Of a stretch of 64,000 bases of DNA, positions 1 through 64,000 are shown in pieces. Numbering within the stretch: position 1 is the first letter of the stretch; each line of letters starts with the position of its first letter. This stretch comes from Candidatus Aenigmatarchaeota archaeon. GTDB taxonomy: Archaea; Aenigmatarchaeota; Aenigmatarchaeia; CG10238-14; SCSR01. The position numbers and the translations under genes are program-made. The stretch spans positions 17,995-81,994 of the forward strand of contig JACPJT010000004.1 of the NCBI GenBank assembly GCA_016187415.1, in the 5' to 3' direction. The notes beneath the pieces are model-generated. The model was not told where the DNA came from. It was given only the letters and a program-made list of their open reading frames with translations, and did not search any database.

Positions 1-1
1 C

Positions 2-208
2 GCATTCTTCCCGACGACCAGCCTGCCACCTGTAATGAAATATCTGGCATACGTCAACCCTCTGACATACGGAGTTGATTTTGTCAGGTGGTCTGTCACC
101 GGCTTGAATGAGATAAGCCTTCTGGTAGACATGACTGTAGTACTTGCATTTTCTGCAGCAGTAATATTATTAGGCGGCTACACATTGGACAAATACCTGC
201 GAAAATAA
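2..208 (+). CDS. ABC-2 type transporter permease, C-terminal fragment
   Basis: The open frame enters from the left edge and stops at 206-208, leaving 68 residues. It shows the pattern of the end of an ABC-2 permease of the drug or polysaccharide export type: a PTTSLPP stretch, then YVNPLTYGVDFVRW, then one hydrophobic helix (VVLAFSAAVILLGGY) and a short basic tail. Known members form the membrane part of an ATP-driven exporter with a separate ATPase, which should lie left of the window. The following MFS gene is convergent. Confidence 0.75.
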   Translation, partial: AFFPTTSLPPVMKYLAYVNPLTYGVDFVRWSVTGLNEISLLVDMTVVLAFSAAVILLGGYTLDKYLRK

Positions 209-1384
209 TCATTTTGGCCTGAAGAATTTGAGCGACTTTCTTCCCCACAAATAAATAAGGAAAACCAAAAACGCGGACAATATGTACGGCAAGTTTATCC
301 TGTAAGTCGCAATCGCGCCCCCGACTAAAGGACCCATCACCCTTGCCAGCGACGAGAATGACTGGCTGACGCCAAGTGCAATTCCCTGTTCTTCGGGTTT
401 CGACTCAAGAGATATAAGCGACTGCACGCTTGGTCCCAACAGTCCAAATCCAAATCCGAATAGAGCCCCAGCGAATACAACCAGGTATACGGACTGCGCC
501 ATCCCAAGAAGCATATACGCCCCGCCGAAGATTACAAGACCCATTCTGATGAGCGTGCTTTCACTAAACCGCTTCAAGAGAAGCCTGATTACGAATGCCT
601 GGTTGACGAACGTGATCAGCCCTATGGTTGCAAAGTAGTAGCCGTTTTCCGCTTCCCCCCACGAAAACATCTTGTTCGAAAATACAGGGAACACGCCCTG
701 CGTAAGCGAGACGGAAAAATTTATCAGGAAGAACAAAAACAGGAGGAATGCCATATTCTTCGGCTTCAAAGTTTCTCTGATGACTTTGATGTTGAACAAT
801 TCGATTTTAATATGCCGCTGCAGCACGGTGTTGGATTCCTTGACCATCGTCAATATCAAGAAGGCGTTTATGAAGGAGAACACGAATGTCAAAAGAAACG
901 GCGCGTGCAATGAGAAATTTGCCGCCAGAAAGCCGCCGATAAAGGGACCCGCAATCAGTCCCAGGCCAAAAACAGAGCTGAATAGCGACATCAATCTGGT
1001 TCTTTCATGCGATTCTGATATATCTGCGAAATATGCCTGTGCGACAGAAATGTTGGAACCCCCTATGCCCGATAAGATTCTGCTGGCGAACAGCACCCAG
1101 ATGTTCTGCGAAAAGAAAATGAACAGGTAACCCAGAGAATTCAATACGGCGCTCACAACAAGCACGGGTTTTCTGCCGTACTTGTCGGAAAGCCTGCCCA
1201 GAATCGGCGCAAATAGGAACTGGAAAAGAGAATAAACCGAGAACAATGCGCCTATTATGAACGGATTTCCCCCGTAACTCGTGACCAAAATTGGAAATAT
1301 CGGTATGACAATTCCAAAGCCTATAAAATCGAAGAATACGGCCGACAGTATAATCCAAACCCTTTTGTCCATAACATCAACCAT
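209..1384 (-). CDS. MFS drug/metabolite exporter (TetA-like)
   Basis: A 391-residue protein with about twelve hydrophobic segments. The motif GRLSDKYGRKP at residues 63-73 is the conserved loop 2-3 signature of the major facilitator superfamily, and the N-terminal FIGFGIVIPIFPIL resembles the TetA/multidrug branch. It probably exchanges protons for a small molecule at the cytoplasmic membrane; the substrate cannot be read. The stop abuts the end of the ABC permease gene. An internal ATG at residue 6 is an alternative start. A TATA-like stretch about 25-30 nt before the first ATG suggests a leaderless message. Divergent from the RFC genes. Confidence 0.85.
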   Translation of the reverse strand: MVDVMDKRVWIILSAVFFDFIGFGIVIPIFPILVTSYGGNPFIIGALFSVYSLFQFLFAPILGRLSDKYGRKPVLVVSAVLNSLGYLFIFFSQNIWVLFASRILSGIGGSNISVAQAYFADISESHERTRLMSLFSSVFGLGLIAGPFIGGFLAANFSLHAPFLLTFVFSFINAFLILTMVKESNTVLQRHIKIELFNIKVIRETLKPKNMAFLLFLFFLINFSVSLTQGVFPVFSNKMFSWGEAENGYYFATIGLITFVNQAFVIRLLLKRFSESTLIRMGLVIFGGAYMLLGMAQSVYLVVFAGALFGFGFGLLGPSVQSLISLESKPEEQGIALGVSQSFSSLARVMGPLVGGAIATYRINLPYILSAFLVFLIYLWGRKSLKFFRPK

Positions 1385-1454
1385 TGCCCCAAAATATAAA
1401 CGCGTATATAATTCGGTGAATTAAGATTTAAAAGTCAGATGATAAAAGGATAGT
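1385..1454. promoter_or_regulatory. Divergent promoter region, MFS gene / RFC operon
   Basis: This 70-nt spacer separates two divergent genes. Reading right, a GATTTAAAAG element (about 1425-1434) lies 20-30 nt before the RFC small-subunit ATG. Reading left, AT-rich TATA-like sequence (TTATATACGCG) lies at a similar distance from the MFS start. Neither gene has an obvious Shine-Dalgarno sequence, fitting leaderless archaeal transcription. Confidence 0.5.
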
Positions 1455-2414
1455 ATGGAATTTCAAATATGGGCTGAGAAGTACAGGCCGAACAATTTAT
1501 CGGAAGTCATAAACCAGAAGCATGTTGTAGAGAGAGTGAAAGCTTTCGTGAAGGACAAGAATATCCCGCACATGCTTTTTACCGGTCCAGCTGGAACTGG
1601 CAAGACAACAACGGCGCTTGCAATAGCAAAGGAGGTATACGGCAATACTTGGAGACAAAATGTCTTAGAACTTAACGCCAGTGACGAGCGTGGTATAGAT
1701 GTTATACGTGGCAAGGTCAAGGATTTCGCACGGATGAAATCATTGGGCGAAGTTTCATGGAAGATTATTATTCTTGACGAGGCAGACGCGTTGACGCAGG
1801 AAGCGCAGCAAGCGTTAAGAAGGACGATGGAAAATTACACCAATGCCACAAGGTTCATACTCCTGTGCAACTATTCTTCGAAAATCATAGAGCCGATACA
1901 ATCGCGTTGCGCGGTATTCAGATTCGGAATCTTGTCAGACGATGACATCAAAAAATATGTGAAAAGGATTGTAGATGGAGAGGAATTGAAGATTGATGAA
2001 AAAGCCATCGGAGCATTGGTGCATCTCTCCGAGGGCGACTTGAGGAAAGTTGCCAACCTGATGCAAGCTTCTGCCGCGATGAAAGAAAAAATAACGGAAG
2101 ATGTTGTTTATGACATTGCAAGCAGGGCAAAGCCAACCGATGTGAAGGACATGCTGGAACTTGCACTGGGCGGAAAGTTCACCGATGCGAGAAAGAAGTT
2201 GCAGGAACTATTGTTGCGTCAGGGACTGTCGGGCAGCGATATCATTTCTGAAGTCCACAGACAGATTTATTCATTGGACGGCATATCCGAAGAAAGAAAA
2301 GTCCAGCTGATAGAAAAGTGCGGCGATTACGAATTTCGCATATCAGAGGGCGGGAATGAACTCATACAAATAGAATCTCTTCTGGCCAGTTTCATGACAC
2401 TTTCAAAAAAATGA
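1455..2414 (+). CDS. rfcS: Replication factor C small subunit
   Basis: A 319-residue AAA+ clamp-loader subunit, usual archaeal length. Walker A GPAGTGKT is at residues 44-51, Walker B with the RFC-box sequence LDEADAL at about 108-114, sensor 1 near LCNYSSKI, and the SRC arginine-finger motif (QSRC) near residue 150, followed by the helical collar domain. With the large subunit it loads the PCNA clamp on primed DNA using ATP. The large-subunit gene starts 5 nt after the stop, so the two form an operon. Confidence 0.97.
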   Translation: MEFQIWAEKYRPNNLSEVINQKHVVERVKAFVKDKNIPHMLFTGPAGTGKTTTALAIAKEVYGNTWRQNVLELNASDERGIDVIRGKVKDFARMKSLGEVSWKIIILDEADALTQEAQQALRRTMENYTNATRFILLCNYSSKIIEPIQSRCAVFRFGILSDDDIKKYVKRIVDGEELKIDEKAIGALVHLSEGDLRKVANLMQASAAMKEKITEDVVYDIASRAKPTDVKDMLELALGGKFTDARKKLQELLLRQGLSGSDIISEVHRQIYSLDGISEERKVQLIEKCGDYEFRISEGGNELIQIESLLASFMTLSKK

Positions 2415-2418
2415 TTTC

Positions 2419-3546
2419 ATGTGGGTCAACGAATACAAACCGAATAATCTGAGCGAGTATGTCGGGCAAAAAGAACCTGTCGATACTTTTCTAAAGTGGA
2501 TAAAGAACTGGAAGCCGGGCAAATCGCTTCTGTTCCACGGCCCTCCAGGAACCGGCAAGACATGCCTCGTGGAAACTTTCTCAAAAGAAAACAATTACGA
2601 GTTCATCGAGCTTAATGCGAGCGATTTCAGGGCCAAGCGAGACATTGAAAATGTTTTGGGGCAATCGATGAAACAGTCATCGTTATTCGGCAGGAAAAAA
2701 ATATTTCTGATAGACGAGATCGACGGCTTGGCAGGGCGCAAAGACATGGGCGGAGTAGGCGCCATAATTCAAATTATCAAGGAATCAAGGTTTCCTGTAG
2801 TGCTCACCTGCAACAATCCGTATGACGGCAGGCTCCGGACATTGAAGGAATACTGCCAGTCGGTACAGTTCAAGAAGCTGACCGTGTTTGACATAGAAAA
2901 AAAGCTGAGACAGATTGCCGATAATGAATCAGTTAAAATCGACAAGGAAATTTCGCGGCAGCTTGCGAAAAGGGCCGACGGCGATCTGCGTTCCGCAATA
3001 ATAGATTTTGAATCGATAGCATACGGCAAGAAAGACGTCAAACAAGAAAGCATGGAAATTCTCGGCTATCGGGAGAGAGAGCAATCCATATTCGATGCGA
3101 TAATGATGATTTTCAAAACCAAATCCGCACTGGCATCAAAGTTGGCCATAAATAATGTCGACAAGGATCCGGAGGAAATATTCTGGTGGATTGAGAACAA
3201 TATAGCGAATGAATATGAAGATCCGGAAGAAATCGCCAAAGCATACGACGCTCTTAGCAAGGCCGACCTGTTCAGGCAGAGAATAAAATCCAGACAGAAT
3301 TGGAAGTTTCTGGCTTACATGATTGACCTCATGACCGGCGGGGTTTCCGTGTCCAAGAAGGAGATGTACAAGAAATTCACACGATACCAGTATCCAAGCA
3401 ATATATCCATTCTAGGCGGAAGCAAATTCGAAAGAAAGGAAGAGAAGGATAAATTATTGGAATTGTCACAGAAACTGCATTGCTCTACTAGAAAGATTAG
3501 AAAAGAGTTCCTCCCGTTCCTAAGCTTGTTCAAGTATTCTGGATAG
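2419..3546 (+). CDS. rfcL: Replication factor C large subunit
   Basis: A 375-residue AAA+ protein with Walker A GPPGTGKT at 41-48 and Walker B LIDEIDGL near 97-104, the large-subunit partner of the preceding gene. It is shorter than most archaeal RFC-L proteins, which generally exceed 400 residues. Its C-terminus (ending LSLFKYSG) shows no clear QxxLxxFF-type PCNA-binding motif, so clamp contact may depend on the small subunits or on a degenerate motif. The expected SRC-type arginine finger is absent, as usual for the large subunit. Confidence 0.93.
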   Translation: MWVNEYKPNNLSEYVGQKEPVDTFLKWIKNWKPGKSLLFHGPPGTGKTCLVETFSKENNYEFIELNASDFRAKRDIENVLGQSMKQSSLFGRKKIFLIDEIDGLAGRKDMGGVGAIIQIIKESRFPVVLTCNNPYDGRLRTLKEYCQSVQFKKLTVFDIEKKLRQIADNESVKIDKEISRQLAKRADGDLRSAIIDFESIAYGKKDVKQESMEILGYREREQSIFDAIMMIFKTKSALASKLAINNVDKDPEEIFWWIENNIANEYEDPEEIAKAYDALSKADLFRQRIKSRQNWKFLAYMIDLMTGGVSVSKKEMYKKFTRYQYPSNISILGGSKFERKEEKDKLLELSQKLHCSTRKIRKEFLPFLSLFKYSG

Positions 3547-3586
3547 GACTGGAATAAAAAATGGCTGGTAGAAGTTTAAAGATTCC

Positions 3587-3844
3587 CTAGGCTTCCCGAT
3601 AGATTAACCTTTGAACGAAAAGAATAAACCAAAATGTTCCAGTTATTGTCGCCGATATCGCTGAAAAAAACAGGGATAATGTATAAAGCGAGAAAGCCAC
3701 CGCATAAAGCCCCATAAAAGTGGGTGCCGAAGTTTCTATCTTGATCAATCCCCGCTTCTCCTTGAAACCGTGGTATACTTGCGGAATTAAAGATAGCGCA
3801 AAAACCAAATTCATAATCATCATGACTATGTCTTGCCACACCAT
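3587..3844 (-). CDS. SemiSWEET/PQ-loop small membrane protein
   Basis: An 85-residue protein with three hydrophobic helices and a Pro-Gln pair in the first helix region (ALSLIPQVYHG), the hallmark of the MtN3/PQ-loop fold. SemiSWEETs dimerise to pass sugars through the membrane, but other PQ-loop proteins have other roles and the substrate is not readable. It stands alone, convergent with rfcL and downstream of the tatD gene on the same strand. A second family member occurs at 20115. Several overlapping frames here are shadows. Confidence 0.7.
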   Translation of the reverse strand: MVWQDIVMMIMNLVFALSLIPQVYHGFKEKRGLIKIETSAPTFMGLYAVAFSLYTLSLFFSAISATITGTFWFILFVQRLIYREA

Positions 3845-3914
3845 TCTTCAATATTCGATTCGTTGATTTAAAATACTTCTCATTTGAAAACTTAGAGGCT
3901 ACAAGACTGACTTA

Positions 3915-4679
3915 CTATATCTCCAGCGAGAAAAATTTAATAGTATTCTTCTCGGTCATATCAGCCACATAATTTACATCCAGTTTTTTCACCTCCGCTA
4001 TCTCCACACATGGTATCTTCACATTAGTCGGCAGCCCCTTTTCACCATTCTGTCCAAACCAAGGAGAATCAGTTTCAAGCATTATGTTCTCCAGAGGTAT
4101 ATCCCTGACTATCCTCTTATGGTTCTTACTCCTTGCTATTATCGGCCCTATCGTAACCGAGTAATTATTTTCCACGATTCTTTTCAAATGCTCGCTTTCC
4201 TTGCTCCCCCACATATGCAATAAGACATTCTTGGCGTCTTCCTGCTCCAATATTTTAAGGATGTCTTCCCATGCATCACGCGAGTGAATCACCAGCGGAA
4301 GCCGGAGTTCCTTGGAAAGTTCTATATGCTGGATGAAAAGTTCTTTCTGTTTCTCTCTCCAATTTTCTTCCTTAACCCAAAAATAATCGGCGCCAGTTTC
4401 GCCAATTCCCACTAGTTTCTTCCGGGTTTCCTTCAATCTTTCAAAATACTCGTCAACTTGTTTTGAACTAATCTCTTTTATGAATTCTGGGTGGATTGAT
4501 GCGCAAAGAAAGACGTAATTCTTATAATTCTCAATGATCTCCAACGACCTGTCAAAGTCTTTCGGATCTGCGCAAACGCTGACGATAGCTTTCAGATCTT
4601 CCTTTTTGCACTTTTCGATTACTTGATCCAAGTCATTCGCGTAAGCATTTTGTTCCAAATGGCAGTGGCTGTCTATCAT
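3915..4679 (-). CDS. tatD: TatD family metal-dependent DNase
   Basis: A 254-residue amidohydrolase-fold nuclease. The metal ligands are visible in order: IDSHCHL at the N-terminus (HxH), GIGETGADY (Glu), PLVIHSRDAW (His), NVLLHMWGS (His) and MLETDSPWF (Asp). TatD proteins are Mg-dependent 3'-5' exonucleases linked to DNA repair and degradation. The length is normal and all ligands are present. It lies 32 nt downstream of the 4-TM membrane protein gene on the same strand and may be co-transcribed. Confidence 0.9.
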   Translation of the reverse strand: MIDSHCHLEQNAYANDLDQVIEKCKKEDLKAIVSVCADPKDFDRSLEIIENYKNYVFLCASIHPEFIKEISSKQVDEYFERLKETRKKLVGIGETGADYFWVKEENWREKQKELFIQHIELSKELRLPLVIHSRDAWEDILKILEQEDAKNVLLHMWGSKESEHLKRIVENNYSVTIGPIIARSKNHKRIVRDIPLENIMLETDSPWFGQNGEKGLPTNVKIPCVEIAEVKKLDVNYVADMTEKNTIKFFSLEI

Positions 4680-4711
4680 AATGATAATCTCTCACAAAAT
4701 AAGATAAACCA

Positions 4712-5350
4712 CTAGAGGATTCTCGCCGACATCGCGACCAGCAGAATTCCGATGAAGTGGAGAACGAAAGTTATTATTATGAATTTTTTCGGATTGAACT
4801 TTACAGCTCCGAATATCGCCACGCCAATCTCATCCGGCAGCGGCGACGCGATGATGAATCCTGCAAAAGCGGGAACAATCACATGCCATATTTCAGATTT
4901 TCTTATGCCATGCCATATCCTCATCTGGAGCTCCTTCCAAAAGAACAAGGAGGAAATGGGTTTCGTAAGCGCATCGACTTCTTTTGACAGCATCTGTATT
5001 TCTTTAAACAGCCTGTCCCTTACAAGCCTGAAAATCAAATAATCGCTTATCACAGAGCCGGCCGCCCCGATCAGAGCCAATGCAACAGGATTCAAGAAAT
5101 GTCCGAGATCAAAAAACGCCACCGTAGCGGGCGCTGTTGTGAATGCGAATGTGAAGAAAAGTCCGACAATGAATGCGGAAACATATCCAAGATTGCCTAG
5201 GCTTCCGATGAATGAACTGGTTTGATTGTTTGTTAAAATAAGATATGCTGCAACCAGGCTCATCGCTATAAACAGCAGGTTCCTGTATTTTATCCGGTAC
5301 TTTTCAATTTCTTTGTATATCTCGCCGGGATACTCAGTCTTCCTTTTCAT
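4712..5350 (-). CDS. Conserved multi-pass membrane protein (paralogue of 49779)
   Basis: A 212-residue protein with a basic N-terminus and about five hydrophobic segments. The core reads GNLGYVSAFIVGLFFTFAFT, then TAPATVAFF, NPVALALIGAAGSVISDYLI, and a cytoplasmic stretch with KEVDAL. The gene at 49779-50420 encodes a clear paralogue with the same order of motifs, including the ALIGAAG sequence and a late PTE/PDE-containing helix. The glycine-rich small-residue helices recall small SNARE-associated/VTT-like membrane proteins, but I do not assign a function. Divergent spacing to S8e suggests its own promoter. Confidence 0.7.
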   Translation of the reverse strand: MKRKTEYPGEIYKEIEKYRIKYRNLLFIAMSLVAAYLILTNNQTSSFIGSLGNLGYVSAFIVGLFFTFAFTTAPATVAFFDLGHFLNPVALALIGAAGSVISDYLIFRLVRDRLFKEIQMLSKEVDALTKPISSLFFWKELQMRIWHGIRKSEIWHVIVPAFAGFIIASPLPDEIGVAIFGAVKFNPKKFIIITFVLHFIGILLVAMSARIL

Positions 5351-5387
5351 GAACTAATTTAGCCGTTGTTAGAAATAAGAATTCGTA

Positions 5388-5768
5388 TTATTCGATTAGA
5401 ACCGCATTAGCTGTGCCATGCTGGCTAGGCCGTGATGTTATCCTTGCTTTGCCCAATTCCGTATTGACTATGGCACCTCTTGTTATTACCTTTCTTCGCG
5501 CCAAATCGGGGTTGGCGGGATTCGTTATGACATCAAGAATCTTTGCCTTTTTGCAGGTTTTATTTTTTTGATTAAGAACATTGACATATGACAATGAAAT
5601 CAATTTAACTTTCTCACTGCCTCCTTTAGACTTGACAGTTTTCCTTTTTTCCTCGCCTATAGTCGGATATACAGGATAGCCGCCAAGTTCGTATTTCTTC
5701 TTTTTCCTGGCTAAATGTATTCTTCCGCCAGTGGGTTTTTTACCTGATTCGCCTTGCCATACTGACAT
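5388..5768 (-). CDS. rps8e: 30S ribosomal protein S8e
   Basis: A 126-residue archaeal/eukaryotic S8e protein. It begins SVWQGESGKKPTGGR, has the basic KKKKYELGG segment, and ends with TRGAIVNTELGKARITSRPS, all typical. It binds 16S rRNA in the small subunit. It is a single gene outside the ribosomal operon, transcribed leftwards from the AT-rich spacer shared with the Sm-like gene. Confidence 0.95.
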   Translation of the reverse strand: MSVWQGESGKKPTGGRIHLARKKKKYELGGYPVYPTIGEEKRKTVKSKGGSEKVKLISLSYVNVLNQKNKTCKKAKILDVITNPANPDLARRKVITRGAIVNTELGKARITSRPSQHGTANAVLIE

Positions 5769-5911
5769 AACAATCTTAAAACTATGATGATTTTGTGTTT
5801 ATAAATTTAATTAGAATTCAGCACAATTGTATAATTCCCGATTACTTCTCGATCTACTGTGTGGGTCGGCATATGTTTTTATATTTATAGTACATAATAG
5901 AATGAGTAAGA
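5769..5911. promoter_or_regulatory. Divergent promoter region, S8e / Sm-like gene
   Basis: A 143-nt spacer between divergent genes. A rightward TTTTTATATTTA element at about 5876-5887 lies 25-36 nt before the Sm-like ATG. Leftwards, AATTTATAAACA lies 25-35 nt before the S8e ATG. Both look like archaeal TATA boxes of leaderless or short-leader genes. No structured RNA was recognised. Confidence 0.5.
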
Positions 5912-6130
5912 ATGTCAGATAGACCGATTGATGTCCTGGATAGAGCCAAGGGCAAAAAAGTAATGATAAAGTTGAAGAACGGCGAAGAGATAAGCGGAGT
6001 TCTAAAAGCACTTGACCTTCACTTGAATCTCTGGCTTGAAGAAGCAGAAGTTCAGAAAAACGAATTGAAGATCAGACTGGGCAGCGTTCTTGTTCGAGGG
6101 GACACGATAGTTTATGCCTCTCCTGGTTAA
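5912..6130 (+). CDS. Sm-like RNA-binding protein (SmAP/Lsm)
   Basis: A 72-residue protein with both Sm motifs: Sm1 across KKVMIKLKNGEEISGVL and the DLHLNLWLEEA segment, and Sm2 as LVRGDTIVYAS. Archaeal SmAPs form heptameric rings that bind U-rich RNA. In many archaea this gene precedes L37e; here the next gene is sepF, 45 nt downstream with its own TATA-like element. Confidence 0.93.
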   Translation: MSDRPIDVLDRAKGKKVMIKLKNGEEISGVLKALDLHLNLWLEEAEVQKNELKIRLGSVLVRGDTIVYASPG

Positions 6131-6175
6131 GGCTATATTTAAATTTGCAAGGACAATTAATTTATAGGTGGCAAA

Positions 6176-6517
6176 ATGGGTATTTTCGACGCTTTTAAAA
6201 ACTTGGGTGGCAAGAAGCCATCGGAAGATGCTGTTGAGTTTCCTGAAGAGGGCGAACCCAAAGAAAAGTTGACAGTCAGGATAGAAAGCGTGAATGGTTT
6301 GGGCGATGTCGAGAGAATAGCCGCTTATGTAAGACAAGGCAATGTCGTTTTGATAAAATTAAGAGAACTCCAGAAAAAAGATGTCGGGCTTTTCCAAACT
6401 TCGTTGCAGAAGATGAAAAGACTGTCATCCCAGTTCAATTGGGATATCGTTGCATTGCCAGAGGGTTATGTGATAATCACTCCGAATTTTGTGAGAATCG
6501 AGAGACCTGAAGCTTAA
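6176..6517 (+). CDS. sepF: SepF-like cell division protein
   Basis: A 113-residue archaeal SepF (DUF552). The N-terminal MGIFDAFKNLG is the amphipathic membrane-targeting helix. After an acidic linker, the SepF domain (about 33-113) shows ERIAAYVRQGNVVLIKLREL and a final GYVIITPNFVRIE. Archaeal SepF tethers FtsZ to the membrane. A GGTGG ribosome-binding site lies just before the ATG. No ftsZ is in the window. Confidence 0.88.
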   Translation: MGIFDAFKNLGGKKPSEDAVEFPEEGEPKEKLTVRIESVNGLGDVERIAAYVRQGNVVLIKLRELQKKDVGLFQTSLQKMKRLSSQFNWDIVALPEGYVIITPNFVRIERPEA

Positions 6518-6538
6518 ATTGAGATTGGGTACGGATTC

Positions 6539-7642
6539 TTAGAACGGTCTCTGGTTTCTTCTCTGTTCAAAAAGACTTGATATGTTTCCGGTCTTGTTCA
6601 TTATGTCCTGATAGAACATTTCGATCTCATTCTCGTCCAGCTTAGCCCTTTGGTCGGCTTCAATCAATACCGACGGTATGCCGTAATTTGAATGCCCCAC
6701 CATTTTCAGCAGTATGGAAGAAATGAAATCAGCCTTGTCGGCAACGCCCTTGTCGCCAAGGAAGTCAACCCTGATCGGCCTGTCGAATTCCACAGTCTTC
6801 AGATAAAATGTGAATATCTTGTCCTTGACTTCAAATTCCCTGAGTATGGGGTGCTGCGAAGTCTTGGAAGAATAAGGAAATACAAAACTTCTTTCGCCTT
6901 TTTCCAGCACATACGATAACAGGTTGGAGTCTTTCGTTTTTGTCAATACTATCTTCATTTCCGGCGGAATGTTGGGATTAAAGCGCGCCAAGAAAATGTC
7001 ATTCAGCATCTCGCAGAATCTCGTGCCCCTGCTGTCTTCAACCACGCCAGCCAATAGAGTTTTCTTTAACTTGATGACCTCGAACAGTTCCGTGTAAGCG
7101 CCAATCATGCGCCTGTAATTCTCGCTGAGCAGGGATCCTTTCTCAGGAACGAAAGTATAATGCGGTATCACAGACCCGTGCAAGAGCAGTATATCCGGTT
7201 CGAACTTTTCCACAGTTTCCCTCGCAGTAGTTATTTCCTTTATCTGCCTCTCGATATTGGAGTTTATTTCAAACTCAATGTCATTGAATGGGTCCATTAT
7301 CGTCCTTGGCTCTATGGCAGGAATGGAACTGGGATAATAATCCGTGGATACGAGCTTGTCAGATTCGTAAGAGAAGATAACACCGACTGCTTTCAATAGC
7401 ATCAGGTCAATACCGTGGAAAGATTTCTTCAAGAGTCCGCCGTCAATTCCCGCAACCTTGAAGCTATGAGCATCTGTTTCAGGAATCCGAACAATCAATT
7501 TGTTTTCCAGAATCTCCTCAGTCAATTCCAAGTCGGTCAAAGAACTGGATTCCCTCAGGAAGTTTCCTATGTTCTTTCTCTGCCTTTCCATCTCGCCAAC
7601 AATCTTGGCAAGGTTCTCTGTCAATTCAATGAAATCTTTCAC
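6539..7642 (-). CDS. nurA: NurA-domain 5'-3' nuclease
   Basis: A 367-residue protein with the NurA signature: the first metal-binding Asp in VAGIDGG (Asp67), the LLLHGSV segment near the centre, and a late conserved region with DKGVADKADFIS and GIPSVLIEADQRAK. NurA works with the HerA helicase to resect DNA ends. No herA, rad50 or mre11 lies in the window, so the usual operon is broken up. It is convergent with sepF and divergent from purB. Confidence 0.82.
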   Translation of the reverse strand: MKDFIELTENLAKIVGEMERQRKNIGNFLRESSSLTDLELTEEILENKLIVRIPETDAHSFKVAGIDGGLLKKSFHGIDLMLLKAVGVIFSYESDKLVSTDYYPSSIPAIEPRTIMDPFNDIEFEINSNIERQIKEITTARETVEKFEPDILLLHGSVIPHYTFVPEKGSLLSENYRRMIGAYTELFEVIKLKKTLLAGVVEDSRGTRFCEMLNDIFLARFNPNIPPEMKIVLTKTKDSNLLSYVLEKGERSFVFPYSSKTSQHPILREFEVKDKIFTFYLKTVEFDRPIRVDFLGDKGVADKADFISSILLKMVGHSNYGIPSVLIEADQRAKLDENEIEMFYQDIMNKTGNISSLFEQRRNQRPF

Positions 7643-7715
7643 AAGAACTATTTAGAATTTAAATCTTTTTAAGATGCAATTCAACCTTTTAAGTTTTTCT
7701 GACTATAGTTAACCA

Positions 7716-9194
7716 ATGCAGGAACGCACATTACCAAAACCACGAGGCATTGGTCCTGATGTTAACCCTTCTTTGCTTGCTCATGGTCGATACGGGACAG
7801 ACGACATGATAAGAATATGGGGTCCTGAACTGACTTATCAATTTAGCTTGGATGCGCAATCAGCAGCTGTTGCCACATTAAGCGATTTATATCCCGAAAT
7901 CGTGCCGCCTAATCATGCTAACGAAATAAAAGGAGCTGCAAATCTACGCGTCATTGACCCTAAAATAATCAGAGAAATAGAAGACAAAACTGGTCATGAT
8001 GTCATCGCGATTAATACTGCATTAGAAGGAGCTGTTAGCAGAGAAGCGGCATCTCACGTTGGGAAAGCAAGAACAAGTGCCGATACAACTGAGACCGCAA
8101 AAGCGTTGCAACTGAAACGTTCAATTGAAGTTGTAGCAGATTCGCTTGAGAATCTAAGAGACATTACCCTTGAAAAAGGCATGGAATGGGTAGATCAATT
8201 GCATATGGATCAAACTCATTGGTACGATGCTTTGCCTACGTTCGCAGGGAGACCTCTTATGTTTTACGGAGAGATGATTCAATCGAATTTAATTCATTTG
8301 GCTTTTGCCTACGCCCATTCGTTAAAGGGTAAATGGGCAGACGCAACAGGTAACCATCATTCAGCCGTTGATCTTGGAGTTGACGGGATTAAATTACAAG
8401 AGGAATATTGCAGAAGATTGGGAATAGGGCACATGATCGCGCCAGCTCAAATTCCTGGTAGAGAATTCATTACAGATGTTGTTTATGCTCTTGCAAGATC
8501 TGCTGAGACAATGCAAAATCTAGCTTTTTACATCGCATGGGGAATGAGTGATGACACCAATATCTTTAAAGATACGAATCCTAGAAAACGAAAAGGTTCG
8601 TCTGCGATGCCGCATAAAGACATCAAAGGTGGCAATCGAACGGTAGAAGAACAGACAGAATCTCTCGCCAACTTTATGCGAGGAGCATTGGTCACATCCT
8701 TGTCATCGGTTAAATTCAGATACGGAAGAGATTTGTCTGGATCCGCGTCAGATAGAATAATGTTAGAAGACTCGTTCAAATTTACGGACCATGTAATAAG
8801 AAATTTATCAGGTGTAGTATACCATCTTGGACTGAATACAGATCGGCTTATGGAGAGAGTGATGAGAACATATGGAACCGTGACAGCCGAAAGAGTTCTA
8901 ACTTACATTACAGATCATAGAAGAACACAGCATCCAATGGCGAGAAAAGAGGCGCACGACCTCTTAGGATCATTGGCCACAAAAGCGTATACTGAAAGAA
9001 GGCAATTTGGAGATGTGCTGAGTGAAGATCCCAATGTTGCTAGCAGACTGCCACATGATGTAATACGAGACATTACAAATCCTCTCACATATGTGGGGCA
9101 AAGCAGAGAAGTTATGGAAAAGGCGTTTAATAAATACCATGGACAAAAGACATTTTCCGAGATGATCAAACTCTACAAATCTATTTTACAATAG
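7716..9194 (+). CDS. purB: Adenylosuccinate lyase
   Basis: A 492-residue lyase of the fumarase/aspartase superfamily. The family signature is GSSAMPHK at about 293-300, followed by KGGNRTVEEQ. Upstream are RTSADTTETAK (conserved TSxD region) and MDQTHWYDALPTFAGRP, which carries the catalytic-type TH. The enzyme releases fumarate from SAICAR and adenylosuccinate. The signature lacks the usual KRNP continuation, so it is a divergent member. The stop overlaps the convergent purC stop by 9 nt, and purC makes one of its substrates. Confidence 0.85.
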   Translation: MQERTLPKPRGIGPDVNPSLLAHGRYGTDDMIRIWGPELTYQFSLDAQSAAVATLSDLYPEIVPPNHANEIKGAANLRVIDPKIIREIEDKTGHDVIAINTALEGAVSREAASHVGKARTSADTTETAKALQLKRSIEVVADSLENLRDITLEKGMEWVDQLHMDQTHWYDALPTFAGRPLMFYGEMIQSNLIHLAFAYAHSLKGKWADATGNHHSAVDLGVDGIKLQEEYCRRLGIGHMIAPAQIPGREFITDVVYALARSAETMQNLAFYIAWGMSDDTNIFKDTNPRKRKGSSAMPHKDIKGGNRTVEEQTESLANFMRGALVTSLSSVKFRYGRDLSGSASDRIMLEDSFKFTDHVIRNLSGVVYHLGLNTDRLMERVMRTYGTVTAERVLTYITDHRRTQHPMARKEAHDLLGSLATKAYTERRQFGDVLSEDPNVASRLPHDVIRDITNPLTYVGQSREVMEKAFNKYHGQKTFSEMIKLYKSILQ

Positions 9195-10238
9195 ATAATC
9201 CAATAGAAGGTTGGCATCTTCTACAATTCTTTGGTTCCTCGGTCTTGTATCCGGTTCAAATCTTTGGTCAGTTAAATTTTGAATGCCAGTAATATATCTG
9301 ACAGCAATAACTCTTTGTTGTTCCGGCGTATATCCTCTATCTCCTTGTGACATGTCCCTAGCAAACTGTTTGGAATAAGATTTGGGATCCCTGCATTCTC
9401 TCATGGCATCTTCATAATCGTCGGCTAGCCAAAACCTCGACGAATCCATGGTATACAATTCATCTTGAGATACGATATGTCCCTTTCCATTTATTCCATG
9501 TTCCGTCTTCGTGTCAACTAAAAGCACTCCTCTTTCCAATAAAAACAGTGCAACGCGACCAAACGCTTCCAAGCTACCATTTCGAATTTGAACATATTGT
9601 TCGGGAGTGCAAATACCATTTTCAAATAAATATTCTGGCGATACAGATATGTCATATTTGTCTTTGGTAGATGGCGTATCCATTAGATAAGGCAATTTCT
9701 GGTTAGCTACCATCCCATCGTTAAGTTTGTGCCCGCAAAATTCCCGTTTACCATTCATATAATGGACAAAAAGTGAAGTCGATGTGGTGCTTTTGGCCAT
9801 GTACGCCCTTATTACCATCTCCACCATTATCGTTTTCAGATTCTCCGCAGCAATTACAGTAGAGTTCATTGCTAATTTTGGTATATCAAATTGTGATGTT
9901 CCAATTGCCGGCTCAGCTATTCTTCTCATGAAGTTATGATTGTACGCTAAAACCTGATCCTTGAACGGTATTTCTCCTCTGTTAATATCATGAGTTGATA
10001 TCCTGTTTGTTCTGAACATTATTCTTAATGGTGTGCCATCTCTAGCATTTAACGGGGGATTACCTTCGTATCCTCCGAAAACAGAATCGGACACTTTTCC
10101 CGGTTTGACTTTATATCCCTTTAATTTTGGCATATCTCCCCTATCAATCAGAACTTGTGTCGGTGTCGCTGTATTTACCTTGTCAATGGATTCTCTGACA
10201 ATGTCGTTGACCTCTTTTTCAGTTAGAAGATTAGCCAT
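9186..10238 (-). CDS. purC: SAICAR synthetase (PurC), long form
   Basis: A 350-residue ATP-dependent ligase that joins aspartate to CAIR. Recognisable segments are FRTNRISTHDINRGEIPFKD (nucleotide-binding end), MVEMVIRAYMAKSTTS (the family's EVVVR-Y-GS region), NQKLPYLMDTPSTKDKYD, LLVDTKTEHGIN and DSSRFWLADDY. It is longer than typical prokaryotic PurC (about 230-260 residues) and nearer the eukaryotic length. It is convergent with purB, the next enzyme of the pathway. No other purine genes are visible. Confidence 0.85.
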   Translation of the reverse strand: MANLLTEKEVNDIVRESIDKVNTATPTQVLIDRGDMPKLKGYKVKPGKVSDSVFGGYEGNPPLNARDGTPLRIMFRTNRISTHDINRGEIPFKDQVLAYNHNFMRRIAEPAIGTSQFDIPKLAMNSTVIAAENLKTIMVEMVIRAYMAKSTTSTSLFVHYMNGKREFCGHKLNDGMVANQKLPYLMDTPSTKDKYDISVSPEYLFENGICTPEQYVQIRNGSLEAFGRVALFLLERGVLLVDTKTEHGINGKGHIVSQDELYTMDSSRFWLADDYEDAMRECRDPKSYSKQFARDMSQGDRGYTPEQQRVIAVRYITGIQNLTDQRFEPDTRPRNQRIVEDANLLLDYLL

Positions 10239-10314
10239 TAAAATCTTAATAGAACTAAAAAGATTTAAACTTGCTAAAGGGTTTTTAAATTGCGTTTACA
10301 AATTTGATTAATAG

Positions 10315-11796
10315 GTGATTATCTTACCGAAGAAAAAAAAATTCTACATTACAACCCCGATATACTACGTTAATTCACAACCCCATCTCGGCCATGCCTA
10401 TACAACAATAGTTGCAGACATGATAGTAAGATGGCATAGATTGAAGGGGGAGGACGTGTTCTTCCTTACAGGCACTGATGAACATGGTGAAAAGATACAA
10501 AAGGCCGCCGAGCAAGCTGGCAAACCGACAGGACAATTCGTCGGTGAAATATCAGAAAAGTTCAAAGCCGCATGGAAATCCCTTAACATATCATTCGATG
10601 ACTTTATCAGGACAACCGAGAAGAGGCATGAAAAGGTAGTCATGGAATTCACCAAAACAGTTTATGACAAAGGCGATATCTACAAAGGCTCGTATGAAGG
10701 GCTTTACTGCTACGGTTGCGAGAATTTTAAAACAACAACTGAACTTGTCAATGGTAGATGTCCTGACCATCCGACTATTGCATTGGAGCAAATCAGCGAA
10801 GGCACATACTTTTTCAGACTCAGCAAATACCAGAAGAAACTGTTGCAGTTTTTCGAGAAGAACCCTGAGTTCATCTCGCCGGTGAATAGAAGGGAAGAAA
10901 TAATAAACCGCGTGAAAGACGGCCTCAAAGACCTGAGCATCACACGGCCAAAAGACAGGGTAAAGTGGGGCATAGAATTTCCTGCGGACAAAGGCCAAGT
11001 CATTTATGTCTGGTTTGAAGCCCTGACAAATTATTTGACGGCTGTGGAATGGCCGAAAGGAAAGAAATTCAAATACTGGCCAGCGGACGTGCACCTTGTC
11101 GGCAAGGAGATTGTGTGGTTCCATTCGGTCATATGGCCAGCCATGCTTTTTTCCGCAGGCATAGAACAGCCTAAGAAAATATTTTCCCACGGGTGGTGGA
11201 CCGTCAACGGCCAGAAGATGAGCAAGACGTTGGGCAATGTCGTGGATCCGGTGGAATTCTCGAAGAAATACTCGGTCGATATTGTAAGATACTTTCTGGT
11301 CAGGGAGATACCTTTGGGAGATGACGGCGACTTTTCAGAGAAGGCGCTGATAAACAGGATCAACGGTGAACTGGTGGCGGACTTGGGCAATCTGGTCTAC
11401 CGAGTTTTGAGTCTGGTCGAAAAGTTCAAAGGCAGGATAGAAGGCAATCCGCAACTCGATAAAAAGTTGAACCTGGGGAAAATCGACGGATATATGGAAA
11501 AACTGGAGCTTCATAATGCGCTCGCTGAAATCTGGGAATTCATCAGGGCGACCAACAAATACGTGAACGAAAACGAACCTTGGAAACTGCAGGGAAAGGA
11601 TTTGGGAAACGTTTTATATAATTTGCTGGAATCATGCAGAGTAATATCGATTTTAATTTCACCGTTCTTGCCAGAGACATCCGAGAAGATAAACAAGCAG
11701 CTGGGGACAAAGACCGGGGCGCTCAACAAATGCAAATTCACCAAATTCTCTGGGAAAATAAAGAAGGGCGAATATCTTTTCAGGAAAGTCGAATAA
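10315..11796 (+). CDS. metG: Methionyl-tRNA synthetase, catalytic subunit
   Basis: A 493-residue class I synthetase starting at GTG 10315. The HIGH-type motif is HLGHAYTT near residue 25, the zinc-knuckle insert has CYGCEN then GRCPDH, and the KMSKS loop is QKMSKTLGN. The anticodon-binding helical domain follows. The C-terminal tRNA-binding OB domain found in many MetRS proteins is missing; a separate gene at 13270 encodes it. The upstream stretch has a TTTAAATTG TATA-like element. Confidence 0.96.
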   Translation: MIILPKKKKFYITTPIYYVNSQPHLGHAYTTIVADMIVRWHRLKGEDVFFLTGTDEHGEKIQKAAEQAGKPTGQFVGEISEKFKAAWKSLNISFDDFIRTTEKRHEKVVMEFTKTVYDKGDIYKGSYEGLYCYGCENFKTTTELVNGRCPDHPTIALEQISEGTYFFRLSKYQKKLLQFFEKNPEFISPVNRREEIINRVKDGLKDLSITRPKDRVKWGIEFPADKGQVIYVWFEALTNYLTAVEWPKGKKFKYWPADVHLVGKEIVWFHSVIWPAMLFSAGIEQPKKIFSHGWWTVNGQKMSKTLGNVVDPVEFSKKYSVDIVRYFLVREIPLGDDGDFSEKALINRINGELVADLGNLVYRVLSLVEKFKGRIEGNPQLDKKLNLGKIDGYMEKLELHNALAEIWEFIRATNKYVNENEPWKLQGKDLGNVLYNLLESCRVISILISPFLPETSEKINKQLGTKTGALNKCKFTKFSGKIKKGEYLFRKVE

Positions 11797-11838
11797 AGAT
11801 TTAAGAAGGTTGTTTTACTATAGCCAAATAGGTTGATT

Positions 11839-12144
11839 ATGGTAAAAGTAACATTACAATACTTTGGAGATAGCGGCATCAGGTCTAAGGTAATATGCGG
11901 AACTGTGGATGCTCGAAGCAATGGTTTACAATTCGATCCACACTATTTTGAAAGAAATGTAAACGGTTACAAAATCACCAATCCTAATGGCAAACGCGAT
12001 GTCGGAAAAACAAATCAATGGAGACGAAAGGAAATTTCTAGAGCACCATCGCCAGTTTGCTACAATAATGAATCGTACTGGTTAAAAATTCGTCTTGAAA
12101 AGGGGTTGCTGACTGTTTATTATGTTCGTGATAGTTCGTTTTGA
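11839..12144 (+). CDS. Hypothetical protein
   Basis: A 101-residue open frame starting at ATG 11839 (TTG 11833 would add two residues). I recognise no family. It is rich in Asn, Lys, Arg and aromatic residues, with YFERNVNGYKITNP and a C-terminal SYWLKIRLEKGLLTVYYV that suggests beta strands. The last 25 nt overlap the 3' end of the convergent dinB gene. Codon use is more AT-rich than in the neighbouring synthetase, typical of the orphan genes scattered in this window. Confidence 0.5.
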   Translation: MVKVTLQYFGDSGIRSKVICGTVDARSNGLQFDPHYFERNVNGYKITNPNGKRDVGKTNQWRRKEISRAPSPVCYNNESYWLKIRLEKGLLTVYYVRDSSF

Positions 12145-13217
12145 ATTTCCTTCAACGTGGTTTGTTTTTCGCCAAACTTCAGTCCCGATACCCTGACTCC
12201 AACAAGCCTTATTTTCCTTTTGGACTTCAAGAACACTTTCATTAATTCTTTGGCGGTTTCTTTTACAACTTTCATTTCACTTGTGTAATAATCAAAACTT
12301 TTTGATCTAGTATGCGTTTCGAAATTTTCATACCGCACTTTTACGTTTACAGTTTTGAAAAGTATTTTGGATTTAACTATTTCCGGATGAAACTCTTCGA
12401 CAAGCCTGTCTAAAGTCCCGTAAATTACAGCCGAGTCGTTGGTGTCCCCCTCAAATGTTACTTCTCTCCCGAGGGATTTCATATCATAATTTTCTGTCAC
12501 CTCGCTATCATCAATGCCCAGTGTCATTTCATGCATGCGATAGCCAAACACGCCGAAAATGCCAGCGAGTTTTTCCACAGCCATCTTGGACAATTGTTCA
12601 ACGGTTTCAATTCCAATCCCTTTCAATGCGTATTCGGTTTTTGGCCCGATGCCGATTAACTTTCTCACAGAGAGCGGAAACAGAAATCTCTTGACATCAT
12701 CCGGTTCGACAACCGTAGTGCCATAGGGTTTCTTATAGTCTGACGCCATCTTCGCAATCAGTTTGTTCGGTCCTATTCCGATGGAGCATGTAACATTTTC
12801 TTTATTCAGCACGTCCTTCTTTATTTTTTCCGCGAGGTTGGCAGCCTCTTCATAATCTTTGATTTTATTCGTCACATCAAGGAACGCCTCGTCTATCCCG
12901 ACCTGTTCAAATTTATCAGCGTATTTCCTCAGAACGGACATTATACCAGCGGATACTCTGGCATACAACACAAAATTTGGTCTCACATAGATGCCTTGCG
13001 GGCACAGTTTCCAGGCCTTTGAGATGGGCATGGCCGATTTGACACCGAATTCACGCGCCTCATACGAAGAACTCGCAACGACTCCACGCCCATTTCCTTC
13101 TTGCGGATCCGCTCCAACTATTACAGGTTTACTTTTCCATTCGGAACGTTCCCTTTGCTCGACAGAAGGGTAAAAGGCATCCATGTCGACATGAAGTATA
13201 ATTCTCGTGTAATCCAT
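12120..13217 (-). CDS. dinB: DNA polymerase IV (Y family)
   Basis: A 365-residue translesion polymerase of the Dbh/Dpo4 type. Catalytic motifs are HVDMDAFYPSVEQ at the N-terminus and GIDEAFLDV near residue 105; the helix-hairpin-helix region IGIGPKTEYALKGIGIETVEQ and a little-finger domain follow. No clear C-terminal PCNA-binding box is seen. It bypasses lesions with low fidelity. The start overlaps the upstream extension of the divergent MetRS-beta frame, supporting a later start for that gene. Confidence 0.95.
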   Translation of the reverse strand: MDYTRIILHVDMDAFYPSVEQRERSEWKSKPVIVGADPQEGNGRGVVASSSYEAREFGVKSAMPISKAWKLCPQGIYVRPNFVLYARVSAGIMSVLRKYADKFEQVGIDEAFLDVTNKIKDYEEAANLAEKIKKDVLNKENVTCSIGIGPNKLIAKMASDYKKPYGTTVVEPDDVKRFLFPLSVRKLIGIGPKTEYALKGIGIETVEQLSKMAVEKLAGIFGVFGYRMHEMTLGIDDSEVTENYDMKSLGREVTFEGDTNDSAVIYGTLDRLVEEFHPEIVKSKILFKTVNVKVRYENFETHTRSKSFDYYTSEMKVVKETAKELMKVFLKSKRKIRLVGVRVSGLKFGEKQTTLKEIQNELSRT

Positions 13218-13269
13218 GTTTCATACCTATAGGAACGTTTTTATAAACTTTGGTGAAGTAAATTTTCAT

Positions 13270-13596
13270 ATGGATATACCATTCGAGGATTTCAAGAAGC
13301 TGGATATACGCGTCGGCGAAATAAAGAACGTTGAGGATATAGAAGGCTCTAGGAATCTTGTCAAGCTGATTGTGGATTTCGGCGGCGAAGAAAGGCAGGC
13401 AGTTGCGGGAATAAAGAATTACTACTCCAAGGAAGAGCTTGTCGGCAACAAGTTTATTTTCATTTTAAATCTTGAGAGAAGGAATCTGATGGGGATTGAG
13501 AGCCAGTGCATGATTCTTGCCGCGGACGATGAAAAAGGCAATGTAGTCTTACTAAGACCGGAAAAGGATATTGAAGCCGGCGCAAAAATCAGATAA
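13270..13596 (+). CDS. MetRS beta subunit / tRNA-binding OB-fold protein
   Basis: From ATG 13270 this gives 108 residues; the longer frame from 13216 would overlap the dinB start. It is a complete tRNA-binding domain: FKKLDIRVGEI, VDFGGEERQAVAGI, and NLERRNLMGIESQCMILAA. Such free-standing domains act as the beta subunit of split MetRS, raising tRNA affinity. The catalytic subunit, which lacks this domain, is encoded 1.5 kb upstream. A GTTTTTATAAAC element lies about 30 nt before the ATG. Confidence 0.87.
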   Translation: MDIPFEDFKKLDIRVGEIKNVEDIEGSRNLVKLIVDFGGEERQAVAGIKNYYSKEELVGNKFIFILNLERRNLMGIESQCMILAADDEKGNVVLLRPEKDIEAGAKIR

Positions 13597-13628
13597 ATAA
13601 TCGAAAAATCCTAATATTATTAGATATA

Positions 13629-14099
13629 ATGCGGCTAGTCAAGGACTATATGAAGAGGAAGGTAATCAGTGTCAAGCCGGCCGATTCTATTTTCAAAGTA
13701 GCTGAAATTCTGTCAAAACACCACATATCCGGCGCACCGGTTGTCAGGAAAGGCAGGGTGGTGGGCGTGATAACAGAATCGGACATAATAAAATTCATGA
13801 AGCTGGATCTGTCAAAATCGCACGCCGACCTTTTAACCGAGCCGTATGCCTTAAGCGTTGTTATCTTGATGCTGATCAACGACCAGCTGGATGTCAAAAA
13901 ACAATTGGAAAAGATGTCTAAGATAAAAGTCGAGGATTTCATGAGCACGGATGTGATATCCATCGAACCCGATGACGGCATATTGGATGCGTCAAAACTT
14001 CTCGACAAGTATGACATTGACAGATTGCTTGTGATAAAAAAAGGTTCGTTGGTGGGGATACTCTCTAGGTGCGACCTGATAAAATCATTGCTTGATTAG
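13629..14099 (+). CDS. Tandem CBS-domain protein
   Basis: A 156-residue protein made of two CBS motifs: VKDYMKRKVISVKPADSIF through GVITESDIIKFM, and VEDFMSTDVISIEPDDGI through GILSRCDLIKSL. CBS pairs bind adenosyl ligands such as AMP, ATP or SAM and act as energy sensors. No enzymatic partner is fused. The 3' end overlaps the convergent dehydrogenase by 15 nt. Confidence 0.9.
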   Translation: MRLVKDYMKRKVISVKPADSIFKVAEILSKHHISGAPVVRKGRVVGVITESDIIKFMKLDLSKSHADLLTEPYALSVVILMLINDQLDVKKQLEKMSKIKVEDFMSTDVISIEPDDGILDASKLLDKYDIDRLLVIKKGSLVGILSRCDLIKSLLD

Positions 14100-15014
14100 G
14101 ATTTCCTTAACCTTCTGGACTACTTCTTTCGCAGCATTGTATACGGATTCTTTGGTGGATCCGCCCAGATGCGGCGTGATAATGAGGTTGTTGCTTCGTT
14201 TCGCATAGTCAATGAGATTGTTGCTTCTGCTCGGAGGTTCTTCCTTCAAGACATCCAGCGCAGCGCCTTGTATTTTATTGGTTTTTAGAGCATCGATAAG
14301 GGCGTCCTCGTCAACCAGAGAACCGCGTGATACATTGATCAAAAAGGCGGTCTTTTTCATTTTGGAAAACTGTTCATTGCTTATCATGTTCTCGTTCTCA
14401 GGTGACGCAAATGCATGTATGGATATTATGTCTGAATCTTTCAGCAATTTGTCTAATGGCACTATTTCAGCTCCGATATCCCTTGCGAGATTTTCATTTA
14501 TGTACGGGTCGTAAGTCAGTATTTTCATGCCGAAGGTTTTCGCATATCTCCCGACTTGGCAGCCAATTCTGCCGAATCCTATTATGCCTATTGTCTTGCC
14601 ATTGAGTTCGCTTCCCAGAAATTCCGATCTTTTATATTCAAAATTTTTAATCGACTCGAATCCCCATGGAATATTCCTGACCAATGAGAGAATCATGCCG
14701 AAAGTGTGTTCCGCTGTCGCGATGGCGTTTGCACCCGGCGCGCTTATCACTTTTATGCCCCTTTCTTTTGCGTATTCCAAATCAATGTGGTCGGTTCCAG
14801 TGGTTGCCGTTGCGATGGCCTTGAGATTGTCCGCCTTTTCCAGCAGCTCTCTATCGAATTTTATTTCTATTCTAGCTAGTATAGCATCATAATTTCCTAT
14901 GATTTTCATCAGCTCTTCACGAGATAATTTTTTAGAGTCGACATGACCGAACGGCTCCAATTCCGATAAAATTTCTTTCGGGTAATAGTCAGGCGCAGTA
15001 ACCAAGATTTTCAT
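14085..15014 (-). CDS. D-2-hydroxyacid dehydrogenase (phosphoglycerate dehydrogenase-like)
   Basis: From ATG 15014 this is 309 residues; the longer open frame runs into the tRNA gene upstream and is not credible. The Rossmann motif GIIGFGRIGCQVGR, the catalytic Arg in NVSRGSLVDEDAL, the Glu in the following segment and the His in ITPHLGGSTKE are present. It resembles the catalytic core of SerA, without an ACT domain, and oxidises a D-2-hydroxyacid using NAD. The exact substrate (3-phosphoglycerate or other) is inferred only. Confidence 0.85.
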   Translation of the reverse strand: MKILVTAPDYYPKEILSELEPFGHVDSKKLSREELMKIIGNYDAILARIEIKFDRELLEKADNLKAIATATTGTDHIDLEYAKERGIKVISAPGANAIATAEHTFGMILSLVRNIPWGFESIKNFEYKRSEFLGSELNGKTIGIIGFGRIGCQVGRYAKTFGMKILTYDPYINENLARDIGAEIVPLDKLLKDSDIISIHAFASPENENMISNEQFSKMKKTAFLINVSRGSLVDEDALIDALKTNKIQGAALDVLKEEPPSRSNNLIDYAKRSNNLIITPHLGGSTKESVYNAAKEVVQKVKEILIKQ

Positions 15015-15055
15015 AGATATGATAATAGAAACGATGCTCTTAAATTTGATATAAG

Positions 15056-15151
15056 CGCCCAGGGCGAGATTTGAACTCGCAAGAGCTTGCGCTCGCAAGC
15101 TTTCCAGGCTTACACGATATTTTGTGCCATACCGGATTAGGCGACCTGGGC
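15056..15151 (-). tRNA. tRNA-Ser(GGA) with a 12-nt intron in the anticodon stem
   Basis: Read on the minus strand: acceptor stem GCCCAGG/CCTGGGC, D arm GCC-N11-GGC, anticodon loop CTGGAAA (GGA), long variable arm GAGC-GCAA-GCTC, T arm GCGAG-TTCAAAT-CTCGC, discriminator G, no encoded CCA. The 5' anticodon strand fits its 3' partner (CAAGC/GCTTG) only if 12 nt (15110-15121) are removed, giving a normal 84-nt class II tRNA. The extra segment can form a small bulge-helix-bulge: GCAC/GUGU helix, AAA and AAG bulges, five-nt loop. Confidence 0.88.
15110..15121 (-). other. Predicted 12-nt non-canonical tRNA intron (about 29/30)
   Basis: The sequence AATATCGTGTAA interrupts the 5' strand of the anticodon stem. 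Excision restores five Watson-Crick pairs. A four-pair central helix (one G-U) and two three-nt bulges fit the archaeal splicing-endonuclease motif. The exact cut may shift by one because of an A repeat. Confidence 0.7.
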
Positions 15152-15264
15152 ATCTTGTCTAATTTATTATAAACTATAAAGATGTGAACCAATAAAAAAC
15201 AATGTCACTCGCCTACCACGTGATTACTTAGGTTTTAAAGATTGTTGTTTTCATGCTAGAAATT

Positions 15265-15927
15265 TTATCCAAGAAAATCTTTGAGTTTTCTACTTCTTGA
15301 AGGATGCCTCAATTTTCTTAGTGCTCTCGCTTCAATTCTTCTGACGGCTTGTCTAGATTGGTAACCTAAATCATCTGCAACTTCTTGTAGACTCTTTGAT
15401 TTGCCATCATCAAGACCAAATCTCATTTGCAATACACTTTTCTCTTCATCGCTTAAAGTTAATAGAACTTTCCTAACATGCTCTCTTAGCAACTTATATT
15501 TACCTGCTGGTCGCAGACTTTCTAATCCTACTCTGTAGACTCCACTATAAACTGGGGTATTTTGCACTACATATGCTCTTAAAGTTCCTAGCATTTGTTC
15601 TCTCTTTTCTGGCTCAATTTCTCCAAAACCAAATATACTCGAAAGCAAATTATCTTCAGCAGACGCTACATATGGAAGACCAGCTTGTAAAAATCTTTTT
15701 TCCTGCCTTTGCCTATTTTCTGGTGATGTGGCACCCAAATATCTTTGTGCTACTTTAACAAATTTATAAAATTTAAAATCGTTTTGTGCCGCATACCAGT
15801 TACCTTTGTATAGTGTATCTAAATGCGTGCTAAATCCAGTATCTCTTAAAGCTGGTTCTCTGGCTTCTGGATGCTTCTCCAAGTAATCAAAAAGTTCTTG
15901 TTTCAGTCCTTCTAGTTGAATCGGCAT
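15265..15927 (-). CDS. Protein with bacterial sigma-70 region 4 domain
   Basis: A 220-residue protein whose last 75 residues match region 4 of housekeeping bacterial sigma factors. VLLTLSDEEKSVLQMRFGLD is followed by the helix-turn-helix SLQEVADDLGYQSRQAVRRI, then EARALRKLRHPSRS and RKLKDFL. In bacteria this domain binds the -35 element and the RNA polymerase flap. The first 145 residues are unlike regions 2 or 3 and I do not recognise them; they contain many aromatic and charged residues. Archaea normally use TBP/TFB, so it is either a promoter-binding regulator of foreign origin or a DNA-binding domain put to another use. It has its own promoter. Confidence 0.75.
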   Translation of the reverse strand: MPIQLEGLKQELFDYLEKHPEAREPALRDTGFSTHLDTLYKGNWYAAQNDFKFYKFVKVAQRYLGATSPENRQRQEKRFLQAGLPYVASAEDNLLSSIFGFGEIEPEKREQMLGTLRAYVVQNTPVYSGVYRVGLESLRPAGKYKLLREHVRKVLLTLSDEEKSVLQMRFGLDDGKSKSLQEVADDLGYQSRQAVRRIEARALRKLRHPSRSRKLKDFLG

Positions 15928-15995
15928 ATCTACATAAAGATTAGTTAAATATTTAAACCTTCAATGATTTTTATTATAAATCCTATATTCTTATC

Positions 15996-16397
15996 ATGGA
16001 TAAAAAGATTCCTTCCAAGGAAAACCTGATTGAGACCGTCAAGCAGGTTTTGTCCTCCCGCCTGAAAGTCAATTCGCAGGAAGAACTGGCGCGGCTTGTT
16101 CTGAAAAGATTGAGGCGTGAAAATAAGGATTATGCGGTGTCTCCGTTGCGAGCGAAAAGAATCGCCTTGAGCATACCTGAAATTGAAGTAAAGGCGAAAA
16201 CAAGAAAGGCGGTGAAATTGCAGAAGATAAGCGATTGTCCTATATGTCACTCCGGGATAGAGCCGTTGGAAGTCAAGAATCTGGCCGAAAAGAGAGTTCT
16301 GGTCGGGTATCAGTGCACTGGATGCGCATATCAAAGCGATTTGGAAGCATTCATGCCGATGAAGTATGCATTCCTATGGAAAGAAGCTAAACTTTAA
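15996..16397 (+). CDS. Zinc-ribbon protein, unknown function
   Basis: A 133-residue protein. The N-terminal two thirds is basic and helical (ARLVLKRLRRENKDYAVSPLRAKR resembles a nucleic-acid-binding segment). The C-terminal part holds a zinc ribbon with CPICHSG and YQCTGCAYQ. It ends FMPMKYAFLWKEAKL. Copies of this 3' end (ATGCCGATGAARTAY) recur at 17122 and 17695, after each of the following toxin modules. A cytosolic nucleic-acid-binding role is inferred. Confidence 0.7.
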   Translation: MDKKIPSKENLIETVKQVLSSRLKVNSQEELARLVLKRLRRENKDYAVSPLRAKRIALSIPEIEVKAKTRKAVKLQKISDCPICHSGIEPLEVKNLAEKRVLVGYQCTGCAYQSDLEAFMPMKYAFLWKEAKL

Positions 16398-16422
16398 ATA
16401 CAAGTAAGAATATCTTACTAAT

Positions 16423-16713
16423 ATGAAAAAGGAACAATTTGAAATACCAGAACTAACTAGGGCAAGCTCAAAAGGACAAATAGTAATACCAACTAATGTT
16501 AGGAAAAAGCTAAATATCAAAGAAGGCAGTACTTTTGCAGTGACTTCAAAGAAAAATATAATAGTTTTGAAGAAATTAGATACGAAAATTAAACCCGAGG
16601 ACTTGAGAACTTTAAAACTTCTTGAAGAAGCGTGGAAAGACATAGAAAACGGACGATACAAAAGCGCCACTCCCGATGATTTTTTCAAAGAGATGGCTAA
16701 ATGGAAGAAATAA
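16423..16713 (+). CDS. AbrB/SpoVT-type antitoxin
   Basis: A 96-residue protein with a swapped-hairpin AbrB domain at about 12-35 (SSKGQIVIPTNVRKKLNIKEG), the DNA-binding half, then VLKKL and a helical tail that would hold the toxin. It overlaps the next gene by 13 nt, the usual antitoxin-toxin coupling. It would repress its own operon. It begins just 25 nt after the zinc-ribbon gene. Confidence 0.87.
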   Translation: MKKEQFEIPELTRASSKGQIVIPTNVRKKLNIKEGSTFAVTSKKNIIVLKKLDTKIKPEDLRTLKLLEEAWKDIENGRYKSATPDDFFKEMAKWKK

Positions 16714-16955
16714 CTGAGATAATTTGGACTCAGGATTTTGAGGAAGATTTTAAGAAAATTCGGGATAGAGTAATTCAAGATAGAATCGAAAAACAGATAA
16801 GAAAAATAAAATCCAATCCGAATTTTGGAAAACCTTTGAGATATGGTCTGAAAGGCGAATGGACAATTTATGTCAAGCCGTATAGACTGATTTACAAGAT
16901 TGAAGGAGACAAATTAATACTCTTAAGGTTTGAGCATAGAGATGACGTTTATTAA
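16701..16955 (+). CDS. RelE/ParE superfamily toxin
   Basis: An 84-residue small basic protein. TEIIWTQDFEEDFKKIRDR, IRKIKSNPNFGKPLRYGLKG, and KPYRLIYKIEGDKLILLRFEHRDDVY follow the RelE/YafQ pattern. RelE proteins cleave mRNA on the ribosome; ParE members act on gyrase. The conserved Arg in YRLIYK and the C-terminal HRDDVY support a RelE-like RNase. It is translationally coupled to the AbrB-type antitoxin. Confidence 0.85.
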   Translation: MEEITEIIWTQDFEEDFKKIRDRVIQDRIEKQIRKIKSNPNFGKPLRYGLKGEWTIYVKPYRLIYKIEGDKLILLRFEHRDDVY

Positions 16956-17176
16956 AAGAGGTTGAACATGGGAGATGGATTTGAAGATTTGTTAATAAAG
17001 TGAACAGCCCTTAAAGAAGTTTTGGCTAAACAAAGATGATGAAATCTGGGATAATTATTTGATTATCAGTAAATAATTTGTCGCAAACTATTCTAGAATT
17101 TGACTGGGTATAAAGTTTATTATGCCGATGAAATACGCCTTCCTATTGAGAGATGCTAGAGAAAATGTCTGACCGA
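16956..17176. other. Relic-rich spacer between toxin modules
   Basis: No intact gene. It holds a short frame MGDGFEDLLIK (from 16969), then a frame LNKDDEIWDNYLIISK (about 17028-17077) that resembles the tail of an antitoxin. An AATTTGA...GGGTATAAAGTTTATT element sits at 17097-17121. At 17122-17172 is a 16-codon copy of the zinc-ribbon gene's 3' end (MPMKYAFLLRDARENV, stop). It looks like debris of repeated insertion and decay. Confidence 0.5.
17122..17172 (+). pseudogene. Duplicate of the zinc-ribbon gene 3' end
   Basis: An ATG-initiated frame reading MPMKYAFLLRDARENV with a stop. It matches the end of the zinc-ribbon gene (MPMKYAFLWKEAKL), with mainly synonymous or conservative differences. 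The promoter-like GGGTATAAAGTTTATT abuts it. Probably a remnant of a related gene's end. Confidence 0.5.
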
Positions 17177-17278
17177 CTACTTTTTTAGATATCTGTGTTC
17201 TTCAGCAAGCTTTCTAAGTAACATCTTGTCTTCTTTAATGAACCTTCTAGCAATCAAAATAACTTCTTTTCTGACCAT
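17177..17278 (-). CDS. Small basic protein downstream of Doc
   Basis: A 33-residue open frame, MVRKEVILIARRFIKEDKML and so on, ending in YLKK. Its ATG is only 4 nt after the Doc stop on the same strand, so it could be read through coupling. It is strongly charged and helical. Doc toxins usually have an antitoxin partner gene; this peptide is the only candidate next to Doc, but it is shorter than any antitoxin I know. It could be a chance frame. Confidence 0.35.
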   Translation of the reverse strand: MVRKEVILIARRFIKEDKMLLRKLAEEHRYLKK

Positions 17279-17282
17279 GATA

Positions 17283-17639
17283 TCACTTGACACTTTTCTT
17301 AATCCAATTTATGATTTCTTCAAATTTAAGCTTTCCTTCTGATGTATCATGCACCTTGCTCCAAATATCGTTATCCTCCGCTACAAACCTTTTGCCATTC
17401 AGATAAAGAAACGTTTTCATACTTTCTAAACCAGTTCTTTTGTTTCCGTCCACAAACGGATGACTGGTCAGAATACCGTAAAATAAAACAATTGCAGATC
17501 TTTCTATAGTCTTCGGTATTTTCATCTGATTTACAATAAAGTCCAAATTACCATAAGAAAGTATACCACCATGACCACCAGTTTCTTTAATTATATCATC
17601 GTGTATATGAAGAATCTCTTGTGTTGTCAGATATTTCAT
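17283..17639 (-). CDS. doc: Doc/Fic-fold toxin
   Basis: A 118-residue Fic-family protein with HPFVDGNKRTG at residues 60-70, the active-site loop (HxFx[D/E]GNKR). Doc toxins phosphorylate EF-Tu; larger Fic proteins add AMP. The length and the N-terminal YLTTQEILHIHDDII fit Doc. The typical Phd antitoxin is not found upstream; a TATA-like ATTTAAAATT lies before the start. Flanking remnants suggest it arrived with an inserted module. Confidence 0.9.
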   Translation of the reverse strand: MKYLTTQEILHIHDDIIKETGGHGGILSYGNLDFIVNQMKIPKTIERSAIVLFYGILTSHPFVDGNKRTGLESMKTFLYLNGKRFVAEDNDIWSKVHDTSEGKLKFEEIINWIKKSVK

Positions 17640-17694
17640 AATTTACTATTGTCATTTAAAATTAAACATTATTTAACTCGGGATAAAAATTCCA

Positions 17695-17733
17695 ATGCCG
17701 ATGAAATACCCGCTTGTGTATATATCAACTTAG
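17695..17733 (+). pseudogene. Third copy of the zinc-ribbon gene tail
   Basis: The frame MPMKYPLVYIST followed by TAG repeats the MPMKY tail seen at 16353 and 17122. It lies just beyond the Doc gene's promoter. Only about 15-20 nt are conserved, so this is a weaker match than the copy at 17122. Confidence 0.35.
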
Positions 17734-18039
17734 TGAGAAATTAAGTCTTCTGCTCGGTGTCTGTTCGCTTACTAAAAACCACATAGCATCATCTCCTTTT
17801 GCCGTTTCCAGTTCCGCATAGTACACTATGCCACCGCACGATTCTATATTTCTGTACTCTTTTCGGGTATACATTCTTCCGCGATAATCATCGGTTTCTA
17901 CCTTTTTTTCATCTGCCCCGCAAAGGTGCATTAAAGTGGCTAAATTAACCAAGTCTAATATTTGGCGGTAAGGAAGGTGTTTGGAACTTCTAAAAAAGGT
18001 AATCCCGTATCTAACCCCATCTTGATCAACTTCAAGCAT
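17725..18039 (-). CDS. Hypothetical protein
   Basis: A 104-residue protein with no family I recognise. It begins MLEVDQDGVRYGITFFRS and has a central helical LVNLATLMHLCGADEKK, then GGIVYYAELETAKGDDAMWFLVSEQ, which reads as beta strands. Two Cys are scattered. It is a single gene, with the divergent 50-residue gene to the right. Its 3' end overlaps the third copy of the zinc-ribbon tail (17695-17733). Confidence 0.5.
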   Translation of the reverse strand: MLEVDQDGVRYGITFFRSSKHLPYRQILDLVNLATLMHLCGADEKKVETDDYRGRMYTRKEYRNIESCGGIVYYAELETAKGDDAMWFLVSEQTPSRRLNFSLS

Positions 18040-18101
18040 AATGTCCTTAATTTGAATAGATATTTATTTAAGGCTCACAATTATGTATAGGAGGTTGTTA
18101 A

Positions 18102-18254
18102 ATGGCAAAAAAAGCATTTGGCGGATATAGCATATGCTTCAAGGGACGAAAGGAAACTCTCGAGGAAGTCTTCGGTTCCGGAAGCTTGGCGCCAAGCGAA
18201 ATGACAAAGAAGATTTGGACGTTTGTTAAATCCAAAAAACTAGCTAGCAAGTAA
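18102..18254 (+). CDS. Small conserved-looking protein, SWIB-like C-terminus
   Basis: A 50-residue protein with a strong ribosome-binding site (TAGGAGGT) 8-10 nt before the ATG. It reads MAKKAFGGYSICFKGRKETL, then EEVFGSGSLAPSEMTKKIWTFVKSKKLASK. The second half resembles part of a SWIB/MDM2 fold (a short loop followed by an xxKKIWxFVKxKxL helix), which is known from chromatin and chlamydial proteins. The similarity is weak and by eye. The gene is AT-balanced and has its own promoter. Confidence 0.6.
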   Translation: MAKKAFGGYSICFKGRKETLEEVFGSGSLAPSEMTKKIWTFVKSKKLASK

Positions 18255-18326
18255 TTTTATTTGATTTTTTGAAATGCCAGATGTCTGGCGACGCTCTTTT
18301 CTTTTTCTTGGAGGAATCACTTTAGT

Positions 18327-18620
18327 TTAGATATGTACGAAAAGTTCACCCAATTTATTTAGCATCAATTTCTCATTTTGAGTTAATTCAGAACAAGATT
18401 TCCCCTTAAGCGAGACATACGTTCCTATCAAACTTTTCAACAAGTCATGTTCTGTGTCACATACGGTTTTGCCTATGGCACCTAACGCACGACTATGCAG
18501 AATATCATAACGTAAATATTCTCCGAAACATGAACCTTCTGTGTGCGCATATTCCACTCTTAATGGTCTGGTCATTCTATATCCATCTAAATCTCTCGGC
18601 TGTATGATATGTTCTGGCAT
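18327..18620 (-). CDS. Hypothetical protein
   Basis: A 97-residue protein with no recognised family: MPEHIIQPRDLDGYRMTRPL, then CFGEYLRYDILHSRALGAIGK, and a Leu-rich helical end (NEKLMLNKLGELFVHI). Two or three Cys residues are spread without a zinc pattern. It stands alone between convergent and divergent neighbours, like other orphan genes here. Confidence 0.5.
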   Translation of the reverse strand: MPEHIIQPRDLDGYRMTRPLRVEYAHTEGSCFGEYLRYDILHSRALGAIGKTVCDTEHDLLKSLIGTYVSLKGKSCSELTQNEKLMLNKLGELFVHI

Positions 18621-18721
18621 ATGAAAAAGATGGTACTTTAGTTTTAAGTTTGTTATTATAGATGCGGAGATAGAAATATGGTGGAGGATAAATAAATAGA
18701 TTCAATTCAAAGGAGAAATTT

Positions 18722-19750
18722 ATGAGTATATTCCGCTTAGATGTTATCATAGATGGGTTATTATTGGAGAAGAGTTTTAAATTATTTATTCGCTTTCCTT
18801 ATCAGAATGAAGAAAAAGAAGTAGAATATTTTGTACAACCTATCAAATCTTTTAGTCCAGATTTTAAGACATTTTTGATGTCTGATATTTCAGATAAACT
18901 TCCTGAATTTAAAGAAAAGAAGAAACTCCTAAAAGATATAGAAAATTGGGAAAATTTATATAAAGAAACCAAACCATTGGCATTGATAACAATAAATAAT
19001 ATACCTCACGATTTTGTACTAAATGAAGAAAGTAAACAAATACCAAACTTCTTTTATGAAAAAGCCGAACAGATTATTTTAGCATTATCGCTGACTTTTT
19101 TCTCGCCTATTCAACCAATATATACTCTATTGACAAATTTAGAGACTGGTAGAAAACTAGGTGAACTTATAGTTCCTAGAGGTTTAACTATTCTTGAATA
19201 TAAGAAAGTTTTTGCAGAAGAATTAAATTTTAATGAGGAAATTAAAAATCTTTGGAAAATCGTAAGTAAAATAAGAATTTTGGATGATGCAACTAAAGAC
19301 TCTATTGAAGATGTGATGAGAATTAGAACCGCTATAGAATTTTACAGGACAGGTCTAGCATCAGCATCATTGGGAAAATATGGTCTTGGGATTGGCTTAA
19401 GGTTTGTTCATTACTGGACTGTGTTAGAAGTTCTTTCAGGAAAATTTAAAAAGAATCGTAAAGAAGGGCGAGCATCAATTAAAAGAATGTTAAACCATCA
19501 TTTCCCGAATGAAAAATGGATGGAAAATTCAATTGTCAATAAATGGGCTGATATGAGAAATTCTACTGTGCATGACGGTAAACCTCTTGAAAAGTTTGAC
19601 TTAGATTATTATAAGTTAGATAAAACAAAATATGGAGATTTAGAAAAAGTTAGTTATCCTAAAGAAAACGGAGAACTCCGAAAACTCATTAGAAGAATTC
19701 TTCTGAAAGTTTGCGTATCTGAAACTCCCTCTACCAAATATATATTCTAA
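18722..19750 (+). CDS. HEPN-motif protein, possible RNase
   Basis: A 342-residue, Lys-rich and AT-rich gene with an AAGGAG ribosome-binding site. Residues 200-300 are helical and contain RFVHYWTVLEVLSG, then WADMRNSTVHDGKP. Arg279 and His284 form the Rx4H motif, with Asn after the Arg, typical of HEPN RNases used in toxin and antiviral systems. The N-terminal 170 residues are of unknown fold. No nucleotidyltransferase (MNT) partner is adjacent. The base composition differs from nearby housekeeping genes, suggesting transfer. Confidence 0.65.
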   Translation: MSIFRLDVIIDGLLLEKSFKLFIRFPYQNEEKEVEYFVQPIKSFSPDFKTFLMSDISDKLPEFKEKKKLLKDIENWENLYKETKPLALITINNIPHDFVLNEESKQIPNFFYEKAEQIILALSLTFFSPIQPIYTLLTNLETGRKLGELIVPRGLTILEYKKVFAEELNFNEEIKNLWKIVSKIRILDDATKDSIEDVMRIRTAIEFYRTGLASASLGKYGLGIGLRFVHYWTVLEVLSGKFKKNRKEGRASIKRMLNHHFPNEKWMENSIVNKWADMRNSTVHDGKPLEKFDLDYYKLDKTKYGDLEKVSYPKENGELRKLIRRILLKVCVSETPSTKYIF

Positions 19751-19847
19751 ATCCTTGATTTTTTATGAACTTTCGGGAATTTCTAACCCGTATCCTATTC
19801 CCAGTTTATGTATGCGCCGACTGGGATTTGAACCCAGCTCCTCAGCT

Positions 19848-19859
19848 AACTTCGGACCA
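19848..19859 (-). other. Predicted 12-nt canonical tRNA intron (37/38)
   Basis: The intron TGGTCCGAAGTT gives a textbook bulge-helix-bulge: CTTC pairs with GAAG, three-nt bulges CA^T and TT^A flank it, and only five nt close the hairpin. Its position after the nucleotide following the anticodon is the standard archaeal intron site. Confidence 0.82.
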
Positions 19860-19867
19860 TGGAAGGC

Positions 19868-19879
19868 TTGCACAAATTT
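19868..19879 (-). other. Predicted 12-nt non-canonical tRNA intron (28-30)
   Basis: The segment AAATTTGTGCAA splits the 5' strand of the anticodon stem. A relaxed bulge-helix-bulge (GACA/TGTG, three pairs and one mismatch) can form. The location matches the intron in the tRNA-Ser gene to within one nucleotide. Confidence 0.68.
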
Positions 19880-19944
19880 TGATGTCCTACCAGGCTAGAC
19901 TATCGGCGCGTGTTTAATTTATATTGTATGCACTATTTTAAATT

Positions 19945-20091
19945 ATGTCTGATGAAGAGATTATACGGAAAAGGATTAAAAAGCTGAAGGGAATCCATCC
20001 CGAACTGGACGAGAAGCAGCTTGAACGGGAGCTCATTCCTCTATCCGGCGAAGAAATCGGGATAAAAACGGTTAAGAAGAAAAGAAATTAA
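19945..20091 (+). CDS. Small charged protein
   Basis: A 48-residue open frame, MSDEEIIRKRIKKLKGIHPE, then LDEKQLERELIPLSGEEIGI and a basic tail KTVKKKRN. It reads as two charged helices. It starts right after the tRNA-Gly promoter side and is followed 23 nt later by the SemiSWEET gene on the same strand, so they may be co-transcribed. No family recognised; no clear ribosome-binding site. Confidence 0.5.
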   Translation: MSDEEIIRKRIKKLKGIHPELDEKQLERELIPLSGEEIGIKTVKKKRN

Positions 20092-20114
20092 TTTATAGGC
20101 ATCCAATTCAAGTC

Positions 20115-20369
20115 ATGGACTATGTATCGATTCTGGGTTTCATAGCCGGTGCCATGACAACAGGCGCTTTAATACCGCAGGTAATTCACACATGGATATC
20201 CAAGTCGACTAAAGATGTTTCTTTGGGGATGTATATCGTTTTTGTTGCTGGAATTCTTCTTTGGATCGTATACGGTAACTTGATTAAATCATTACCTATA
20301 ATTATTGTCAATATAGTGTCGTTTTGCCTAGCATCCACAATCTTGATTCTCAAAATAAAATACAAGTGA
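20115..20369 (+). CDS. SemiSWEET sugar transporter
   Basis: An 84-residue protein with three helices. The first carries GALIPQVIHTWISKSTKDVS, including the PQ pair and the conserved SKSTKDVS loop; the second carries LLWIVYGNL; the third is NIVSFCLASTILILKIKYK. This is the classic MtN3/SemiSWEET triple-helix unit, which dimerises to carry sugars. It is closer to the family consensus than the protein at 3587. Confidence 0.87.
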   Translation: MDYVSILGFIAGAMTTGALIPQVIHTWISKSTKDVSLGMYIVFVAGILLWIVYGNLIKSLPIIIVNIVSFCLASTILILKIKYK

Positions 20370-20371
20370 CT

Positions 20372-20902
20372 TTACTTCAGATTTTTAAGGATTAGCTTTA
20401 CTCTATTTTCAACGGGCATTACCGGAACCCTGACAATCTTGTATCCAAGTTCCCTGTAAATCTTTTTTATCTGCCTGTGAATTCCTTTCGCCTCTTGCCC
20501 GTTCTCTGTCCTGGCATAGTCGTTTTTGTACGGCAGCAAGTCAAGGATGAAAACCATTTTGTAGCGGTTCTTGCTCATCTTGAACAAACGCTTTGGCATG
20601 TCCAGCTTCAGGAACCGATGATACGCTATTGTGTCCGGAAGCCCCCTGTCCAGAAAAATAAGCTTGTTTCTCGGCGCGTTTTTTTCCAAGAGCAATTTCA
20701 ATTTCAATGCCCGTTCTTGGAAAACCTTCGGATCGCCCCTTATTTCTTGGATCGTCTTTCCCCTCGCCATCTCCTTGTCAATCATCATTCGCGTGTATTC
20801 AGGAACAACATGATATCCCATGTCTTTCAGGCAATCAATCGTGGTTGTCTTTCCAGAATTAGGCCCGCCAGTTATGACATACCAGTTGGGAACTTTTTTC
20901 AT
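20372..20902 (-). CDS. AAA_28-type P-loop NTPase, kinase-like
   Basis: A 176-residue P-loop protein with Walker A GGPNSGKTT at 12-20 and a VVPEYTRMMIDKE segment characteristic of the AAA_28 (NadR-kinase-like) ATPases. LIFLDRGLPDTIAYHRFL supplies the Walker-B-like Asp. Members are thought to phosphorylate small molecules or nucleotides; the substrate is not readable. Downstream of the HIT gene on the same strand, 25 nt apart. Confidence 0.78.
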   Translation of the reverse strand: MKKVPNWYVITGGPNSGKTTTIDCLKDMGYHVVPEYTRMMIDKEMARGKTIQEIRGDPKVFQERALKLKLLLEKNAPRNKLIFLDRGLPDTIAYHRFLKLDMPKRLFKMSKNRYKMVFILDLLPYKNDYARTENGQEAKGIHRQIKKIYRELGYKIVRVPVMPVENRVKLILKNLK

Positions 20903-20927
20903 ATAACTATCTTATAATTTTTAAATA

Positions 20928-21437
20928 TCAAGTTTGCTGCAAGTCCCTTCTTACCATTTCCTTCAATTCATCCGACCATTTTGTCGGTTCTTTCACAGGT
21001 TCCGGCGCCTTTTCTTCGACCTTTGGCTGGTCGGCCGGAATGGAATGTTTAAGTTTTTCGGCTGTTTCCCTTAGCTCCTGTTCGTTCGTTTGCTTGGCAG
21101 CGGAAGGATCAAGGTACTCGCCGTGCCCGTCATTTTCAAATCTGGGGACAACATGAATGTGCGCATGCGACACGCCCAGCCCGGCCGTCAGAAACTGCAC
21201 GAACTTCGCGTCAAGGGTGCTGATCTGCGCCAGTGCTATCTTCTTCGCTATTTCCCAGTATGGTCCGAACGCCTCAACATCGTAAGTCCACCTGTGGTGC
21301 TTTTTTGGTATAATTAGTACATGCCCCTTGTTCAGCGGATGTATGTCGAGAAACGCCGTGAAATTTTCATCCTCATATATGTTGAAAGATGGTATCTGCC
21401 TTGATGCTATGGCGCAGAATATGCATTTCTCTTCCAT
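20928..21437 (-). CDS. HIT family nucleotide hydrolase/transferase
   Basis: A 169-residue protein. The histidine triad is SHAHIHVVPRF (His91, 93, 95). The N-terminal CIFCAI and HPLNKGHVLIIPKKHH are standard for the Hint branch, which hydrolyses AMP-lysine or dinucleotide substrates. Residues 110-169 form an extra charged, Pro/Glu-rich tail (KVEEKAPEPVKEPTKW) that is longer than in the simplest family members. The neighbouring kinase-like gene may be in the same operon. Confidence 0.92.
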   Translation of the reverse strand: MEEKCIFCAIASRQIPSFNIYEDENFTAFLDIHPLNKGHVLIIPKKHHRWTYDVEAFGPYWEIAKKIALAQISTLDAKFVQFLTAGLGVSHAHIHVVPRFENDGHGEYLDPSAAKQTNEQELRETAEKLKHSIPADQPKVEEKAPEPVKEPTKWSDELKEMVRRDLQQT

Positions 21438-21452
21438 GATATCTTCCTAACA

Positions 21453-21680
21453 TTAATCGTTTCCAGCATATGCTATTTTTTGAGCATCGTGTTCTGATAA
21501 TCTAGGACACACTCTTCCCCATGATTTATAGGCCGCATCAATTGCATCAGTTCTTCGCAACAAACCCAAATAAACAAATCCACCAGGATGTTTTAATTTT
21601 TCATCCGATGGAAAAAGCACAAAACCACTTGACCCATCGTCCCTTAAATACCAGTGTTGTAAATTCCCTTTCCGCTCCAT
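21453..21680 (-). CDS. Hypothetical protein
   Basis: A 75-residue protein. Segments LQHWYLRDDGSSGFVLFPSD, FVYLGLLRRTDAIDAAYKSW and a helical end follow one another, suggesting a compact alpha-beta fold. No recognised family. It lies 15 nt upstream of the HIT gene on the same strand and just left of the divergent ribosomal protein operon. Confidence 0.5.
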   Translation of the reverse strand: MERKGNLQHWYLRDDGSSGFVLFPSDEKLKHPGGFVYLGLLRRTDAIDAAYKSWGRVCPRLSEHDAQKIAYAGND

Positions 21681-21739
21681 AATTTCAATACAATATTAAC
21701 ATTTTTAAGCATATAATCTGAAATAGTGATGTGATTTAA

Positions 21740-22711
21740 ATGCCAGAAGTAAAGAAACCAAGAGAAGGCTCAAAGGCGTATTGGCCCAAAAAGAGAACCA
21801 TCAGGATATACCCTAATCTGGCGACTTATCCGAAAACCGACAAACCGAAGATTATGGGATTTGCCGGATACAAGGCGTCGATGTTGCATGCAATTATTTT
21901 TGACAACCGAAAGGGTTCATTGACTTTCGGCCAGGAGGTTTCTACTCCCATAACAGTTGTTGATTGCCCTCCTTTGAAGGTTATCGGTTTGCGGGCTTAT
22001 ACGAATTCTGTTGACGGTTTGAAGACCTTGTCCGAAGCTGTCGTGAAAGACCTGGACAAGGATTTTCCAAGAAAGATCATCCTCGGCAATTTCAAGACAG
22101 AAGAAAGGCTCGCTGATATGGAAAAGAGAATCGACAAAATTTCCAGAATCCGTTTGGTGATGTCAACGCAGCCTAGACTTTCAGGCATAGGGAAAAAGAC
22201 GCCGGAGATTTTCGAACTCGAGGTCGGCGGAAACAACACAAAAGAGATGTTCGATTATGCCAAGGGTTTGCTGAACAAGGAGGTTTCTGCGAAGGACCTT
22301 TTCCGCGAAGGCGAATTGATTGATGTCGTATCCGTGACAAAAGGCAAGGGCACGCAGGGTCCTGTAAAAAGATTCGGTGTAAAAATACAAAACAGGCATG
22401 CGAAAAAGAAACTCAGGCACGTTGGTTCTCTTGGACAGGAAAGACCCGGTAAAGTAAGATCCACTGCTCCAATGTCAGGGCAGATGGGCTTCTGGAGAAG
22501 AACAGAATTCAACAAAAGGCTGTTGAAAATCGGAAATGGAAATGACATAACTCCGAAAGGCGGTTTTACAAGCTACGGCAATGTCAACAATTATATTCTC
22601 GTACAAGGTTCGATTCCTGGCAGCAAGAAGAGACTTGTCATGTTGAGGCCTGCTATAAGACCTTCAAAAATAAAGTTCGACCTTCCAGAGATAAGGGAAA
22701 TTGTAAAGTGA
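21740..22711 (+). CDS. rpl3: 50S ribosomal protein L3
   Basis: A 323-residue archaeal L3. It begins with PREGSKAYWPKKRTIRIYP and has VTKGKGTQGPVKRFGVK (the conserved loop near the peptidyl-transferase centre), HVGSLGQERPGKVRST and PGSKKRLVMLRPA. First gene of the ribosomal cluster. A TATA-like region (CATATAATC) lies upstream. Confidence 0.97.
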   Translation: MPEVKKPREGSKAYWPKKRTIRIYPNLATYPKTDKPKIMGFAGYKASMLHAIIFDNRKGSLTFGQEVSTPITVVDCPPLKVIGLRAYTNSVDGLKTLSEAVVKDLDKDFPRKIILGNFKTEERLADMEKRIDKISRIRLVMSTQPRLSGIGKKTPEIFELEVGGNNTKEMFDYAKGLLNKEVSAKDLFREGELIDVVSVTKGKGTQGPVKRFGVKIQNRHAKKKLRHVGSLGQERPGKVRSTAPMSGQMGFWRRTEFNKRLLKIGNGNDITPKGGFTSYGNVNNYILVQGSIPGSKKRLVMLRPAIRPSKIKFDLPEIREIVK

Positions 22712-22715
22712 TTTT

Positions 22716-23123
22716 ATGAATGACGACCTTGTATTACTGCATGAATTAGAAGGATTGTTCCGAGAGTTGATACCGACTATTAGTCAAGCTAGTTTGAAAT
22801 CTAAAATTTTGAGTGTCGTTTCCAAGCTCGAACACGGCGAAGGAATCGGAAAGTTAAGAACATATCATGCTCTTGTAGGTTATATGATGAAAAGGGGGGC
22901 AGATGCCCATGGTTATGTACCACAATCTGATTTGATTCAAGAAGCAAGGAAGCTTGGCGTTCCTTTATCTCTCCGTGGGACCTCATTAAGTCCTGATCTA
23001 CTTGGTGTTGTTGCTTATAACAGACCGATGCACGGCTATTTTGTTGACCCAGAAAAAGCCCATGTTTATCATGATACAATTGGCAAAATAATTAGATGTT
23101 TACCTTCACAAAGGGGCGATTAA
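22716..23123 (+). CDS. Unknown protein inserted between L3 and L4
   Basis: A 135-residue protein, 4 nt after rpl3 and 1 nt before rpl4, on the same strand. It has a helical N-terminus (LHELEGLFRELIPTISQASL), KLEHGEGIGKLRTYHALVGY, and HGYVPQSDLIQEARKLGVPL. The Gly-rich loops and His residues suggest a small folded domain. L3 and L4 are normally adjacent in archaea, so the insertion is unusual. The spacing suggests co-expression with the ribosome genes; function unknown. Confidence 0.65.
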   Translation: MNDDLVLLHELEGLFRELIPTISQASLKSKILSVVSKLEHGEGIGKLRTYHALVGYMMKRGADAHGYVPQSDLIQEARKLGVPLSLRGTSLSPDLLGVVAYNRPMHGYFVDPEKAHVYHDTIGKIIRCLPSQRGD

Positions 23124-23124
23124 A

Positions 23125-23934
23125 ATGAAAGTTGATGTTCTTAATTTGGAAGGCAGACCAGTAGAGAAGATAGAACTGCCGAAAGTGTTTGAAGAGCCCG
23201 TGAGGGAAGACTTGGTTACCCGAGCAGTTTTAGCAAGCCAACGCAACATAAGACAAGTTTATTCGCCTAATCCCATGGCCGGCAAAAGGACATCGGCGCA
23301 TTACCACGGCACTAGAAGAAAAAGATATTCAATGATGAACAAGGAAACCGCAAGACTGCCAAGATTGCATGCAAGAACCGTTCCATTTTTAAATATGCGG
23401 GCACGGTTTGTCCCTCAGGCAGTCGGCGGTAGAAAGGCTCATCCTCCCAAGGCTGAGCGTGTCTGGGAGCAGAAAATTAACAGAAAGGAAAAGAAGAAGG
23501 CAATTTGGAGCGCACTTGCCGCAACAGCCATAAAGGATTTGGTTTTGAGACGAGGACACAAAGTCGAGCGTGTCAAGGAATTCCCAATCGTTGTTGATGA
23601 TAAGCTGCAGGATCTGAAGAAAACGCAGGATGTCATAAAGTTCATGGTGAAAATCGGTTTGGAAAAGGAACTTGAAAGAATCAGCGAGAGAAAAATCAGG
23701 GCCGGCAAGGGCAAGGCAAGATCTCGGAAATACAAAATTAAATCGGGTCCTCTGATTGTCGTAGGAAATGACAACGGGATAAACAGTGCCGTAAGAAACA
23801 TTTCAGGCTGCAATGTTTCAAATGTTGATAATCTGTCCGCGGAAAAGCTTGCGCCAGGAGCGAGCCTGGGCAGGCTGACCATATTCACAAAAAGCGCCAT
23901 TGAAAAGCTTAATGGCTTAAGTAATGAAAATTAA
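23125..23934 (+). CDS. rpl4: 50S ribosomal protein L4 (L1e family)
   Basis: A 269-residue archaeal L4. The core includes [36 protein letters not shown] (the loop entering the exit tunnel), and [20 protein letters not shown] near the end. Usual length for the archaeal protein. Confidence 0.97.
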
Positions 23935-23944
23935 AGGTGAACCT

Positions 23945-24205
23945 ATGGATCCGCACAAAATATTGAGTTACGCATATCTTACAGAAAAGGCAGTGGGATT
24001 GATAGAGAAGGAAAACAAGTTGGTATTTGTCACAAGCAGAACCGCCGACAAGAGCCAGATAAAAGACGCTGTAGAGAAAATTTTCGGCGTTAAGGTTGAA
24101 AAGGTAAACACGCAAGTCAAAGGCAGGGAGAAGAAAGCAATAATCAAGCTAAAGCCCGAATACAAGGCGATTGATGTTGCAGTCAAACTGGGATTAACAG
24201 TCTAA
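23945..24205 (+). CDS. rpl23: 50S ribosomal protein L23
   Basis: An 86-residue L23 from ATG 23945, preceded by the AAAGGTGA ribosome-binding site; the longer frame from 23924 would overlap rpl4 and include this site. Segments [20 protein letters not shown] and [18 protein letters not shown] match the family, which lines the exit tunnel and docks SRP. Confidence 0.95.
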
Positions 24206-24215
24206 AGGTGTTTTT

Positions 24216-24911
24216 ATGGGAAAACAATTGATTGTTCAAGCAAGAGGCAAGGGCGGACCAAGGTACAGGATACCATCGCATAGATTTTTAGGCAGGGTCG
24301 AATATCTTCCGCAAGGCAATTACATAGCCAAAGTTGTGGACATACTGAACGATACAGGGCACTTCGCGCCGATAATGGTTGTCAAATCAAATAACGGTAA
24401 ACAGATTCTCCAGATTGCCCCTGAGGGAATACAGTCGGGCGATTTTATTCATTATGGCGAATATGCGGGCGTTGGCAGCATAGTCGAGGCTTCAAAAATT
24501 CCAGTAGGCGTGAAAGTGTCGTGCGTTGAGGTTGCTCCCGGCTCTGGTCCGAAATTCTGTAGAAGCTCAGGCTCTTTCGCCATTGTAACCGGCGGGAGCG
24601 GTGAAAAGGTGACATTGCAGTTCCCTTCAGGAAAAGAAAAAAACATTAATGGCAGATGCAGAGTTATGGTAGGCATACCGGCCGGTGGCGGTAGATTGGA
24701 TAAGCCTTGGGTAAAAGCCGGGAAGAGAGTGCATGCGATGCTGGCAAGAGGAAGATTGTATCCGAGAAGCCTTGGTGTCGCCATGTCGCCAGTTGATCAT
24801 CCTTACGGTGGAAGAAGGAAAGGCGCCAAGGACAAGACCATATCAAGGCATGCTCCGCCTGGAAGAAAGATCGGTAGCATTGCAGCCAAAAGAACAGGAA
24901 AGCCGAAGTAA
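24216..24911 (+). CDS. rpl2: 50S ribosomal protein L2
   Basis: A 231-residue L2 (L8e). It shows RARGKGGPRYRIPSHRFLG, SGSFAIVTGGSGEKVTLQFP, and the conserved end GVAMSPVDHPYGGRRKG with RHAPPGRKIGSIAAKRTGKP. L2 supports subunit joining and the peptidyl-transferase centre. AAAGGTG precedes the ATG. Confidence 0.97.
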   Translation: MGKQLIVQARGKGGPRYRIPSHRFLGRVEYLPQGNYIAKVVDILNDTGHFAPIMVVKSNNGKQILQIAPEGIQSGDFIHYGEYAGVGSIVEASKIPVGVKVSCVEVAPGSGPKFCRSSGSFAIVTGGSGEKVTLQFPSGKEKNINGRCRVMVGIPAGGGRLDKPWVKAGKRVHAMLARGRLYPRSLGVAMSPVDHPYGGRRKGAKDKTISRHAPPGRKIGSIAAKRTGKPK

Positions 24912-24948
24912 ACATTAAATACGAAACAAAACTAATGGAATTGATAAT

Positions 24949-25362
24949 ATGGCGAAAGAATTCAACTTCAGAGGAAAAACATTCGAAGACTTGAAGAAAA
25001 TGTCTATTGATGAGCTTGCGCGATTGCTCCCATCGAGAGAAAGAAGGACATTGAAGCGGGGACTGACCGACTCGCAAAAGAAACTCTTGGAAAAGATGAG
25101 AAAATCACCGGCCAAATTCCACAAGACCCATGTCAGAAACATGATAATTTTGCCTGAAATGGTTGGCATGAAATTCGGCATTTACAAGGGCGGCGCAGCC
25201 GGAGGCGACAAGTCAAACAAATGGGTTACGCTTGACATAACTCCTCATATGATCGGATTTAGACTGGGCGATTTCGCCATTCCTATGAAAAGGGTGCAGC
25301 ACTCGGCGCCGGGCATCGGAGCTTCCAAGTCTACAAAGCACTCGTCAATGAAGACAACGTAA
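24949..25362 (+). CDS. rps19: 30S ribosomal protein S19
   Basis: A 137-residue archaeal S19 (S15e type). LPSRERRTLKRGLTDSQKKL, THVRNMIILPEMVGMKFGIY and PHMIGFRLGDFAIPMKRVQH are typical, and the tail GAPGIGASKST fits. A short leader with an AT-rich promoter-like stretch precedes it. The 25245..25475 minus frame is a shadow. Confidence 0.96.
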   Translation: MAKEFNFRGKTFEDLKKMSIDELARLLPSRERRTLKRGLTDSQKKLLEKMRKSPAKFHKTHVRNMIILPEMVGMKFGIYKGGAAGGDKSNKWVTLDITPHMIGFRLGDFAIPMKRVQHSAPGIGASKSTKHSSMKTT

Positions 25363-25374
25363 AACGGGATTATA

Positions 25375-25734
25375 ATGAAGACATCAATAGCAAAAGAAAT
25401 GAATGCAACAGTATCTCTCAAATCTTCCATGGATTTGCTGAAAGAGATTAAAGGCAAGAAAGTTTCCAAAGCCAAAGGATTCTTGCAGGGTCTGCTTGAT
25501 GAGAAAAGGGATTTGGACGGCCAGTATTACACAAAAACCGCAAAGAAAATATTGGACATTTTGAAATCCGCGGAAGCGAATGCGAAGAATAAAGACCTGA
25601 ATGTTGAAAAGTTATTCGTCAAAAATGCAAGAGCCGACAAGGCTCAAAGAAGAATGTTGGCGAAAAGCAGGGCTCCTCATAGAGGACGCATAGGAAAATC
25701 TGCCAACATAGAAATCATCGTAGAGGAAAGATAA
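25375..25734 (+). CDS. rpl22: 50S ribosomal protein L22
   Basis: A 119-residue L22 (L17e). The middle helix region (KKVSKAKGFLQGLLDEKRDL) and the conserved end RRMLAKSRAPHRGRIGKSAN with IEIIVEE mark the protein, which lines the exit tunnel. Its stop abuts the rps3 start, indicating translational coupling. It is shorter than many archaeal L22 proteins (about 150). Confidence 0.92.
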   Translation: MKTSIAKEMNATVSLKSSMDLLKEIKGKKVSKAKGFLQGLLDEKRDLDGQYYTKTAKKILDILKSAEANAKNKDLNVEKLFVKNARADKAQRRMLAKSRAPHRGRIGKSANIEIIVEER

Positions 25735-26337
25735 ATGGCCGTTGAAAAGTTGTTTGTGAAAGAAAAAATCAAGACATCCGAGGTAGAGGAATTCCTGAAA
25801 AAGAGATTCGAGAGATCCGGCTACAGCCATACAGAGATACAAAGGACGCCGTTGGGAACAAGAATCATAGTCCATGTCAATAAGCCGGGGCTTGTCATAG
25901 GAAGAAGCGGCAGAAGGGTGAATGAAATAACAGAAGAGATAAAGCTGAAATTCGGTTTTGAAAATCCCTTGCTTGACGTGAGAGAGGTGCAGGAGCCGCT
26001 TTTGGATTCGAATATTGTTGGAAGAAGGATAGCCGCTGCAATTGAAAAAGGTGTGAATTACAAAAAGGTCGCGAACTTTTATCTGGAAAAGGTTATAGAA
26101 GCGGGTGCGGTCGGCATACAAATTATGATTGGCGGGAAAATAGGCGGTGTGGAGCGTTCAAGAACGCAGAAATTCAAAATGGGTTTCGTTGCGCACTCTG
26201 GCGAATATGCCGAAAGACTGGTCGATGTCGGATACACGCAAGCCATCATAAAGGCGGGAATAATCGGCATTCAAGTTCGAATAATGAAATCCTTGCCGAC
26301 AGAAATAGTTGTGGAGAAGCATGCTGTGGCGGGATAG
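25735..26337 (+). CDS. rps3: 30S ribosomal protein S3
   Basis: A 200-residue S3. The KH domain carries VHVNKPGLVIGRSGRRVNEI (GxxG loop), and the C-terminal domain has GIQIMIGGKIGGVERSRTQK with DVGYTQAIIKAGIIGIQVRI. S3 sits at the mRNA entry channel. It starts directly after the L22 stop. Confidence 0.96.
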   Translation: MAVEKLFVKEKIKTSEVEEFLKKRFERSGYSHTEIQRTPLGTRIIVHVNKPGLVIGRSGRRVNEITEEIKLKFGFENPLLDVREVQEPLLDSNIVGRRIAAAIEKGVNYKKVANFYLEKVIEAGAVGIQIMIGGKIGGVERSRTQKFKMGFVAHSGEYAERLVDVGYTQAIIKAGIIGIQVRIMKSLPTEIVVEKHAVAG

Positions 26338-26382
26338 GAATTTATATATATCCCGACACAAATTTAATGGAGAGGGTGACGA

Positions 26383-26583
26383 TTGAAAATTAAAGAAATC
26401 CGTTCGATGGACGGAAAAGATTTGAGCAAAAAACTTTCTGAGTTACGATTAGATCTGATGAAGGAAAAGGCGAACGTAAAGCGTGGACGTGCCATAAAGA
26501 ATCCTGGTAGAATTCGCGTGCTAAGGAAAGATATAGCTAGAATACTAACTATAAAGAGAGAAAAGAGCGAGGTAAAGAAATAA
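26383..26583 (+). CDS. rpl29: 50S ribosomal protein L29
   Basis: A 66-residue L29 (L35e) from TTG 26383. KEIRSMDGKDLSKKLSELRL and NPGRIRVLRKDIARILTIKR are standard. A GAGGGTGA ribosome-binding site precedes the TTG; the nearby upstream ATG is out of frame. A TTTATATATA promoter element lies between rps3 and this gene. Confidence 0.94.
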   Translation: MKIKEIRSMDGKDLSKKLSELRLDLMKEKANVKRGRAIKNPGRIRVLRKDIARILTIKREKSEVKK

Positions 26584-26584
26584 G

Positions 26585-26917
26585 ATGGCTGTCTGCCCGA
26601 AATGCGGTTCTCAAGCAACTGTAAATACTTGTTCTAGGTGTGGTTTACCATTCGATTTGTGCGTTTGCATAACTATTGAGAGGGAAGCAGAAAAAATTAG
26701 GATCAGCACCGAAGTAAGACGATTCAACAAACCCATAACGATTGTTCAAGGTATAATTGAAAATTCTAAAGACGTCGCCAAACAATTGAAATCGAGGCTG
26801 GCATGCGGCGGGACGGTGAAGGAAGGCCATATAGAATTGCAGGGCGAGCATAAAATCAGGGTCAAGGACATTCTAATAAAGCTCGGCTATTCCGAGAATC
26901 AGATTGAAATGGCATAA
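26585..26917 (+). CDS. Translation initiation factor aIF1 (SUI1) with N-terminal zinc ribbon
   Basis: A 110-residue protein. The first 35 residues hold CPKCGS, CSRCGLPFDLCVC, a zinc-binding extension found in several archaeal SUI1 proteins. The SUI1 core follows, with KPITIVQGI, LACGGTVKEGHIELQGEHKI and a C-terminal LIKLGYSENQIE. The factor checks start-codon pairing on the small subunit. It starts 1 nt after the L29 stop. Confidence 0.92.
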   Translation: MAVCPKCGSQATVNTCSRCGLPFDLCVCITIEREAEKIRISTEVRRFNKPITIVQGIIENSKDVAKQLKSRLACGGTVKEGHIELQGEHKIRVKDILIKLGYSENQIEMA

Positions 26918-26968
26918 ATCAAACATTTGGCTATTAATTCTTAGCCGTTAATTTCTAAATTAGTTTAC

Positions 26969-27643
26969 ATGGACAGCGTTTTTGTTTCAAGAGAGCCTGT
27001 TTCTGGTTCGGACATATACGGCAAGAAAATTGAATTCGAACGCGTAAAAATTACCGATGATTACGACCAAGATATTTTATCCATGAGACTTTACAGAGGG
27101 TGTGAAAGCATGCCAATCCCTACAGCCGAGATAAGCTGGAGAACAAACTATCCTGAAAAGGCGGGCTTGATCACTATTGCCGAATCATATGCGAGGGTTA
27201 GACGAACCTATAAGATGCCCATGCTGAATGGCGGTGAAACATATTTCAAAGATGGCCATGTTGATGGAATGGTTGTTGAGATATCCACGTACGGCGAACT
27301 CAGCGAAATTAAAATACCAAATGAAGAGCTGCTGGGATTGCGTGACATGCCTTGGGAATTAAGTGGACACACATCGAACTTCCATACAGCCAAAGTGGAT
27401 TTACCGGTATGCCAGTATGCTCTTGATGGCGAATTGGCACCAAGAAAACAGTTCAGGGTTAAAACTATACGCCGATTACCCGAGATATTTATATTATACC
27501 GCCAGACAACAATATTCCCGTTGCATGAAGATCGGTTTACCACATTAAGACGTACAGTTGAAGGTATGATGGACTATCTTCCCGTGCTAGAATGTGTCAA
27601 GAAGTCTAGCGGAATGAGCATGTCTGAACGAACTGGAAATTAA
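26969..27643 (+). CDS. Unknown protein inserted in ribosomal cluster
   Basis: A 224-residue protein between aIF1 and Rpp29, on the same strand, with its own short leader (TTTCTAAATTAG). It reads MDSVFVSREPVSGSDIYGKK, IPTAEISWRTNYPEKAGLIT, and MLNGGETYFKDGHVDGMVVE, mixed alpha-beta with no membrane segments. I recognise no family. Its position within a normally continuous operon is unusual. Confidence 0.6.
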   Translation: MDSVFVSREPVSGSDIYGKKIEFERVKITDDYDQDILSMRLYRGCESMPIPTAEISWRTNYPEKAGLITIAESYARVRRTYKMPMLNGGETYFKDGHVDGMVVEISTYGELSEIKIPNEELLGLRDMPWELSGHTSNFHTAKVDLPVCQYALDGELAPRKQFRVKTIRRLPEIFILYRQTTIFPLHEDRFTTLRRTVEGMMDYLPVLECVKKSSGMSMSERTGN

Positions 27644-27671
27644 TATTACTTTCGTTTCAAATATTCTACTT

Positions 27672-27953
27672 ATGCCCATCACGCCGCAAAACATAGTAAG
27701 GCATGAATTGATTTCATTGCCTGTAAGGATTGTTGAATCTACCGATCCCACACAAAAGGGGATGCATGGCAAAGTCACCGACGAAACCTACAATACGCTG
27801 AAAATCGAGACCAAAAACAAGGAAGTCACTGCAATAAAAGAGAATTGCACCTTTGTTTTCACACTGCCCGACAAGACAAAGGTGCAGGTAGACGGTAAGT
27901 TGCTCGTTTCACGCCCCGAGGACAGGATAAAGAAAAAATTACCGAAATGGTAA
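27672..27953 (+). CDS. rnp1: RNase P protein component 1 (Rpp29/Pop4)
   Basis: A 93-residue archaeal Rpp29. VRIVESTDPTQKGMHGKVTD, ETYNTLKIETKNKEV, and CTFVFTLPDKTKVQVDGKLL follow the family's Sm-like barrel, which binds the specificity domain of RNase P RNA. It normally lies between L29/SUI1 and S17, as here. Confidence 0.92.
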   Translation: MPITPQNIVRHELISLPVRIVESTDPTQKGMHGKVTDETYNTLKIETKNKEVTAIKENCTFVFTLPDKTKVQVDGKLLVSRPEDRIKKKLPKW

Positions 27954-27957
27954 AGTT

Positions 27958-28491
27958 ATGAAAGTGAGGAAAATATTGGCGGACAAAACCGCCAAATTTA
28001 CAATATCCATGCTGTTGGTATTATTATTGGCATTCATTTTCTACAAGGCATTTCCAAGCATTACGGTTTTTTTGATAATGGCGTTGATATCGGGTGTTAT
28101 TTCATATTTCATCTCATTGGCGCGATTTCCAATTGACATTTCGCCAACGTTCCTTTTCATGATTATTCTGGCTTTGAAATACGGCTTCGGCTATTCTGCC
28201 GCTTTTATAGTAATCACAAGCACTTTGCCCGCGCTTATTGCGGGTGGCGAATTGGGATTGTCGACATTCTTGTTTATGGGAATGTTTCTTATATTGGGCT
28301 TAGCGTCCACCTTAATTTCGGGGTACAGCGTTGTGGCAATAGGGATCGGGGCTACGGTATTGAATCTCATAGCTGCATGGTTCATCAATCTCTCTGAGGA
28401 CAATCCCGGCGGATTTATATTTTCGATAATTCACGCGGCGATTACAGTATTCTATTTTGTAACCCTTGGACCGTATCTGATTGCCATCTGA
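27958..28491 (+). CDS. Multi-pass membrane protein
   Basis: A 177-residue protein, 4 nt after rnp1, with a basic N-terminus and about six hydrophobic segments (MLLVLLLAFIFYKAFPSI, VFLIMALISGVISYFISLA, FMIILALKYGFGYSAAFIVI, and so on). The small size and number of helices recall ECF S-components or MreD-like proteins, but no decisive motif is present. It breaks the usual order before S17. Confidence 0.65.
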   Translation: MKVRKILADKTAKFTISMLLVLLLAFIFYKAFPSITVFLIMALISGVISYFISLARFPIDISPTFLFMIILALKYGFGYSAAFIVITSTLPALIAGGELGLSTFLFMGMFLILGLASTLISGYSVVAIGIGATVLNLIAAWFINLSEDNPGGFIFSIIHAAITVFYFVTLGPYLIAI

Positions 28492-28661
28492 GAACAAGAC
28501 TTTAACTAACACTATGTTTCAAGAAGTTTTTTCCTCTCTGGAACGAGGATTTTGAGACATCCCACAAAAATCCAAAGTAAGTGGATGGGCGTTAATATAT
28601 AGTGTCTCTTATAAGTAGTAATGATAGAAAGCTTTAAAACTTTACGCATATCATAGTTATT
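28492..28661. other. Intergenic stretch
   Basis: 170 nt without a convincing gene. AT-rich. A GCTTTAAAAC element at about 28632-28641 lies 20-30 nt before the next ATG and is its probable TATA box. Nothing else was recognised. Confidence 0.4.
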
Positions 28662-28949
28662 ATGAGTTTTAGAGAATACAAACCTACGATTGACGAGGAA
28701 CTAACTCTTATGGAGGGTTCAGAAGTAGATGTAGTTGAAATACTAAAGCGTTTAAAACCAGGTGAATCTTATACAAGGAATTATATCACAACTCAAGATG
28801 CGGTTCAACGAATGGAAAGATATGTTGGAAGATTAAGGGAATCTGATTTAGATATTGGAAAAGGCGATTTGACATTTGGGTATAAGATGCCTTTACCAGA
28901 AAAATACAAAGGTAGTTTTCGTCAATTAATCATATTTCGAAGAAAGTAA
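28662..28949 (+). CDS. Hypothetical protein
   Basis: A 95-residue protein, MSFREYKPTIDEELTLMEGS, a VVEILKRLKPGESYTRNYIT segment, a helical QDAVQRMERYVGRLRESDLD, and a basic end FRQLIIFRRK. It may be a small regulatory or nucleic-acid-binding protein, but no family is recognised. It lies between the inserted membrane protein and the S17 promoter. Confidence 0.5.
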   Translation: MSFREYKPTIDEELTLMEGSEVDVVEILKRLKPGESYTRNYITTQDAVQRMERYVGRLRESDLDIGKGDLTFGYKMPLPEKYKGSFRQLIIFRRK

Positions 28950-29127
28950 AAAAGTTAAAACTCAGATAATTCCGAGCCAGAGCCCAAATAATTTATAATG
29001 CGCAACGATTTCACTTAACAACTATTAAAAATTTGCGAATCTGCTATAGGTTTGAGGACAGTGTTTTACTGCTCATTAACTAGTAAGTTATAAAAACATA
29101 TCTTTTGTTAATAAATAGAGTGAAACA
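28950..29127. promoter_or_regulatory. Leader region of S17-L14-L24
   Basis: 178 nt without an ORF. The stretch GTTATAAAAACATATC at about 29085-29100 lies about 30-40 nt before the S17 ATG and is a plausible promoter. The restart of transcription here fits the interruption of the cluster. Confidence 0.4.
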
Positions 29128-29457
29128 ATGTCTGCAAGAAATATAGGAATCGGAGTGGCGCAGCCTAAGAGCGAGTGTAATGATGAAAAGTGTCCGTTCC
29201 ATGGAACGTTGCCAGTACGAGGTACCACTCTCAGGGGAAAAGTCGTATCTGCAAAAGGCGGTAAGACTGCCACAATAAAGCGTGAATACTTGTATTTTCT
29301 CCCGAAATACGAAAGATACGAAAGGAGGCATTCGAAGATATCCGTTTATAATCCTGAATGCATTGCCGCCAAAGAAGGCGATGATGTCGTCATAGTCGAA
29401 TGCAGACCGCTAAGCAAGACGAAACATTTTGTCATTGTCGAGAAGGTGAATGGATGA
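29128..29457 (+). CDS. rps17: 30S ribosomal protein S17
   Basis: A 109-residue archaeal S17 (S11e). ECNDEKCPFHGTLPVRGTTL (the archaeal CPFHG motif), GKVVSAKGGKTATIKREYLY, KYERYERRHSKISVYNPECI and CRPLSKTKHFVIVEKV are diagnostic. It overlaps the L14 start by 4 nt (ATGA). Confidence 0.96.
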   Translation: MSARNIGIGVAQPKSECNDEKCPFHGTLPVRGTTLRGKVVSAKGGKTATIKREYLYFLPKYERYERRHSKISVYNPECIAAKEGDDVVIVECRPLSKTKHFVIVEKVNG

Positions 29458-29852
29458 AACCTGTCAAGGCTTCTGTTGTCAAGGGTTTGAACGTTGGCAG
29501 CTATCTCACATGCGCTGACAATAGCGGTGCGAAGATAGTGCAGATAATATCGGTAATGGGTTACAAAGGAAGAAGAAAAAGAGTGCCCAAGTCCGGCGTC
29601 GGAGACATGGTAAAGATTACCGTCAAAGTCGGTGATCCGAAAATCAGGCATCAGATGTCAAACGCTGTAATTATCAGGCAAAGGCAGGAATATAGGAGAC
29701 TTGATGGCATTAGAATTTGTTTTGAGGACAATGCTGCCGTTTTAACAGATGAAGAGGGGGCTCCCAAAGGAACAGAAGTCAAGGGTCCGATGGCGCGAGA
29801 GGTCGCCGAAAGGTTTTCCGCCATAGGAAAAATCGCGAGCACAGTGGTGTAA
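29454..29852 (+). CDS. rpl14: 50S ribosomal protein L14
   Basis: A 132-residue L14 (L23e) from ATG 29454, overlapping S17 by 4 nt; the longer upstream frame is spurious. VGSYLTCADNSGAKIVQIIS, RKRVPKSGVGDMVKITVKVG and GTEVKGPMAREVAERFSAIG are typical. Its stop abuts the L24 ATG. Confidence 0.96.
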   Translation: MKPVKASVVKGLNVGSYLTCADNSGAKIVQIISVMGYKGRRKRVPKSGVGDMVKITVKVGDPKIRHQMSNAVIIRQRQEYRRLDGIRICFEDNAAVLTDEEGAPKGTEVKGPMAREVAERFSAIGKIASTVV

Positions 29853-30257
29853 ATGAGACAACCGAAATCAAGCAAACCGAGAAAGCAACGCAAATTTTTA
29901 CATGACGCATTTTTGCATCTGAAAAGAAAGATATTGTCGGCACATTTCTCCAATGAATTGGGCGAGAAATATAAGAGAATCTCCATGCCAGTTATCAAAG
30001 GCGATCAAGTCCAGATAATGCGCGGCAAGTTCAAGGGAAAAACTGGGAAAGTTGCCAAGGTAAATTACAAGAAATATAGAGTCTATATCGAAGGCGTAAC
30101 GAGAAAGAGAACAGTAGGTACAGAAGCTCAAGTTGGCATACATCCAAGCAAACTGAAACTGGTTGATTTAAACCTGAACGACAAGAACCGCCAGAAGATA
30201 CTAGAACGAAAAGGCGTGAAGATAGAAATTGGTCCTAAAGTGGAAAAGCAGTCATAA
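29853..30257 (+). CDS. rpl24: 50S ribosomal protein L24
   Basis: A 134-residue archaeal L24 (L26e). The N-terminal basic helix KSSKPRKQRKFLHDAFLH precedes the KOW motif KGDQVQIMRGKFKGKTGKVA; IHPSKLKLVDLNLNDKNRQK follows. It starts directly after L14. Confidence 0.95.
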   Translation: MRQPKSSKPRKQRKFLHDAFLHLKRKILSAHFSNELGEKYKRISMPVIKGDQVQIMRGKFKGKTGKVAKVNYKKYRVYIEGVTRKRTVGTEAQVGIHPSKLKLVDLNLNDKNRQKILERKGVKIEIGPKVEKQS

Positions 30258-30339
30258 ACGCCCAAATTATCTTTTAATTTAACTCGATATTCTTAAAACC
30301 AAAACAATTTAAATATTTGAAATAAATTGTTGAGAGTAC
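30258..30339 (+). promoter_or_regulatory. Promoter region before S4e
   Basis: An 82-nt gap in the cluster. AATTTAAATATTTG at about 30306-30319 is a strong TATA-like element 20-30 nt before the S4e ATG. It suggests a second transcription start within the cluster. Confidence 0.5.
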
Positions 30340-31038
30340 ATGTCACACTTAAAAAGGTTATTAACGCCTACATTTTGGAAAGCTTCGAAGAAAGAGAAGA
30401 AATGGATAGTATCACCCAGCCCCGGACCGCATCCAAAATTACAGTCAATACCATTGGCCGTTATCTTGAAACATATAATCAATATAGCCGCCACTACAAC
30501 AGAAGCTAAAAAAATAATCAGACAAGGCGATGTTGTCGTAGACGGAAAGAGAAGAAAGGATTATGCGTATCCTGTCGGACTGTTTGACATACTTTCCATA
30601 CCTAAATTGAAGAAAACTTACAGGGTCGTACCTTCCAAAGCCGGTTTGGAGTTGCTGGAGATATCCGAAAATGAAGGAAAGACCAAGATATGCAAAATCA
30701 AAAGCAAAACAATTCTGAAAAAAGGAAAGGTGCAGCTGAACCTGCATGACGGCAAAAATATATTAGTCGGGAATGGCAATTATAAGACAGGGGATTCGCT
30801 ACTAGTCGAGTTACCTTCGCTTAAAATCGTAGAGCACCTGCCGATGGAAAAAGGAAGCATTGGCATGATTTCCCGTGGAACAGGCGCAGGTGTTTTGAGT
30901 ACAATAAAGGATATGAAGAGCGGCGCCATACGAGAAGTGCCAAGAGTCGTATGCGAGATAAACAAAGAAGACAGGATAATCGGCAAGAACAATTTCATTG
31001 TTGTTGGTAAGGAAAAGCCCGTTATAAAACTTTCATAA
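30340..31038 (+). CDS. rps4e: 30S ribosomal protein S4e
   Basis: A 232-residue S4e. SHLKRLLTPTFWKASKKEKK is the family start, KIIRQGDVVVDGKRRKDYAY is the S4-like RNA-binding domain, and the end has GVLSTIKDMKSGAIREVPRV and VVGKEKPVIKLS. Usual archaeal length. Confidence 0.96.
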   Translation: MSHLKRLLTPTFWKASKKEKKWIVSPSPGPHPKLQSIPLAVILKHIINIAATTTEAKKIIRQGDVVVDGKRRKDYAYPVGLFDILSIPKLKKTYRVVPSKAGLELLEISENEGKTKICKIKSKTILKKGKVQLNLHDGKNILVGNGNYKTGDSLLVELPSLKIVEHLPMEKGSIGMISRGTGAGVLSTIKDMKSGAIREVPRVVCEINKEDRIIGKNNFIVVGKEKPVIKLS

Positions 31039-31066
31039 AGGTTAAACTTTTTATAGTGGTTAAAAT

Positions 31067-31573
31067 ATGAGCGAAAATCCGATGAAACAAATCAGGATAG
31101 AAAAAGTCACCCTTAACATAGGCTGCGGCGATGACAAGCAAAAGATAGAGAATGCACGAAAGTTTCTGGAGAAATTGACGCAAGTGAAACCTGTTATAAC
31201 CGTGTCAAAGACAAGATCGACTTTCGGAATCGCGAAAGGCAAGCCGTTGGGCGTAAAGGTGACGCTGAGAAATGGCGGCGCGGAACAATTTTTCAATTCC
31301 GTGTTGAAATCCTTTGACAACAAGGTCAAGCAGGACCAGATAGACAATAGCGGCAACCTGAGCTTCGGTGTGAAAGAATACATCGACTTGCCAAACGTGA
31401 AATACATGCCGGAAATAGGCATGCTTGGGATGGATGTTGCAGTCACTTTGGAACGACCCGGTTATCATGTCAAGAGAAGGAGAATAAAGAAAGCTATTAT
31501 AGGAAAAACGCATAGAATTAATAAAGAGGATATAACAAATTGGTTGCAGCAGAGAGGTGTTAAAGTTGAGTGA
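31067..31573 (+). CDS. rpl5: 50S ribosomal protein L5
   Basis: A 168-residue archaeal L5. MKQIRIEKVTLNIGCGDDKQ, ITVSKTRSTFGIAKGKPLGV and the helical C-terminus (KAIIGKTHRINKEDITNWLQ) are typical. It contacts 5S rRNA. The stop lies inside the next small frame. Confidence 0.95.
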   Translation: MSENPMKQIRIEKVTLNIGCGDDKQKIENARKFLEKLTQVKPVITVSKTRSTFGIAKGKPLGVKVTLRNGGAEQFFNSVLKSFDNKVKQDQIDNSGNLSFGVKEYIDLPNVKYMPEIGMLGMDVAVTLERPGYHVKRRRIKKAIIGKTHRINKEDITNWLQQRGVKVE

Positions 31574-31748
31574 AGCAGGACATACTTTGATGGATATGGC
31601 GACAGAAGTTAGCGGGTCTATTTTAAGGCAGGCCGAATGGGGGAAGAACTTTACAGAAACTTATACGCGTGTATTCCAAAAGATGGTCGAACTTGAATAC
31701 ACTGGAAACCTCGAAGTTTTACAGATTCTAGGTAACTTGGGTGGATAA
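31566..31748 (+). CDS. Small protein inserted between L5 and S14
   Basis: A 60-residue frame from TTG 31566, preceded by a GAGGTG ribosome-binding site at 31554-31559. It overlaps the end of rpl5 by 8 nt and its stop directly abuts the rps14 GTG, so all three are translationally coupled. It reads as a helical acidic protein (ATEVSGSILRQAEWGKNF, then TETYTRVFQKMVELEYTGNL). No family recognised. L5 and S14 are normally adjacent. Confidence 0.62.
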   Translation: MSEAGHTLMDMATEVSGSILRQAEWGKNFTETYTRVFQKMVELEYTGNLEVLQILGNLGG

Positions 31749-31892
31749 GTGGAAAGAAAATTTGGTAAAGCCGTGCAAAAGTGCCGCCGCTGTGGGAATC
31801 ACCGTGGAGTGATTAGAAAATACGGATTGTATTATTGCAGAAGATGCATAAGGGAAGTTGCATCAAGCTTGGGATTCAAGCGATACGGATGA
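31749..31892 (+). CDS. rps14: 30S ribosomal protein S14, zinc-binding type
   Basis: A 47-residue S14 from GTG 31749, directly after the previous stop. It contains KCRRCGNHRGVIRKYGLYYC and RRCIREVASSLGFKRYG. Four Cys in two CxxC pairs bind zinc. It is the last recognisable gene of the cluster; S8 and L6, expected next, are absent. The 3' end overlaps the convergent gene by 17 nt. Confidence 0.93.
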   Translation: MERKFGKAVQKCRRCGNHRGVIRKYGLYYCRRCIREVASSLGFKRYG

Positions 31893-32247
31893 TTGGGTGC
31901 GGCTCCTTTCGTTGTAATGATTCTGGAATAAATCCCGTATAATCTGTCCTAAAAAAATCAATATCACCAGCTCTCATAGACGGTATCATAAAGGGTTCCC
32001 CATCTCTTATTACAGTTCTTGGACTATCATCTAAATATCTAACTTCATTATACACATTCGGGTCAATATGGTCAGTATAAGACCACACTATTTGAACTCG
32101 TGGTCCTCTATTCATATCTAATTCTCTTCTTGTCTGTGAGTAATGAATTACACCGTTAGAATCAACATACGGAATTTCAAAAGTAGTAATTGCTCCTAAT
32201 CTAACAATGTCACCCGGTCTTAAACCCAATTGTTTAGCTGTTGCCAT
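31876..32247 (-). CDS. Hypothetical protein
   Basis: A 123-residue protein: MATAKQLGLRPGDIVRLGAI, FEIPYVDSNGVIHYSQTRRE, and RGPRVQIVWSYTDHIDPNVY, then YLDDSPRTVIRDGEPFMIPS. Beta-rich; the GDIVRLG start resembles a small barrel. No family recognised. It replaces the expected S8 gene position on the opposite strand. Confidence 0.5.
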   Translation of the reverse strand: MATAKQLGLRPGDIVRLGAITTFEIPYVDSNGVIHYSQTRRELDMNRGPRVQIVWSYTDHIDPNVYNEVRYLDDSPRTVIRDGEPFMIPSMRAGDIDFFRTDYTGFIPESLQRKEPHPIIRIA

Positions 32248-32544
32248 ACTTTAAACAATCATAGTTAACTATTTAAAGTTTCAAAAACAGCCGCGTACCC
32301 GCTTGCAATTTGCGTCCCACTTCGTTCTATTATCAGAATTAAATACTTGTATGTTAACAATTAATTTATGTTATACAAATTGTGATACGACAATTCTGAA
32401 CATGAGTCTAAACTTTTTCGAGTATGGAAATCGATATCATATATCTAGGTAAATTTTTATAAATAAATTTACCTCTGAATTTTTTGTCGCTCGTCAACCG
32501 CATTTTCCATATTATTTATTAAAATCAGAGGACAAGATGGTAGT
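32248..32544. other. 297-nt intergenic region with a TATA-containing palindrome
   Basis: No convincing gene. The main feature is a palindrome at 32447-32474 described separately. AT-rich sequence near 32268 (TATTTAAAG) may be the promoter of the leftward gene. Confidence 0.4.
32447..32474. promoter_or_regulatory. Palindrome AGGTAAATTT-N8-AAATTTACCT over a TATA element
   Basis: Perfect 10-bp arms flank TTATAAAT, a TATA-box-like core. The distance to the prepilin peptidase ATG is about 70 nt. The arrangement would let a dimeric repressor block TBP. It could also form an RNA hairpin if transcribed from further upstream. Confidence 0.55.
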
Positions 32545-33408
32545 ATGGACATTAATTACATCCCTTTAGCCACGGCATTTATCGGGACTATAATTGCGGC
32601 AATATGGGATCTAAAAACCACAGAAGTTCCTGACCAGCTGCCGTACATAATGATTGGTATTGGCTTGTTGTTCTATGGATACCAGTCAATAATAGAAATG
32701 AGCATTTGGCCGATTGCAAACAGCCTGATTTACGGTCTTGCTTTTTTGGGATTTGGCGGATTCATGTATTATATGGGACAATGGGGAGGTGCAGATGCAT
32801 TCATCTTATCCGCGCTTGGTTTTCTTTTACCCGTCGCACCATTGGGGTTCACCAACACCATCTTCCAGTTTCCCATAAGTTATTTCATTAATGTTTTCCT
32901 TGTCGGTTCTGTTTACATGCTCCTCTATGCGGTCGTGTTTGCGCTGAAAAACAAGAGAATATTTTCTGATTTTTATATGGGAATGAAAGCAAACAGCAGA
33001 ATGATATTGGCAAGTTCTTTGGTGACGTTGATTGTTTTTTTCGTGGCGTCCCTGATCACAACGCAACTAATCTACCAGTCATTAGACATTATGAAAGCCC
33101 TTCTATATTCCCTATATCCATTTGTATCTGTCGCACTCATCTATGCTGTCTTGAAGTTTGTCAAAGCGGTTGAAATTCATGGATTCAAAAGACAAATTCC
33201 CATATCGCAATTGAAAGTCGGCGATATGCTGTTGTCCGAGAGGAAGCTGATAGGCGTAACCAAAGAAGACATCAAAACTTTAAGAAAGTCTGGTAAAAAA
33301 TACGTTGACATCAAGCTTGGCGTCCCATTCGCAGTCGCCTTTCCTGTCGCGCTCTTGGTTACGTTGCTGTATGGCGACCTGATTTTGTTTCTGGTTAAAC
33401 TGATTTAG
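32545..33408 (+). CDS. A24 prepilin/preflagellin peptidase
   Basis: A 287-residue membrane aspartic protease. The first catalytic Asp is in AIWDLKTTEVPD (Asp22), the second in WGGADAF (Asp84), fitting the family's D...GxGD pattern. Around six hydrophobic segments surround a soluble part (QIPISQLKVGDMLLSERKLI). It would clip class III signal peptides of pilins or archaellins. No archaellum cluster is nearby. It is convergent with the DMT gene. Confidence 0.85.
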   Translation: MDINYIPLATAFIGTIIAAIWDLKTTEVPDQLPYIMIGIGLLFYGYQSIIEMSIWPIANSLIYGLAFLGFGGFMYYMGQWGGADAFILSALGFLLPVAPLGFTNTIFQFPISYFINVFLVGSVYMLLYAVVFALKNKRIFSDFYMGMKANSRMILASSLVTLIVFFVASLITTQLIYQSLDIMKALLYSLYPFVSVALIYAVLKFVKAVEIHGFKRQIPISQLKVGDMLLSERKLIGVTKEDIKTLRKSGKKYVDIKLGVPFAVAFPVALLVTLLYGDLILFLVKLI

Positions 33409-34294
33409 AACCCATTCTAAGTTGTTCCCTCGCAATTAAAGCCGACGTGACTAGAACTATTGAGCCGCCAATGATTTGCACGACGCTTAATGTCTCGCCT
33501 AATAATAACCACGCAAACGGCGCGCCTATTATAGGACCCAAAGAGCGCAGAGCCGATACGATCCACCCCTTTACGGTTTTTAATGATGCAAACCACATGG
33601 TCAAGCCGACTACGTTAAAGAGAATGACATATGAAATAAAATATGTCCATCCTATTGTTTCGTTCAATGTCTGCACCACAGGTGCAAATATCAGCATCAG
33701 TGGGAATAGGATTATACCCCCGAGACCAAGCGTAATCGCATTCGATATTTTGGATCCAAGCCTTGTCGACAGTTTTGATCCGTAAATGTATGAAAGCGAA
33801 AAGAATCCCATCGCCAATATGACGAGCATGTCACCGAATTGCGCCTTGCCGAATTTCAATATGCCGCCGGTTGACAAGATTACCGCGCCTGCAAGATGTA
33901 TTGCAAGCAATATCAAATGCGATGGGTTGACCCTTTCTTTTTTCAATAGCCAATGCCAAAGCAAAACAAAATACGGCTCTGCTTTAGTGAAGAATATCGC
34001 CTTGATGCCTTCTGTTATGCTGAGACCATAAACGAAAATTGTAGTTCCGGCCAACGGACGCAGCAGAGTCATCAAAGATATGTTTTTTAAGTTTTTCCTG
34101 ATTTCAGTGAGATTTATTTTTTCTCCGGTCAGAAGGATGACAATGAACAACAGAAGTGAACCGAGTATGCCTCCCATGGACGCTATGATCAGGGGATGCA
34201 AATGCCTTGTCGCACCGCTCTGCAATATAGTTGCGATGCTTGAAAAGAATGGCGACAGAATCGCGAATACTAGCCCGTAATGCACGCGCCTCAT
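33395..34294 (-). CDS. EamA/DMT superfamily transporter
   Basis: A 299-residue protein with about ten hydrophobic helices in two repeats. The second repeat end, GPIIGAPFAWLLLGETLSVV, with the following QIIGGSIVLV, is the EamA signature, and the first repeat has the matching FFTKAEPYFVLLWHWLLKKE. It likely moves a metabolite across the membrane. Its ATG overlaps the DUF192 gene's stop by 4 nt. Confidence 0.85.
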   Translation of the reverse strand: MRRVHYGLVFAILSPFFSSIATILQSGATRHLHPLIIASMGGILGSLLLFIVILLTGEKINLTEIRKNLKNISLMTLLRPLAGTTIFVYGLSITEGIKAIFFTKAEPYFVLLWHWLLKKERVNPSHLILLAIHLAGAVILSTGGILKFGKAQFGDMLVILAMGFFSLSYIYGSKLSTRLGSKISNAITLGLGGIILFPLMLIFAPVVQTLNETIGWTYFISYVILFNVVGLTMWFASLKTVKGWIVSALRSLGPIIGAPFAWLLLGETLSVVQIIGGSIVLVTSALIAREQLRMGSKSV

Positions 34295-34623
34295 TTAACC
34301 ATCAGCTTGTCACCTAATTTCACCGTTACGTTTCTTTTGGTTTCTAAACAATAATTTGCATTCGGCGATGAATAAATTTTCCAGCTCCTGGAATCAGTTG
34401 ACAACGGCACAGAACTTTGAATGTTGACCACCTTGAATTCGGCATCCAGAAAAACAAGTTTCAAGTTTTGTTTAACAAACGGCATCCATAAACAGTTTCC
34501 GTATATCAAGGCGCCGTCATGATTTCTCATGGGATCGAACATCAAGCCCGTGATAGAGCGTAGCCCCCTGCAATCCTTGACTTTGAGTGTTTTGTTTCTG
34601 GCTTTGATTTTCAGGAATTTCAT
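34291..34623 (-). CDS. DUF192 protein
   Basis: A 110-residue protein with GLMFDPMRNHDGALIYGNCL, WMPFVKQNLKLVFLDAEFKV and an end AKxCLE-like (ANYCLETKRNVTVKLGDKL). This is the DUF192 beta fold, function unknown, often secreted in bacteria; here no signal peptide is evident. It overlaps both its neighbours by 4 nt, so serS, this gene and the transporter form an operon. Confidence 0.8.
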   Translation of the reverse strand: MKFLKIKARNKTLKVKDCRGLRSITGLMFDPMRNHDGALIYGNCLWMPFVKQNLKLVFLDAEFKVVNIQSSVPLSTDSRSWKIYSSPNANYCLETKRNVTVKLGDKLMVK

Positions 34624-35903
34624 TTCTTTTCCAACTTTTCTATTCCAAACATGTAAGGCCTCAGAACTTTCGGAATAATCACACTGCCATCTTTTTGTTG
34701 GAACTGTTCGATAATCGCAATCATCGTCCTGCTAGTCGCCAGCGCTGTATTATTCAGTGTGTGAACAAATCCTTTCACAGGTTTGCCCTCGCCCTCTTTG
34801 TACCGTATTCCCAATCTTCTTGCCTGATAATCCGTGCAATTCGAATTGGATCCCATCTCCCTGAATTGTCCGTCAGACATCCAGAATTCCGTGTCGTACT
34901 TCTTTGCGGCTATGCTTCCTATGTCGCCCGTACAAACGTTGACCACACGATAATGCAGTCCCAATGACTGGTACAACAACTCGGAATTTCTCTGCAATTC
35001 TTCATGCAATTTCCACGACTGTTCCGGCAAAGAGAAAACAAGCTGCTCAACCTTGTTGAAGTGGTGCATCCTATACAACCCTTTTGTGTACTTTCCGTGC
35101 GCCCCGACTTCCTTTCTAAAACACGGCGACACCCCGCCAAACATTATAGGAAACTTGGTCGCATCAAGAATCTCGTCCATGAACATTACAACCATTGGAT
35201 GCTCGCTTGTAGCTATCATGTACGCGTCTTCATTTTCTATTTTGTAAGTGACCTGCTGGAAATCGGTCAAATCTATGACGCCTTCATACGGTTTTTTTCT
35301 GATCATCAGAGGCGGCGATATGATGGTGAATCCTTTCTTGCGCAAAACATCCAGCGCGAACTTTTGCAAAGCAATATCAAGAAAAACCAACTCATCATTC
35401 ATATAATAAAATCTTTCACCAGCCACTTTTGCGCCGCGTTCGATATCTATCAAACCGAGATTTTCCAGAATTGTCAAATGGTCTTTCGGTTGGAAGTCAA
35501 ACTTTGGCGGAGTCCCCCACTTTCTTATTTCCACGTTATCTGTGTCGTCCTTGCCCAGAGGCACACTTTCATGGAGAATATTCGGTATCCCCATCAGCAG
35601 CGATTTTTCCTTTATTTCCAATTCGGATAATTTTGCATCGTTTTTGCCGATGGTCGTGTCGACCTTTTTTGCCTGTGTTAATTCTTTTTTGGCTGTCTTT
35701 CCCGTCTTTTTCAGCTTAGCTATCGATACGCTTAACTGGTTCCTGATTTGTCTCATAGAATTTATTTCAGATTGCAGTTTTCTCCATTGAGCATCGACTT
35801 TGACCAGTTCTTCGAGAAGCTTGAGTTTTTCCGGGTCGTTTCTCCTCTTCAGATTCTCTCTGACTAAAGACGGGGTTTCCCTTATGAGTTTGATGTCAAG
35901 CAT
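34620..35903 (-). CDS. serS: Seryl-tRNA synthetase
   Basis: A 427-residue class II synthetase of the common (bacterial/eukaryotic) type. The N-terminal coiled coil spans about 25-105. Motif 2 is CFRKEVGAHGKYTKGLYRMH, and motif 3 runs through NNTALATSRTMIAIIEQFQQ, then GSVIIPKVLRPYM. It charges tRNA-Ser, one gene for which lies at 15056. First gene of the serS-DUF192-DMT operon. Confidence 0.96.
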   Translation of the reverse strand: MLDIKLIRETPSLVRENLKRRNDPEKLKLLEELVKVDAQWRKLQSEINSMRQIRNQLSVSIAKLKKTGKTAKKELTQAKKVDTTIGKNDAKLSELEIKEKSLLMGIPNILHESVPLGKDDTDNVEIRKWGTPPKFDFQPKDHLTILENLGLIDIERGAKVAGERFYYMNDELVFLDIALQKFALDVLRKKGFTIISPPLMIRKKPYEGVIDLTDFQQVTYKIENEDAYMIATSEHPMVVMFMDEILDATKFPIMFGGVSPCFRKEVGAHGKYTKGLYRMHHFNKVEQLVFSLPEQSWKLHEELQRNSELLYQSLGLHYRVVNVCTGDIGSIAAKKYDTEFWMSDGQFREMGSNSNCTDYQARRLGIRYKEGEGKPVKGFVHTLNNTALATSRTMIAIIEQFQQKDGSVIIPKVLRPYMFGIEKLEKK

Positions 35904-35961
35904 AAATTACATTTGTTATTCGTTTTTAAAATAGATAACCAGATTAATCATGTCGGCTTTG

Positions 35962-36456
35962 TTATTTGAACAGATCATCCATTTTTTCCTGTAATTCATG
36001 TTTTTGTTGTTGTTTGTAGGCAGCTTCGGGTAATTGGCGTCTAAATGTTTTTACAGCATCGTATATTTCTGCTTTCTTTTCTGCCCATAGAGCCAAGTAT
36101 TCCTTTTGCAACGGCGTCAGTTGTTCTTCTGTCGTAGGATTGTATTCAAGGTCTTCCACCTCTTTCATTATCTGCCTGACGTTTATTTCCCTGTATTGAC
36201 TGCCGTATTTGTCTCCGAAATCGTATGACGTGCATCGGACTGCCAAATCGAAGATTGCCCTGAGAGGTATGGATAACATTTTGTCGACAATCTTAAGCGA
36301 TTGGAAATCCTGTTCGGATAATAGAAAATTTTGTCTCAGGTCTTGTACAGTAGAGATAAATTTAGCCTTGAATCCTGGAGAACCCAATATACGATTCTTA
36401 TACAATTCCACATCATACGATGGTTCCGTCCCGCTTCTGATATTCACATTTTCCAT
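35962..36456 (-). CDS. Hypothetical protein, helical
   Basis: A 164-residue protein rich in helix-forming residues: VELYKNRILGSPGFKAKFIS, LSEQDFQSLKIVDKML, IPLRAIFDLAVRCTSYDFGD, then a long charged segment ending KQQQKHELQEKMDDLFK (coiled coil). No family recognised. It sits alone downstream of serS on the same strand but upstream in transcription, with its own promoter. Confidence 0.5.
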   Translation of the reverse strand: MENVNIRSGTEPSYDVELYKNRILGSPGFKAKFISTVQDLRQNFLLSEQDFQSLKIVDKMLSIPLRAIFDLAVRCTSYDFGDKYGSQYREINVRQIMKEVEDLEYNPTTEEQLTPLQKEYLALWAEKKAEIYDAVKTFRRQLPEAAYKQQQKHELQEKMDDLFK

Positions 36457-36604
36457 GAAACTAGTGTTCTGTCAACCTTTAAATAAAACACACCGGGCGT
36501 ATTATTACCGTGCACACGGCTCTCATTCTGCTGAAAATGGAGGAATAGGTGTCTTGAATAGCAAGGTAAATAATAAATATTTCTACGAATTCAAATAATG
36601 TATA

Positions 36605-37891
36605 ATGTCGCCCGGATTGAAGAGAAGCCTGAGCTTGTTTGATGCGACTGTGTACGGCATTGGCATAATTCTCGGCGCTGGAATATACGCATTGATTGGG
36701 CAGGCCGCAGGCATGACGGGTAACTCTGTCTGGATATCATTTATCATCGGGGCACTGGTTGCATCATTCACAGGCCTGAGTTATGCGGAACTCGCTACAA
36801 TGATGCCCAGAGCTGCGGCAGAATACGTTTATCTGAAAAAAAGCGGCAGCAAACTCATCGGTTTCTTGATTGGATGGCTCATAATGTTCACCGGTGTTGC
36901 TTCCGCAGCAACTGTCGCACTGGGATTTGCCGGATACTTCAACGGTCTCTTTGGATTGCCTGTAATCATCAGTGCAATAGCGCTTATTGTCATACTGTCG
37001 TACATCAGTTTCCTCGGCATAAAGGAATCTTCGCGTCTGAACGTGATCTTCACAGGAATTGAGGTGATAGGACTTGCGATAGTCATAATCTTGGGTGTCA
37101 TTGCCTTCGGAAAAACCAATATAAATTATCTGGAAATGAGCAATGGTTCGAAGGGCATACTTGCTGCTGCCGCACTTGTGTTTTTTGCGTATATCGGATT
37201 TGAAGACATAGCCAACATGGCTGAAGAAACTAAAAACCCAAAAAAAGTTTTGTATAAGGCGTTTATTCTTGCGGTGACCATCACGACGCTGCTGTATGTG
37301 TTGACATCCATAGCCGCGGTAACGCTGGCTACGCCAAGCGAGTTAAGTCAATCTAAATCTCCTCTGGCGCTCGCCGCTTCTAAAACTTTTCTGGGTGGCA
37401 GTGCATTTACTGTGCTGTCGTATATCGCGCTATTCGCTACCGCAAACACCGTTCTTGTGATAATGATCGTGAGTGCTAGGATGTTGTACGGAATGTCTAA
37501 GAGTGGTGCGTTGCCTAAGAAATTAGGCAGAGTGCATGCGAACAAAAGAACTCCTTACATTGCAATAGCATTGGTGATGTTGGCTTCCATTGTATTTGTT
37601 TTCTTCGGCGAGATAGCGGTGGTAGCGAATATAACAAGCTTAGGCGCATTTATCATATTCGGTTTGGTTAACGGCGCCTTGATATGGCTGAGGTACAAGT
37701 ATCCAAATATGAAGAGACCTTTCAAGACACCGATAAACATTGGTAGGTTTCCTGTTCTTGCGTTTCTAGGATTGATAACATCTGGTTTGATGGTGTTCCA
37801 GTTCAGTTACGAAATTGTATTTTACACAGGCATGGCTGTAGTAGCTGGTGTTGTCGTATACCTGTTAATAGAAAAAAGAATACTTCGATAA
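36605..37891 (+). CDS. APC superfamily amino acid permease
   Basis: A 428-residue transporter with about twelve helices. The first helix has YGIGIILGAGIYALIGQAAG, the GxG substrate-binding loop typical of APC transporters, and FVFFAYIGFEDIANMAEETK-type sequence (helix 6) follows. It probably takes up amino acids or polyamines with cation coupling. Auxotrophy would fit a reduced genome, though this is inference. Confidence 0.9.
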   Translation: MSPGLKRSLSLFDATVYGIGIILGAGIYALIGQAAGMTGNSVWISFIIGALVASFTGLSYAELATMMPRAAAEYVYLKKSGSKLIGFLIGWLIMFTGVASAATVALGFAGYFNGLFGLPVIISAIALIVILSYISFLGIKESSRLNVIFTGIEVIGLAIVIILGVIAFGKTNINYLEMSNGSKGILAAAALVFFAYIGFEDIANMAEETKNPKKVLYKAFILAVTITTLLYVLTSIAAVTLATPSELSQSKSPLALAASKTFLGGSAFTVLSYIALFATANTVLVIMIVSARMLYGMSKSGALPKKLGRVHANKRTPYIAIALVMLASIVFVFFGEIAVVANITSLGAFIIFGLVNGALIWLRYKYPNMKRPFKTPINIGRFPVLAFLGLITSGLMVFQFSYEIVFYTGMAVVAGVVVYLLIEKRILR

Positions 37892-38064
37892 ATTTGGTCT
37901 TTATAGTCACCGATATTGGTTGTGTTTTGGCTTACGCATATCTTATCGCGAGGAAAATATAACACTGATTATTTTACAAAACATCTTTTATATAGTCCGG
38001 TAGGAGAAAGAACGCCTATTTGTCTAATTCGTTGTGGTACGTGTTCTTGTATTAGCAATTTAAT
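37892..38064. other. Intergenic stretch
   Basis: 173 nt. It contains TTTTATATAG (37988-37997) as a possible promoter. A short frame (SPVGERTPICLIRCGTCSC) is open here without a start; no gene is supported. Confidence 0.35.
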
Positions 38065-38304
38065 ATGTTTCACATAAATATCAGGTACAGGGGTGTACCC
38101 CCTACCGTATCTAAAGAATCCAAAAATTGTAATATCTACCGTTGGTTCTTTTCCTGGAACATTCTTTATCCAAGTCCAGAAGCTTTCAGAGATAATATAA
38201 AATTTCTTTCCATGTTCTCCTTTACAAATATCAAACCAAAATTATTGGACTTTTCTAATGGTGTTCCTGTTGATTTTAATATGACGATGGCTGCTAGAAG
38301 TTAA
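38065..38304 (+). CDS. Doubtful small gene or remnant
   Basis: A 79-residue open frame, MFHINIRYRGVPPTVSKESK, then YPSPEAFRDNIKFLSMFSF and LDFSNGVPVDFNMTMAARS. The second half looks protein-like, but there is no ribosome-binding site and no known family. It ends 4 nt before the convergent tyrS stop. It may be a decayed gene end. Confidence 0.3.
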   Translation: MFHINIRYRGVPPTVSKESKNCNIYRWFFSWNILYPSPEAFRDNIKFLSMFSFTNIKPKLLDFSNGVPVDFNMTMAARS

Positions 38305-38307
38305 TTT

Positions 38308-39387
38308 CTATCGTGTTATTTGAGCATTATTTACAATTTCATAAAGTTTTTTGGCATTGCCTTTTTCAAAATGTTTTCGGATAGGATATAATATTTCATC
38401 TAGTGCTATTGATGTTTCTTTCTTTAAGTCAAGAGGGTGAAGGGTCCCTTTCCTAAATATGCTCTCAAGTTCTTCGTATTTTTGGATTTCCAAGTCTCCT
38501 CCAAATTTTGACGGTCGGTTTATTATTCTAGAATCAAATTTTCTGAGAATTACGTATTTCCAGATTTCAAGTATAGGATTTCCCTCCGCAATTTTTTCTG
38601 GGCAGAATGCTTTATTGATTTTTTCTTCGATTTCATTTTTGTTATCATGTATGAATATTGCCGTCTGGGGTTTCGATTTACTCATTTTATCTTCTATTTG
38701 AAGTGTTGCTGTTTCCTGCCCCATCCTTCCCTTTATTCCTTGAAGACCAGCAAGAAGATGATGGTGAACGCAAACTCGTGGTGTTTGCCCTAGTTTTGGA
38801 GCTAATTCTCGTGAGAGAATTGTCGCATGCCGCTGGTCCATCCCAAGTTGTAAAATATCAGCTCCCATATAGAAAGGATCCCATGCCTGCATCATAGGAT
38901 AAAGAAGTTGCGCTGTATATTTCATCTCAGTTTCACTTCTTCCCATTATCGGGCTGGCTCTTAGTGTCCTCTCGACTGTAACACTTTTTGCGACATCTAT
39001 AACACCTTTCCAATATGAATCATCATTTACAGCGTCACTTGTCCATAGTATCTTTATTTTTTTGATGTCTACACCACATGCTTTCCAGCCTTCGATAAAA
39101 TATTCTCCTACTTTTTTGATAAGCTCTAAATTTCCACCCATTTTATTATTGATATATCCGAACCAGTCAGCAATCCAAAGAATGAAATCCACTTTAGCTT
39201 CCAGAAAGTCGTTTATCTTGATGGCTCTTAGAATTCCACTGCCGAGATGTAAAGTACCGGACGGCTCAAACCCGTCATAAGCAACTGGTTTCTGTTTAGT
39301 TTCCAGTAACTGTGTTAAATCTTGCTCTGTGATAATTTCTTCTGTTGGTGGTTTTTTGATTAGCTCCAAGCGTGTTTCTAAATCCAT
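38308..39387 (-). CDS. tyrS: Tyrosyl-tRNA synthetase
   Basis: A 359-residue archaeal/eukaryotic-type TyrRS. The Rossmann core has VAYDGFEPSGTLHLGSGIL (HIGH-type HLGS), LQLGMDQRHATILSRELAPK (tyrosine recognition), and the KMSKS loop IEDKMSKSKPQTAIF. The C-terminal domain is short, as in archaea. A 45-residue frame ends 1 nt upstream of its ATG on the same strand. Confidence 0.96.
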   Translation of the reverse strand: MDLETRLELIKKPPTEEIITEQDLTQLLETKQKPVAYDGFEPSGTLHLGSGILRAIKINDFLEAKVDFILWIADWFGYINNKMGGNLELIKKVGEYFIEGWKACGVDIKKIKILWTSDAVNDDSYWKGVIDVAKSVTVERTLRASPIMGRSETEMKYTAQLLYPMMQAWDPFYMGADILQLGMDQRHATILSRELAPKLGQTPRVCVHHHLLAGLQGIKGRMGQETATLQIEDKMSKSKPQTAIFIHDNKNEIEEKINKAFCPEKIAEGNPILEIWKYVILRKFDSRIINRPSKFGGDLEIQKYEELESIFRKGTLHPLDLKKETSIALDEILYPIRKHFEKGNAKKLYEIVNNAQITR

Positions 39388-39388
39388 T

Positions 39389-39526
39389 TTATTCCTCTAT
39401 TATATTTTCTATTTTAGGTTTTAACAGATTAATTAAATCATCTACTCGCATTTTCATGCCATAAAACAAGTCATCAGAACCGAAGTTTACCTTTTCTTTT
39501 TGATTTATTGAGGCATCAAAAACCAC
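39389..39526 (-). CDS. Small protein upstream of tyrS
   Basis: A 45-residue frame from GTG 39526: VVFDASINQKEKVNFGSDDL, then FYGMKMRVDDLINLLKPKIE. The frame is open further upstream without ATG. Its stop is separated from the tyrS ATG by 1 nt, suggesting an operon. It reads as helical and charged. No family recognised; the start is uncertain. Confidence 0.42.
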   Translation of the reverse strand: MVFDASINQKEKVNFGSDDLFYGMKMRVDDLINLLKPKIENIIEE

Positions 39527-39598
39527 CCTACCGAGCGGTGCACGATATAAAGGATAAATAGTTTATTGTTAAATCAATCATGGCGAGACACGGATATT

Positions 39599-39991
39599 AT
39601 GGCAGAGAGAATTATTACATTGAGACCTCATCATATCGATAGGTTTGTAAGTTATTATTATAAATTTCAAAATATGTTTGATAACCCACATGCTTTAGAA
39701 GCAAGATATGGAAGTGAAATGGTAAAACAACTTAAAACTCTTTATGGTTTTGTTGCTTCTGGTGGAACAGGCGAAGAATATATCTTAGTAAGGAGCGGAC
39801 TTGATTCAATATGCAGTATGTGTCCAATAAAAAGGGATGCTTGCTCAGAGCCTGATTCGCTGAGTGTATGGAATGGCTCTGGGAAAGTTATAGAAGAAAT
39901 GGATTTAAGAGATGGATTTCTGTATTCTATAAGCGAGTTTTTAGAAAAAGTGAGACAACTTTATTCTGGAAGAAATCCAGTAAATAAATAG
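39599..39991 (+). CDS. DUF1284-like protein
   Basis: A 130-residue protein from ATG 39599 (the longer frame from TTG 39566 adds an unlikely start). The opening TLRPHHIDRFVSYYYKFQ and the Cys motif SGLDSICSMCPIKRDACSEP follow the DUF1284 layout (RPHH near the N-terminus, CxxCP plus a later Cys), a family proposed to bind a metal or iron-sulfur cluster. Function unknown. Promoter TATAAAGGATAAATAG lies 30-50 nt upstream. Confidence 0.6.
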   Translation: MAERIITLRPHHIDRFVSYYYKFQNMFDNPHALEARYGSEMVKQLKTLYGFVASGGTGEEYILVRSGLDSICSMCPIKRDACSEPDSLSVWNGSGKVIEEMDLRDGFLYSISEFLEKVRQLYSGRNPVNK

Positions 39992-40003
39992 GTATTTTTG
40001 CTC

Positions 40004-40135
40004 TTAAGAGGAGACACCCCAACATAATTTTACATGACGATTGAATATAATCGGTGCTATATTTCCCGAAGGGTTGGGGTTTAGTGTAACGGTCGGCAAA
40101 CCCGAAAAACTCAAAGTAAATTTGGAGTCCGTCAT
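40004..40135 (-). CDS. Possible small protein in the 39992-40193 gap
   Basis: A 43-residue frame from ATG 40135: MTDSKFTLSFSGLPTVTLNP, then NPSGNIAPIIFNRHVKLCWG. It reads as a beta-rich peptide. TTTATAAA at 40161-40168 lies about 28 nt from this ATG and also about 28 nt from the divergent gene at 40194, so one near-symmetric TATA could serve both. The gap also contains inverted repeats (CCCCAAC/GTTGGGG at 40017/40073; TGTAACGG/CCGTTACA at 40085/40150). Confidence 0.35.
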   Translation of the reverse strand: MTDSKFTLSFSGLPTVTLNPNPSGNIAPIIFNRHVKLCWGVSS

Positions 40136-40193
40136 ATTCAAGAGCAATCCCGTTACATTGTTTTATAAATTACTGTTACATTACTAGTTAATA

Positions 40194-40628
40194 ATGACGA
40201 GCCGAAAAAAACTTCAACAAATAATGAACGATATTTGGCGTATTCAACTAAAAGCTACTGCCTTAGGTTGGGATAGTAGGCAAACATATGAAGCGTATAA
40301 ACATTTACTTCCTTCTGAAGTAACAATGATAGATTTTCCATTTGGAAATTTAAATTGTGCGGGTTATGCTTTGGATTTGGGGCGCACAACAAGCGAACCA
40401 TGGTTTTATTTGGATAGGGGTTATGATGAAGTTAGTTTTGCGACGCGAGGTGGGGTCTATATTTTATATCATGAAAAAGACTGGATTCATATGGGCAAAG
40501 TCATAAGTAGTGAGAGAGGAATCTCCAAGTGGGGATGGACCGATCCGATATTTGAGCATCCAATAGACTTTTATCCTGGTCCATGGGAAGTGTGTAGATT
40601 CTTTAAGCGAGAGAATCTATTTAGATAA
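40194..40628 (+). CDS. Papain-like (DUF7689/NlpC-like) protein
   Basis: A 144-residue protein. FGNLNCAGYALDLGRTTSEP W is followed by a beta segment, then DWIHMGKVISSERGISKWGW and IFEHPIDFYPGPWEVCRFF. The order NC-x-YAL, then an H-containing strand, then SKWG and EHP resembles small papain-fold proteins in which Cys and His form the active site. This is by-eye similarity; substrate and function are unknown. It has a TATAAA promoter. Confidence 0.5.
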   Translation: MTSRKKLQQIMNDIWRIQLKATALGWDSRQTYEAYKHLLPSEVTMIDFPFGNLNCAGYALDLGRTTSEPWFYLDRGYDEVSFATRGGVYILYHEKDWIHMGKVISSERGISKWGWTDPIFEHPIDFYPGPWEVCRFFKRENLFR

Positions 40629-40922
40629 AGAATATTCTAAAAATTTCCAGAATTGCGGCCAACTCTTTTTTACAGAATCAGGATACTTTATTTTGACGTT
40701 GCCTCTTTTTTGCATGGCAAGAGATTGTACGACCCTATGATCTTTCGATGTCACTTCCTCTTGTCTTAATGCATCTTCCATCTCATCTATTCTGTCGCTT
40801 TCATGCCCCCTTAGACTTGGCCATCTCATCGCCCCTTCTTGAGCATTCATAATGCCGAATGCACGGGCAAAACAATAATCTTCTGCATGTTGCGGATTAA
40901 ATTCCATTTTTCCATCCTTCAA
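40617..40922 (-). CDS. Hypothetical protein with uncertain start
   Basis: A 101-residue frame from TTG 40922 (ATG 40907 is the first ATG). MEFNPQHAEDYCFARAFGIM, RWPSLRGHESDRIDEMEDAL, and SVKKSWPQFWKFLEYSLSK suggest a helical protein. The reading frame stays open for about 24 codons upstream with protein-like composition (LARTSVSFLREASSYIQWL) but has no normal start before a TAG. The start codon may have been lost. Confidence 0.42.
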   Translation of the reverse strand: MKDGKMEFNPQHAEDYCFARAFGIMNAQEGAMRWPSLRGHESDRIDEMEDALRQEEVTSKDHRVVQSLAMQKRGNVKIKYPDSVKKSWPQFWKFLEYSLSK

Positions 40923-41136
40923 CCATTGAATATAGGATGAAGCTTCGCGTAGAAAAGATACTGACGTTCTTGCGAGATTGAAAAACTACAAAATAGGAGA
41001 TGATATTTTTACTAGTGGATATACCTTTTTAAATCGTGGAAAAGAACATCTGCCTGCGTACCTGCATAGTGGGTGAATTAAATGCCCGAATTTTTTTCTA
41101 ATCCCTCTCTCCCATTTTAACCATAGTCATTTGAAA
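40923..41136. other. Intergenic stretch with open frame upstream of 40922
   Basis: 214 nt. The part next to 40922 continues the leftward reading frame as far as a TAG near 41000. GATTTAAAAAGG on the minus strand at about 41028-41039 is a likely promoter for it. The rest shows nothing recognisable. Confidence 0.4.
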
Positions 41137-41592
41137 CTACAATATGTTATACTCTTCCTTTACGGCATTCAATATTAGCCGCGTATTCGTCCTCTCAATA
41201 TGCTCCGATACCAGTTCGGACTTTATAAAAGCGTTCAGATCTTTTCTTGTCTTGAATCTTGCTAGGATAATCATATCAGATTCGCCTGTAAGATCATAGA
41301 CTCCGTAGACATTCGGCAACTTTGCGATTTTGTTTTCCACTTCAATAAGTTTTCCTTTTGACACCATGACTTCGATCAAGGCTGTAAGCGGATATCCCAG
41401 TTTCTCGTAATCGATTTCCAGTGTGGATGATTTTATTATCCCTTCTTTCTTCATGGTGTTGAATCGTTTTATCAGCGTGCTCGTGGCTATCCCAATCTTC
41501 CGCGCGATTTCTCTGAAGGATTTTCTGGAATCGTTGCACAATTCCTTCAAAATTTCAACATCTTTCATGTCGGGCTCGAACATTTGTATCAT
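41137..41592 (-). CDS. Lrp/AsnC family transcription regulator
   Basis: A 151-residue regulator. The N-terminal helix-turn-helix is DVEILKELCNDSRKSFREIA followed by RKIGIATSTLIKRFNTMKKE; the C-terminal RAM ligand domain includes YPLTALIEVMVSKGKLIEVE and YDLTGESDMIILARFKTRKD. These proteins form octamers that sense amino acids. Several nearby Met codons are possible starts. Promoter-like TATATTTAGG lies upstream. Confidence 0.93.
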   Translation of the reverse strand: MIQMFEPDMKDVEILKELCNDSRKSFREIARKIGIATSTLIKRFNTMKKEGIIKSSTLEIDYEKLGYPLTALIEVMVSKGKLIEVENKIAKLPNVYGVYDLTGESDMIILARFKTRKDLNAFIKSELVSEHIERTNTRLILNAVKEEYNIL

Positions 41593-41720
41593 TTCTTGTA
41601 GATTTTTCCTATATTTAGGTTATATGTTTTATATTTTGTCTATATTTAAACATTTGTTCTGCCTAGTTGATGATAATGGTATATTCGTACACAACCAATA
41701 CTAACGAAGGTGATGATTGA

Positions 41721-41894
41721 ATGCCGGATTATAAATTGAAAGTACTGGAACCTGTTACGTATGCTGGTTCCCATAGAAACGGGGAAGAATACGATTTTCC
41801 ATACAAGCCCACAAGAGAAGACAGATTGATGACGCATGCACTGTGGTTATTGCGGGGTCCCTTAGAAATAGAAGATTGGATACCATCACTTTGA
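41721..41894 (+). CDS. Small protein, unknown
   Basis: A 57-residue frame from ATG 41721 with a GGTGATGATTG ribosome-binding region just before it. It reads MPDYKLKVLEPVTYAGSHRN, then YDFPYKPTREDRLMTHALWL and an end GPLEIEDWIPSL. Rich in aromatic and charged residues. A TATATTTAAAC promoter (shared side with the Lrp gene) lies about 80 nt upstream. No family recognised. Confidence 0.55.
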   Translation: MPDYKLKVLEPVTYAGSHRNGEEYDFPYKPTREDRLMTHALWLLRGPLEIEDWIPSL

Positions 41895-41961
41895 GAAAGA
41901 TGAAGTCATATAATTATTAAACAATATTGAAAAAATCAATCTTCTCGAATCAGCAATAACT

Positions 41962-42648
41962 TCATCTGAAGTTGGAGGGAATACTACTGTATAAATCAGC
42001 TATTCTTTCTGCTAGCCTATATGCTCTTTGACCATAAAGAACTAAACTAACTCTTTGTAAGGGTGTTTGTCCTTGAAGGTATTTTCTTATAGGTCCAACC
42101 ATATTTCCTACTGATACTTCTAATGGCACACCATAAAGACCAGTTCCCATTGCTGAAAACCCAACAGATTCAAAATTATGTTTTTCTGCTAATTTTAATC
42201 CTGATTTCACTGATTCTCTGATAGAAACATCATCAATATAACTTCCATCTCCAATAATAACAACTTCACCCGGATTTGAAGGTTCTCTATGCCCTCTAAA
42301 ATCTTTAGAAACAAGATGAATTAATGATTTTCCTCTAAGATTCCCACCAGATGTAACTATACCTTCAAATGGTCGAACTAATCCGTTATAATCCATCCCA
42401 GAAAATCTTACATATCCATTTTTCTGCGCTATTTGTCTGCCCTTTTTGATTGCTTCTCTAAATGGACCCTCACCTGCTGCTCTAACTACAGCGCCAAGAA
42501 CTCCAGGAAGGCCTCCATCATAAGTAAAATCAATATTAGCAGGAACTACGATTGCTCTGCCATCATATGCAGTAATATCACCTTCTACCAATTCAAGAAC
42601 TTTACCATTCAATCGATATTGTTTTCTCATTTCTTTTGGTGCATTCAT
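41962..42648 (-). CDS. Macro-domain ADP-ribose-binding protein
   Basis: A 228-residue macro domain. AIVVPANIDFTYDGGLPGVL, then GAVVRAAGEGPFREAIKKG carries the conserved Asn and Gly-rich loop that binds the distal ribose and phosphates, and GFSAMGTGLYGVPLEVSVGN is the second loop. Macro domains remove ADP-ribose or bind its derivatives and are used in stress responses and in DarTG-type toxin systems. No ADP-ribosyl-transferase gene is next to it. AT-rich and isolated. Confidence 0.8.
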   Translation of the reverse strand: MNAPKEMRKQYRLNGKVLELVEGDITAYDGRAIVVPANIDFTYDGGLPGVLGAVVRAAGEGPFREAIKKGRQIAQKNGYVRFSGMDYNGLVRPFEGIVTSGGNLRGKSLIHLVSKDFRGHREPSNPGEVVIIGDGSYIDDVSIRESVKSGLKLAEKHNFESVGFSAMGTGLYGVPLEVSVGNMVGPIRKYLQGQTPLQRVSLVLYGQRAYRLAERIADLYSSIPSNFR

Positions 42649-42837
42649 ACTAGAATTAATGTTAAACTAGTATTTAAAGCTTTCTATTTTTAACTACTTA
42701 TAAGATACAACACTATACGCCTCGCTGACCCCCAATTAAGTGCCGACAACTTTGATTTCTCCTTTCAGAACGTTGCACTAAAATTCAGCCCCCTCCAAGT
42801 ATTCGGAGTCGTCTAACACCGATTATGGAGTTTAATC
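42649..42837. other. Intergenic stretch
   Basis: 189 nt. On the minus strand a GTG-initiated frame (VLDDSEYLEGAEF, TAG, then CNVLKGEIKVVGT, TAA) may be the remnant of a gene end. ACTAGTATTTAAAGC near 42666-42680 is a likely promoter for the macro-domain gene. Nothing else recognised. Confidence 0.35.
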
Positions 42838-43791
42838 TCACACTCTGAATATTTTGGTTTTCCTTAGCCGGAACCACATGTTGACAAGGAATTCTATCGT
42901 AAACAACGGCAGCTTTGCGATAAGATCAGCTATCAAAAACTTGGTGCTCACGCCGACGATTATGACTTGGAACAAAAGGTTGTCCACAAAGAGATCGAAA
43001 GTCCTTGCAACCAATACGGAAGACTCGGCTGAAAACCCGGCCAAATACCGCAAAACCGATGACCCAAGGAACACCACTTCTCGATTCTCCTTTAATGACA
43101 GATACTCGCTCATGATAACCGCCAAATAAAACGTGAAAAACAGACCGTAGGAAACAAGTATTTGGTGTTCTGTCGCTATAGGGAATCCTCTCGTGGAGAA
43201 AAGATGCTTCAGCAAACCAGCCAGAGGGTATTCAAGAAGAGGGTACATCAGTACGATGAAACCCGTAAGTATTCCTGATACGGCAAGCTTTTCGGCATGA
43301 CTCAGCATATCGCCAGATTTTTTAACAGCCAGTGCATACAGCCACAAGTGCTGGTACTTTTCCGGTATGGTATGCTTGCCGATCAACACAGCCGGCAAGG
43401 ACAGGAAAGCCTGCAATATGTTCAGCCTTTTGTTGACGGTTTTGATTTCATGGGAATGCAGGAAAAGTTTTCTCATAGGGCCGCGCAAGATTCCAAAAAT
43501 GCTCCTGTTCGCCACGCCTTCAATCTCCATGTCCCATTTTTCGAGTTTTGATTTTGTCCAGTATCTGCTCTTGTCTGCCTTTGCAAGCATGAGAGCCAAA
43601 ACGGAGAATTTCCTTTCCTTGTTTTTCCCGAACAGCCATTTTGTGAGGTATCCCAGGAAAAGAGTTTTTTCGTTGGTGTCTATCTCCAGTTCTCCGCGAA
43701 ACTTCCAGGCGACCAATTCAAACAATAAAGTGCCCGCCAAGAACTTGATGAAATTCGTCAGCACTATCTCTGGTTTTCCCCTGGATGCCAT
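42838..43791 (-). CDS. Large membrane protein, unknown
   Basis: A 317-residue protein. Two hydrophobic segments near the N-terminus and four or five between about 150 and 300 flank a basic soluble stretch (LAKADKSRYWTKSKLEKW). Example helices are VSYGLFFTFYLAVIMSEY and LFVDNLLFQVIIVGVSTKFL. No family recognised. The composition matches the genome's core genes more than the orphan genes. Divergent from none; its own promoter probably lies at 43800-43820. Confidence 0.6.
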   Translation of the reverse strand: MASRGKPEIVLTNFIKFLAGTLLFELVAWKFRGELEIDTNEKTLFLGYLTKWLFGKNKERKFSVLALMLAKADKSRYWTKSKLEKWDMEIEGVANRSIFGILRGPMRKLFLHSHEIKTVNKRLNILQAFLSLPAVLIGKHTIPEKYQHLWLYALAVKKSGDMLSHAEKLAVSGILTGFIVLMYPLLEYPLAGLLKHLFSTRGFPIATEHQILVSYGLFFTFYLAVIMSEYLSLKENREVVFLGSSVLRYLAGFSAESSVLVARTFDLFVDNLLFQVIIVGVSTKFLIADLIAKLPLFTIEFLVNMWFRLRKTKIFRV

Positions 43792-43839
43792 AAATAATTA
43801 TTTAGAATAGATTGACTTATTGCTTATTTAATTGTTACC

Positions 43840-44409
43840 TTATACACCGAATTCGAATTGTTTAAACGCATCCTCTAACGTCAATTTATCATGACAGAAT
43901 TCATGAGGTTTCGGGGAGATTTGAATGGATTCTTCCTTAAACTCGTATCTCAACCATTTCAAATTTGGTAAATTCACATCACGTATTTTTTTCGCTTGTA
44001 CAATTGTTGCTTGGGCGTGTGAACCGCCATATGTAACAATAATAGACAAAGGTTTTGCATTTGGTACATAATTCTGCACACGTTCGGTCATAGCTATTAA
44101 TTGGTCTAAATCGGTCATGGAAGGTTTTTGAAATCCATTAGTATGCGTATGGGCTACAATCAATGGGTAGGAAACAATCTTTCCACCTCTCATAAGCGGT
44201 GTCGTATGTATGACTTTCCCACGATGTCGTTCCCCGAAATACAGACCAAGTTTAACATAGCCCGCAGGCTCGAACCTTCTATGCACGGTTAAGGACACTT
44301 CTTGCTTATTCCTATGATAGGCGAATTCATAAAGAGAGCCGCTAATTAAATTTAATGCTTTTATATAATCGGAAGCTCTGATAACATCTTCTCTTGTTGA
44401 GATTGACAT
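43840..44409 (-). CDS. JAB/JAMM-motif protein
   Basis: A 189-residue protein containing IVAHTHTNGFQKPSMTDLDQ at about 85-104. His87, His89, Ser97 and Asp100 match the zinc-binding JAMM motif HxHx7SxxD of MPN-domain metalloproteases. An upstream Glu candidate (QEVSL or FGERH) is available. Family members remove ubiquitin-like modifiers or act in defence systems. No ubiquitin-like, E1 or E2 gene is nearby, so the substrate is unknown. Confidence 0.68.
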   Translation of the reverse strand: MSISTREDVIRASDYIKALNLISGSLYEFAYHRNKQEVSLTVHRRFEPAGYVKLGLYFGERHRGKVIHTTPLMRGGKIVSYPLIVAHTHTNGFQKPSMTDLDQLIAMTERVQNYVPNAKPLSIIVTYGGSHAQATIVQAKKIRDVNLPNLKWLRYEFKEESIQISPKPHEFCHDKLTLEDAFKQFEFGV

Positions 44410-44553
44410 AGCTACTAGCCTTAACCGTACCTTTTTTGTTATTTAAGCTTTTCTATTGTTCACCACATATAAGTGGCAACATATAATTAATTTGTTATTC
44501 CAAGTTCCATTTAGATTATTAATTGTGAAAATCCGTAATTATTATCTGATTCT

Positions 44554-45816
44554 ATGGTGCAGCTCAGTTTTCACGGCGCTATGGCATCTGTAGGGTGCTC
44601 TTCCGTCCTGGTTGACACGGGTGTTGAAAGGATAGTTCTTGATTACGGCACAAAGATACAGGAGACGCCTCCCATATTCCCGATACCTGTAACGGGCAAG
44701 ATTGACGCCATACTGCTTTCGCACTCCCATTTGGACCATAGCGGCGCCATCCCGATTTTCCATGCGCAAAAAAACGGATGCCGCATATACTCGCCGATGA
44801 TCACCAGAAAGTTGTCCGAACTTCTCTGGCTGGATTCGATAAAAATAAGCGCGGAGGAAGGCGTTGAGCTGCCGTTCAACAAAAAGGACGTCGAAGAGAC
44901 GGTCAGGAACTTTTCTTACACCGATTTTCATAGACCGTTCAAATTGAAGAAAACGACAATCACATTGTTCGATGCCGGGCACATACCGGGCAGCAATATG
45001 CCTTTTCTCGACACAAAAGAGAAGACGATTCTTTATACGGGTGACTACAAAATAGAAGGCTCTCGCTTGATGAAAGGCGCCGACACCAATTTGCCGAAAG
45101 TTGACGCGCTGATAACCGAAAGCACGTATTGCGACAGGGAACATCCTGACAGGACATCCCAGGAAAAGGAACTGGTGAGGATTGTGAATGACACCCTCGC
45201 GAATGATGGCGTTGCATTGATATCGGGGTTCGCCGTGGGAAGAATCGACGAATTGATGCTCGTGCTGGACAAGTATGGAATCAATTATCCGCTTTACATT
45301 GACGGGATGGCAAAGAAGGCAATCACGATGATCAACCAGCACAAGGATAAAATTAAGGATCCGAAAAGCCTGGACAAGGCATTGGAGAAGGTGGAGTATG
45401 TCAAGGACCAGAGAATGAGAAAGAGGATTATTAAAGAGCCGGGCGTGATTCTTTCCACCAGCGGCATGCTGTCGGGCGGTCCGATAGTGTGGTATATCGG
45501 AAAGCTATTTGACAAGCAGAACTGCAGCCTTGTTTTGAGCGGTTTCCAGACAGAAGGCACTCCGGGGAAGACATTGCTGGAAACGGGCAGATTCATCAAC
45601 GAAGACATGAATGTTGAGATGAAAATGCATGTCAGAAGGCTGGATTTTTCAAGCCACCTCGGCAGGAAGGACCTGCTGGGATTCATTAATAAGATGAACC
45701 CTGAAAAGATATTTTGCGTTCATGGCGAGCATGCGGAAGAGTTCTCGCAGGAACTGAAAGAGAAAGGGTTCAATGCGATAGCGCCTGTGGCGAATGACAG
45801 GATATTCAATATATAA
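44554..45816 (+). CDS. Beta-CASP ribonuclease (metallo-beta-lactamase fold)
   Basis: A 420-residue RNase of the CPSF-73/RNase J superfamily. The metal site begins with LLSHSHLDHSG (motif 2). TESTYCDR, DYKIEGSRL, the beta-CASP motifs STSGMLSGGP and SGFQTEGTPGKTLL, then SSHLGRKDLLGF and CVHGEHAEEF follow. There is no N-terminal KH extension, so it resembles archaeal aCPSF2 more than aCPSF1. It processes or degrades mRNA. Confidence 0.92.
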   Translation: MVQLSFHGAMASVGCSSVLVDTGVERIVLDYGTKIQETPPIFPIPVTGKIDAILLSHSHLDHSGAIPIFHAQKNGCRIYSPMITRKLSELLWLDSIKISAEEGVELPFNKKDVEETVRNFSYTDFHRPFKLKKTTITLFDAGHIPGSNMPFLDTKEKTILYTGDYKIEGSRLMKGADTNLPKVDALITESTYCDREHPDRTSQEKELVRIVNDTLANDGVALISGFAVGRIDELMLVLDKYGINYPLYIDGMAKKAITMINQHKDKIKDPKSLDKALEKVEYVKDQRMRKRIIKEPGVILSTSGMLSGGPIVWYIGKLFDKQNCSLVLSGFQTEGTPGKTLLETGRFINEDMNVEMKMHVRRLDFSSHLGRKDLLGFINKMNPEKIFCVHGEHAEEFSQELKEKGFNAIAPVANDRIFNI

Positions 45817-45821
45817 ATATG

Positions 45822-46199
45822 TCAGTTTCTATTCTGATATGCTCTGTATTGCAAACGTGATCTACCCAATTCTCCGAGAGTACTCACATTGTTTTCAGAT
45901 ATTTTTTTTAGAATCTCAATTGCGTACAATGTCATCCACTCGTATCCTGATTCAGGATAAATCACCAAGCAAGTGCCTTCGTGACCCAATTGACTTGAGG
46001 TGTCCGCCAATTTTTTTATTTGCGCCCCGTCACAATGAGGGTTTCTGTCGTAGAGTTCTAAACCCACAAGTCTTTTGACTTTGTTATGAATATCTAAAGC
46101 ACCAGCATCGTCTACGTCTCTCCATAAATCAATATATATCTCGTCGAGTCCCAGCGCGGCTGACACATTCTTTATTCTTTCGGGCATCATACGTATCAT
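45822..46199 (-). CDS. Hypothetical protein
   Basis: A 125-residue protein: IKNVSAALGLDEIYIDLWRD, LDIHNKVKRLVGLELYDRNP, CDGAQIKKLADTSSQLGHEG, TCLVIYPESGYEWMTLYAIE. A mixed alpha-beta protein with one Cys-His cluster (NPHCDG). No family recognised. Convergent with the beta-CASP gene, 5 nt apart. Confidence 0.5.
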   Translation of the reverse strand: MIRMMPERIKNVSAALGLDEIYIDLWRDVDDAGALDIHNKVKRLVGLELYDRNPHCDGAQIKKLADTSSQLGHEGTCLVIYPESGYEWMTLYAIEILKKISENNVSTLGELGRSRLQYRAYQNRN

Positions 46200-46235
46200 T
46201 AATTTTACGGTTTAATAGTTTTGCAAGTTGCCGCA

Positions 46236-46285
46236 CCACTGTGTGATAGTAAAGCTTATATATTAATACTACTTATAAGTGACAT
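46236..46285 (+). promoter_or_regulatory. Promoter of the 46286 operon
   Basis: AAAGCTTATATATTAATA at 46251-46268 is a strong TATA-like element ending about 20 nt before the ATG. A perfect TGACATATGTCA palindrome at 46278-46289 overlaps the start codon. The AAAGCTTATAT string also occurs in the 54-bp repeats at 55509 and 56168. Confidence 0.5.
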
Positions 46286-46555
46286 ATGTCAACAGTAACT
46301 CAAGTGTCCACTTGCACGGAACAATATAAGATGTGGAAAGATAAGGCATTGTTTTCTAATGATGTTTATGCGGCCAGAAAAGCCCTTGAAAGGGCATTCT
46401 TCTGGATGGAACTTCGATCCGCATTCATCTTCTTGCACACTGTCGAAATGGCGAAAGGCGATGACAAGGAAACCAAAAGAAAGCTCCTGCAGGCTAAATT
46501 GAACTTGTCGAGAAAACTGACAGAACACTTGAAGGACACTCTTAAGGGGATTTGA
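46286..46555 (+). CDS. Small helical protein
   Basis: An 89-residue protein, mostly alpha-helical: YKMWKDKALFSNDVYAARKA, then LERAFFWMELRSAFIFLHTV and a charged end with KRKLLQAKLNLSRKLTEHLK. It is followed without a gap by the next gene, so the two are co-translated. The helical, lysine-rich form and tight pairing could fit a regulatory or antitoxin-like role, but no family is recognised. Confidence 0.55.
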   Translation: MSTVTQVSTCTEQYKMWKDKALFSNDVYAARKALERAFFWMELRSAFIFLHTVEMAKGDDKETKRKLLQAKLNLSRKLTEHLKDTLKGI

Positions 46556-47158
46556 ATGACTGGTCCATATGTGCTGCGATTTGGCGGGCATGTGGGAGAT
46601 ACGGTCGAACAGGTCGGTATTTACGATCCGCTTTATCTAGCTTGGTTGAACCATGCGGTTAACGGATATAATGATATCAGCTGGCAATATTCGGTAACAC
46701 ATAAACAAAAGGCACAACTATCTGAGATCAAGCACATGGAACTATCCACGCAGTTTAAAGAACGGATCCGGATTGTAGACTACAAACTGAACAACTTTGA
46801 ACCTATTGCAAAATGCGTGGCACCCAAGTGCAAATCTCCTGCAGAATATTTGACAGTTTTTGAAAATAAATATGGCATTTCGGTCTTTTTAGGCGATGTC
46901 TATTGCATGAAGCATAGGGGCTCCAATGACAATCCAAACGCCAAATTACGTGAAATAAGGTTCGATTCTGTCGGGTTTTATCGTGGGCGAGATAAGAAAC
47001 TAATGGCAGAATCATTATTGGTATGCGCAGGCTTTTCTGGCAGGATGACACGAGAAAGATTGGTGAAACTTGTGGATGGGCTAAAATTAAGAAGGGGCGC
47101 CTCACAATTGAGACTTTTTGATTATAGTGCAGACGTTGCATGGGCACCTGTCGATTAA
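46556..47158 (+). CDS. Protein with exonuclease-associated FGxHxGxT-like motif and Cys cluster
   Basis: A 200-residue protein. YVLRFGGHVGDTVEQVGIYD with PLYLAWLNH resembles the small domain (FGKHKG-x-DPxYLxWL) attached to some exonucleases and found alone in phage-type proteins. The middle holds CVAPKCKSP and YCMKHRG, a possible zinc site. It directly follows the helical gene at 46286. Function unknown; a nucleic-acid role is inferred. Confidence 0.55.
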   Translation: MTGPYVLRFGGHVGDTVEQVGIYDPLYLAWLNHAVNGYNDISWQYSVTHKQKAQLSEIKHMELSTQFKERIRIVDYKLNNFEPIAKCVAPKCKSPAEYLTVFENKYGISVFLGDVYCMKHRGSNDNPNAKLREIRFDSVGFYRGRDKKLMAESLLVCAGFSGRMTRERLVKLVDGLKLRRGASQLRLFDYSADVAWAPVD

Positions 47159-47329
47159 ATCTATTTCGGCAACCGGCTTGTGCGACAAAGTTATGTTTGC
47201 ATCGTTCTTAGGCATAGGCAGTTTCTGCTTCTTCATCTGGCTCTTTATGTTTTTCAAGTACTCCGCATTAATTTCGCAGATTACAAATTTCTTTCCCACT
47301 ATTTCCACTAAATTATTTAAAGACAGCAT
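47102..47329 (-). CDS. Doubtful small gene, overlaps 46556
   Basis: A 75-residue frame: MLSLNNLVEIVGKKFVICEI, NAEYLKNIKSQMKKQKLPMP, then DLIDRCPCNVCTIIKKSQL. It fills a gap of about 190 nt and has a Cys-rich end, but the last 57 nt overlap the previous gene on the other strand. A TTATTAATAAAC stretch upstream could be its promoter. Low confidence. Confidence 0.35.
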   Translation of the reverse strand: MLSLNNLVEIVGKKFVICEINAEYLKNIKSQMKKQKLPMPKNDANITLSHKPVAEIDLIDRCPCNVCTIIKKSQL

Positions 47330-47350
47330 AGTTTATTAATAACTGGTAAA

Positions 47351-47626
47351 ATGCCACCGATAATCGTACAGGAAAAGTGCATAGGCTGCGGCGCATGCGT
47401 TGCTGTATGCCCATACAAAGCGTTGGAGATGGATCAAGACAATATAGCTGAACTGATAGTCGACAAATGTGAGGATGACTGGAGTTGCGTTCCTGTCTGT
47501 CCAACTGAAGCTGTGATAAAACCGCCTGCAGATTTCAAGGTCACCAAAAAGGTTTACACCGAAAAGGAAATCGAACAGATGGGGCTGGAAATCAGGGGAA
47601 CTAATGCTGTTTGGAAAAAGAAATAA
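47351..47626 (+). CDS. Ferredoxin with two Fe-S cluster motifs
   Basis: A 91-residue electron carrier. The first motif is CIGCGACVAVCP (complete [4Fe-4S] ligand set). The second is CEDDWSCVPVCP, which reads CxxDxxCxxxCP: Asp replaces the second Cys, as in the Pyrococcus furiosus ferredoxin cluster. The C-terminal 35 residues are a charged extension (VYTEKEIEQMGLEIRGTNAV). Its redox partners are not in the window. TTATTTAAAGAC lies upstream. Confidence 0.88.
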   Translation: MPPIIVQEKCIGCGACVAVCPYKALEMDQDNIAELIVDKCEDDWSCVPVCPTEAVIKPPADFKVTKKVYTEKEIEQMGLEIRGTNAVWKKK

Positions 47627-47628
47627 GC

Positions 47629-48258
47629 TCATTTAGAAGTCATTTGTTTATCCATAGAGGGCGTATAAACAACAATCTCGCTGGTTTCTCTAGATTTCAT
47701 CTTGGCGTTGTACATAGCCAAATCGGCTTGCGCATGAAGCTGTCGTAAAGTAATCGGAGATGCTCCTCGCGGATTATAAGTCGATATACCCATGGCAACT
47801 GTTAATTTCCCCCCAAAGTAATCTTTAATAGCAGTTTGGATTTTATGACCAACTGTTGAACCGCCCTGCTTATTGGTATACGGCAGAACTATGACATATT
47901 CATCTGCGTGTTGACCAAGTCTCATAACACGGTCCGTTTCACGCGAAATTGAGCATTGTAGAACAATTGCAACTTCCTTAATAAATTCATCTCCAGCAGC
48001 ATGCCCCAGCGTATCGTTAATTTTCTTAAAATGGTTTATATCCAGATATATCAACGTAAGAGGTTTCTTTGCTCTTCGTGAATTCACGTAACTATCCCTT
48101 AAAAATCTATCAGCATATTCCGCATTGGGTAAACCTGTTTTGTAATCAATTGACGCCCTTTCTTCCCTTTTCTTAATTTCTCTCATCCATCCCAACGTGA
48201 CAATAAGTCTACCCATATTCTGGTCGTAAAGCGCTCTTTCAAGAGAATTTTGATCCAT
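47629..48258 (-). CDS. GGDEF-like protein with degenerate active site
   Basis: A 209-residue protein with an N-terminal helical stretch then a GGDEF fold: IDYKTGLPNAEYADRF (D-x-L-TGLPNR consensus), LTLIYLDINHFKKINDTLGH AAGDEF (metal Asp73 and nucleotide-binding Asn/Asp), RVMRLGQHADEYVIVLPYTN, and ADLAMYNAKM. The GGDEF loop is GQHADEY, two residues longer and lacking the GG pair. Bacterial members make c-di-GMP; this form is probably inactive or altered. Such domains are rare in archaea. Confidence 0.85.
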   Translation of the reverse strand: MDQNSLERALYDQNMGRLIVTLGWMREIKKREERASIDYKTGLPNAEYADRFLRDSYVNSRRAKKPLTLIYLDINHFKKINDTLGHAAGDEFIKEVAIVLQCSISRETDRVMRLGQHADEYVIVLPYTNKQGGSTVGHKIQTAIKDYFGGKLTVAMGISTYNPRGASPITLRQLHAQADLAMYNAKMKSRETSEIVVYTPSMDKQMTSK

Positions 48259-48277
48259 TTAAATTACCACTACATAG

Positions 48278-48568
48278 TTACAACTTGTGATATATAAGCT
48301 TTTCTCTCCGCGGTCCGGCGAGTTCAATCCTTTCTATAGAATCCGTCGGGATTCTCAACTTTACCCTAAGTGGAGTTGGTCCCTTCATAATCCGTATGTC
48401 AACTGGCTCTTTGCTTAGTGTGGAATCAAGATCATCCGTATACAGCCCTATGACATCCATCATATCGTTAGTCACCCGCCAAGTCCCGTAGAAGCCCAGT
48501 CTTCCTTCTAGATAATTGCCGCCTCTAAAGACGACTCTGATGTACTCTCCGCGCAAAACATCCGTCAT
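48278..48568 (-). CDS. Hypothetical protein
   Basis: A 96-residue beta-rich protein: LRGEYIRVVFRGGNYLEGRL, FYGTWRVTNDMMDVIGLYTD, MKGPTPLRVKLRIPTDSIER. The opening resembles small-barrel (Sm/SH3-like) proteins, but this is only an impression. It lies 19 nt upstream of the GGDEF-like gene on the same strand. Confidence 0.5.
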   Translation of the reverse strand: MTDVLRGEYIRVVFRGGNYLEGRLGFYGTWRVTNDMMDVIGLYTDDLDSTLSKEPVDIRIMKGPTPLRVKLRIPTDSIERIELAGPRREKLIYHKL

Positions 48569-48638
48569 TGAAAACCTTATTAGAAGATATTTGAAAGAAT
48601 TTAAAACTTAAACTGAACGAAAAACAAAATTATTTTCA

Positions 48639-49739
48639 ATGAGACTCGACGATTTAAACATACGCCAAGTCCTTACATCGGATTTGCAACGGACAGTTGA
48701 AGTGGAAATAAAGACAAAAAACGGGATATCATACTCTTCTGCGCCTGTATACAAAAACGGGATATACAGGATGAGATGCTTGCCTGCAGAAGATTCCGTC
48801 AGAAAATTCCTTGAAATAAAAAGGCATTTCCTAAACCAGTCTTTCATGGACATCCAGGATGTGGACGACTTTTTGCATGACATTGATATTTCTGTTGATT
48901 TTAGGGAAATCGGCGGCAACCTGGCTTTTGCCATATCTTCCGCATTCTTGAAAGCATTTGCCAAATCGGACGGGAAAGAGGTGTACGAATACATGTCAAA
49001 TGATGCGTCAAAGATACCGGCACCGATTGGAGTATTCGTAAACAAGACGGTTTTCGAAAGCGATTTTAAGGAATTCATGCTTTATCCCGTGCAACAAAAG
49101 AATTTTTCAAATGACATGCTGAAACTTGTTGATGTAAAGAACGGATTTGAAATCGATAAAAACATGACGACTGACAAGATGCTGAAGAAACTTTCGGGCC
49201 TGACAACTAAAAATTCGTTGCATCTTGGAATCGCTTTCGGCGCGAATGAGTTGTGGAATGGCAGAAAATATGTTTATAGTGGAACTGGAGAAAACCTGTC
49301 ATCGCAAGAACAGCTGTTACTGATTCAAGACATAGTCGGAAATTATCCTGTTGGGTATGTTGAAGACCCCTTCCATGGCGATGATTTTGTCCTGTTTGCC
49401 ACGTTGACCCATAGGTTGCCGACAAGACTGGTCAGCGGAAACGAATTGTATTCGAATAACATTGAAAGATTCAAAAATGGCGCAGACATGAAATCTACCA
49501 GTTGCATAACGATTAATCCATCTCATATAAGCACAATTACGGATATCATCAATCTGGTGAGGGAAGCCAGAAAGCATATGATGACTATTGTGATGGACAT
49601 AACCGGAAACAACGATGCTCTTTTTTCACATTTGGCTGTCTGCATGGGAGTCGATTACGTCAAAATAGGTCTCGGGGACAAGATTGTATCGAATGCAAAT
49701 GAGCTTCTTAGAATCGAGGGGAAACTAGCCGTTGCCTAA
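48639..49739 (+). CDS. Divergent enolase-family protein
   Basis: A 366-residue enolase-fold protein, shorter than true enolase (about 415-430). The barrel retains GYVEDPFHGDDF (metal Glu), and DYVKIGLGDKI (C-terminal Lys). The equivalents of the other key residues appear changed: the metal Asp in LGIAFGANEL, the Asp in VSGNEL, the catalytic Lys in the CITINPSHIST strand and the loop His in VMDITGNND. It is probably not a phosphoglycerate-water lyase. It is followed by the 4-TM paralogue gene. Confidence 0.78.
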   Translation: MRLDDLNIRQVLTSDLQRTVEVEIKTKNGISYSSAPVYKNGIYRMRCLPAEDSVRKFLEIKRHFLNQSFMDIQDVDDFLHDIDISVDFREIGGNLAFAISSAFLKAFAKSDGKEVYEYMSNDASKIPAPIGVFVNKTVFESDFKEFMLYPVQQKNFSNDMLKLVDVKNGFEIDKNMTTDKMLKKLSGLTTKNSLHLGIAFGANELWNGRKYVYSGTGENLSSQEQLLLIQDIVGNYPVGYVEDPFHGDDFVLFATLTHRLPTRLVSGNELYSNNIERFKNGADMKSTSCITINPSHISTITDIINLVREARKHMMTIVMDITGNNDALFSHLAVCMGVDYVKIGLGDKIVSNANELLRIEGKLAVA

Positions 49740-49778
49740 GAAAACCGAAATGAAATAAATTTAAACTCCCATAATGCT

Positions 49779-50420
49779 ATGATGAAAAATTATTCATACG
49801 ATACTAACGAAAGGAACAGGAAGATAGACAAGATATTGCACAAGGCGAGAGTATTTCACCTAAAGCATGAAAATGTTGCCGTCCTGGTTCTGAGTTTCAT
49901 TTTTTCATATTATCTGGTCAAAACCGGGTTGATCCACGTTGTAGTCGGATTCATGGGCCAGTTTGGATACCTCAGCGCGCTCATTCTTGGCTTCCTGTTT
50001 TCATTTGGGTTCACGACGACGCCCGCATCAGTTACGATGTTCTTCCTCGCAAAAACAATCAACCCCTTTCTTATGGCGCTGATAGGCGCCGCGGGGGCCG
50101 CTGTATCCAACATAATAATCTACTCGCTGGTGAAGCATGGCCTGCTTGAAGAAATCAGATACATTCTGTCTGAAGAACTTAAAATAGAATTCTCCAAATT
50201 CGAAATCACATTAAATCAGAACATGATGAAAAGGGGGTGGATGAAAATTGTCATCCCTGCAATAGCCGGGATGCTGACCGCCTTGCCGATTCCGACGGAA
50301 CTACTTGCCGCGCTCCTATGGAATATTGTGAGGTACAGGCCGCAGATAGTTATGATATATTCATTCTTTTTCAGTTTCATCGGCATACTGGCAATAGGAT
50401 TATTCGGCGTGGTTCACTAA
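49779..50420 (+). CDS. Conserved multi-pass membrane protein (paralogue of 4712)
   Basis: A 213-residue protein with a basic N-terminus and about five helices. GQFGYLSALILGFLFSFGFT, TTPASVTMFF, LMALIGAAGAAVSNIIIYSL, and LPIPTELLAALLWNIVRYRP align with the protein at 4712, including the ALIGAAG segment. The late PxPTEL/PLPDEI motif is conserved. Function unknown. It is 39 nt downstream of the enolase-like gene. Confidence 0.7.
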   Translation: MMKNYSYDTNERNRKIDKILHKARVFHLKHENVAVLVLSFIFSYYLVKTGLIHVVVGFMGQFGYLSALILGFLFSFGFTTTPASVTMFFLAKTINPFLMALIGAAGAAVSNIIIYSLVKHGLLEEIRYILSEELKIEFSKFEITLNQNMMKRGWMKIVIPAIAGMLTALPIPTELLAALLWNIVRYRPQIVMIYSFFFSFIGILAIGLFGVVH

Positions 50421-50481
50421 GGTTTATTAAAAACACTCAAGACATCAGGAACTTATATCTAACAAAAAATATTTTTATTGC

Positions 50482-51513
50482 ATGATTACGATTGACGGTT
50501 CTTTTGGAGAAGGCGGGGGACAGATTTTACGTACAAGCATCGCGCTGTCGGCACTCCTATTGAAACCGATTAAAATAATCAACATAAGGAAAAACCGCCC
50601 AAAGCCCGGCCTTATGCCACAGCATTTGACAGGAATAAAAATAGCCGGCGAATTTACAAATGCGGAAATAAAAGGCTTGGAAATCGGCTCGACCGAAGTC
50701 GAGTTCATACCAAAATCGTGCGACATGAAAAATAGAGAAATTGACATCGGAACCGCAGGATCTATCGGGCTGTTGCTGCAAACTCTCACACCCTTGTTAA
50801 TTTTCGCAGATGATGAAATAATTTTGGAAATCATCGGCGGCACCGCTGGACTTGGAGCGCCCACCATAGAGTATATGCAAAATGTGACATTTCCGGTTCT
50901 AGAAAAATTCGGCATTCCATTGCCGGATATAGAAATTGTTAGGGAAGGGTTCTATCCGAAAGGGCACGGACAAGTAAGAATAACTTTCAAGCCCGTCAAG
51001 AAATTAAAAAGCGTGAAACTATTGGAACGGGGAAAAATAAGATCAATCGGTGGCATTTCTGTCGTAGGTTCATTGCCGGAAGACATAGCAAGAAGAGAGG
51101 CTGATGGAATTAAGAAAATTTTAATTGGGAACGGTCTGCCGGAAGCTCAAATAGAAAAGAAAATAGTTGAAACGCATTCTCCGGGAACGTCGGTGACACT
51201 TTGGAGCAAATGCGAAAATAGTGTACTGGGTTCTGATGCGATAGGAGAAGGAGGAAAACGCGCGGAGAAAGTTGGTGAAGATGTCGCATTCGAATTAGTT
51301 AAATCTATTAACAGCGGAGCGGCTTTGGACAAGCATATGTCAGATCAGATAATTCCGTTTATGGCGTTGGCTAAAAACAGGTCCGAAGTAAGTATTGAAG
51401 AATTAACAGGACACTGCAGGACTAATATTGACGTGATAGAAAAGATTCTGGGAATAAAATTCCAGTTGACCGATGATGTTATTTCCGTGGACGGGATTGA
51501 TTTCAAAAAATAA
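50482..51513 (+). CDS. rtcA: RNA 3'-terminal phosphate cyclase
   Basis: A 343-residue RtcA. It begins MITIDGSFGEGGGQILRTSI, the family start, and has RPKPGLMPQHLTGIKIAGEF, GTAGSIGLLLQTLTPLLIFA, and HSPGTSVTLWSK, then the catalytic His region in AALDKHMSDQIIPFMALAKN. It converts RNA 3'-phosphates to 2',3'-cyclic phosphates using ATP. The usual partner RtcB is not in the window. Confidence 0.95.
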   Translation: MITIDGSFGEGGGQILRTSIALSALLLKPIKIINIRKNRPKPGLMPQHLTGIKIAGEFTNAEIKGLEIGSTEVEFIPKSCDMKNREIDIGTAGSIGLLLQTLTPLLIFADDEIILEIIGGTAGLGAPTIEYMQNVTFPVLEKFGIPLPDIEIVREGFYPKGHGQVRITFKPVKKLKSVKLLERGKIRSIGGISVVGSLPEDIARREADGIKKILIGNGLPEAQIEKKIVETHSPGTSVTLWSKCENSVLGSDAIGEGGKRAEKVGEDVAFELVKSINSGAALDKHMSDQIIPFMALAKNRSEVSIEELTGHCRTNIDVIEKILGIKFQLTDDVISVDGIDFKK

Positions 51514-51514
51514 T

Positions 51515-53083
51515 CTATTTCTTTTTGAAGAAATCTTTAATTGCGTCCATTGCCTTGTTGGCTTTTTGCGATATGATTTTCTTTTCTTCCTCGGCCTTTC
51601 TGCTGGCTTCTTCATTTCTTCTGCGGATTTCTTCTTCTAATTTTCTTTTCAGCTCGTCGGCCTGCGGTTTTATCTGCTGCTGAATTTGAGTGGCACCTTC
51701 TTTAATTACTTCAGGTGATTTCTTGATTTTTTCAGTAGCTTTTTGTTGTGCTTTCTCTAGCTGCTGCTTTCCGCGTCTGTCAACCTCATCCAAATAGTCT
51801 TTTGTCCTAGGAATTTGATTTTCTTTTATATTTTTGACAGCCGATGCAACATCGCGCGAAGTACGCACATATGCCTGGTAACCCGGAGATGTAAGCACGT
51901 ATTCCCCCAGTTCCACACCACCTTCAATATGAGGTTTGCCATCATCGCCACGCCTCAACCTCACATTAAGATATGTGTTCTTTGGATCGTTTTCGGAATT
52001 TTTCATTATAATCAATGCTGCAGACTGACCGTCTGCCCATGGCACTGGAACATCTGCGACTCCGAGTTGATTAAGAACGTAAAGCCAGCCAAGTGAATCC
52101 AATGCAACCCTCGCACTCGCGCCATCCCTGTTGATTTTATAATCCACCGCATAACGCCATAACGGCTTGGATTCCTTTTCATCAACCACCTGCACATCCT
52201 TTGTGGCGTATCGCATTGCCGTAGAGGTCAAAAACGGATTATCAGTCCCCAATATCTCCTGGACTTCTTTAACTGTTGCGGGAGGGTTGGAAACCAATGT
52301 CGCTATCAAACCGTTTTTGTTTCTATCAATCTTTTCTTTCATATCATCTGTGAATATGAACTCTTTCGGCAATTCAACTTTGTCAAACCTTTCGCCGTTT
52401 TGTGCATATGCATCGGTATGTGGCATGTCTGCGCCATATGATGTGCCGAGAATGAAATTTCTACCGCCACTGCCAATTACGCTGATGTCATCGTATTCGT
52501 AGCCAGCATCTGCCGACATTGCGGATTTGTCTATGACAACAACTGTTTTCTTGTTATTGTTGTGCTGCATGGCAAGCAGTATCTTTTGCGAGTCGTTATT
52601 GAATTTCTCGGGCACAAGCGAGACATTTCTTGACGCGGAAAATTCCTGACCGACTAAAACATTGGGGTTGCCGTATTGGTCGATGTTGATTACTCTTACA
52701 TCTTCCTTGTTTCCTGCGTCTTTTGTAATCGCGACTAGCTCGCCGTTGCTGTAAGCCAGAGCATCGCGCCATGTCCATGTATTGTCAACTCCAGGAATAT
52801 AGGGTATGCCAGAATTGTATGAAAACCATGTGCTTGCATCAACGTGCCTGTATCCGCTTTCAGGAAAGTATGGCATTCTCCGCAATGATTGTCCTTTTGT
52901 TTCTTTTTGCAGTTGAGAAAATGAGTTTTGCGGCGATTGCGCAATAACTTGTTCTTGTACAGTCTGAGAAGAATTTTGAAGAGGTTGTGCAGAAGTTGGT
53001 GTGACCATTCCTGACGTACACCCTCCGTAAAGAAACACAAGAAACGGCAAAGCGAATTGCATCGCACTGGACCGTATTCCCAT
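51515..53083 (-). CDS. Large lipoprotein, unknown
   Basis: A 522-residue exported protein. The N-terminus has a signal with a lipobox-like LVFLYGGC (Cys22), followed by a Ser/Gln-rich linker. The central 350 residues are beta-rich (KILLAMQHNNNKKTVVVIDK; LGWLYVLNQLGVADVPVPWA). The last 90 residues are a Glu/Lys-rich coiled coil (LEKAQQKATEKIKKSPEVIK; KRKLEEEIRRRNEEASRKAE). No known domain recognised. It is divergent from the surface protein at 53134, 50 nt apart. Confidence 0.68.
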   Translation of the reverse strand: MGIRSSAMQFALPFLVFLYGGCTSGMVTPTSAQPLQNSSQTVQEQVIAQSPQNSFSQLQKETKGQSLRRMPYFPESGYRHVDASTWFSYNSGIPYIPGVDNTWTWRDALAYSNGELVAITKDAGNKEDVRVINIDQYGNPNVLVGQEFSASRNVSLVPEKFNNDSQKILLAMQHNNNKKTVVVIDKSAMSADAGYEYDDISVIGSGGRNFILGTSYGADMPHTDAYAQNGERFDKVELPKEFIFTDDMKEKIDRNKNGLIATLVSNPPATVKEVQEILGTDNPFLTSTAMRYATKDVQVVDEKESKPLWRYAVDYKINRDGASARVALDSLGWLYVLNQLGVADVPVPWADGQSAALIIMKNSENDPKNTYLNVRLRRGDDGKPHIEGGVELGEYVLTSPGYQAYVRTSRDVASAVKNIKENQIPRTKDYLDEVDRRGKQQLEKAQQKATEKIKKSPEVIKEGATQIQQQIKPQADELKRKLEEEIRRRNEEASRKAEEEKKIISQKANKAMDAIKDFFKKK

Positions 53084-53133
53084 TAAAGATTATTTTAAAA
53101 GGCTTAAATAAATAACATGCTAATTAGGTCTTA
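53084..53133. promoter_or_regulatory. Divergent promoter between two surface-protein genes
   Basis: A 50-nt spacer. TTTTAAAAGGCTTAAATAAA at about 53093-53112 offers TATA-like elements for both directions, 20-30 nt from each ATG. The compact arrangement suggests co-regulation of the two exported proteins. Confidence 0.5.
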
Positions 53134-54435
53134 ATGAGAAGCCTGTCAGAAATTGGCGGCATATTGTATAATGTCGGGGATTTTGTTTCTGGTCATGCTG
53201 CAAAAATTAGAGAAAATGTTTCTGATGGAATTGAAAATGTAAGAAGAAACGCCGTTACAAAACTTTTACCTTATGGCATGTTCATTGCTTTAACTGCATG
53301 CAACATTCCAGCTGTTTCAATATCTACGCCTACAACTACGCCTCCCCAAACTATCATACCGATTTCAACACCTACTACTGCACCTATACCAACACCTAAT
53401 ATAGAAGCTACTATCTCGGCACGAGTTCAAGCAACAGTTAATGCAAGACCTACATCAACTCCGACGCAAATTCCAACAATTACACCGATTCCCACGCCTC
53501 AAAAATTAGAAATAAAAAGACCTACACCTTACGCACCAACGTCCGCACCTGTCACATTGCCGACAGCTACACCAAATACATCTACGGAAACTCATAGGAC
53601 AGTACAACAGATTAATAGGGATGGTAAGGTGGTGTCGTGGCTGTTTGGATTCAGTTCAAGTGAGAAATTTTATGCGTATGCTTGGCAAAAAAATATTACG
53701 GTTAAAAAGATAGCGGCGTCAGGAACTATGTGGGAAGAGTTTGATCAAGAGATGAGTGCACTGAAAATTGCCGCCAGAAGTGGCAATTACTCTGGTATTT
53801 GGATGGGCATACGAGAAGTAGATACAGCTAGGAGCTGGAGTGGATGGGAATATAGGTGGGTACCGGACGATGTGATTCTTGAATATTCTCGTTTCGTCAA
53901 AAACGGCGGCAGACTTTTTATGGAGGTTTCTTTTGATGGTGACTTTTGCAATAGTGATACTAAAGAATCCTTGCGAAAGTACTTTGATATAGGTATTGCA
54001 TGCGATTATATGGCACTTGAATCGTCTGCGACATCATCGACCAAAAATTTGGAAACTATTGTTGCCCACGATGATATTAACCTTATGGAGTATAAACAAT
54101 CTGAAAAGTTCGTTCGCCTATGGAAAGGTTTGAAAGTAGGACTTTCACCATATCAACATTATTTCAATGTATCGCAAGCTTTCTTTTTAACACAAAACGG
54201 CGAATATGAATTAGGCGGACTAGTTGTTGACAAAACTACAAAACAAACTAGGGCATTATCGGCCTATAGAAAAATGGGAAACGGGGAAGTTCTGTTTTTA
54301 TCGGTACCGCCGGTCGGCGCCTATCTTATAGGAGATGCCAATATTGATAAACTTGACAACAAAGAAGCCGCGTTGCGCATAGCTAGATGGTTAGCTGGTA
54401 ATTTAGAGTATCCAAAACCCGAAATAAAAAAATAA
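53134..54435 (+). CDS. Surface protein with Thr/Pro linker
   Basis: A 433-residue membrane-anchored protein. A hydrophobic segment with a Cys (LLPYGMFIALTAC, about 45-57) is followed by a roughly 95-residue Thr/Pro/Ser linker (STPTTTPPQTIIPISTPTT) of the kind common in Chloroflexi and Gram-positive surface proteins. The outer domain has SRFVKNGGRLFMEVSFDGDF and GNGEVLFLSVPPVGAYLIGD, which resembles class-I glutamine-amidotransferase-like extracellular domains. Function unknown. Confidence 0.7.
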   Translation: MRSLSEIGGILYNVGDFVSGHAAKIRENVSDGIENVRRNAVTKLLPYGMFIALTACNIPAVSISTPTTTPPQTIIPISTPTTAPIPTPNIEATISARVQATVNARPTSTPTQIPTITPIPTPQKLEIKRPTPYAPTSAPVTLPTATPNTSTETHRTVQQINRDGKVVSWLFGFSSSEKFYAYAWQKNITVKKIAASGTMWEEFDQEMSALKIAARSGNYSGIWMGIREVDTARSWSGWEYRWVPDDVILEYSRFVKNGGRLFMEVSFDGDFCNSDTKESLRKYFDIGIACDYMALESSATSSTKNLETIVAHDDINLMEYKQSEKFVRLWKGLKVGLSPYQHYFNVSQAFFLTQNGEYELGGLVVDKTTKQTRALSAYRKMGNGEVLFLSVPPVGAYLIGDANIDKLDNKEAALRIARWLAGNLEYPKPEIKK

Positions 54436-54676
54436 GGAAAGCCGACCAGCCAAGCTGGGTATTATGATATTAATTCGCATCACGTATAAGCTCCTATTAG
54501 AAAATATTTAACACTAGTATGAAATTTTTCATAAAAATCTGCCGATTATTATAAACTTTCTTATAACATCTGTCATCACCTAGTTTCAGGAGTTTCTGAT
54601 AATCAGCTTTATCGCAACGGGACATTGTAATTTTTAACTTAATATCTGTCATCATTTAGTTACGGAATAGAAAAGC
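54436..54676. other. Intergenic stretch with two degenerate repeat copies
   Basis: 241 nt. Contains degenerate copies of the 54-bp repeat at 54553-54584 and 54636-54681. Nothing else recognised. AT-rich. Confidence 0.45.
54553..54584. repeat. Degenerate repeat copy A
   Basis: CTTTCTTATAACATCTGTCA with TCACCTAGT matches the first 30 nt of the 54-bp repeat with few changes. The second half-palindrome is altered (TTTCA for TGACA), and the TATA part is missing. Confidence 0.6.
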
Positions 54677-54681
54677 TTATA
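54636..54681. repeat. Degenerate repeat copy B
   Basis: AATATCTGTCATCATTTAGT, then diverged sequence and a final AAAGCTTATA. It keeps the left half-site and the TATA part of the 54-bp repeat but not the right half-site. Its right end overlaps the stop of the leftward wHTH gene. Confidence 0.6.
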
Positions 54682-54964
54682 CAAATTTCTCTCGTGTTTT
54701 CTTTAGTTCATGCACGTAATCAACACCCAATTTAGTCACCGATGCAACTCTACCACTCTTACCATGATCACTAACTAATAATTTGCTTGCCAAATCTCTA
54801 ATAATGGACTGGAAACTTTTCTTAACTCTATACTTGACTGCTATATCAGACCATTTAATTTTTGATGCAATTCTTTCTACTGATGTATAATCCATTCCAA
54901 TTACTCCTTTATCAAACATCCGTATAAGAATCTCATTCTCATAATCTTTCAACATTTTATTCAC
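54677..54964 (-). CDS. Winged-helix DNA-binding protein
   Basis: A 95-residue protein: YENEILIRMFDKGVIGMDYT, SVERIASKIKWSDIAVKYRV, then a wing-like GKSGRVASVTKLGVDYVHEL. Helices and a C-terminal 'TKLGVDYV' resemble archaeal winged-helix regulators. It is divergent from the wHTH gene at 55015, sharing a 50-nt promoter. It may control the repeat-borne promoters nearby (inference). Confidence 0.6.
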   Translation of the reverse strand: MNKMLKDYENEILIRMFDKGVIGMDYTSVERIASKIKWSDIAVKYRVKKSFQSIIRDLASKLLVSDHGKSGRVASVTKLGVDYVHELKKTREKFV

Positions 54965-55014
54965 TTAACTGAATATATAGAGCATTTAAATATATAAAAG
55001 TTACTATAAGTAAT
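54965..55014. promoter_or_regulatory. Divergent promoter between two wHTH genes
   Basis: 50 nt. GCATTTAAATATATAAAAG at about 54990-55008 supplies overlapping TATA-like elements for both genes, each about 10-35 nt from a start codon. The overlap suggests mutual exclusion or autoregulation. Confidence 0.5.
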
Positions 55015-55488
55015 ATGCCTTTAGACCCGTTACACGCCATAGAAAAGATAGAGAAATCTCTGGTCGAAACTAAAAGACCTGTTTCTATAAGTAGATTGGC
55101 AAAGAAGACTGGTTTGCACTATACGACTGTAAGAAGATATGTGACACTGTTGGAGTCTGTGAAAAAAATGCCCGAGATTGAAATAATAAAAGGCGAAGGG
55201 ATTACTTTAGTCAGAACAGAAAAGGATTTTTCAAAACTGTCATCGACAGAAAGAAAAGCTGTAATAAAGTCGTATTTTCCAGAATTATCTATAGAAGAAA
55301 AAGTGTTAGTTAGACTCTTAGAGAGAGATTCCACATCAGAAAGTGGTGCAATAAGTATCAAGAAGGATAAGACAATTAAATCATTATTGAAGGCTGAAAT
55401 AATAAAAGAAACTAAAGATGATAAGGTGTATTTGTCGGGTATAGGATACAAAATTGCGAAAGGTGCGAAAGATATATACGGAAGATAA
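55015..55488 (+). CDS. HTH transcription regulator
   Basis: A 157-residue protein. The N-terminal helix-turn-helix is VSISRLAKKTGLHYTTVRRY (about 23-42) with VTLLESVKKM following. A second winged region near the end has LLKAEIIKETKDDKVYLSGI, then GYKIAKGAKDI. The TGLHYTTVRRYV sequence is like ArsR/MarR-type recognition helices. Upstream of VapBC; the first 54-bp repeat copy starts 21 nt after its stop. Confidence 0.75.
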   Translation: MPLDPLHAIEKIEKSLVETKRPVSISRLAKKTGLHYTTVRRYVTLLESVKKMPEIEIIKGEGITLVRTEKDFSKLSSTERKAVIKSYFPELSIEEKVLVRLLERDSTSESGAISIKKDKTIKSLLKAEIIKETKDDKVYLSGIGYKIAKGAKDIYGR

Positions 55489-55508
55489 AAACAGTTTCTA
55501 TTGCAAAT

Positions 55509-55562
55509 CTTTCTTATAATATCTGTCATCATCTAGTGACAACACTACCATAAAGCTTATAT
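55509..55562. repeat. 54-bp direct repeat, copy C (operator plus TATA)
   Basis: Starts CTTTCTTATAATATCTGTCA and ends CATAAAGCTTATAT. It is identical over 54 nt to copy D at 56168-56221. It contains a palindrome TGTCA-N8-TGACA and a TATA-like AAAGCTTATAT that would drive the vapB-like gene 30-40 nt downstream. Confidence 0.85.
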
Positions 55563-55591
55563 TTAATAAATGGGGAATATAAATTGATTTT

Positions 55592-55777
55592 ATGAAAGGT
55601 GAAATCTATCCTGAACTCGATAAAATAAAAACTGAGATACAGACACTCAAAATTCTCGTTTTAAAGGGTAAAACCATTCCCAAACAGAAGGTTTCTTTGA
55701 AAGGCGTTATTAGGACGAAAATAGACGAGTCTGACATTGAAAAGGCCAAAGCGTCATTGTTCAAAATGAGTGTTTGA
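55592..55777 (+). CDS. VapB-like antitoxin
   Basis: A 61-residue protein overlapping the toxin frame. YPELDKIKTEIQTLKILVLK is a helix likely to dimerise, and the rest is a basic then acidic tail (VSLKGVIRTKIDESDIEKAK) that would wrap the PIN toxin. It does not show an AbrB or RHH domain clearly, so its DNA-binding part is uncertain. Stop and toxin ATG nearly abut. Confidence 0.68.
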   Translation: MKGEIYPELDKIKTEIQTLKILVLKGKTIPKQKVSLKGVIRTKIDESDIEKAKASLFKMSV

Positions 55778-55778
55778 A

Positions 55779-56165
55779 ATGTATGCCACCGATACACACA
55801 GTTTTTTGTGGTTTCTGACGAATGACGGAAGGTTAGGTACCCAAGCAAAAGAAATATTTAATGCCTGCGACAAAGGAGAAACTATTATCTTTATCCCTTC
55901 GATTGTCTTAATGGAATCTTTGGTGATTTGTGAAGATAAAAGGGTTAAATTAGAGTTTACTGAAGTTTTGCAGAAGTTGGAAAACTCTTTCAATTATGTT
56001 GTATACCCATTGGATACTGATGTTGTTTTGGAGTGCTCGAAGATTGAAAAGATAAGGGATCCTCATGATAGGATAATCATCTCGACAGCAAGATTGCTAA
56101 ATGCGAAAGTCATAACAAAAGACGATAAAATCGTGAAGAGCGGATTGGTAGAAACTGTATTCTAA
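55779..56165 (+). CDS. vapC: PIN-domain toxin (VapC)
   Basis: A 128-residue PIN RNase from ATG 55779 (GTG 55770 is an alternative). YATDTHSFLWFLTNDGRLG carries the first Asp, LMESLVICED the conserved Glu, and IRDPHDRIIISTARLLNAKV, with ITKDDKIV, the later acidic residues. VapC toxins cleave tRNA or rRNA. The second 54-bp repeat starts 3 nt after its stop. Confidence 0.9.
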   Translation: MYATDTHSFLWFLTNDGRLGTQAKEIFNACDKGETIIFIPSIVLMESLVICEDKRVKLEFTEVLQKLENSFNYVVYPLDTDVVLECSKIEKIRDPHDRIIISTARLLNAKVITKDDKIVKSGLVETVF

Positions 56166-56167
56166 AA

Positions 56168-56221
56168 CTTTCTTATAATATCTGTCATCATCTAGTGACA
56201 ACACTACCATAAAGCTTATAT
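56168..56221. repeat. 54-bp direct repeat, copy D (operator plus TATA)
   Basis: Identical to copy C at 55509-55562. It lies after the VapC stop and before the surface protein at 56273, with AAAGCTTATAT about 45-65 nt before that ATG. Together the two copies bracket VapBC. Confidence 0.85.
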
Positions 56222-56272
56222 GGGAACTACGCATATAGGTTTATAGGTATCTGCAGAACCAAGGTGAATTTT

Positions 56273-57724
56273 ATGGTCGACTATCAATTGCCCAGAGTGC
56301 CAGAGAATGGTATTAGCACGGGACCGTCCAGCCAGCACCAGATTTATGGAATATCAACTGGAACTGGACATGCTGATGTATTGAACCCAGGTTCGGGAAT
56401 CGGAGCTGGAAATCCCAGAGGAAGAAAAAGCTTTTTTCGAAGAACACTTGATTACGTTAAGGAACATCCATTACCATTTATCTTTGGTACAATAGGAATT
56501 GTGGGGGGAATAGCGATAGCTAATATGGTATCCGCAGATCTTTACAATTCCAGAAATCCTCCAAGACAACCACCATCCCATGAGCAGGCGCAGAAACCGA
56601 ACAATCAATATCAGATCATTGTCTCTTCCCCGACAGTTACTCCGGTTCCGACAAGCACGCCTGTTCCTACGAGTACTCCCCCGCCTTTGCCGACTGTTCC
56701 GGCCTGGATCGAGGAATACAACAATCCGAAACCGACCGCCACACCGCCGCCCACTTCAACTCCTGTTCCCATGGCTCCGAGGATAAGGCAGAAGCTGATG
56801 GAGTACGTCCCTGGGATAAAGGCATGCGGAAACGATCCGGAGCACGTGAGGGTGATAGACGCGGCAGGAAAGCAGGTGGAGAGCGAGATATACAATACTG
56901 GGATAGTCTATATCGACAGATCCGGCATCTCAAGGGGCGTGGATGAGGAAAAGGCATGGAAGGAGTATGTCGGTCCTGCGATTGATTTTGTGGCGAAGCC
57001 TTTGTGCGGGATGCCTTCTAACATGCTGGAGAAGTACAGCGAGAATGATTTGAGGCAGATACTATTGCCACCAGCTTTGAGGTTGTTTGAGATTCCTGTG
57101 GGATACAGGACTCCAGAAACTCGCATGGGACTGGATAGAGGCATCAGGAATGTGACTCTTGATCCGAAGCTGGGCAAGTCTCCGCAGGAATGGCTACAGG
57201 AACAGGTGATGAAAGATTACAATAGCAAGGGCACGAAGGATGCGACAGGGTACAACAATTATATCAGGGCGATAAATAATATCAGTGCAGGAGCATATGT
57301 TCCTGATATGAGATATAACAATCGTAGCAGCTGGCCCGACAGCAATGCAAGTTTCTATAAGGTCGTAGAAGAGATGAAAGCCAAGGGAGACGACTGGCCA
57401 TTGTTTGTAAATGGGTGGAGCGTATATAAAGTTGGTGAACAGAGTGCTCCCGGATTTGCGCCACTTGTTGGAAGATCTGTAAGACCATATCCATTGGCGG
57501 CTTATGTTGGTAGCGCGAATTATCCAGGTGCTAGCAGTGACCCAGATTTTCAAGGCCCTAAGGGAATACACACCGAGTCTTGGGTTAAAACTTATGACGG
57601 CGTATTGTTTGGTTACTGGATGGATGAACAGGCATTCCTGAAGGCGTATGAAAAAAAGCATAAACCAGAAATTGGCTTAGGCGGGCCTGATGACCGATCA
57701 TACAATCCGTACAAATTCAAGTAA
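56273..57724 (+). CDS. Membrane-anchored surface protein with Thr/Pro linker
   Basis: A 483-residue protein from ATG 56273 (AAGGTGA ribosome-binding site before it). A basic cytoplasmic part (RGRKSFFRRTLDYVKEH) precedes one TM helix (FIFGTIGIVGGIAIANMVSA), then a Pro/Thr linker of about 70 residues and an outer domain of about 310 residues (IRQKLMEYVPGIKACGNDPE; GYRTPETRMGLDRG; ESWVKTYDGVLFGYWMDEQA). No known domain recognised. The central linker resembles the one in 53134. Its promoter is the operator-containing repeat. Confidence 0.72.
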   Translation: MVDYQLPRVPENGISTGPSSQHQIYGISTGTGHADVLNPGSGIGAGNPRGRKSFFRRTLDYVKEHPLPFIFGTIGIVGGIAIANMVSADLYNSRNPPRQPPSHEQAQKPNNQYQIIVSSPTVTPVPTSTPVPTSTPPPLPTVPAWIEEYNNPKPTATPPPTSTPVPMAPRIRQKLMEYVPGIKACGNDPEHVRVIDAAGKQVESEIYNTGIVYIDRSGISRGVDEEKAWKEYVGPAIDFVAKPLCGMPSNMLEKYSENDLRQILLPPALRLFEIPVGYRTPETRMGLDRGIRNVTLDPKLGKSPQEWLQEQVMKDYNSKGTKDATGYNNYIRAINNISAGAYVPDMRYNNRSSWPDSNASFYKVVEEMKAKGDDWPLFVNGWSVYKVGEQSAPGFAPLVGRSVRPYPLAAYVGSANYPGASSDPDFQGPKGIHTESWVKTYDGVLFGYWMDEQAFLKAYEKKHKPEIGLGGPDDRSYNPYKFK

Positions 57725-57728
57725 AAGT

Positions 57729-58457
57729 TTACTCAGATTGGTTGTGCTGACCTTTTTTCGCATCCAAAATATCCGGCAGTAGCCTTTCTATATCATGTAT
57801 TGGGTCGAATACCTCAAGAGACATGTCGCATTTGAGCATCTTGGCTATGCTTATCAAGTCCATGTAGCCGCTTATCCTGTGGCTGTCCTCAGTTCCGTCA
57901 TTGTTATGCAGGTGGGCGTGCGTCATCCTTTTGCCGAATTCCCTGATCCAGTCCGGTACAGCTTGGTTCGTGTACAGGTTTGCATGCCCGATGTCGAGGC
58001 ATAGCTTTTTGCCGGGCGACAGTATAACCTTCATCAGATTTATGTCTTCTCTCACATTCTCCACTGCTATTTCCGGCGGTCCCCTAAGACCGCTGAAGAA
58101 ATTGAGAGCTCCCTTGGTGAATTTCTCGTCGTGTCCTTTCGACTTGCTGCTATAGTATCCCGCGTGGAATATGGCCCGCCTTGCCCTGAACATTCTGGCT
58201 ATCTTCAGCGCTCTTTCGCAGTTTGCCATCACAAACTTTCTCACAATCCTGTCGGTGGAGAAGCTGACAACTTCATAAGGCGCATGGATTACCACAGGCA
58301 CGTCGCGGGTTTCCCTGACAAGCCCGTTTATTTTCTTCCTGTTATATAGGTTCTCGTAGGATGTAAAATGGAGGAGCTCCAAGCCGACCGAGAACCTCTT
58401 GGCGAGATCTAACTTTTCGCGGAAATCCTCTTCGCCGGCGGATATGAAAATTGACAT
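57729..58457 (-). CDS. Xylose-isomerase-like TIM-barrel protein
   Basis: A 242-residue protein from ATG 58457; the longer frame overlaps the radical SAM gene by about 100 nt. The metal-binding set of the AP-endonuclease IV/xylose isomerase fold is present: RRAIFHAGYYSS (His), EIAVENVRED (Glu), LCLDIGHANLY (Asp, His), HAHLHNNDGTEDSH (His, Asp, His), and DMSLEVFDP (Glu). It may be an isomerase, epimerase or endonuclease. It is 15 nt after the radical SAM gene, so probably in the same operon. Confidence 0.8.
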   Translation of the reverse strand: MSIFISAGEEDFREKLDLAKRFSVGLELLHFTSYENLYNRKKINGLVRETRDVPVVIHAPYEVVSFSTDRIVRKFVMANCERALKIARMFRARRAIFHAGYYSSKSKGHDEKFTKGALNFFSGLRGPPEIAVENVREDINLMKVILSPGKKLCLDIGHANLYTNQAVPDWIREFGKRMTHAHLHNNDGTEDSHRISGYMDLISIAKMLKCDMSLEVFDPIHDIERLLPDILDAKKGQHNQSE

Positions 58458-58471
58458 GCGACAACCGGAAG

Positions 58472-59557
58472 CTACAGGTGCTTCCTTGCTATGTGTTCGT
58501 CCATTGAAGGTACCCTTGCTCCAGTAAGATATTCGTCCCCGAACTTTAAATACCACGGCGACCTGTAGTTCTCCCATGTGTTGGGTTTGTAGCCGATCGA
58601 ACCGAATACGGATTCGAGCATCTTTCTGGCGTCCAGAAAATACTCGAGACTGCGCGCCTCCGGCGAAAGCAGCTTACTTTGAGAAGGCAAATGGGGCTGG
58701 AATATGTTGATGACAGGAATCCTTGTGATGTGGGGTGCGAAATCTTTCATGCCATCCGAAACTGCCTGAAGAGATTCCAATCCAAGCACATACGAAAAGC
58801 ATGTTGTAAAACCCATCTCCTTTGATAGGGAAAGCACTGCCTTGGCCTGTTCCAGAGTCAGCGAAGCCTTCTCCCTTCGAAGTATCTTTTCCCTGTTATA
58901 GAAACATTCTAACGAAAGACAAAGCCCGAACGGCGATGCATCGGAAAGAGATTTCAACGCATCTTCCGATCTTATTTCAGAGCCGAAATAGAGCAACTCG
59001 CCCTTGAAGCCGTATCGGGAAGATGCTTTCCTCACAAGGCGCAAGTGTTCGGCAACTTTCTGCTCCCCGCCAAAACAACCTGTAAGGATAGAAATCTGGC
59101 GTACGTGAGACAGGTCTGCCTTCTCCTGTCCGCCAAGCCACTCCTCGATCGCCTTTGGCACCATATCTTCATCGGGGATATCATAAATGTCTTTCGGTGT
59201 CTGCCGAAACGTGTGGCAGAACTTGCATCCCCTGCATGCACTTTTTGATCTGGCATTGAGGACAAGCACATCGCCATTTTCCCGCGCATAGGTTGAATTG
59301 CAAGTGTCATCCGTCATATGTCGCACCGTTCCCAGTCTCCTTTCGCCAATCCAGAGGTGATTCCCAGACACTCTATAGTCGCTCACACCCGAGTTTGTTG
59401 GTATGCCAAAAAAGTATCTGGTCACGGCCCTCCTACGGGATTCGGTGAAATATTCGCTACCGTCCGGCTCGAAATACAGCCTTACTCTTTCAAATCCTGT
59501 TTGCGTGGAAGCGCCCTTGCGGTTGAAATCCGTGAACAAAACATCTTCAAACGGCAT
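58472..59557 (-). CDS. Radical SAM protein
   Basis: A 361-residue protein. KSACRGCKFCHTFRQ is a three-Cys cluster with CxxCxxC spacing, tighter than the usual CxxxCxxC. The rest is barrel-like: VRQISILTGCFGGEQKVAEH, GLCLSLECFYNREKILRREK, GFTTCFSYVLGLESLQAVSD, then IPVINIFQPHLPSQSKLL. It presumably cleaves SAM to start a radical reaction. The partner TIM-barrel gene lies just downstream. No known subfamily recognised. Confidence 0.82.
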   Translation of the reverse strand: MPFEDVLFTDFNRKGASTQTGFERVRLYFEPDGSEYFTESRRRAVTRYFFGIPTNSGVSDYRVSGNHLWIGERRLGTVRHMTDDTCNSTYARENGDVLVLNARSKSACRGCKFCHTFRQTPKDIYDIPDEDMVPKAIEEWLGGQEKADLSHVRQISILTGCFGGEQKVAEHLRLVRKASSRYGFKGELLYFGSEIRSEDALKSLSDASPFGLCLSLECFYNREKILRREKASLTLEQAKAVLSLSKEMGFTTCFSYVLGLESLQAVSDGMKDFAPHITRIPVINIFQPHLPSQSKLLSPEARSLEYFLDARKMLESVFGSIGYKPNTWENYRSPWYLKFGDEYLTGARVPSMDEHIARKHL

Positions 59558-59675
59558 GCCGTAAATCCAGACAGCCTTACAATCTCTTCAAACATATCGG
59601 GCATAGCATCATATGACTGTTAGTGTCGGCTAATGTTTTAAATCTGATGTTATGAAGTGCAGATGGGTACGTAAT
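59558..59675. promoter_or_regulatory. Spacer upstream of the radical SAM gene
   Basis: 118 nt. On the minus strand CAGATTTAAAAC (about 59636-59647) is a TATA-like element. A short frame MPDMFEEIVRLSGF begins downstream of it in another frame; it ends inside the radical SAM gene. No terminator recognised for the gene at 59676. Confidence 0.4.
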
Positions 59676-61952
59676 CTAGCTCGTGCAGAGGTATTTTGGA
59701 TCCGTGCCGTATATTTTGCTAGTGGACCCTGATGCAGGATAACACTTCGTATCAGCTGTATTGCCAGGTCCTATATTTCCTGTAGTCTGTATACCTTCTT
59801 TCGGGCAACAGTAATTAGGTGTGCAATCTGGATTAAAGTTGCAACCACCGCATACTTTACAGCTATAGAGAGATGAACCTGGTTGATTTATATCAGGCGT
59901 ATTGCACCTTGCATATCTATTTGGATCATATCTGGGGTCGGTTTTTTCTACCACAGATGTGTCGCATGTCTTTCCCAAATTCACGCAAGCGGAGCTTCCT
60001 ATAGGGGTGTTTGCTTTATCTTTTATGTCATTCTCCACGCATTCCACCCCGTCCAGCTTTATGCTCCCCTGCCCGTCTCCTACGCTTGTCCTTTCAACCC
60101 TGATGAGATAGCTCCCGCCGATCTTGCCCGAGCTTACCGCAGACTTTGGAAACGATATTCCAACAGGCGACTTGATAAGCGCCGTGTTGTCATTGCATGC
60201 GGAATCGCTCGTCGAGCATATGAAGAATCTCCAGTCGATTTCTGAAAGCGTGGCATTATACAGCGTGGCCCTGAGATAGAACGCGTCCGAAATAGATATT
60301 CTGAACCAGTCCTCGGTCTGCGATGATGATAATGAGCATGTGGGGAAACTGAGCGGAGCGGATGAGCTTACTGTTCCCAAGTCTACAGGATTGTCAAAAG
60401 TGCCGCATGGTGTTTGCACTGGTGTGGAGGGCGTGGCGAAGGAGAATTCCGATGCGTAGCTGCCGCAGCTGGAGCAGGATGAATCTGTGCATGCTTTTGC
60501 GGACCAGTGATAAGTGGTGGAAAGAGATGTACCAAGTGCCAGCCCTGTATTTGAAGACGAGCAGAAGCCGTATGTCGGGCTGTCCGCGGCCTGAGATGCC
60601 GTCCTCACATAAAATTTGTAGCTTGAAGCCCCTGTAACCGAGGACCAATACAACGATGGGTTTGATGTCGAAACCGATGAACCATCAGTCGGCGAGATTA
60701 ATGTCGGCACTGTCGGAGATGTTGTTGCCGGTGTAGTCGGTGTATACTGGCATATTTTATTGGAGCCGCATGACCATCCGCTGCCCTTGGAGATGGAACA
60801 GTCCAGATCGGAAAGGCATTCGCCGATTGTAAAACTAGTGGAAAAGGACTGGGTGGAGTCCTTGATCAGGATTGTGTTGGATTTCACGCCTGATCCCGCG
60901 TTCTGCGAGCATGTGTACGAGTCCACAGGACAAAGGAATGAAGACAATATGGAGCATGATCCTCCTGTCGTAAGCGTATATCCGTATGCGGCCTGATTTG
61001 CGCAACCGAGCCCGAAGATATTGCAGTTCTTGCCCACTCTGGCGGATGTGATGCTTAAAACGTTCCCGCTAGTGGTCCATGTGTTGCTGAATTCCAAATC
61101 CATGTTGCACAAAGATCCGCCATCCGTGACATATTCGCCTGTTGAAAGAAACAGCGTGGGATCGTCATCGAACTGCACGTCCCTGTAACCAGTGTATGAC
61201 GAGATGGTCTTGTACTTGCCGCCGCTTCCATCCACTGTATCAACTGCCTTGTGAGCGATGGTCACCGTACAGTTATTATCCAGTGTAACTGGATCGGTAT
61301 AAAGAGTTGGTGTCATTGTGCATGCACCTGTAGTAGGAGTTGGATTAGGCACAGGTGTCTGTGTTGAAACGCATGTTCCTGACTGGCATGTCCCCGAACC
61401 GCCTTGCGTAGTCGTGCATGCGCTGCTGTCTGTGCTGCATGATGTTGATGTAGACCATGTGCCGTCTGATTGGCATGTGGCTGTTGCAGTTCCCGCGCAT
61501 GTGCCTGAACCGCACGAGGCGCTTCTTGTCTGACCCACTTGATATGACACGCTATCAAATGCGCATGTTATCGCGGGGGGTGGCGTTGGAGAAATTGATG
61601 TGACGCAGCTCCCGCCTGAACACTGGCCGGATGAGCATAATGATGTGCATGTGTCATCGGCTGTATATTGGGATGTGCCGTCTGAATAAACTGTTAATCT
61701 TTGGCACGCATTCACATAGCTGCACTGGTCGTATGACACAGTCGGCGCTGAAGTGCATATTGCGTCGTCATAACACCAATGCCCCAACGAGTCTGACTGG
61801 CATGATTGCGTTGAAGCGCATGTATACGTATTCTGCGTGTATTCGTCGTAACATGAACCGCCGCAGGTGCTGGCATATCCCGCATCTGCCATTGAATAAG
61901 AAAACAGAACCGCTGATGATATCAGAAATACCATTAATAGACTCTTGTTCAT
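59676..61952 (-). CDS. Large Cys/Ser/Thr-rich secreted protein
   Basis: A 758-residue exported protein. An N-terminal signal peptide (LLMVFLISSAVLFSYSMADA) precedes repeated short Cys-rich segments (CGGSCYDEYTQ; CSSGQCSGGSC; CQSDGTWSTS; CQSGTCVS). A linker PVPNPTPTT separates them from later parts, including a fibronectin-type-III-like stretch (PTLISPTDGSSVSTSNPSLY) and a C-terminal Cys-rich part. It probably acts as an adhesin or cell-surface structure with disulfides. It overlaps the upstream gene by 4 nt. Confidence 0.75.
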   Translation of the reverse strand: MNKSLLMVFLISSAVLFSYSMADAGYASTCGGSCYDEYTQNTYTCASTQSCQSDSLGHWCYDDAICTSAPTVSYDQCSYVNACQRLTVYSDGTSQYTADDTCTSLCSSGQCSGGSCVTSISPTPPPAITCAFDSVSYQVGQTRSASCGSGTCAGTATATCQSDGTWSTSTSCSTDSSACTTTQGGSGTCQSGTCVSTQTPVPNPTPTTGACTMTPTLYTDPVTLDNNCTVTIAHKAVDTVDGSGGKYKTISSYTGYRDVQFDDDPTLFLSTGEYVTDGGSLCNMDLEFSNTWTTSGNVLSITSARVGKNCNIFGLGCANQAAYGYTLTTGGSCSILSSFLCPVDSYTCSQNAGSGVKSNTILIKDSTQSFSTSFTIGECLSDLDCSISKGSGWSCGSNKICQYTPTTPATTSPTVPTLISPTDGSSVSTSNPSLYWSSVTGASSYKFYVRTASQAADSPTYGFCSSSNTGLALGTSLSTTYHWSAKACTDSSCSSCGSYASEFSFATPSTPVQTPCGTFDNPVDLGTVSSSAPLSFPTCSLSSSQTEDWFRISISDAFYLRATLYNATLSEIDWRFFICSTSDSACNDNTALIKSPVGISFPKSAVSSGKIGGSYLIRVERTSVGDGQGSIKLDGVECVENDIKDKANTPIGSSACVNLGKTCDTSVVEKTDPRYDPNRYARCNTPDINQPGSSLYSCKVCGGCNFNPDCTPNYCCPKEGIQTTGNIGPGNTADTKCYPASGSTSKIYGTDPKYLCTS

Positions 61953-62347
61953 ATTTTTATCGCCTCTATCTTGCTTCCGTCTGCAGACGTCTTGACATCA
62001 ATCTGCTTCACAGGCGTGCCGTCCCTTGATGTGACCGCTTTACTCAGGTAAACCGTGAAAATCCATCCTCCGCCTCCCTTGTTGACATTCAGGACCTCCC
62101 CCGGATAACTTTTTAGCACTGTAGTTGATGCGACTTGGCATACTTTTGTCTCATTTGTGAATCTGACGCAGGGTGAAATTATTCCGCTGGATGCGGCTTG
62201 GGACGACTTGTAAAGGGAAGTGACATAAAACGCAAAACCAAAAGCTATGACAACGCCGACGACAAGGATTATTATCTGATACACGTGAATGGGAAGCTTC
62301 CTGTTAATTTTTGAAATGGCGTCGCGTCTTTGGTTTGATTCGGGCAT
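61949..62347 (-). CDS. Single-pass membrane protein
   Basis: A 132-residue protein. After a basic start (NQRRDAISKINRKLPIHVYQ) comes one helix IIILVVGVVIAFGFAFYVTS; the rest is an outer domain with YPGEVLNVNKGGGGWIFTVY and VKQIDVKTSADGSKIEAI. The stop overlaps the ATG of the secreted protein by 4 nt, so they are coupled. The 31-bp repeat (62355-62385) directly precedes its start and supplies its TATA. Confidence 0.7.
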   Translation of the reverse strand: MPESNQRRDAISKINRKLPIHVYQIIILVVGVVIAFGFAFYVTSLYKSSQAASSGIISPCVRFTNETKVCQVASTTVLKSYPGEVLNVNKGGGGWIFTVYLSKAVTSRDGTPVKQIDVKTSADGSKIEAIKI

Positions 62348-62354
62348 TACATAG

Positions 62355-62385
62355 AATTTGATTTCGGGGGGTATAAAGTTTATTG
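62355..62385. repeat. 31-bp direct repeat, copy 1 (contains promoter)
   Basis: Identical to 63221-63251: AATTTGATTTCGGGGGG then TATAAAGTTTATTG. On the minus strand it reads as a promoter (CTTTATA) for the gene at 62347. It overlaps the 3' end of the C39-like gene by 6 nt. Confidence 0.9.
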
Positions 62386-62820
62386 GATTGGTTTTAGATA
62401 ACCTGCCTTGTTTCTTCTTTTATTCCATAATCTCAAAAGTTCCATTTTCTTGTAAGTAACAATTCCTCTCTCAGGATCATGAAATACGACTGTATCATTT
62501 CTTATATCAGTGACCACTCCCACGTGCCCCATATTTTTCTTTTCTTGCTCTATATCAATGCTTACTATAACCGGTATTCCTAATTTTACCAAGTTTGCCA
62601 ATTCATCATAGGACATATGTCGTTTATGTATCAATTCGAATCCAATTGCCTTTATTTCTCTTTCCGCTATTTCCCAAATGGTGCCGTGTACTGGTGTCGC
62701 CTTTAGAAGGATTCTTAAATCGTGTTCAGATTTTCTAATTCCATAATACTCCAAAACCATTTTGGCACAAGTTGCAAAACAGCTGTACCAAAATTCCTGC
62801 TTATAGTAGGGGACTTTCAT
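62380..62820 (-). CDS. C39-like papain-fold peptidase
   Basis: A 146-residue protein. YKQEFWYSCFATCAKMVLEY gives oxyanion Gln8 and nucleophile Cys14; MGHVGVVTDI gives His99; VVFHDPERGIV gives Asp115. The order Q-C-H-D matches C39 peptidases, usually processing domains of bacteriocin exporters. Here it is free-standing, with no signal or TM segment, and overlaps the upstream RHH gene by 20 nt. That coupling resembles an antitoxin-toxin pair. Confidence 0.82.
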   Translation of the reverse strand: MKVPYYKQEFWYSCFATCAKMVLEYYGIRKSEHDLRILLKATPVHGTIWEIAEREIKAIGFELIHKRHMSYDELANLVKLGIPVIVSIDIEQEKKNMGHVGVVTDIRNDTVVFHDPERGIVTYKKMELLRLWNKRRNKAGYLKPIQ

Positions 62821-63220
62821 TATTACCGGTTAACTCTTTTGCCGTTTGATGTATTTTTTTTGGAGAATCAGAAATAGATTCATTGATTTCTAAACTCTGG
62901 CAATCAACAAAAATATGACCATATGTATAGAATTTCCCTTGATAAAATCCCGTTACTGGAACCTTATAATAATCCTTTGAGTTTATCACTGCATGTAATG
63001 GTGTTCCTGAAGATAGAATATCACCAACATAATCGGTCAGATATGCGTTCACTTCAGCTCTTGCTTCTTCCATGTTTCTAATTTCCTCCTTTGAGAATTG
63101 GAGTAACCTCTCTAAGCTTACCCGTATAACTTGATTTCTGTTAGAAAATAAGCCTTCCTTTACAAGTTCGTCCACCTTTTCCAAGTCTTGCTCCTGCAAT
63201 TCTATTTGCGCCATATCCAT
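62801..63220 (-). CDS. Ribbon-helix-helix protein with C-terminal extension
   Basis: A 139-residue protein. QIELQEQDLEKVDELVKEGL, FSNRNQVIRVSLERLLQF is a ribbon-helix-helix DNA-binding domain (about 4-45). The C-terminal 80 residues (SSGTPLHAVINSKDYYKVPV; FYTYGHIFVDCQSLEINES) are of unknown fold, longer than in simple CopG antitoxins. It overlaps the C39 gene. The second copy of the 31-bp repeat lies directly upstream of its ATG, supplying the promoter. Confidence 0.78.
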   Translation of the reverse strand: MDMAQIELQEQDLEKVDELVKEGLFSNRNQVIRVSLERLLQFSKEEIRNMEEARAEVNAYLTDYVGDILSSGTPLHAVINSKDYYKVPVTGFYQGKFYTYGHIFVDCQSLEINESISDSPKKIHQTAKELTGNNESPLL

Positions 63221-63251
63221 AATTTGATTTCGGGGGGTATAAAGTTTATTG
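63221..63251. repeat. 31-bp direct repeat, copy 2 (contains promoter)
   Basis: Identical to copy 1 at 62355-62385. It is the immediate upstream sequence of the RHH gene ATG on the minus strand. The two copies bracket the RHH-C39 module. Confidence 0.9.
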
Positions 63252-63325
63252 AATTTCAGATTCCTTATATTCGGCTGCTTCGAGTAGCATCATCTAGATT
63301 TTTATAACGTACTAATCCCGATGCA

Positions 63326-63577
63326 CTATTCATAAATACTTTCTCTTTTCCCGATTTTGTAAACAATAATACTCATGCCTTCCAAATAAAACAAGATTCT
63401 CAAATCTCCTACTCTCAACCTGTAATGATTCTGATAACCTTTCAGCTTCTTAATATCCAAGGCGAAAGAGAAACCATCTTCCAAAATCTTCAATTTCTCC
63501 TTTATTCTAGCTTTTAATTTTCCAGAGAACCGCTCCAACTCTCTAGAGACCTGCTTTTCAACAAATACCTTGAACAT
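63326..63577 (-). CDS. RelE/ParE superfamily toxin
   Basis: An 83-residue toxin. FVEKQVSRELERFSGKLKAR, IKKLKGYQNHYRLRVGDLRI, and LFYLEGMSIIVYKIGKRESIY match RelE: the YRLRVGDLRI strand and the C-terminal KRESIY carry the basic catalytic residues. Its ATG abuts the antitoxin stop. Probably cleaves mRNA on the ribosome. Confidence 0.87.
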   Translation of the reverse strand: MFKVFVEKQVSRELERFSGKLKARIKEKLKILEDGFSFALDIKKLKGYQNHYRLRVGDLRILFYLEGMSIIVYKIGKRESIYE

Positions 63578-63784
63578 TTATTTCAGCTTGCTAAGAGGAA
63601 TCAATTCTAATTTTCTTTCTTTCCTTACTTTTTCGAATTCCTTTATGGCATTTGCTTCTTCTCTGCTTGGTGATTCCGTGCCTACTACCCTGTTTTCAAC
63701 CAACATAGAAACCCTTCTCAATTCATTTCTTATTGATTTAAGTTCGTTCATTAAATAATTCGGTTTTAGTTTTTCTTCTCTCAT
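63578..63784 (-). CDS. Antitoxin partner of the RelE-like toxin
   Basis: A 68-residue, highly charged, helical protein: NELKSIRNELRRVSMLVENR, SPSREEANAIKEFEKVRKER. No clear DNA-binding motif. Gene order and abutting stop-start with the RelE gene identify it as the antitoxin. A TATA-like TTTATAAA lies about 25 nt upstream. Confidence 0.72.
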   Translation of the reverse strand: MREEKLKPNYLMNELKSIRNELRRVSMLVENRVVGTESPSREEANAIKEFEKVRKERKLELIPLSKLK

Positions 63785-63914
63785 GTAAATTAACTATTTT
63801 TCAATGTTTATAAAATTTACGAAATGTGAATAGAAGATGCGCAAAGGATTTTCAACTGATTAAGTCTGATGTCCATTGGCATAAAGTTTATACTGCGTAA
63901 CGCATAGAATAATT
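63785..63914. promoter_or_regulatory. Divergent spacer, RelE module / secreted protein
   Basis: 130 nt. TTATAAAC-type sequence serves the leftward antitoxin gene. Rightward, CATAAAGTTTATACTG at about 63880-63895 lies 20-35 nt before ATG 63915 and resembles the AAAGTTTAT core of the 31-bp repeat. Confidence 0.4.
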
Positions 63915-64000
63915 ATGAGATATCTTGTATTTGCGTTGTTTCTCTATTCGCTGATCGGGATTGCATACGCCGGCCCGAATGACAAATGGGTTTACATAGG
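63915..64000 (+). CDS. Exported protein, N-terminal fragment
   Basis: A frame entering the right edge: MRYLVFALFLYSLIGIAYAG, then PNDKWVYI. The first 20 residues form a signal peptide with a likely cleavage after AYA. The rest is beyond the window. Confidence 0.6.
   Translation, partial: MRYLVFALFLYSLIGIAYAGPNDKWVYI

Follow-up and report, generated by a model that had tools for sequence, protein, structure and literature searches.

A tRNA-Gly(UCC) gene with two 12-nt introns in a Candidatus Aenigmatarchaeota genome

Can a 97-nt element on the minus strand of an archaeal genome (19813..19909) be a working tRNA-Gly(UCC) gene interrupted by two 12-nt introns, and how unusual would such a gene be? 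The element lies in a 64,000-nt stretch of Candidatus Aenigmatarchaeota DNA (the window), which is part of contig C2 of the source genome (G000; 735 kb, 10 contigs, 93.9% complete).

Parse of the gene

The tRNA-Gly(UCC) gene was delimited from the sequence, Rfam and an intron solver as a 97-nt precursor in which CCA is not encoded. At a cut-off of 29 bits, the Rfam tRNA match at 19813-19909 (minus strand) scores 43. The solver scores the mature cloverleaf jointly with the bulge-helix-bulge (BHB) motifs, and its top parse is GCGCCGATAGTCTAGCCTGGTAGGACATCA[aaatttgtgcaa]GCCTTCCA[tggtccgaagtt]AGCTGAGGAGCTGGGTTCAAATCCCAGTCGGCGCA, where the outer square brackets mark introns at 29/30 and 37/38. Exon 1 (GCGCCGATAGTCTAGCCTGGTAGGACATCA, 19880..19909, minus strand like all parts of the gene) is 30 nt long, covers mature positions 1-29 and provides the acceptor 5' strand, the D arm and the start of the anticodon stem. 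Intron 1 (AAATTTGTGCAA, 19868..19879), 12 nt at position 29/30 with a relaxed BHB, separates it from the 8-nt exon 2 (GCCTTCCA, 19860..19867, mature positions 30-37), which contains the anticodon TCC (34-36; 19861..19863). Intron 2 (TGGTCCGAAGTT, 19848..19859) is also 12 nt and lies at the canonical position 37/38. Exon 3 (AGCTGAGGAGCTGGGTTCAAATCCCAGTCGGCGCA, 19813..19847) adds 35 nt, mature positions 38-73, with the remainder of the anticodon arm, the variable region, the T arm, the acceptor 3' strand and A73. A test for a split or permuted tRNA gene was negative, as the exons are contiguous and in order inside the 97 nt.

The best parse (12+12) scored 25.5 and the runner-up 20.6. When the middle 46 nt were dinucleotide-shuffled 1000 times and the three remaining arms (acceptor, D and T) left unchanged, the observed score was matched by 0/1000 shuffles and a 12+12 parse arose in 10/1000. 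An intron-free fold better than this parse was sought with the solver and the shuffles, and none emerged. The earlier note had proposed that a 73-nt tRNA is reached only by removing two 12-nt introns, and these results bear it out. The spliced 73-nt cloverleaf has every stem intact and scores 27.4, with most clear tRNAs of the same genome at 26.6-27.4. RNAfold places the minimum of the mature RNA at -31.5 kcal/mol in a structure other than the cloverleaf (-28.5); for unmodified tRNAs the cloverleaf is often not the RNAfold minimum. Glycine identity is indicated by the UCC anticodon, C35 and C36, A73 and a Gly-type body, and the arms are those of the genome's Gly CCC and GCC genes. On sequence grounds there is good support for reading 19813-19909 as a functional tRNA-Gly(UCC) gene that carries two short introns.

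Splicing motifs and competing readings

Both introns follow one plan of 1 bulge nt, a 5-nt loop, a 4-nt helix strand and 2 bulge nt, and their size of 12 nt may be explained because this is near the smallest element still forming the motif. In intron 2 (T GGTCC GAAG TT), GAAG pairs with CTTC (32-35) around the inner loop GGTCC, giving the 4-bp central helix and the 3-nt bulges (CA^T and TT^A) of a BHB. The earlier note had described this 37/38 intron, with its CTTC/GAAG helix and 5-nt inner loop, exactly. In intron 1 (A AATTT GTGC AA), GTGC pairs with nucleotides 24-27 (ACAU). The central helix ACAU/GUGC consists of three pairs and one A.C, at the helix end, the outer helix AGG (21-23) / CCU (31-33) is complete, and a cut after A29 leaves the 3' bulge AA^G and the 5' bulge CA^A. 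In isolation this motif is barely stable and is the weaker of the two. The intron had earlier been placed near 28-30, which the parse narrows to 29/30; it was rightly seen to split the anticodon stem, but the relaxed BHB that it forms itself was overlooked. Neither intron has an inner helix, which makes both motifs bulge-helix-loop and not full hBHBh'.

The same gene and product would also result if intron 1 were cut at 28/29 (TC^AAAATTTGTGCA^AGC). Such a cut is conceivable because the precursor free-energy fold, in which the intron 1 hairpin does form, favours a register shifted by one (ACA/UGU), and the mature RNA would be identical. The outer helix is lost in the shifted register, however, and in same-site introns elsewhere the 29/30 register gives four pairs plus the outer helix. 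We leave the 28/29 cut a small chance and retain 29/30.

The other same-site introns come from related loci and genomes. Divergent from the tRNA-Gly(UCC) gene lies a 48-aa ORF of unknown function with 0 Pfam matches (19945..20091, plus strand), which is also found in G004 and G006 and serves as the locus marker on which the equivalence of their tRNA-Gly(UCC) genes rests. Parsed by the same solver rule, the G004 gene has introns of 12+11 nt. Its 11-nt intron 2, AGTTAGGAGAT, is almost wholly changed in sequence while the helix is retained (CTTC/GAAG to CTTC/GGAG), U34-A having become U34-G. In the G006 gene the 29/30 intron measures 15 nt (ACAC/GUGU), a second intron of 31 nt occupies 53/54 (CTCG/CGAG), and 37/38 is uninterrupted. 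In the source genome itself, tRNA-Gly(GCC) (L019) carries a 15-nt intron at 29/30 with four pairs, ACAU/GUGU. L040 (12 nt) and L041 (15 nt) likewise have introns at 29/30. The G004, G006 and Gly(GCC) comparisons show that the sites are real and that introns turn over within the genus, being gained, lost and altered in sequence at one tRNA locus among its species. The tRNA-Gly(UCC) genes of G005, G007 and G003 are intron-free and stand without the 48-aa ORF beside them, and we do not count them as intron losses at this locus.

The 29/30 introns of Gly and Ser tRNAs (L019, L026 and L037 in G000; L229 and L232 in G005; L255 in G006) often end in GUGUAA or GUGCAA. In part these ends follow from the need to pair with nucleotides 24-27, and possibly they also reflect a transposed intron family.

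Could the gene be a decayed tRNA pseudogene carrying chance inserts? Intron 1 lacks one of its four central pairs, and tRNA fragments can occur in archaeal genomes. Yet the spliced stems are undamaged, both introns persist at the G004 locus, and the intron 2 helix there has been preserved through a change. The earlier note had named a second intact tRNA-Gly(UCC) as the sign of a pseudogene; none is present among the 39 tRNA hits of this 93.9% complete genome, where the glycine genes are CCC (intron-free), GCC (one intron) and UCC (two introns). Pseudogene status is unlikely since this is the only tRNA-Gly(UCC) found in the genome, and with all of the evidence together we hold it to be very improbable. 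GGA, the glycine codon for which the genome has this tRNA alone, accounts for 124/394 glycine codons in 14 window genes.

Another reading is that the 37/38 intron alone is removed and the 29/30 insert AAATTTGTGCAA retained, or that one different single intron is used. In its favour, the best such parses reach 20.5-20.6 and the motif at 29/30 is weaker than that at 37/38. But every single-intron parse has a broken anticodon arm and a score about 5 lower, and the same genome's Gly(GCC) and G006 Gly(UCC) both have a 29/30 intron whose helix shows all four pairs; we regard this reading as extremely unlikely. That the gene encodes tRNA-Ala(TGC), or some other tRNA free of introns whose anticodon arm is odd, is hardly credible, since the tRNA-Ala(TGC) reported by ARAGORN (bacterial mode) was fitted to 97 nt without modelling two introns, an intact 74-nt tRNA-Ala(TGC) (L001) is already in the genome and the body of the gene is Gly-like, and the call was rejected as an artefact of ignored introns.

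Very probably, then, this is the sole, working tRNA-Gly(UCC) of the Candidatus Aenigmatarchaeota (DPANN) genome, with EndA excising its two introns and RtcB joining its three exons. The gene, its parse, the motifs and their conservation can be read directly in the genomes, and so can the genes for EndA and RtcB. The transcript would form a bulge-helix-loop at each intron: that at 37/38 lies in the anticodon loop, and that at 29/30 recruits nucleotides 21-27 and 31-33. A single EndA-type splicing endonuclease would remove both introns, and RtcB would ligate the three exons into the 73-nt tRNA. We infer the transcription, cutting and joining of this RNA, and likewise the order in which its introns are removed.

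Intron size and multiplicity

To judge how unusual the gene is, we collected the confident introns of G000, G004, G005 and G006 (n=64). The commonest length is 12 nt (14 introns), followed by 13 nt (11), with a median of 14; as genes of G004-G006 were included only if longer than 77 nt, these figures describe intron size and not the share of intron-bearing tRNAs. Nine genes among the confidently parsed tRNAs of the four genomes have two introns. One is the tRNA-Thr(CGU) of G005 (L225), whose introns are also 12+12 nt, at 22/23 (D arm) and 37/38, with four-pair helices in both. The earlier note had considered two near-minimum introns in one tRNA unusual. With 12 nt the modal size in the genus, two-intron tRNAs recurring and a further 12+12 gene in G005, the supposed rarity of this arrangement finds no support. 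In addition, the tRNA-Phe(GAA) of G000 (L027) is probably interrupted both in the D arm (15 nt) and in the variable region (22 nt), though its parses compete.

Published archaeal tRNA introns measure 11-129 nt, their medians falling between 12 and 25 nt (PMC4090602), and up to three per tRNA are known (PMC4090602, PMC4033280, PMC8450103, PMC11291895). The 29/30 site and multiple introns per tRNA have likewise been described in archaea (PMC4090602, PMC8450103, PMC11291895). In position, size and multiplicity the tRNA-Gly(UCC) introns are inside the published range. Like the multi-intron tRNAs of the Thermoproteales (e.g. Pyrobaculum), ARMAN-1 and -2, and Atabeyarchaeia, the gene combines 37/38 with a second listed non-canonical site (29/30), each with a BHB or relaxed motif. 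Unlike them, both of its introns are 12 nt, without an inner helix, and the exon between them is 8 nt. The tri-split tRNA-Gly of Caldivirga maquilingensis is also a UCC isoacceptor with two interruptions, one at 37/38 (PMC4090602), but it is assembled in trans from separately encoded pieces, with its other break at 25/26, whereas the Aenigmatarchaeota gene is contiguous.

In the literature on Aenigmarchaeota, DPANN and Micrarchaeota, of which our coverage was incomplete, we found no description of tRNA introns for Aenigmatarchaeota. This DPANN phylum would join the archaea with multi-intron tRNAs. Its many 11-13-nt introns without an inner helix offer a natural test of the minimal RNA for the archaeal splicing endonuclease. 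A two-intron tRNA-Gly(UCC) is of a kind already known in archaea; the alpha4-like kind of EndA found alongside such introns is the less expected aspect.

Splicing endonuclease and ligase

EndA is encoded by one gene of about 189-190 aa with N and C domains (both Pfam domains). It matches the M. jannaschii EndA at 3e-30, which places it clearly in the EndA family, and is 84-88% identical to EndA of groundwater MAGs labelled Candidatus Aenigmatarchaeota. PF01974 has one match over cut-off in each of the family genomes (15/15), and PF02778 has one match in the source genome. By gene structure the enzyme is alpha4-like, with one gene, single N and C domains and no beta gene. Neither the three fused units of an epsilon2 enzyme nor the second subunit gene of an (alpha-beta)2 enzyme was found, the match being single.

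The alpha4 endonucleases are said to cut canonical motifs only (PMC4033280), and broad specificity has been tied to the CSL in Crenarchaea and the ASL in ARMAN-2 (PMC12397907). The ARMAN-2 epsilon2 and crenarchaeal (alpha-beta)2 endonucleases likewise belong to genomes with many relaxed non-canonical introns, and share with the Aenigmatarchaeota EndA a short loop that follows the conserved YG motif and has a Lys at the equivalent position. Unlike those enzymes, the Aenigmatarchaeota EndA is one gene and alpha4-like, and its loop is four residues longer than that of M. jannaschii. These four extra residues are found in the family EndA at the ASL/CSL position (loop YGKPLPEEEPNR), relative to M. 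jannaschii and most other Aenigmatarchaeota. A second insertion, KLKRGPK, adjoins the active site and is common across the phylum.

We considered the four-residue insertion as the cause of the intron richness and found this unsupported by four Aenigmatarchaeota genomes outside the family. Their tRNA hits are also often longer than 100 nt, and in one of them (G016) the parsed introns include 29/30 and D-loop sites. Because non-canonical introns are present in relatives that lack the four residues too, the insertion is not the whole cause. We tentatively suggest that the single-gene, alpha4-like EndA may cut relaxed bulge-helix-loop introns at many tRNA positions by means of its own loops (YGKPLPEEEPNR and KLKRGPK), its broad specificity having been gained separately. 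The suggestion, which we hold to be somewhat less likely than not, would run contrary to the canonical-only rule for alpha4. If a single alpha4-like EndA does process these introns, the accepted view that intron diversity goes with enzyme type will have to be amended.

RtcB is also encoded in the genome. Its matches fall into two halves, separated by about 1.4 kb within a single 960-aa frame (G000:C2:140925-143642), a pattern suggestive of an intein-bearing tRNA ligase. An ORF with a LAGLIDADG domain (PF14528, 2.9e-07; L068:252-1211) lies between the EndA gene and tRNA-Phe(GAA), and its frame overlaps both.

A strict T-arm pattern was tried as a tRNA finder and dropped, as nearly all tRNAs were missed. 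In G016 (CP066684.1, Aenigmatarchaeota NC_groundwater_134), a record titled chromosome, only 8 Rfam tRNAs exceed the cut-off. In at least two cases there, the Met CAT and Gly CCC tRNAs (L268 and L269), the T loop is apparently interrupted by introns of about 50 nt. These T-loop introns have a common hairpin, AAACGCG(A/C)AGCGTTTCAGGA, and G016 contains three copies of the 11-mer GCGTTTCAGGA.

Follow-up and report, generated by a model that had tools for sequence, protein, structure and literature searches.

Duplicated host sequence brackets a minority of toxin–antitoxin modules, and a TA-like RHH–C39 peptidase gene pair, in an archaeal phylum

Introduction

Toxin–antitoxin (TA) modules are well known to be mobile, and bacterial superintegrons contain TA cassettes; how a bare two-gene module enters the chromosome usually goes unexplained. 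Integron gene cassettes, small units lying in arrays with repeats between them, are reported also from archaea including Aenigmatarchaeota (PMC9668308, among whose references TA content is cited). Archaeal integrated elements of the SSV and pNOB8 types, as in a survey of Thaumarchaeota (PMC6563490), have direct repeats at both ends, target the 3′-distal parts of protein genes, bring a new stop codon with the incoming tail and can be inserted in tandem, with att sites cited there as 29–69 bp for Crenarchaeota. Type II TA modules and the COG2856/Xre (ImmA/ImmR) pairs of Makarova et al. 2009 (PMC2701414) consist of two overlapping genes for a DNA-binding partner and an enzyme, patchily distributed; in the main text of that paper, ‘C39’ and ‘direct repeat’ each have 0 occurrences.

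The locus described here, in a 64,000-nt stretch of an Aenigmatarchaeota genome (the window), and its counterparts elsewhere share these features with each system and depart from each. As in the integrated elements, attL/attR-like direct repeats restore the target gene; unlike in those elements, the unit is only ~0.5–0.9 kb long, with two genes and neither an integrase nor any other mobility gene, and promoters are used as targets too. The repeats differ from those of integron cassettes in being host gene or promoter sequence, specific to the site, and the pair differs from COG2856/Xre pairs in that its enzyme is a C39 cysteine peptidase. The bacteriocin exporters PCAT1 and ComA have the same C39 fold with invariant Q/C/H/D residues, whereas the C39 protein here is stand-alone, intracellular and RHH-paired, and no double-glycine substrate was seen. 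The footprint hints at TA movement without a recombinase of its own and offers a testable route, in which orphan gene ends would log each insertion, its source lineage and the order of events, and would reveal insertions in genomes that lack relatives for comparison. RHH–C39 would add a protease-type candidate to the addiction modules.

Results

An exact promoter repeat at both ends of the RHH–C39 pair

The features of the locus, in window coordinates, are:

61949..62347, minus strand: gene of a 132-aa membrane protein; in genome G001 its relative stands divergent to the gene at 63915
62355..62385, no strand: first copy of the repeat, forming the membrane-protein promoter/leader and containing the C39 stop codon
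62380..62820, minus strand: C39-family papain-like peptidase, 146 aa, without transporter domain (Pfam C39_2, 4.7e-14)
62801..63220, minus strand: RHH protein, 139 aa, with an RHH_8 N-terminus (Pfam E 1.7e-6); probable start at the second ATG, 63214
63221..63251, no strand: second copy of the repeat, forming the RHH promoter/leader and ending flush with the first ATG of that gene
63326..63577, minus strand: ParE-like toxin of a second inserted module (PF05016, E 5.2e-4, 21 bits, below the cut-off of 23)
63578..63784, minus strand: probable partner of the ParE-like toxin, in antitoxin position, 68 aa, without family match
63881..63891, no strand: third TATA core (ATAAAGTTTAT), oriented towards the rightward gene
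63915..64000, plus strand: rightward small gene (MRYL.., 63 aa), start only, extending beyond the window; adjoins the membrane-protein gene in G001

The two repeat copies are identical at 31/31 nt, with no one-base extension possible at either side; when one mismatch is allowed the match lengthens to 35 nt with a score of 32, where Markov shuffles (one copy per source, 21 sources) reached 16 at most. From shuffles of the window, the expected count of the 22-nt core of the repeat is 0.00; its 27-nt core, at no more than 3 mismatches, has two occurrences in the whole genome (735,003 bases). An earlier note on this DNA had claimed perfect 31-bp direct repeats at both ends of the module, a TATA box before each leftward gene and the retention of a promoter by both transcription units after insertion, all of which is borne out, with one repeat copy per unit. 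The fit is in fact closer than that note described: copy 2 directly adjoins the first ATG of the RHH gene, and copy 1 takes in the stop codon of C39 (62380–62382).

The TATA element is 26–28 nt (about 27 nt) upstream of the second RHH ATG and of the membrane-gene ATG (62347); the repeat ahead of both units has an ATAAA-C-TTTAT inverted core. TATA-like hexamers across the genome peak 26–30 nt before ATGs (42/162 matches, from 270 ORFs of at least 120 aa), and TATA-to-ATG spacing of this kind is typical of leaderless archaeal promoters. As the note had also stated, no possible recombinase gene is found among the ORFs between the repeats, where RHH and C39 stand alone. A transposon with target-site duplication was considered and rejected: no transposase ORF is present at the module and no inverted repeat at its ends, and the length of the duplication varies between sites.

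The site is unoccupied in a congener

The membrane-protein gene has a relative in the congener G001 (39% identity, E 5.7e-9), where this relative and the MRYL gene are divergent, with 63 bp and just one near-palindromic TATA element between them. The same two starts are 1,567 bp apart in the window; RHH–C39 and the ParE-like pair occupy the interval, and the TATA core is found at 62373, 63239 and 63881. The right flank aligns with G001 at a score of 115 (maximum of 46 in 200 shuffles). The left-flank alignment, at 54, equals the shuffled maximum of 54, so that the case on this side rests on the protein and on gene order; the membrane gene was found in G001 and its own genome alone among 57 genomes searched.

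Insertion at the RHH–C39 locus is well supported. The proposal in the earlier note that the module had been inserted and the promoter duplicated is supported, and the relative without the module that it suggested seeking exists in G001, where one TATA element is common to two divergent genes. Its picture of a single inserted module holds for RHH–C39 and fails for the locus as a whole, which contains two modules, the ParE-like pair having been missed. No convincing bracketing repeat was found around the ParE-like pair in the window.

A C39 peptidase with a DNA-binding partner

The C39 protein scored 53.6 bits against PF13529 (cut-off 24) and 47.4 bits against PF03412 (cut-off 22). Residues Q8, C14, H99 and D115, which we take to be the catalytic residues, are invariant in 4/4 aligned sequences, and the structure model (pLDDT 91.3) matches the peptidase domains of PCAT1, ComA and PeiR, with a weaker likeness to papain-like toxins from toxin/immunity pairs. 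The model of the RHH protein (pLDDT 57.8) was too poor for structure search. Its C-terminal domain is common to C39 partners elsewhere (alignment of 4), in which this part is kept and the RHH part lost or absent; the partner in G003 carries a second copy of it. Our guess is that it may be a PepSY protease-inhibitor domain: PepSY matched only 1/4 relatives, at E 0.045, which is below cut-off.

The pair fits the layout of type II TA modules, with small, co-directional genes overlapping by 20 nt and one product DNA-binding, and fits their patchy distribution with unrelated flanks. C39 may be the toxin and RHH its antidote, and the pair could act by addiction. To our knowledge C39 is not an established type II toxin, and PADLOC returned no match for either protein. 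On an Ignavibacteriales contig (L025, 482–1229) a stand-alone C39 gene is overlapped by that of a 111-aa partner. This partner may resemble the C-terminal domain of the RHH protein, the hhalign match being weak (probability 10%, E 0.003).

Relatives of the pair in other settings

Full-length C39 relatives were detected in 2/56 other genomes, at three places with differing neighbours (G003:C3, G002:C1 and G003:C2). At one RHH–C39 relative (L047) the upstream gene, named gatE by eye, has its 3′ end repeated as a 59-nt, 92% copy, so that the module is bracketed. No convincing bracketing repeat was found at G003:C3 or G002:C1, that is, at 2/4 RHH/C39-type modules. The upstream regions of the relatives in G003 and G002 are unlike the window repeat, and on this ground the repeat was rejected as an intrinsic property of the RHH–C39 module. 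Conservation of the module beside unrelated flanks had been expected by the earlier note to count against insertion; the flanks are unrelated, and the insertion claim is not weakened by it, since relatives with unrelated flanks point to a mobile module.

Further bracketed modules in the window and nearby stretches

The promoter repeat is not, as had been assumed, special to RHH–C39; other TA modules are bracketed by promoters or by gene 3′ ends. The earlier note read a true insertion footprint largely correctly, although as the property of one module, and is partly supported. Features of two such regions of the window are:

16353..16389, no strand: 3′ end of a zinc-ribbon-like gene (15996–16397), repeat copy 1 (37 nt, 84%, score 19)
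16423..16955, plus strand: AbrB/MazE-type antitoxin with ParE toxin; G001 and G002 are also occupied at this site
17098..17158, no strand: orphan copy of the zinc-ribbon-like gene 3′ end (MPMKYAFLLRDA.. vs MPMKYAFLWKEAKL), also copy 1 around Doc
17283..17639, minus strand: Doc/Fic toxin gene (Fic E 1.8e-11)
17671..17709, no strand: weaker repeat copy beyond Doc (39 nt, 79%, below the score cut-off)
55505..55562, no strand: 58-nt repeat copy 1, ahead of a VapBC-like module (98% identity, score 55)
55592..56165, plus strand: VapBC-like module, with a 61-aa partner without family match and a PIN toxin (E 3.8e-12)
56164..56221, no strand: 58-nt repeat copy 2, overlapping the PIN stop codon

A first, unbiased repeat scan took in the window together with 20 stretches, from contig C2 and ~190 kb of G003, at a score of at least 19, the shuffled maximum being 16. 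It returned brackets around VapBC (55505/56164), RHH–C39, AbrB–ParE (16353/17122), a PIN gene (L039), the gatE–C39 relative (L047) and L054. The last was rejected as a TA case, its 70-aa ORF having no antitoxin family match. Doc is weakly bracketed by direct repeats.

Around the VapBC-like module, the region 54546–56221 holds four related repeat copies, at 54553, 54629, 55505 and 56164. The interval from copy two to copy three contains two divergent HTH genes, and that from copy three to copy four contains VapBC. The PIN gene at L039 (12149–14725, G000:C2) has a 115-nt, 99% repeat around it and a second, 49-nt repeat outside; Rfam returned nothing on this repeat region.

Bracketing across the phylum

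Tested loci were mostly the best-scoring ones rather than a random draw (58 ParE, 34 small PIN, 30 HicA, 30 L7Ae and 15 large PIN). At a score of at least 19, 13/58 ParE, 5/30 HicA and 3/34 small PIN loci were bracketed, against 0/30 L7Ae and 0/15 large PIN loci, the 45 housekeeping controls. Compared with these controls (Fisher's test), enrichment is clear for ParE (p = 2.9e-4), suggestive for HicA (p = 0.008, with L252 included) and not established for small PIN (p = 0.076). L252 was rejected on inspection, its repeats being paralogous HicB genes, and still stands inside the 5/30; also retained are L169, among the 13 ParE loci, which may be tandem modules with a common promoter, and L268, a 20-nt A-rich repeat, among the five HicA loci. 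Looser cut-offs admitted one large PIN locus at 17 or above and 2/45 controls at 15 or above. Markov-shuffled ParE loci gave 0/570 at 17 or above, while the bracket rule held for 146/12,000 random 300-bp intervals (1.2%) and for 86/2,127 shifted intervals in the same loci (4.0%).

Repeat lengths across loci range from about 20 to 115 nt, and the sequence differs from site to site. The motif pair of integron attC sites is RYYYAAC...GTTRRRY; an attC-like pair occurs in 0/24 repeats, and the integron cassette was rejected as an identity for these units. A recurring insertion footprint, formed in each case of its own host sequence, is present around a sizeable minority of TA modules in this archaeal phylum.

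Origin of the footprint

The reading we prefer, and consider somewhat probable, is that RHH–C39 is a mobile element that entered by recombining over a short region shared with its target, and that the same footprint surrounds other TA modules. The pair would be a TA-like module, a protease with a DNA-binding partner, which would have entered a formerly common divergent promoter beside a second, ParE-like module, the 31-bp repeats being the footprint of that insertion, a copy of the target at either end. Recombination would take place at a stretch common to the incoming DNA and the target, such as a promoter or a conserved gene 3′ end. The incoming DNA would be either a small circle or a fragment whose other end is joined illegitimately. 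The gene tail or promoter brought by the module would keep the gene that was hit functional, the native tail or promoter piece would be left stranded behind the module, and addiction would then hold the module in place. Both the recombination step and the absence of a dedicated recombinase are inferred.

Plain target-site duplication, in which fill-in of a staggered break and its joining to captured DNA would give direct repeats of variable length (22–115 bp) that later decay, is in our judgement unlikely. It needs no enzyme gene, and it would account for a repeat sequence that is different at every site and for window repeats flush with the module ends. Identical pairs are among the most similar repeats (L161, 86/86; L166, 34/34; L276, 32/32; also the 31 nt of the window), an outcome that plain duplication would give as well. 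What speaks against it is the tail in use at one locus, L163 in G082, where the host gene ends EIGRELKILD and the orphan copy behind the module ends EIGEEIDRIERK. The EIGEE tail is found in 5/5 congener genomes that have the gene (G117, G089, G044, G037 and G074) and EIGR tails in other families, which indicates that the tail in use was imported and the native, genus-type one stranded; the tail of G089, EIGEELGILD, ends in the same letters as the supposed foreign tail. The gatE alleles (genus VKS, orphan VRS, gene in use VKG) are a weak sign of import, at one residue. AbrB–ParE occupies the same gene in the window, G001 and G002, with a decayed orphan tail particular to each, and is absent in G003; the host tail in use matches that of G003, so import is not shown at this site.

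Codon changes also bear on duplication. Codon differences in 11 coding repeats numbered 17 synonymous and 16 non-synonymous, where 20% synonymous would be expected (P = 6e-5), and without L260 there were 10 of each (P = 0.003). The frame of L260 was chosen by hand, the automatic one (1 synonymous, 14 non-synonymous) having been rejected as wrong for the host tail. A synonymous excess is expected from divergence before insertion, and not from neutral decay of a stranded copy. Taken together, the foreign tail and the synonymous excess appear to favour import by recombination over plain target-site duplication.

Still less credence is given to a tyrosine recombinase acting in trans, which would integrate tiny integrase-less elements and leave the repeats as attL/attR. 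Repeat lengths and foreign tails fit what PMC6563490 gives for archaeal integrated elements, but the module has no integrase, the repeats of the different sites have no common core, and promoters serve as targets besides gene ends. It is very improbable that the repeat is an RHH operator/promoter through which RHH controls its own and the membrane-protein unit, with identity kept by selection or conversion: an exact repeat with its inverted core before both units is what this predicts, but the upstream regions of RHH/C39 relatives are dissimilar, and the repeats of other modules fall in coding ends, which could not sensibly serve as operators.

Recombination of this kind, with illegitimate joining at the other end, would correspond to homology-facilitated illegitimate recombination, for which a literature search in combination with toxin–antitoxin systems returned 0 papers; nor, judged by titles and the opening of abstracts, did the papers listed include a description of TA modules bracketed by duplicated host gene ends. 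As a wider proposal, offered tentatively, TA modules may spread among these small-genome archaea as cassettes without a recombinase, each carrying a short piece of a conserved gene end or promoter at which it would recombine in a relative, swapping in its own copy so that the gene remains functional, and kept by addiction; repeated rounds of insertion at one site could build arrays with orphan fragments between the modules.

Other repeats recovered by the scans

In G002 and G056 a second scan covered 20 stretches and showed no TA bracket among the best six matches per stretch. At L058 (11543–14324, G002:C1) a 60-nt, 85% copy of a gene 3′ end brackets a ResIII helicase–methyltransferase fusion, likely a defence gene. 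The remainder of the first scan comprised repeats within or between related coding sequences, together with a reverse-transcriptase locus, L042 (7448–9709; G000:C2, ~183,448–185,709). Here a reverse-transcriptase ORF (PF00078, 7.9e-19) lies beside near-identical repeats, the second of them within a 280-aa ORF; the differences between the copies are A-to-G on the coding strand, a pattern that presumably reflects a diversity-generating retroelement.
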